From NCBI GenBank assembly GCA_036939975.1, contig JALLPB010000532.1, positions 1 to 14,923 of the forward strand: a stretch of 14,923 nt of DNA. Direction: 5' to 3'. Within the stretch, counting starts at the first letter, position 1; each line of letters opens with the position of its first letter. This stretch comes from Cyclostephanos tholiformis (lineage: Eukaryota; Bacillariophyta; Thalassiosirophyceae; Thalassiosirales; Thalassiosiraceae). Shown here in pieces: positions 1-14,923 of the stretch. Under the pieces are notes generated by a model, which was given only the letters and a program-made list of their open reading frames with translations, made no database searches and was not told the DNA's origin. The position numbers and the translations under genes were made by a program.

Positions 1-14
1 CAGGCCCGCCATAA

Positions 15-120
15 TCGTCATCGTCGTCGTCGTCGTCGTCGTTGTTGTTGTCGTCGTCGTCGTCATCATCATCATCATCGTCGTCATCGTCGTCATCGTC
101 ATCGTCGTCATCATTGTCAT
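15..120. repeat. (TCG/TCA)n trinucleotide microsatellite
   Basis: An almost unbroken run of TCG, TCA and TTG triplets. It is open on both strands: the plus strand reads as poly-Ser, and the minus strand reads as poly-Asp from ATGs at about 122-130 out through the left edge of the window. On the plus strand a TAA at 12-14 closes the poly-Ser frame, so the tract cannot simply continue an upstream plus-strand exon in that frame. It could be the pyrimidine-rich end of an intron, or the start of an acidic minus-strand protein; the window is too short to decide. Confidence 0.9.
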
Positions 121-135
121 TCATCATCATCGTAG

Positions 136-284
136 TGGCGACTAGCAGGGGTGACAGCAAGAGGCGCAGGGTCAGGATCCTCGTGGCTGGTGTTGATAAT
201 TCGGACGAGAGTATGGAGGAAAGGAAAGCACCTTGGGAGGGCCGAATCGAAGAAGTAGGCGACGAGGATTACAATGATTTGTGA
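136..284 (+). CDS. possible terminal exon of an upstream gene (hypothetical)
   Basis: About 49 codons of non-repetitive, charged sequence end in TGA at 282-284. The residues are basic at first (SKRRRVRIL) and acidic near the end (EEVGDEDYNDL). The same frame runs back through the poly-Ser microsatellite to position 15, just after a TAA. An AG at 134-135, preceded by the pyrimidine-rich TCG/TCA array, would serve as a splice acceptor, which is why I start the exon at 136; a start inside the repeat is also possible. An AATAAA lies 40 nt after the stop, which favours a plus-strand gene end. I recognise no domain. It could equally be chance open frame, since the opposite strand also reads open in the repeat. 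Confidence 0.3.
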
Positions 285-323
285 GGGGGAAGGGGGAAAG
301 GGCGGGGGGATTTCATTTCATAG

Positions 324-329
324 AATAAA
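324..329 (+). terminator. AATAAA, possible polyadenylation signal of the upstream gene
   Basis: The hexamer AATAAA sits 40 nt after the TGA at 284, in an AT-rich stretch. Polyadenylation signals are loosely defined in diatoms, so this is only suggestive. Confidence 0.35.
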
Positions 330-672
330 ACAGATGTTATTTATTGAGACAATTAATATAGTAGATGTTAATTTTTCCTGTGCTCTCTCCTACATTTTGG
401 CTAAACCCCGTAGATGAAGTCGTACACAGCGTCGTACTTTTTGCGAACATATGAGGTACGATACCATAAAATATGCGAAGGTACAATTATTATAATGGTA
501 GAGTCTTCGCACCTGACTCTGTGTGCCTTACACTGAGTCATCACCAGCAGCCTTTCGCAACTACTTTATGTATTTACCCTCAAGCGACTGCCTTTAATTG
601 ATTTTACTCTGAGTGTAATATAGTAATTACTATCACATTTGGGTTGTAGAATCCGAGGAGAATCTTTGCAAC
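330..672. promoter_or_regulatory. intergenic region and presumed 5' region of the SDR gene
   Basis: About 340 bases without a convincing gene, AT-rich compared with the flanking coding DNA. The one site I would name is a TGAGTCA heptamer at 534-540 (AP-1/GCN4-type bZIP site), with a half-site TGACTC at 514-519. No convincing TATA box is visible. Nothing else here is recognisable. Confidence 0.35.
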
Positions 673-2046
673 ATGACGAAGTCCCGATCGATGAAGGATG
701 CAGTCCTATCTCTGGCGCTCGCCAGCGGCATCGCCGCCGCGTGGACATTTCCCACTTCTTCCCTATCGCCATTTCTCATGAAGGATCGACGAATGCTGTC
801 GTCGTCGTCGTCGTCATCGTCTGGATTGATGGCGGCGGCATACAACGAAGATGGTAGTCCCGACAATGATGATTCGTCGTCTCTTCGTCGACGGGATTTC
901 CTCCGATCGGCATCCTCCAAGGCCGCGTCGATCTCCCTCCTCGCTCTCACCACATCTTCGTCGTTGGCGGCGCCGACATCGCCGTCGTCGATAGACGTGA
1001 CCAACGATGCCGCCGCGTCCACCTCCACCCCCGACGACGACTCTCCGATCGCTTCCGTGCCATACTCCAAGATATACAAGCCCGCCCCCCACTCCATGGA
1101 CGGGAAGGTGGTTCTCATCACGGGGGGCAACGCGGGATTAGGACTCGAATCGACGAAGCGTCTTGCCGAGGCGGGCGCATGGGTCGTATTCACGAGCAGG
1201 GACGAGGCCAGGGGGGCCAGGGCATTAGAAGAGGTCGCCGAGTACCTGAGCGGACTTAGGGCGACCGACCCGACCTTCGTGGGTAGGGTCGATGTGGCAT
1301 ACTTGGACCTGTGCGACATGTCGAACGTCAAGGCATTCAAGGAACGCTTGATGAACGTCATCGGAAAGGATGTCAAGATTGACGTATTAATGAACAACGC
1401 GGGCGTCATGGCCATACCCGATAGGAGGCTGACGAAGGACGGATACGAAACGACATTCCAGACGAATCACCTCGGTCACTTTGCACTGACGTCGATTCTA
1501 ATGCCGTTACTATCCCCGAACGCGCGCATCATCAACGTCTCGTCGATGGCTCACCAATTCGCATCGGCCCGCGGTCTCGAGTTGGACAACCTCAACGGCG
1601 AGAGAGAGTATGGTCCGTGGTCATCGTATGGACAGTCGAAGCTTGAGAACATCCTCTTCGCTAGCGAGCTGCAGAGGCGTGCGAGAAAGTCGAGCGATTG
1701 GTCGGGCCTGAGCGTCTTCTCATTGCATCCAGGTGCGGTCCAGACGGACCTGGCACGATACCTCATCGGGGAGGAGAAATTTCAAAAAATGAAAGAGGGA
1801 GGATTCTCGAGTTGGACCGACAGATTCTTGATGGAAGGCCTGGCGAAGTTCGTGAAGACCGTGCAGGAGGGGGCGTCGACACAGGTGTACCTTGCGGCGT
1901 CGGCTGACGTTGGACCCAAGGATGGAGGTTCGTACTTCTCGGACGGGAAGGTCACTCCCCTGAAGGCGTTCGCCACCGATGAAAACATGGCCGAGAAACT
2001 TTGGTCCGTATCGGAGAAGCTATCGGGGGTGAAATTCGATCTATGA
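673..2046 (+). CDS. short-chain dehydrogenase/reductase with plastid and twin-arginine leader
   Basis: A 457-residue, intronless classical SDR. The Rossmann core spans about 144-400: TGGNAGLG (150-157) binds NAD(P), NNAG (241-244), the structural Asn in TNHLGHF (N265), the active-site Ser in NVSS (288-291), the catalytic Tyr319 and Lys323 in YGQSK, and HPGAVQT (352-358). The sequence resembles the retinol-dehydrogenase/WWOX-like SDR group; the substrate cannot be told. The first 140 residues are a leader. A signal-peptide-like hydrophobic stretch (10-23) ends at AAA/W24, which fits the diatom plastid rule of an aromatic or Leu residue after cleavage. A Ser-rich stretch follows, with eight Ser in a row from TCG repeats. 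Then LRRRDFLR (71-78) plus a hydrophobic segment ending near SLA-A (97-100) matches a twin-arginine thylakoid signal. Met1 is chosen because it gives the complete signal peptide; Met7 is possible. The targeting is inferred; the enzyme family is clear. Confidence 0.92.
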   Translation: MTKSRSMKDAVLSLALASGIAAAWTFPTSSLSPFLMKDRRMLSSSSSSSSGLMAAAYNEDGSPDNDDSSSLRRRDFLRSASSKAASISLLALTTSSSLAAPTSPSSIDVTNDAAASTSTPDDDSPIASVPYSKIYKPAPHSMDGKVVLITGGNAGLGLESTKRLAEAGAWVVFTSRDEARGARALEEVAEYLSGLRATDPTFVGRVDVAYLDLCDMSNVKAFKERLMNVIGKDVKIDVLMNNAGVMAIPDRRLTKDGYETTFQTNHLGHFALTSILMPLLSPNARIINVSSMAHQFASARGLELDNLNGEREYGPWSSYGQSKLENILFASELQRRARKSSDWSGLSVFSLHPGAVQTDLARYLIGEEKFQKMKEGGFSSWTDRFLMEGLAKFVKTVQEGASTQVYLAASADVGPKDGGSYFSDGKVTPLKAFATDENMAEKLWSVSEKLSGVKFDL

Positions 2047-2357
2047 AATGGTAGTTAAGTACGATGCCTAGAGAGACCTACCTACTACCTAGTACTTAAG
2101 TATTTTTTCATCATTTTCACCATCACTACCATTCATCGTTTCTCAATACGCACATAGGAACCCATAGCGATGTCTTTCAATTCTATCCACACACACACAA
2201 CCCCCCCCACAAAAAAGCCACACTCTCATAGTAGTATCTTCTACTAACCACCATACCAACGAACCCGACGCGGCCATCGATCTAATCTCACAAAGATATC
2301 TCAGAGGACTGAAGATAGGGGGCGTGGGCGCGATCTCATTAATCGCAAAGTCGCATC
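2047..2357. promoter_or_regulatory. SDR 3' end and seryl-tRNA synthetase 5' region
   Basis: 311 bases between two genes in the same direction. Just after the SDR stop lies an inverted repeat of TTAAGTAC (2055-2062) and GTACTTAA (2092-2099), which could fold as a stem in the 3' UTR. Further on are a short CA repeat and C- and A-runs around 2190-2216. I see no RNA gene and no convincing core-promoter element. Confidence 0.4.
2055..2099. repeat. inverted repeat TTAAGTAC/GTACTTAA after the SDR gene
   Basis: Perfect 8-bp arms at 2055-2062 and 2092-2099 separated by 29 bases, starting 8 nt after the SDR stop. The loop is rich in ACCTA repeats. A 7-bp version of the same arms recurs in the divergent promoter at 7651-7672. 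It may be a 3' UTR stem, a protein-binding palindrome, or coincidence. Confidence 0.5.
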
Positions 2358-4367
2358 ATGCCCATCGACATTAACTCCCTCCGCACCTACAAGGGTGGCG
2401 ATCCGGACGCATACCGCCTCTACATGACCCAGAGGTACAAGGACCCGACCATCGGTGCGCTTTTTTTTTTTTTTAAGGATGTGGGGCGTTCCGGGTCCAG
2501 TGTCGAGATCGAATATATAATATTGCGAATTCGAACGACCTTCCCCCCCCTCCCCCCCCCCCCCCCCTACCCGCTTGAATAAGCGTCATTTTCATTTTGT
2601 GTGCGGGAAGAGGGGAAATGATTCTATCGGTTCGGTTCGATGGATTGACGAATGAAGATTTCTTTTCATGTTATGTCGTACGTGTGTTTTCTAGCCGAGG
2701 ATAATTATTTCCCCGAGCCCGGAAACAAACAACTGATTCCTCCCGTCATTCCTCTCCTCCTCACCCACTCCCTCTGCCTCGTTCTTACATTTGCTCCCTT
2801 GGGCCACTCGCACTGTTGGGCCCTTTTTTTCTCTCTCGACATTATTGTTGCTATTCATGTCGAAAAACACCCCCCCCACCACCTCCCATCCGGTCGAACT
2901 CGTTTGTCGTTCTTTTTTTCCATTCGACTCTTGGAATATATTGCGATTATACATATAATTCGCCATGTATCGCGTACAGTGGACCAGGTCCTGGCCAAGG
3001 ACGAAGCGTGGCGCGACCTCCGTGGACAGATCGATGCCCTGCGCACCTCCGTCAACAAGCTCCAGCGCGACGTCATCGCGCCGAAGAAGAAGTCGGGCGA
3101 GTCGTGCGACGAGGAGGTGGCGCAGATGAAGGCCATCAAGGACGAGATCGACGCGATGGAGGCGAATCTACCAATCATCGCCGAGGAGAGGGACGAGCTA
3201 CTTAATCGCATCGGCAACGTCGTTGATCCGGAGGTTCCAATAAGCGACGATGAGGATGCCGATAACCTCGTAGTGGCGCTATATCCGGAGCCACTCGAGG
3301 CCGAGAGCGCAGATGGCATGAAGCCGCTGTTGCCATCGCCAATCTCCAAGCTCGTGTACACGCTCCCAATGACGAAGCCCCTAACTCACGACGACCTTTT
3401 GTGGCGAATCGACGGGTATGAGCCGGTTAGGGGTCAGGCCGTGGCCGGACACAGGGGATACTTCCTTAAGAACGCCGGCGTCCTACTCAATCAGGCCCTC
3501 ATCAATTACGGCATCGCCTTCCTGCGCAAGCGCGGCTATCAGGTACTGCAGCCACCGTACTTCATGAAGAAGGAGATCATGGCGGGCATCGCTCAGCTCG
3601 AGGACTTCGACGAGCAACTATATAAGGTTTCGGGAAAGACGGACGATCCGGACGGTAATACAGAGACATACCTCATCGCCACGAGCGAGCAGCCGATATG
3701 CGGTTATCACCGCAACGAGTGGATCGACGACAAGCAGCTACCCTTCCGATATGCAGGAATATCGACGTGCTTTCGTAAGGAGGCGGGATCCAGCGGACGG
3801 GACATACGCGGGATCTTCCGCGTACATCAGTTTGAGAAGATAGAGCAATTCTGCGTTGTCGTGGACGACTTCGAGGAGAGTTCCAGGGAGCAGACGCGCA
3901 TGATTGACGCCGCCAAGGAGTTCTACGAGAGCCTCGGTTTCCCCTACCGCGTAGTTTGCATCGTGTCAGGCGCACTCAACGACGCGGCCGTAAAGAAGTA
4001 CGACCTCGAGGCTTGGTTCCCCGGTCAGAACGCATACCGGGAGCTAGTTAGCTGCTCAAATTGCACCGACTTCCAATCGCGTGGCGTCGGGGCTAGGTGC
4101 GGACAGAAAAAGACCGCAACCCCCTCCGGACAGAAGTCCAAGGAGGAAATGCTGAAGGAGACGGCGTCGTACGTGCACTTTCTCAACGCGACCTTGTGCG
4201 CCACCGGGCGTGGGATATGCTGCCTATTGGAGAATTACCAGGAGGAGAACGGTGTCAGGATTCCGGAGGTTCTGGTCCCGTTCATGGGCGGAATCGACTT
4301 CTTGCCCTTCGAGAGGGGACCGATGGAAGCGACGAAGGGGGAGAAGAAAGGAAAGGGGAAGAAATGA
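2358..4367 (+). CDS. SERRS: seryl-tRNA synthetase, cytosolic type (two exons)
   Basis: Charges tRNA-Ser with serine. CDS = join(2358..2454, 2980..4367), 494 residues. Exon 1 encodes MPIDINSLRTYKGG through DPTI; a phase-1 intron then splits the codon for V33, giving DPTI-V-DQVLAKDEAWR, which restores the family's N-terminal pattern. Residues about 34-110 are the charged helical arm that contacts tRNA. The class II catalytic core follows: TSEQ (267-270), motif 2 FRKEAG (297-302) and GIFRVHQFEKIEQF (310-323), and motif 3 GRGICCLLENYQ (442-453) followed by GVRIPEVLVPFMGG. The protein ends in a Lys/Gly-rich tail. There is no organellar presequence before the MxIDxNxxR-type start, so a cytosolic role is inferred. 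An acidic stretch (119-128) precedes the core. Length is normal for eukaryotic SerRS. An ATG at 2652 in the same frame as exon 2 lies inside the intron and is not the start. Confidence 0.95.
2455..2979 (+). other. intron of the seryl-tRNA synthetase gene
   Basis: 525 nt with donor GTGCGC at 2455 and acceptor CGTACAG ending at 2979. The splice restores the conserved SerRS N-terminus in phase 1. It is five to seven times longer than most introns in this window and contains homopolymers: T(14) at about 2461-2474 and a nearly pure C run at 2543-2567. The frame used by exon 2 happens to be open through the last 330 nt of the intron, which would mislead a gene finder into an N-terminally wrong model. 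Confidence 0.9.
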
Positions 4368-4907
4368 TGATGGAATAGAATACATGAAAAATGGGGTGTG
4401 TTGGCGGATCTCGCGATGCCATGTCTCCTCGTCTTCACCTTTACTGTTTGTAACCGAGCCGAACTGTCCATTCTTCATTTGATAAATTATTTCGACAAAC
4501 CAGTAGGCTGATGACGAATGAAAGAAGTAACCAACATTTGTTAAACAATACGTCTATCAATATCAGATATACAGTTTTCTTAGGCAGAGCTAAAAGGTCA
4601 TTGTGCCCAACTTATGAAGCGACCTGAAAGAGTTTTTACCCCCTCTGCGATGAATAGCTCATCTCAATTTGCTCCCCATCGAGAAGTGAAGGGGAACTCG
4701 ATGTGTTGTACTTAACGGGGAATCGATGTTTCCCTCTCATGAAATATTTCGACGCGCTGATGTTAGGCTTATATGCCAAGAACTATTATATCTTACACAG
4801 CATGTAAGTGGGCTAATTCTACGGCAAATGTTGCGGTAGAAGTTTGATCTAATATCATGCGATGCCCATTCTGTTATCTGTGCATTCATTATATCAATAT
4901 TCATTTT
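4368..4907. other. convergent intergenic region (3' ends of SerRS and CNNM genes)
   Basis: 540 bases between the SerRS stop on the plus strand and the transporter stop on the minus strand, so it should hold both 3' UTRs and both polyadenylation sites. It is AT-richer than the flanking genes. I see no AATAAA near either stop, no tRNA cloverleaf and no convincing open frame. Confidence 0.6.
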
Positions 4908-7562
4908 TCAGCTGCTCAACTTTTCGGCGACGATTTCTTTTACGGCGGCCGCCTTCATCGCGTTCTGCTCCACCAGCCTCTCGATGCGGCTGGCCTCGTT
5001 CATGTTCGCTATCCGAGCCTGTCGGGACACAGCCTCGGCGAGGCTCATGTCTTCTGGAACGGCCAACTCCACCGATGCCCCCCCGATCCCCACGCCGACG
5101 GTCTCACTGCTGCCGATGACTTCCATCTCGGCCGCCACCGGCATTATTGTCGCGTCGCTATCCGCCATGGCGTTCTTCCTACTGAAGAAGCCGCGGATCA
5201 GATTCTCGTCCCCGTCGTCGCCGTCCTCGCCATCGAAGAACCCCAGCAACCTCTCCACCCGGACTTGGAACACCCGCTTCTCGTCACCGTCGGCCACCTC
5301 GAATTTCCAACCGCGGCTCATCACGAAGTCTCCAACGCGTGGGATTTCCCCGGCGCAGAAGCAGAGAAAGCCACTGAGCGTGCCGTACTCCTTCAATACC
5401 TCCTCCTCGTCGAGACTAAGGCCGAGGACGGCGTCGACGTCTTCCAGGTCGGCGTCGCCGCGAATCAGAAAGGTGCCATCTTCCTGGAATATGATGGAAT
5501 CTTCGGCAAACACGAAATCTTCCTCGTCGTCCTCATCATAAATTTCGCCGACGACTTCTTCCACAATGTCCTCCAACGATACCAACCCCTCAGTGCCACC
5601 GTACTCGTCCACGACCACGGCCATGTGCACCCTCCTCCTACGCATCTCCTGCAGGACGCTCCAACCGTTTGCAGTCTCCGGGACGAAGTAGCACGATTCG
5701 ATCAAACCGGCGTCGTCGATAGTCGTCTCCATCCTCGACGCCAATTGCGATCCGGTCAAGGATCGGACGTAACCGTCCTTGGTCTGTCCAGTGGGCGGAT
5801 CGATGAAGGACAATTTGCCAATATCCTCCTGGGAGGAGGAGGAGGAGGAGTGCTGCTGTTGTTTCTGATGCAGCCTACTGTCGGCCTCCACGTCTTCCCA
5901 CTCCCCGTCCACAATGCCGTCCACGTCGTCCTTGTCCTCCTCCTCCTCTTCCTCCTCCTCCTCCTCTCCCTTCGATATGACCATCGACGACGTGTCCCCA
6001 CTCGATGTCGGGGGTCGACGGTACTCCCCATCCACGAGCACGCCCTTGACGAAGAAATCCAACACGCTCTTCGCGAGTACGATGCCCACGATGTTATCGA
6101 TCTCGCCCTGATAGACTGGTATGCGACTGTATCCGCTCTCCCTCACCACGCCCAACACGCTCGCGACGGACATCGTGCGCGGTACCGCCACGACCTCGAC
6201 GCGCGGTTTCATGATCTCGCGCACCTTCCGATCCTGCAGGTTCAACACGCCCTTGATCATCTCCTGCTCGGAGTGATCTATGGTACCGGAATCGCGCGCT
6301 CCGGTGACGATGAGGCGCAATTCCGAATCGGACACGCCCGTTTCCTCCTTCGCCTTGACCCCGAAGAGCCGTAACGTCGCCTTCGCGAGGTAGCTCAGTG
6401 CATACCCGAACGGTCCGACGGCGTTCGCTAATACGTTGATCGGGGGTACCATAAGTCGCGCGACCCTCTCGGCGTTGATGACGCCAATGTTCTTCGGCAA
6501 TAGCTCCACGAAGAATAACGTTATGGCCGTCAGGAAGATCGCGCTCCACTTCTCGGCAATGGCGGCGCCGAAGATGTGATCGGCCAGGTGGGTGAATAAG
6601 GTCGTCGCGTATATGGAACACGCCGTGGACGTGACGAGTATGGTCGTTAGTACGCGCGTGATATCCTCGTTCAACGTTTGGAACGTCCCCCTCCTCCTCT
6701 TGCGTCCCTTCCTGCCCATTTCGGACGATAGACCATCATTTCCCAATAACTTCTCCTCCTCCTCGGCGAATTCGCGCACCTTCCACGGATACAACGTCGT
6801 GATCGCGATTTCCGCGGCGTGCAACAGGGCGAGGGCGGTGAATATGCCCAACCACAACGACAGCTTCGACACGAGCTCGTTCGTGGTCAGTGGAATGATC
6901 GGGGCATCGGGATTGCGCTTGGGCATGCCCCCCCCCACCGACGCATGCGCGAGCGGGAGGAGGATATTATTCCCCACGATGCCGCCGCCGACGCCGACGC
7001 CGGCGTGGGATGACGACGAAAACGACGCGACGACGTGGACTAGGAGGACCGTGAGGAGGGCCAATATCGGACCGCGCCTCGGGAGGATGCATCGTCCGAA
7101 ATACGACGACGACGACGTCTTCGCCACATCATTCATCGTCGCTGTCTTTTTCGACTTCTTCGGCGTTTTGCCGGACGTCGTCATCGTGCCGTGGTCGCCG
7201 ATCGTCTCGTCCCACCCCATCCCCGTCCCGCCGATGATGCGATTGCCAGCGCGGGATAATGCGCGGAGCAAGGCGCGGCCCGGCGGACCCTTTCGACGAC
7301 GATCATCGTTATCGTCATTCGCAATCATCATGGCAGTGCCCTCCTCGGCCATCGCAGTCGTCGTCATCGTCCCTCCACGTTGCCACCGCCGCCATCCTCG
7401 CGTCGTCGTCGACGACGGGGCTAGCGAGAGCAGCGAGGGGGACGAGTACGCGGAGAACGACGGCGTCCGCGACGACGACGACGACGACGACGACGTGGCG
7501 ATGCCGCCAACGCCAACGCCGGCGCCGATGAAAATTAACGCAGAGAGGACCCTCTTCGTCAT
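4908..7562 (-). CDS. CNNM/CorC-type DUF21-CBS-CorC_HlyC membrane protein
   Basis: An intronless 884-residue protein of the CNNM/CorC (UPF0053) family, which exports or transports Mg2+ and other cations; plant homologues include chloroplast envelope proteins. Order: a basic, low-complexity leader (1-160) opening with a hydrophobic signal-like segment (5-21) and a Ser run; a hydrophobic segment at about 164-180; the DUF21 membrane domain (about 232-400) with further helices near 232-258, 302-325 and 340-358 and the conserved ELLPKNIGVINAERVA (353-368); CBS 1 (about 447-505, MKPRVEVVAVPRTMSV to IVGIVLAKS); an Asp/Glu/Ser-rich insert (about 512-585, including ten consecutive Glu); CBS 2 (about 614-672, VDEYGGTEGLVSLEDIVEEVVGEI pattern); and a CorC_HlyC domain (about 680-775). 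The last 100 residues are family-atypical and end in a charged helix. Plastid location is inferred from the leader. It shares a 172-bp divergent promoter with the sulfotransferase-fucosyltransferase gene. Confidence 0.92.
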   Translation of the reverse strand: MTKRVLSALIFIGAGVGVGGIATSSSSSSSSRTPSFSAYSSPSLLSLAPSSTTTRGWRRWQRGGTMTTTAMAEEGTAMMIANDDNDDRRRKGPPGRALLRALSRAGNRIIGGTGMGWDETIGDHGTMTTSGKTPKKSKKTATMNDVAKTSSSSYFGRCILPRRGPILALLTVLLVHVVASFSSSSHAGVGVGGGIVGNNILLPLAHASVGGGMPKRNPDAPIIPLTTNELVSKLSLWLGIFTALALLHAAEIAITTLYPWKVREFAEEEEKLLGNDGLSSEMGRKGRKRRRGTFQTLNEDITRVLTTILVTSTACSIYATTLFTHLADHIFGAAIAEKWSAIFLTAITLFFVELLPKNIGVINAERVARLMVPPINVLANAVGPFGYALSYLAKATLRLFGVKAKEETGVSDSELRLIVTGARDSGTIDHSEQEMIKGVLNLQDRKVREIMKPRVEVVAVPRTMSVASVLGVVRESGYSRIPVYQGEIDNIVGIVLAKSVLDFFVKGVLVDGEYRRPPTSSGDTSSMVISKGEEEEEEEEEEDKDDVDGIVDGEWEDVEADSRLHQKQQQHSSSSSSQEDIGKLSFIDPPTGQTKDGYVRSLTGSQLASRMETTIDDAGLIESCYFVPETANGWSVLQEMRRRRVHMAVVVDEYGGTEGLVSLEDIVEEVVGEIYDEDDEEDFVFAEDSIIFQEDGTFLIRGDADLEDVDAVLGLSLDEEEVLKEYGTLSGFLCFCAGEIPRVGDFVMSRGWKFEVADGDEKRVFQVRVERLLGFFDGEDGDDGDENLIRGFFSRKNAMADSDATIMPVAAEMEVIGSSETVGVGIGGASVELAVPEDMSLAEAVSRQARIANMNEASRIERLVEQNAMKAAAVKEIVAEKLSS

Positions 7563-7734
7563 GTCGAAATTAATTCCAAAAAAAAATTAAAAACAGAGAG
7601 GTTGATGGACGCAAAAAAAAATAAATGCCATGGCAAAAAAAATTGGTCGTTAAGTACCTACGATAGTACTTACTAAAAAACAACTGGTCGCATGCAAGCA
7701 CAATGAAGCAGTCAGTGTCCACAACGTCGCACCG
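7563..7734. promoter_or_regulatory. 172-bp divergent promoter
   Basis: The whole space between the start codons of two diverging genes. It holds several A-tracts (for example 7579-7586 and 7613-7620), an inverted CCAAT box ATTGG at 7642-7646, and a perfect inverted repeat TAAGTAC (7651-7657) and GTACTTA (7666-7672) with an 8-nt spacer. Two short upstream ATGs precede the plus-strand gene: 7692 (closed after four codons) and 7703 (12 triplets including the stop, TGA at 7736-7738, overlapping the main ATG). The latter could dampen translation. Promoter function is inferred from position. Confidence 0.5.
7651..7672. repeat. inverted repeat TAAGTAC-N8-GTACTTA in divergent promoter
   Basis: Perfect 7-bp arms with an 8-nt spacer. 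The same arm sequence, extended to 8 bp, forms the inverted repeat after the SDR gene at 2055-2099. A dyad site for a dimeric regulator is possible; no such factor can be named from sequence. Confidence 0.5.
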
Positions 7735-10700
7735 ATGACCAGCATTCCCCCCGCTGATCCATTCGCGCCGCCGCCGCGGCGACGAACCGATTGCGGCGCC
7801 GTTGCTGACGATGATGATGTTCATGGTAAGACGAGGCGCCGCACTTTCTTCCGCGACTTGGTCCTCCTCCTCGTCTTCGTCGTCGTCGTCGCCGTCGCCG
7901 CGACGTCGATATCGATCATCTCGATCTACTCCGCGACCATCGTCAATGGCGGCGGCGAAAGCGGCGGATCTCGATGGAATGACGACGACGAGACCGATGT
8001 CAATGCCGACGTTGTCGATGGACCATCAATGACGATGCCCCATCGGGAGGAGAAGGAGGGGGAAGAGGAATATCTTCTCACGACCATGCCGTCCCTATTG
8101 CGTCCCGCGGACGGACGAGGGCGATCATTATTGTTGTCATCTCCGAATCCTCCATCGTCGTCATCTTCGTCGTCATCTTCGTCGTCGTCGTCGTCGTCGA
8201 CATTGTCGGCGATATCAATCCAGTGTCCCGAGGGCTTCCGTGTCCCGACTCCCGACGTGGGAGGTGCGGGGGGGGGGTCCAAGCAAACGCAGCAACATCA
8301 ACGAGGCGGCTACATGCATCATTCGTCGACCTACGCCGCATCCTTCCCGGGAAGTGGGGACAAAATGATTACCAAATACCTCGTCGAGGGTATGACGGGA
8401 CTCAGGGTCGTTGAGGCATCGTCGTTCGGCGGGGGGGACGGGGGGGGGGGGAGGGGGGGGCCGATGCCTCGGAGACGAGCGGGGGGGGGGGAAGGAGGGG
8501 CGGGAAAAGGACGGGGGGGGAAGAGGGCTGCTGGAGGAGTGGCGGTGAGGACCCAGTGGCCCCACACATCGGGAAAATTGGCGTCGTGGGACGACGACAT
8601 ACATCGTGCGTTCGTGGTATTGCGCAATCCCCTCCATGCCGTGCCGTGCTACTTCGATCGATTGTGAGTGAATGTTCGCTATTATTTACTGCATTGTACT
8701 CTCTCTCTCTCTCTCTCTCTCTTCGAATTAGTTCGGCATTCTTTTCATACCTAACAAAAAACATCCATTTCGTCGTCTCGAACGCGACTTCCTCCCCCCC
8801 CTCCCGCGTCCCTTTCCGCCCCATCATCCATCTAAATGGGAAAACGTTAACTACGCACCGTATAACGCCAGATACGAACTACGGAATCATCTGCCCACCG
8901 GCTCTGCGTCGCTTCCGCAATATTCGGCGGACTCGCGCAACGCGTGGGTGAATTGGCGCGATAAACAGCTAAATTCCCAGATGATGCTATACCGTCGGTT
9001 CGTATCGTTCTGGATGGAAAGGTTCACATCCAAGGACGAGGGATCCCGACTTTACTTCTCGTACGAGACTTTCGTGGATCCGATGTCGGGGCCGGGGGAG
9101 GCGGTACGACTCGCGAATTTCCTCGCGGCGGGGCTTAGGCAAGACGCCATGGACTGGGCCATGAAGTCCATGGAGGACGGGGTCGCGGGCGGCGGCGGCA
9201 ACGATGACGACGACGACGACGAAAGCGGTGAGCATCCCATCGACGTCTTCCTTAAGGGGGGAGGGGTGAAGAGAGGAGGAGACGGCAGGGGTGGTAGCAA
9301 AGATATCAGTCCAGAGGACGTGATCGACATGGCGCTTGGTGAGGCCACGAGGTCGATGGTGAAAATTGAGGACGTTCCTTGCGTTTGGAGGGAGGTGGTG
9401 CATTCGACAATTGCGTCGTCGTCGCCTACGTCGCGGAAGTCGGAGGGGGATGTCAGGAAACGTCGATCCATCGTCGACGACGAGGAGGAACATCGCCTAC
9501 TGGCGAGAAATTGGAATTCGGCCGAAAGGCCGTACTTGCCGGAAAATCTCGCGGAGATGTCCCAGATGCTACTAGAGCTGATGAACCGATGGAGCCGCCA
9601 CCAGCGACTCCTCTCCATACTGGCCGTATACCACCGGGAGGTGAACAGGGCGTACCTGGAGATCACGGGCCAGCTCGACGGGGCAATAGTCGAGGGGGAT
9701 GGGCTGTCTCGTGCGCAACAAGAACAGTCATTGAAACGGCCGCAAGAAAAGCCGGCGTCGGCAGGGCCGTCGGTGCTCCCGCACGGGAGCTTTCATGTGA
9801 TACAGGCGTCTCATCCCAATGCCAACGTGGCGTCGATCGTCGCTAGCAATTGGCTCATGGGGCTGTTTGAGCCCAAAAAGGACATCGCTTTCATGAACTT
9901 TGACTGGCCTGATGAACCAATCAAACAATCTGGTCTGGATGTCGTCATTAATTCGAACCTCGTGACAAAGACGAACAAAGTAGATCTATTGAGCTTGTAC
10001 AAACTCATCAGACGTGAGTTTAACGCTGGAATAGTCGATCAATGTCCATGGTTTCCATGTTTACTCAAACTTTTGTTATATATCTCTGTTTCTTTCGATT
10101 TTGAATCGAATTAATAGCGCAATTTGACGAGGTGTTCTTCGTCGTCTCGAATCGCGGTCGCAGTCGCATCAACGACGAAGTGTGTGGCTACAAAAACGTC
10201 CTATGCATTGAATATGAGGAATTGCGGTACGACAACGTGGACGAATTGCGCGCCATGGTCGGCATGCTCACCCTGAAATTTCGGAAGCGATTCGAATACT
10301 TCTTCGGCGCGAATAATCCCGACTTGCTCTCCCCCGAGAGCGAAAGAAACGCCGTCGAGAGGCTCGACGCCACCGCGCTCGCCGCAGCAGCCTTGAAGGA
10401 CGAGCCGCCGGAGAAGGTCGACCTGAGATACGGCGTGCGGGGAGGAGACGGGTTCAACATGGACGATTCGGTGCCTGCTCTGATCATGCCGTCCGATCGT
10501 AGACTCCGTCGACGTTTGTCGATCGCACTGCCGGGCGGCGGATGCGAAGTAACTTGGCCGCAGCCCCCAAAGAGGCGTATACAAACGTCGTACGCGGCGT
10601 CGTATCCGGGTAAGTTTTGGCTGCATAGAGCGACTCGGGTGTTTCCATTTGTTAGCAATTGCGACCCATTCAATCTCAATCGCCAATTGTCATCACTAGG

Positions 10701-13700
10701 ATGCGGTGCGCGGATGACTTGGAATTTGGTGAGTGTCGCCACCTAAAAGAGGGTTTCATTTTTCTCTTTAGTCTGACATTATTATTCTGCCGCACAAAAT
10801 GAACGTTAGATTGAGGCATTGACTGGAATTTGGACCGGTGACGATTGGGATAATAATAAGCGTGGTCGTCGAGTAGTGACCGTCAAGTAAGACATTTTCA
10901 TCGTTCTCTCAATAACAGTCAAAACTTGGCGCTAACTCAACACACATAATTACTTCATACGATTATTATTCTTGACAGGACTCACTATCCACATGATGCT
11001 GGCAAGCTGGTAAGAGATCAGTCAGACTTGTATCGATAATTCTTTTATGACTCTCACTATTGATTGATTCTTTTATCTGACAGGTATCTTGGGATGACGA
11101 AATCAATCGTGCTTTAGTCATTATAAGGAATCCAATGAACGCCATTCCTTCATTTTTCAACCATATGTAAGCTGAAAACACTGCTGTTATTCATCTAACC
11201 CTTTCGTCAGATCTAAGTCTCACATATATTTGTTACCAATGGCCGAAAAGCTACGAAATTAAGAATAATCTAGCCATTCACAGCCAGCGAGCGCCCGTGG
11301 GCGATTGGGTGAGTGAAACACCATAAACCATTTGAAATCGTGAGAACTGTGCAACAAGACGATATCGTTTATACATCAACCTCAATTCACTGCCACAGAT
11401 TGAATGGAGAGATAGATTAGCAATGTCTCAGGTTACCAAATTCGCGACATTCGTTGATTACTGGATGGAACGCTTCAACAAATCGAATCATGATCGCATA
11501 CTCATCTCCTACGAAACCCTTACTGACGACAACAATGGACCGGAGGAGGCTATACGAATATCCAACTTTTTGTCTCAAAGTGAAGGCGTAGATCCAATAG
11601 ACACAGAATTAGTGCCCTGCATCTGGCGATCCGTTGTGAAATATAAAGAGCAACCGAAAGAAGTTCTAGAGAAGAAGCTTGACGATGGCAGTCGGCGACT
11701 TGATCCCTTACACCATGATTCTCAGCGCACTGGCCCAACCGAACGGCCTTATACGGCCGAACTGCTCAACGCTATGTCCGAGATGCTGTCGGGCTTGATT
11801 CTAAAATGGGGTAATCGTCACATGCGCTTACGAACAGTACTAGAGGAATATCAGCAGGATGTGCATGCTGCATATCTCGCTCTTAATAAGGAGTCGCCAC
11901 CGCCGAGTTCAAGAAAAAAAATCCACGTTTATCAAGTTTCGGTAGCAGCCTATGGGTCCACAGTGTTGAATAACCTTCTGGTGGGTCTAATAGATCCTGA
12001 TGCGGCGTTCAAGAATTCTTCCGTGGTAACCAAAACTCATGATACGAACTTACTCGAGATCTACAAGAGCGAACGGCCAAAGTTTGACGAAGTGTTTTTC
12101 GTTGTTTTAAACAAAGGCAATAACCCTCAGACACGAATCGACAATGAAATATGTTCGTACGACAATGTACTATGTATTGAGTACGAAGAACTCCTGTACA
12201 ACAATATCGAAGAGCTGCATGCCATGGTAAACAATATGGCAAATAAATTTCAATCCAGATTTGAGTACTTTTTTGGACCGGGATTGCTAGGTGAGAGCCA
12301 AAGGAGGGAGGCGGTGAAGAGACTAGAGATCATCGATAACGCAATCGCTGCCCTGGAAAGTCAGAGCAAGGCTAATGCAACCATGACCGATGAAACAATA
12401 GTGGTTGATAGTAAAGCTATGGTATCGACACGCTTCGATGTAAGTGGAAAATCATTTCATATCTTTCAAGTGTCGTATCCTGATATCGAACGAAGTATGG
12501 AACAAACACTGGCAAACACCGCAATAAATTGGCTCATGGGTTTATTTGACCCCGCCGGAGAGTTCAGTTTCATGGTTAACAATCCTGAGCAGACTGTGAG
12601 GCAGCACGACATGACTGTTCCGATTGACTCGGTGAGTAAAGTTTCTAACATAGGTTCGAAATGGTAGTGCGAAGCCTTTTTTGCAGATGTAACCTTGATC
12701 AACTTCTAAATGTATTTATTCAATGGGTTTCCCGCCCGTGCTTTTAGACTGTTGTGACAAAAACTCACATTCTTGATCTTATGATGCTGTACAAGCATCA
12801 TCGATCATTTTTCGATGAGGTATTTTTTGTGATTTCTGGGACTAAAACGGAGATGACAGCCGAATCGTGTCAGTATGAGAATGTACTGTGTATTCAATAT
12901 GAAGATTTGAGATTCTCTACACCACAAAATATGGAAACTGTGGTCAACGATCTGACGAATAAGATTCGTGCAAGATTTGAGGTGCGTCAACTTTTTGCAT
13001 CATTGATAAATTCAACGAGGTATACTCTACTTATTTCAACTACGATGTGCATTGATCTATTTTTCAAAGTACTTTTTTGGGCCGAATTTTTTTAGTCATG
13101 ATAAAGTTGTTTCGGCTATCCGACGTCTGGATAGAATGACCCAAGTAGCCGCCTCCCTGGCGAACAAGCCATTTTCTGTGACAGACCCAAAATACGGCAT
13201 TCACGGAGGACTTCATAACCAGCCTGCTCCCGTCTCTGACAATGACATGATGGCTGATAGTACTGGGAAACTTTTCTACTGTGGTGGAGCACATGGATAT
13301 CTACAAGTTCGAACAAATTTTAGGTATTCCACGTTTGGACTATTTCTAGCTAAGTCGCTCTTCCCAGAGCTCATGGGCGGCATAGAAATAATCCAGCCAG
13401 GTGACCAGGTCAAGAATACCGCCACCATGCTGACAGAAGATTCCATTAAAAAAGCAACCGAAGATGATTTGCTCATCGTTCATTCTCATCAGTTCTGTGA
13501 CGTTTCAGTGAATGAATTCCCCGGAACTCAGCTTCATATCAATGTAAGTCCCAACCTTGACTAGTAACTATTTTTCGCTTTCTCGATGGTAGAATTATAT
13601 ATTTTGCTATTTCACTGTTCTCTCCGCAGACTGAGTATTATGATCTTCACCCACAGTCCAATCTTAACGTTGATGGGATGTTGACTCTTGACTATTTACC

Positions 13701-14551
13701 ACCTGGAGAGAAGACTTTTGTGATCGGTTTACACGAGGACACTAGTCGAAGTATTCGTGTACCCTATTGCTCGATGAGGCTTTGGTTCCTGCACATGAGT
13801 GGAAAAGCAGATTTGAGGAATATTTTGGACCATTTTTACAAGCCAAAAAACAGCAAAGAGAACTTCTTGCTTTACATTGTGAGTGATTGTTATTGGCAAA
13901 AAGTCTGTCATTTGACTCCGTGCTTCTCTGACAGTATGTTCTACAATATTCTGTTGCGTCTTCTTTCTCAAGAACTCCCATTATATTGAGTATCGTGAAC
14001 GTGCAGCTTTAGCATTAGCTGGCATTGCCCCGATTCACACAGCTGGGAAGTGCCAGGGTAATGTTGAAGCTCGTCCGGCCATTCCCAATGATGATAGTCC
14101 AACTCAATGCGTGCCCTTTGATGAAAACAAAAGACCATCTTCAATTCAGCCGATATTGGGTCACGTTGGAAAGGATCATCAACTTGATAATATAGAAATT
14201 TTATCCCATTACCGTTATGCGCTTGTGATGGAAAATTCAGACTCACCTGGCTATGTGTCAGAGAAGATTCTGCATGCCTTCTTATCAGGGACAGTTCCTA
14301 TATATTATGGAAGTAGATTTGTCTTCGATGTATTCAACGCCAAAGCATTCATCTTCTTTGATTTGGATATGCCGCACCAAGCATTAAGTCAGATCCAGTA
14401 TTACGAACAGAACCCCGTGGAATATGAGAAGATGTTGAGCGAGCCGATACTAGCAAATGGTCAGGAGACAATAGAGAAATATTTTTCTTGGGATGAGACC
14501 GTTGGAAATGGAAAGTTAAAATCACGTATACGTTCTTTGGTTGGACTGTGA
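7735..14551 (+). CDS. multidomain sulfotransferase-GT10 fucosyltransferase fusion (13 exons)
   Basis: CDS = join(7735..8663, 8872..10013, 10118..10609, 10700..10728, 10810..10886, 10979..11009, 11084..11166, 11251..11308, 11399..12631, 12748..12981, 13070..13543, 13630..13878, 13973..14551), 1869 residues. The total is divisible by three and no junction creates a stop. Introns are 74-208 nt, mostly with GTGAGT or GTAAG donors. A short basic cytosolic tail and one membrane helix (about 41-66) suggest a type II Golgi enzyme. Then come a Ser/Asp-rich stem; sulfotransferase A1 (about 198-575); degenerate module B1 (615-790); sulfotransferase A2 (845-1110); B2 (1120-1266); B3 (1298-1485); and a GT10 fucosyltransferase (1503-1869). 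Inferred role: transfer of sulfate from PAPS and fucose from GDP-fucose to a glycan. The second half is AT-richer than the first. The boundaries at 8871, 11250 and 13972 rest on homology between repeats or to the family rather than on strong acceptors. A split into two genes is possible but nothing in the sequence requires it. Confidence 0.82.
8164..8199 (+). repeat. (TCG/TCT)n coding for poly-Ser in the stem region
   Basis: A triplet repeat within exon 1 of the fusion gene gives about 15 consecutive Ser (residues 141-155) between the membrane helix and sulfotransferase module A1. The Ser-rich stem could be flexible or O-glycosylated. Confidence 0.8.
8431..8523 (+). repeat. poly-G tracts inside coding exon 1
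   Basis: At least four runs of seven or more G within about 90 nt encode a Gly/Arg-rich insert in module A1; another G-run lies near 8269-8278. The strand has clear G-quadruplex potential. Frame is kept overall, since the conserved TQWPHTSGKL segment follows in frame, but run lengths here are prone to error. Confidence 0.8.
8699..8722 (+). repeat. (CT)12 microsatellite in first intron of the fusion gene
   Basis: A pure CT repeat ends 9 nt before an AG at 8730-8731, making an ideal-looking acceptor. That AG would shift the frame and meet TGA at 8949-8951, so I place the productive acceptor at 8871 instead. Confidence 0.9.
9785..10416 (+). other. degenerate sulfotransferase-like module B1
   Basis: Residues about 615-790, with a phase-1 intron (10014-10117) inside. 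It opens with SFHVIQASHPNANVASIVAS, in register with the A-module P-loop but without the Gly-Ser/Cys-Gly core. LVTKTN matches VKTHYP, FDEVFFVVSNRG takes the place of RALVIIRNP, and VLCIEYEELRYDN resembles the helix-strand segment after the 3'-phosphate site. It closes on RFEYFFG and ERLDATALAAAALKDEP. Catalysis looks unlikely; a structural or acceptor-binding role is inferred. Confidence 0.65.
10579..11887 (+). other. sulfotransferase module A2 of the fusion protein
   Basis: Residues about 845-1110, spread over seven exons. The P-loop is SYAASYPGCGARMTWNL (848-864): Gly855-Cys856-Gly857 where A1 has Gly-Ser-Gly. VKTHYPHDAGKL follows (889-900). The 3'-phosphate motif RALVIIRNP (909-917) has Arg915 and Ser923 exactly eight residues apart, as in active sulfotransferases. 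FVDYWMERF, SYETLTDDNNGPEEAIRISNFL, VPCIWRSVV and ERPYTAELLNAMSEML align with A1 in order. This copy looks the better candidate for activity apart from the Ser-to-Cys change in the P-loop. Confidence 0.75.
11915..12355 (+). other. sulfotransferase-like module B2
   Basis: Residues about 1120-1266 in a single exon. It opens with IHVYQVSVAAYGSTVLNNLL, keeping the Gly-Ser-Thr of a P-loop that B1 and B3 have lost. SVVTKTHDTNLLEIYK, FDEVFFVVLNKG, VLCIEYEELLYNN and RFEYFFGPG align with B1 and B3. B1 and B3 have introns within this segment; B2 has none. Confidence 0.65.
12449..13216 (+). other. degenerate sulfotransferase-like module B3
   Basis: Residues about 1298-1485 with introns at 12632-12747 and 12982-13069. 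It aligns with B1 and B2: SFHIFQVSYPDIERS, NWLMGLFDP, TVVTKTHILDLMMLYK, FFDEVFFVISG, VLCIQYEDLRFST and RFEYFFGPN. The P-loop core is gone. The tail DPKYGIHGGLHN matches DLRYGVRGGDGFN after B1, so the unit plus its linker was duplicated. Confidence 0.65.
13268..14551 (+). other. C-terminal GT10-type fucosyltransferase domain
   Basis: Residues about 1503-1869 over three exons. The first part (KLFYCGGAHGYL onward) is the variable acceptor-side half. The second half carries the GDP-fucose site: FLLYI-NSHYIEYRERAAL joined at the 13878/13973 splice, TAGKCQGN (1701-1708), HYRYALVMENSDSPGYVSEK (1756-1775) and LSGTVPIYYGS (1781-1791). The ENS...Y...EK pattern and the G-T-V-P-x-x-x-G element are diagnostic of GT10 alpha-1,3/4-fucosyltransferases. 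Glu1764, Tyr1771, Glu1774 and Lys1775 are present, so the domain looks intact. The acceptor sugar cannot be told. Confidence 0.85.
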
Positions 14552-14867
14552 TGGCAGTGAAGAGGTAATGGGTGGATAAATCTAATTTTAGAAATGCAAT
14601 AGAAATGACAGCAAACTGCAATATGGGACCTGCATGCAATGAGGATACCAATGTAAATTATAATTAGGTAGTTTAGTTTATCAAACGCTACCACTAAGGG
14701 CTCGTTCAAAAAATCATTGGACTTTACACCGGGGTTTCTCGCTTTTTACACATGCTTTGGTGTTGTTTTCTGTAAAGCCTTGGAGACAGAAAGAGAGTTA
14801 TTTTTTGGAAACATAATAAATGAGAATCATAGAACATAGAAAGGGAAATAGTGTTGTGCTGCATGGT

Positions 14868-14868
<1 letters not shown>
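14552..14868 (+). other. 3' UTR and flank of the fusion gene
   Basis: AT-rich, with no open frame of note on the plus strand. An AATAAA at 14815-14820, 264 nt after the stop, is the best candidate polyadenylation signal. Nothing else is recognisable. Confidence 0.45.
14815..14820 (+). terminator. AATAAA, possible polyadenylation signal of the fusion gene
   Basis: The hexamer lies in AT-rich sequence after the last exon. The distance from the stop (264 nt) is long for a compact genome, so it is a weak call. Confidence 0.35.

Positions 14869-14923
<55 letters not shown>
14869..14923. repeat. (GT)n dinucleotide microsatellite
   Basis: An uninterrupted GT repeat runs to the end of the window, so its full length is unknown. 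Confidence 0.97.

Follow-up and report, generated by a model that had tools for sequence, protein, structure and literature searches.

The window analyzed is the whole 14,923-nucleotide stretch of Cyclostephanos tholiformis DNA (contig JALLPB010000532.1). Positions 7735 to 14551 of this window hold one gene of a conserved family. An independent rebuild of its coding region returned the 13-exon, 1869-codon open frame proposed in the first-pass annotation. The encoded protein carries a membrane anchor, two sulfotransferase-like modules (ST1 and ST2), three D modules, and a C-terminal GT10 domain, located as follows.

7735..14551, + strand: whole coding region, 13 exons, 1869 amino acids (aa); GT-AG splice model, open frame, homolog-backed junctions
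7735–8663, 8872–10013, 10118–10609, 10700–10728, and 10810–10886, + strand: exons 1 to 5; GT-AG splice model
10979–11009, 11084–11166, 11251–11308, and 11399–12631, + strand: exons 6 to 9; GT-AG splice model
12748–12981, 13070–13543, 13630–13878, and 13973–14551, + strand: exons 10 to 13; GT-AG splice model
7846..7938, + strand: single signal-anchor/transmembrane segment, about aa 38–68; Kyte-Doolittle windows
8308..9655, + strand: ST1 module, aa 192–571, predicted degenerate sulfotransferase; split by intron 1
9785..10437, + strand: D1 module, aa 615–797; split by intron 2; no Pfam match
10567..11875, + strand: ST2 module, aa 841–1106, spanning exons 3 to 9; sulfotransferase motifs, Sulfotransfer_1 below cut-off
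11126..11152, + strand: ST2 3′-phosphate motif RNPMNAIPS, aa 915–923; R and S present in 15 of 15 ST2 modules
11915..12391, + strand: D2 module, aa 1120–1278; Pfam matches at chance level only
12449..13201, + strand: D3 module, aa 1298–1480; split by introns 9 and 10; one chance-level Pfam match
13265..14545, + strand: GT10 fucosyltransferase domain, aa 1502–1868; Pfam PF00852, solved alpha-1,3-fucosyltransferases
14252..14266, + strand: predicted GDP-fucose contact residues Y1771, E1774, and K1775; alignment to 2nzw

Gene model and membrane anchor

All 12 introns are of the GT-AG type and measure 74 to 208 bases, and the spliced frame stays open through 1869 codons up to a stop. Exon junctions were checked by global alignment to ten chosen homologs (of the 33 described below), using a 16-residue window per junction. 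All 12 junctions are covered by these alignments. At every junction that a homolog spans, the window contains two gaps at most; the exceptions are junctions 1 and 9 in P0010, whose record starts at the former and stops at the latter. Junctions 3 to 8 are the best supported (12 to 16 of 16 residues identical), and the weakest are junctions 1 (8 to 10 of 16) and 10 (6 to 11 of 16).

Third-position GC is 0.69 through exon 4 and 0.44 beyond it, with the break near 10.73 kb, and the Thalassiosira profunda and Skeletonema marinoi versions of the protein lack ST1 and D1, with the anchor lying right before an ST module. Both observations would fit a false joining of two or more adjacent genes, made either in the first reading or in the assembly. 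However, the D1-ST2 join is unbroken in seven long-form homologs (P0001 to P0004, P0006, P0010, and P0012), junction 3 is identical at 14 to 16 of 16 positions in those nine of the ten aligned homologs which span it, and no second hydrophobic segment is found ahead of ST2. In addition, exon 11 contains the D3-to-GT10 join, so these two modules cannot be separated by splice choice. The homologs crossing the join and the shared exon 11 led us to reject both a two-gene reading and an assembly chimera at the GC break; a false join of any kind appears hardly credible.

In the whole protein, 19-residue Kyte-Doolittle windows of at least 1.6 are confined to aa 35–70, which bears out the single membrane anchor annotated earlier; the basic residues KTRRRTFFR precede the segment. 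Type II Golgi enzymes have this layout, with a lone anchor at the N terminus and the catalytic part behind it. The encoded protein probably has type II topology, and its location is presumably the Golgi.

The C-terminal domain

Sequence comparison firmly assigns the C-terminal domain to GT10. Pfam PF00852 scored 27.6 bits in the whole protein and 32.7 bits for the domain, against a cut-off of 23.9, and the solved alpha-1,3-fucosyltransferases 5zoi and 2nzw matched with an E-value of about 2e-11. A profile search placing the C terminus outside GT10 had been named beforehand as the outcome that could overturn this assignment; it did not occur. E1596, in the motif NTEYYD, is conserved in the long forms. 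Alignments to solved chains end short of this residue, and from motif order it is a candidate for the catalytic base, a Glu of the N-terminal half in GT10 enzymes. Y1771, E1774, and K1775 align with Tyr246, Glu249, and Lys250 of Helicobacter pylori FucT (2nzw), which a figure legend in PMC11468063 gives as GDP-fucose contacts.

The sulfotransferase-like modules

Two P-loop sulfotransferase modules had been annotated. The residue set that we used as a test, K-x-H after the P-loop together with R...S, is complete in ST2 (YPGCGARMTW, K890-T-H892, and R915...S923), for which the claim stands, and incomplete in ST1, which is degenerate. There, SFPGSGDK is followed by R-T-Q instead of K-T-H, C305 replaces the 3′-phosphate Ser, and glycine-rich and acidic low-complexity inserts are present. 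We assume for the K-x-H and R...S (3′-phosphate site) of ST2 the roles that they have in cytosolic sulfotransferases. K, H, R, and S are all present in 15 of 15 ST2 modules, in 0 of 6 ST1 modules, and in 72 of 83 standalone diatom modules. ST1 is best read as a predicted pseudo-sulfotransferase.

Pfam Sulfotransfer_1 was not reached when the full-length protein was scanned, and ST2 excised alone scored 18.4 bits (E = 0.0015), under the cut-off of 22. Searches of solved structures yielded no sulfotransferase with ST2 alone and only E-values of 0.019 and worse with the ST family profile. ST2 is assigned through its relatives. Among 41 picked proteins of a large ST2-related diatom family, 33 match Sulfotransfer_1 at E ≤ 0.01 (best, 4e-9), and P0034 and P0035, which are close ST2-bearing fragments, are annotated as PF00685 in precomputed annotation. 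When four relatives were scanned alone, P0128 passed (29.5 bits), P0053 fell just under the cut-off (20.3 bits), and P0067 and P0037 gave no match. Fused homologs match at E ≤ 1 in 11 of 30 cases, with a best value of 1.1e-4. The evidence supports ST2 as a sulfotransferase-type domain with its key residues kept, and it is predicted to use PAPS.

The D modules

The annotation of three related degenerate modules proved half right. D1, D2, and D3 are mutually 35 to 47% identical (blastp between modules), but their descent from sulfotransferases was not confirmed. Against Pfam, the D modules matched no family above cut-off, and a D profile search of the PDB found no solved relative (best E = 0.41). 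Comparison of D with ST by hhalign gave a probability of 0.7%, with only 22 columns aligned. A home-made D-ST profile alignment was run with three gap settings, each compared with 60 shuffles of the columns. It scored 15.0 where the shuffles averaged 12.0 (2 of 60 reached it), 15.0 against an average of 11.4 (1 of 60), and, with loose gaps, 33.2 against 21.1 (0 of 60). Tests of the D modules as putative degenerate sulfotransferases are thus mixed and, for the most part, negative.

Conservation of the fusion in diatoms

A check of domain architecture, proposed along with the first-pass annotation, revealed sulfotransferase-GT10 fusions in other diatoms. All 33 homologs found have ST-like and D modules, and 31 have a C-terminal GT10 domain (28 of 30 scanned match the GT10 profile at E ≤ 1); the four with organism names are all Thalassiosira or Skeletonema. 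P0003 (1715 aa) and P0004 (1729 aa) display the full order anchor-ST-D-ST-D-D-GT10, six modules end to end. Module order is the same in five long-form homologs, and the other 28 of the 33 are shorter or variant. This conserved architecture supports the annotated plan of one gene with one anchor, an upstream sulfotransferase-type domain, and a C-terminal GT10 domain. An NCBIfam scan of 30 members gave nothing at E ≤ 0.01.

In the ST tree, ST1 and ST2 adjoin one clade of standalone diatom sulfotransferases (support, 99/91), and the modules of a short-form sister family are placed apart. Two independent fusions were considered for this reason and set aside, since the topology test does not reject a single clade of all fused ST modules (p-AU = 0.218); this test grouped with the fused set P0065, which is labeled standalone and lies among the short forms. 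Single-protein searches detected no other copies of the modules in the genome, save one weak ST match (C321, 26% identity, E = 6.6e-4). The genome also contains a strong match to GDP_Man_Dehyd, a family belonging to the GDP-fucose route, and silicon transporters, which mark it as that of a diatom. An ST-profile scan of viral contigs returned 47 pattern matches and no relative, and a viral origin was discarded.

ST2 (70 to 83% identity) and GT10 (62 to 69%) are the best conserved modules. Compared with six homologs, ST2 ranks first and GT10 second, with D2 tying GT10 in one. The short-form sister family keeps the fusion, although K-T-H has lost its K as well as its H in 20 of 20 modules and reads Q-T-R or similar. 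Because the pair is missing throughout, the ST part of the short form may be structural. In addition, eight short-form members (four of them near-copies) lack the EYYD-equivalent segment and have the conserved K of GT10 replaced. Fusion alone is thus no proof of two activities.

Two rival readings give the long form a single activity. In one, the protein is a fucosyltransferase that contains a pseudo-sulfotransferase as a scaffold: GT10 alone would be catalytic, and the ST and D modules would bind nucleotide, or acceptors that are anionic or sulfated, and would set substrate choice or Golgi localization. The short forms, the degenerate ST1 (6 of 6), and the retention of D modules without known activity in 33 of 33 homologs agree with this. 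A mere scaffold, however, would not need the exact K-T-H that ST2 retains, all four residues occur in every ST2 module, and ST2 is better conserved than GT10; we consider such a scaffold rather unlikely. Conversely, GT10 could serve a sulfotransferase as an acceptor-recognition domain without transfer, given that the eight short-form members demonstrate that residue loss is possible within the family. Against this, Y, E, K, and the EYYD glutamate occur in this protein and in the long-form homologs reaching the GT10 region, except P0007 (F and N for Y and K), and GT10 identity is 62 to 69%; a nontransferring GT10 seems quite improbable.

Discussion

It is plausible that one long-form protein adds both fucose and sulfate, because the key residues of ST2 and GT10 are intact and these two modules show the highest conservation. 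The joint explanation that we favor, with chances that we judge about even, is a Golgi type II protein in which a live ST2 and GT10 are coupled on a shared chain. Its lumenal part would be the module string ST1, D1, ST2, D2, D3, GT10. GT10 would move fucose from GDP-fucose onto an acceptor glycan, and ST2, tethered to it, would move sulfate from PAPS onto the same chain, probably onto the new fucose or a neighbor, with proximity coupling fucosylation to sulfation. ST1 and the D modules may place the acceptor or keep the two centers apart. The two activities, the shared acceptor, and the roles of ST1 and D are what we infer from the module set.

The P-loop region of ST2 may resemble that of the animal sialate O-sulfotransferases WSCD1 and WSCD2. 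According to passages in PMC9304399, these are Golgi type II proteins acting on glycan ends; they differ in having a WSC domain in place of GT10. Their 5′-PSB motif PxxGxTW, given in the same passages, is not matched by PGCGARMTW of ST2, which keeps P and G and has T-W two residues later. We count this mismatch against the coupled ST2-GT10 explanation, along with the view, stated in a passage of PMC11468063, that polymerization precedes sulfation in brown algae. Standalone diatom sulfotransferase-domain proteins (for example, those of Ditylum brightwellii, Chaetoceros tenuissimus, and Cyclotella cryptica) share ASYPGxGA[RK]MTW, VKTHYPH, and R[NH]P..[AS]IPS with ST2; no D or GT10 was found in these records.

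Within the coupled explanation, the acceptor may also be protein N-glycans or O-glycans rather than a secreted sulfated fucan, which is a choice of acceptor and not an alternative to it. We rate this possibility somewhat short of even. Characterized Phaeodactylum GT10 enzymes work on N-glycans, as reported in parts of PMC6536626 and PMC9826595, and GT10 of brown algae is deemed unlikely for fucans in a passage of PMC11468063. On the other hand, the word “sulfotransferase” is absent from the main texts of PMC6536626 and PMC9826595, so the Phaeodactylum enzymes are not described there with such a domain, and Thalassiosira and Chaetoceros are reported, in a section of PMC7896085, to secrete fucose-containing sulfated polysaccharide. 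Both centers might act on a sulfated fucose polymer. A dedicated fucan-building machine, in which GT10 would extend or cap the polymer with fucose, ST2 would sulfate it, and ST1 and D would form a substrate track, is an unlikely extension of this idea; if true, this would be the first enzyme to be identified for the synthesis of fucose-containing sulfated polysaccharide in diatoms.

Known GT10 alpha-1,3/4-fucosyltransferases (H. pylori FucT 2nzw, FucTA 9s6a, FUT9 8d0o, and the Phaeodactylum FucTs) share the domain with this protein, which keeps the equivalents of Tyr246/Glu249/Lys250 but has ST and D modules joined ahead of GT10. The C-terminal CXXC noted for the Phaeodactylum enzymes in a section of PMC6536626 is missing here, since the last 129 residues contain no cysteine. 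Two Phaeodactylum proteins in that paper, Phatr3_J46109 and J46110 (798 and 707 aa), have long N-terminal parts and a single GT10 domain at the C terminus. Direct homologs are the S. marinoi “glycosyltransferase (family 10)” (53% identity over 83% of aa 600–1869) and T. profunda ACHAXT_011002 (62% over 83% of the same region), both of the order anchor-ST-D-D-GT10 and carrying GT10-based or hypothetical names. The sulfated fucan pathway of brown algae likewise has fusions of same-pathway enzymes, but of other enzymes: fucokinase with GDP-fucose pyrophosphorylase and, in Nemacystus, a sulfotransferase with an alpha/beta hydrolase; the sections of PMC6418280 covering these describe no fucosyltransferase-sulfotransferase fusion. 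Our literature searches found no description of a sulfotransferase-GT10 fusion either, in line with the earlier remark that no characterized enzyme with this architecture was known. As far as these searches reach, both enzyme classes on one chain are an undescribed pairing.

The family offers in D a conserved module outside known families. Its natural series, with ST2 intact, ST degenerate, or GT10 altered, allows the role of each domain to be tested, and the fusion, conserved in Thalassiosira and Skeletonema, offers one specific locus as a candidate for knockout work and assays. The gene may contribute to making the fucose-rich, sulfated sugars that diatoms release into the ocean.

Gene structure and surroundings

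Splicing of 7735 to 14551 with 12 GT-AG introns (74 to 208 bases) yielded 1869 codons and a stop, reproducing exactly the exon-intron model of the first-pass annotation. The gene lies on one complete contig (14,923 bases) of a 24.95-Mb genome in 1566 contigs; silicon transporters encoded in the same genome (687.6 bits) show that the organism is a diatom.

Other features of the contig
673 to 2046, +, short-chain dehydrogenase gene (PF00106)
2358 to 4367, +, Seryl-tRNA synthetase (PF00587, PF02403); start 2358 and intron end near 2980 judged by eye
4911 to 7562, −, CNNM/CBS/CorC-type membrane protein (PF01595, PF00571, PF03471)
15 to 133 (TCG-type) and 14869 to 14923 (GT), microsatellites at both contig ends

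The CNNM/CBS/CorC-type gene is divergent from the fusion gene, ~170 bases apart. The assembly likely stops at the contig ends because of the terminal microsatellites.

Exon junctions were compared in ten homologs chosen out of 33, with alignment windows of 16 residues per junction. No window contained more than two gaps at any junction spanned by a homolog, except at junctions 1 and 9 of the relative P0010, which are the ends of that record. Junctions 3 to 8, which create the small exons of the second sulfotransferase-like (ST) module, ST2, kept 12 to 16 of 16 residues, junction 1 kept 8 to 10, and junction 10 kept 6 to 11. Introns 3 to 8 split ST2 at 10700 to 11398 (smallest exon, 29 bases); the same region of P0010 is seemingly a single open frame, as inferred from the ends of P0010, which appear intron-derived. 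Intron 1 (in ST1) and intron 7 (11167 to 11250, in ST2) occupy equivalent places in identical phase.

Third-position GC changes within the gene from 0.69 (amino acids 1 to 864) to 0.44 (865 to 1869), the 5′ part being GC-rich with few introns and the 3′ part GC-poor with many; the three neighboring genes have 0.72 to 0.79. The homologs argue against a chimera of two genes at this composition break.

A conserved family of fused proteins

Relatives were sought in a 5.8-billion-protein set, ~8000 word-sharing candidates being scored per search, and 33 distinct ones were found (P0001 to P0033). Modules were called with HMMs that started from those of the window and were refined iteratively on the relatives. 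ST and the family-less D modules were present in all 33 and the fucosyltransferase domain, GT10, in 31; the ends of the two GT10-less records, P0010 and P0012, were read as coinciding with the position of window intron 9. This search for ST and GT10 fusions, which the first-pass annotation had proposed, bears out its claim of a single gene.

Module orders among the 33 relatives
ST-D-ST-D-D-GT10 (long form, as in the window), 5; P0003 and P0004 complete, including the anchor
ST-D-D-GT10, 4; including Thalassiosira profunda and Skeletonema marinoi; P0032 with a mere scrap of ST
ST-D-D-D-GT10, 1
ST-ST-D-GT10, 1
ST-D-ST-D-D, without GT10, 2
ST-D-GT10 (short form), 20; ST truncated in P0031, GT10 truncated in P0033

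By these orders, the core unit is anchor-ST-D-GT10 and the window protein is an expanded version. The short form includes a Skeletonema menzelii protein and an MMETSP1067 transcriptome protein (taxid 265564, Thalassiosira punctigera); the fusion is directly evidenced by a transcript for the short form only, not for the long form.

Module identities between the window protein and six homologs
ST2, 70 to 83%, six homologs
GT10, 62 to 69%, six homologs
ST1, 50 to 59%, four homologs
D1, 53 to 60%, four homologs
D2, 40 to 66%, six homologs
D3, 46 to 58%, six homologs

A D1 value of 25% over 55 residues for P0008, which is D1-less, was dropped as an artefact. ST2 had the highest identity in all six homologs, and GT10 was second in five and tied with D2 in P0001.

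The GT10 domain

PF00852 scored 27.6 bits on the window protein against a cut-off of 23.9, confirming the earlier assignment of the C terminus to GT10. The domain matched five solved chains, all fucosyltransferases (best E, 1.8e-11, improving to 8.1e-22 with the family profile). Y1771, E1774, and K1775 aligned to Tyr246, Glu249, and Lys250 of 2nzw, which a figure legend marks as GDP-fucose contact residues (PMC11468063). It was the only PF00852 place detected in the genome by an exon-by-exon search, which is liable to miss split genes.

In 8 of the 20 short forms (P0014, P0024, and P0026 to P0031; four are near-copies), GT10 lacks the EYYD segment, which in the window protein holds E1596, and the conserved donor-contact lysine is changed. 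Judged from these residues, the eight fusion-keeping proteins are possible pseudo-fucosyltransferases. The EYYD gap directly borders the position of intron 11 in the window gene, so part of it could stem from splice-site placement in those proteins that are gene predictions; P0024, however, is a transcript.

One intact and one degenerate sulfotransferase module

Neither ST1 nor ST2 reached Sulfotransfer_1 in the full-protein scan; ST2 excised alone scored 18.4 bits, under the cut-off of 22, and found no sulfotransferase among solved structures. A profile of seven ST modules found 265 proteins. Among the 120 matches listed, many are standalone, and some carry PF00685 or the name "Sulfotransferase domain-containing protein" (Ditylum, Chaetoceros, Cyclotella, and Stephanodiscus); the ST2-bearing fragments P0034 and P0035 are both annotated PF00685. 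In alignment A4 (41 picked proteins: 40 from this search plus P0005), 33 gave Sulfotransfer_1 at E ≤0.01; of four ST relatives scanned singly, one passed the cut-off. The 15 solved structures matched by the A4 profile included 13 sulfotransferases; the matches were weak (best E, 0.019). Eight further Sulfotransfer_1 places occur elsewhere in the genome.

Key residues were counted in 124 near-complete ST modules out of 154 sequences, partial modules being dropped. The K-x-H and R...S residues, whose catalytic roles we presume from cytosolic sulfotransferases, were complete in 15 of 15 ST2, 72 of 83 standalone (records without D or GT10, which may be fragments, as P0065 probably is), 0 of 6 ST1, and 0 of 20 short-form modules. 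In ST1, R replaces K and the serine is gone in all six, and H is kept in two; in the short form, Q replaces K in 19 of 20, R replaces H in 18, and the serine is kept in 9. Thus, of the "two P-loop sulfotransferase modules" first described, ST2 stands with its full residue set, and ST1 is degenerate.

In the ST tree, ST1 fell on one side of a branch with support 100/100, and ST2 likewise (97/98). ST1 and ST2 adjoined each other (95/72, not starred), and together they adjoined one standalone clade (99/91). Grouping every fused ST module into one clade was not rejected (p-AU, 0.218).

The D modules

D1 to D3 are 35 to 47% identical to one another, conserving FHIFQASPP...STVLxNWLMGLF, VVTKT[HN], and FDEVFFVV. 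No Pfam family scored over its cut-off, and no relative was found among solved structures. Against ST, hhalign gave a probability of 0.7% over 22 columns; our own profile alignment exceeded shuffles by a small margin at two gap settings and by a clear one at the loosest, where the alignment was gap-filled. The motif order resembles that of sulfotransferases, which probably explains the earlier label "degenerate"; the three modules are indeed mutually related, and their putative sulfotransferase kinship is only a lead.

Functional implications

The open-access paper passages searched contained no description of an ST-GT10 fusion. Passages of PMC11468063 give an average of 3 GT10 members and no GT23 per diatom genome, doubt that GT10 is the fucan synthase of brown algae, hold that sulfation there comes after polymerization, and question the presence of fucans in diatoms; a passage of PMC7896085 names Chaetoceros and Thalassiosira as a source of fucose-containing sulfated polysaccharide. 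Among the matches listed, no fused protein was Chaetoceros-named, a standalone ST (P0128) being the sole Chaetoceros find, which makes it less likely that the fusion has a general role in the making of diatom fucan.

In eukaryotes, glycan sulfotransferases use PAPS and GT10 enzymes use GDP-fucose as donor, both in the lumen of the Golgi. The window protein is one polypeptide whose single hydrophobic segment lies at the N terminus, and key residues are kept in both ST2 and GT10. We infer that both domains would be active and coupled on one glycan. The proposal of one protein adding fucose and sulfate is reasonable once trimmed: going by its residues, the protein probably has one live sulfotransferase (ST2) and one live fucosyltransferase (GT10), alongside a degenerate ST1 and three unassigned D modules. 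Counting against dual activity, the short-form sister retains the fusion though its ST center is changed. Together with the altered GT10 of some short forms, this means that the family probably includes pseudo-enzymes, and in some of its members the fusion may serve positioning.
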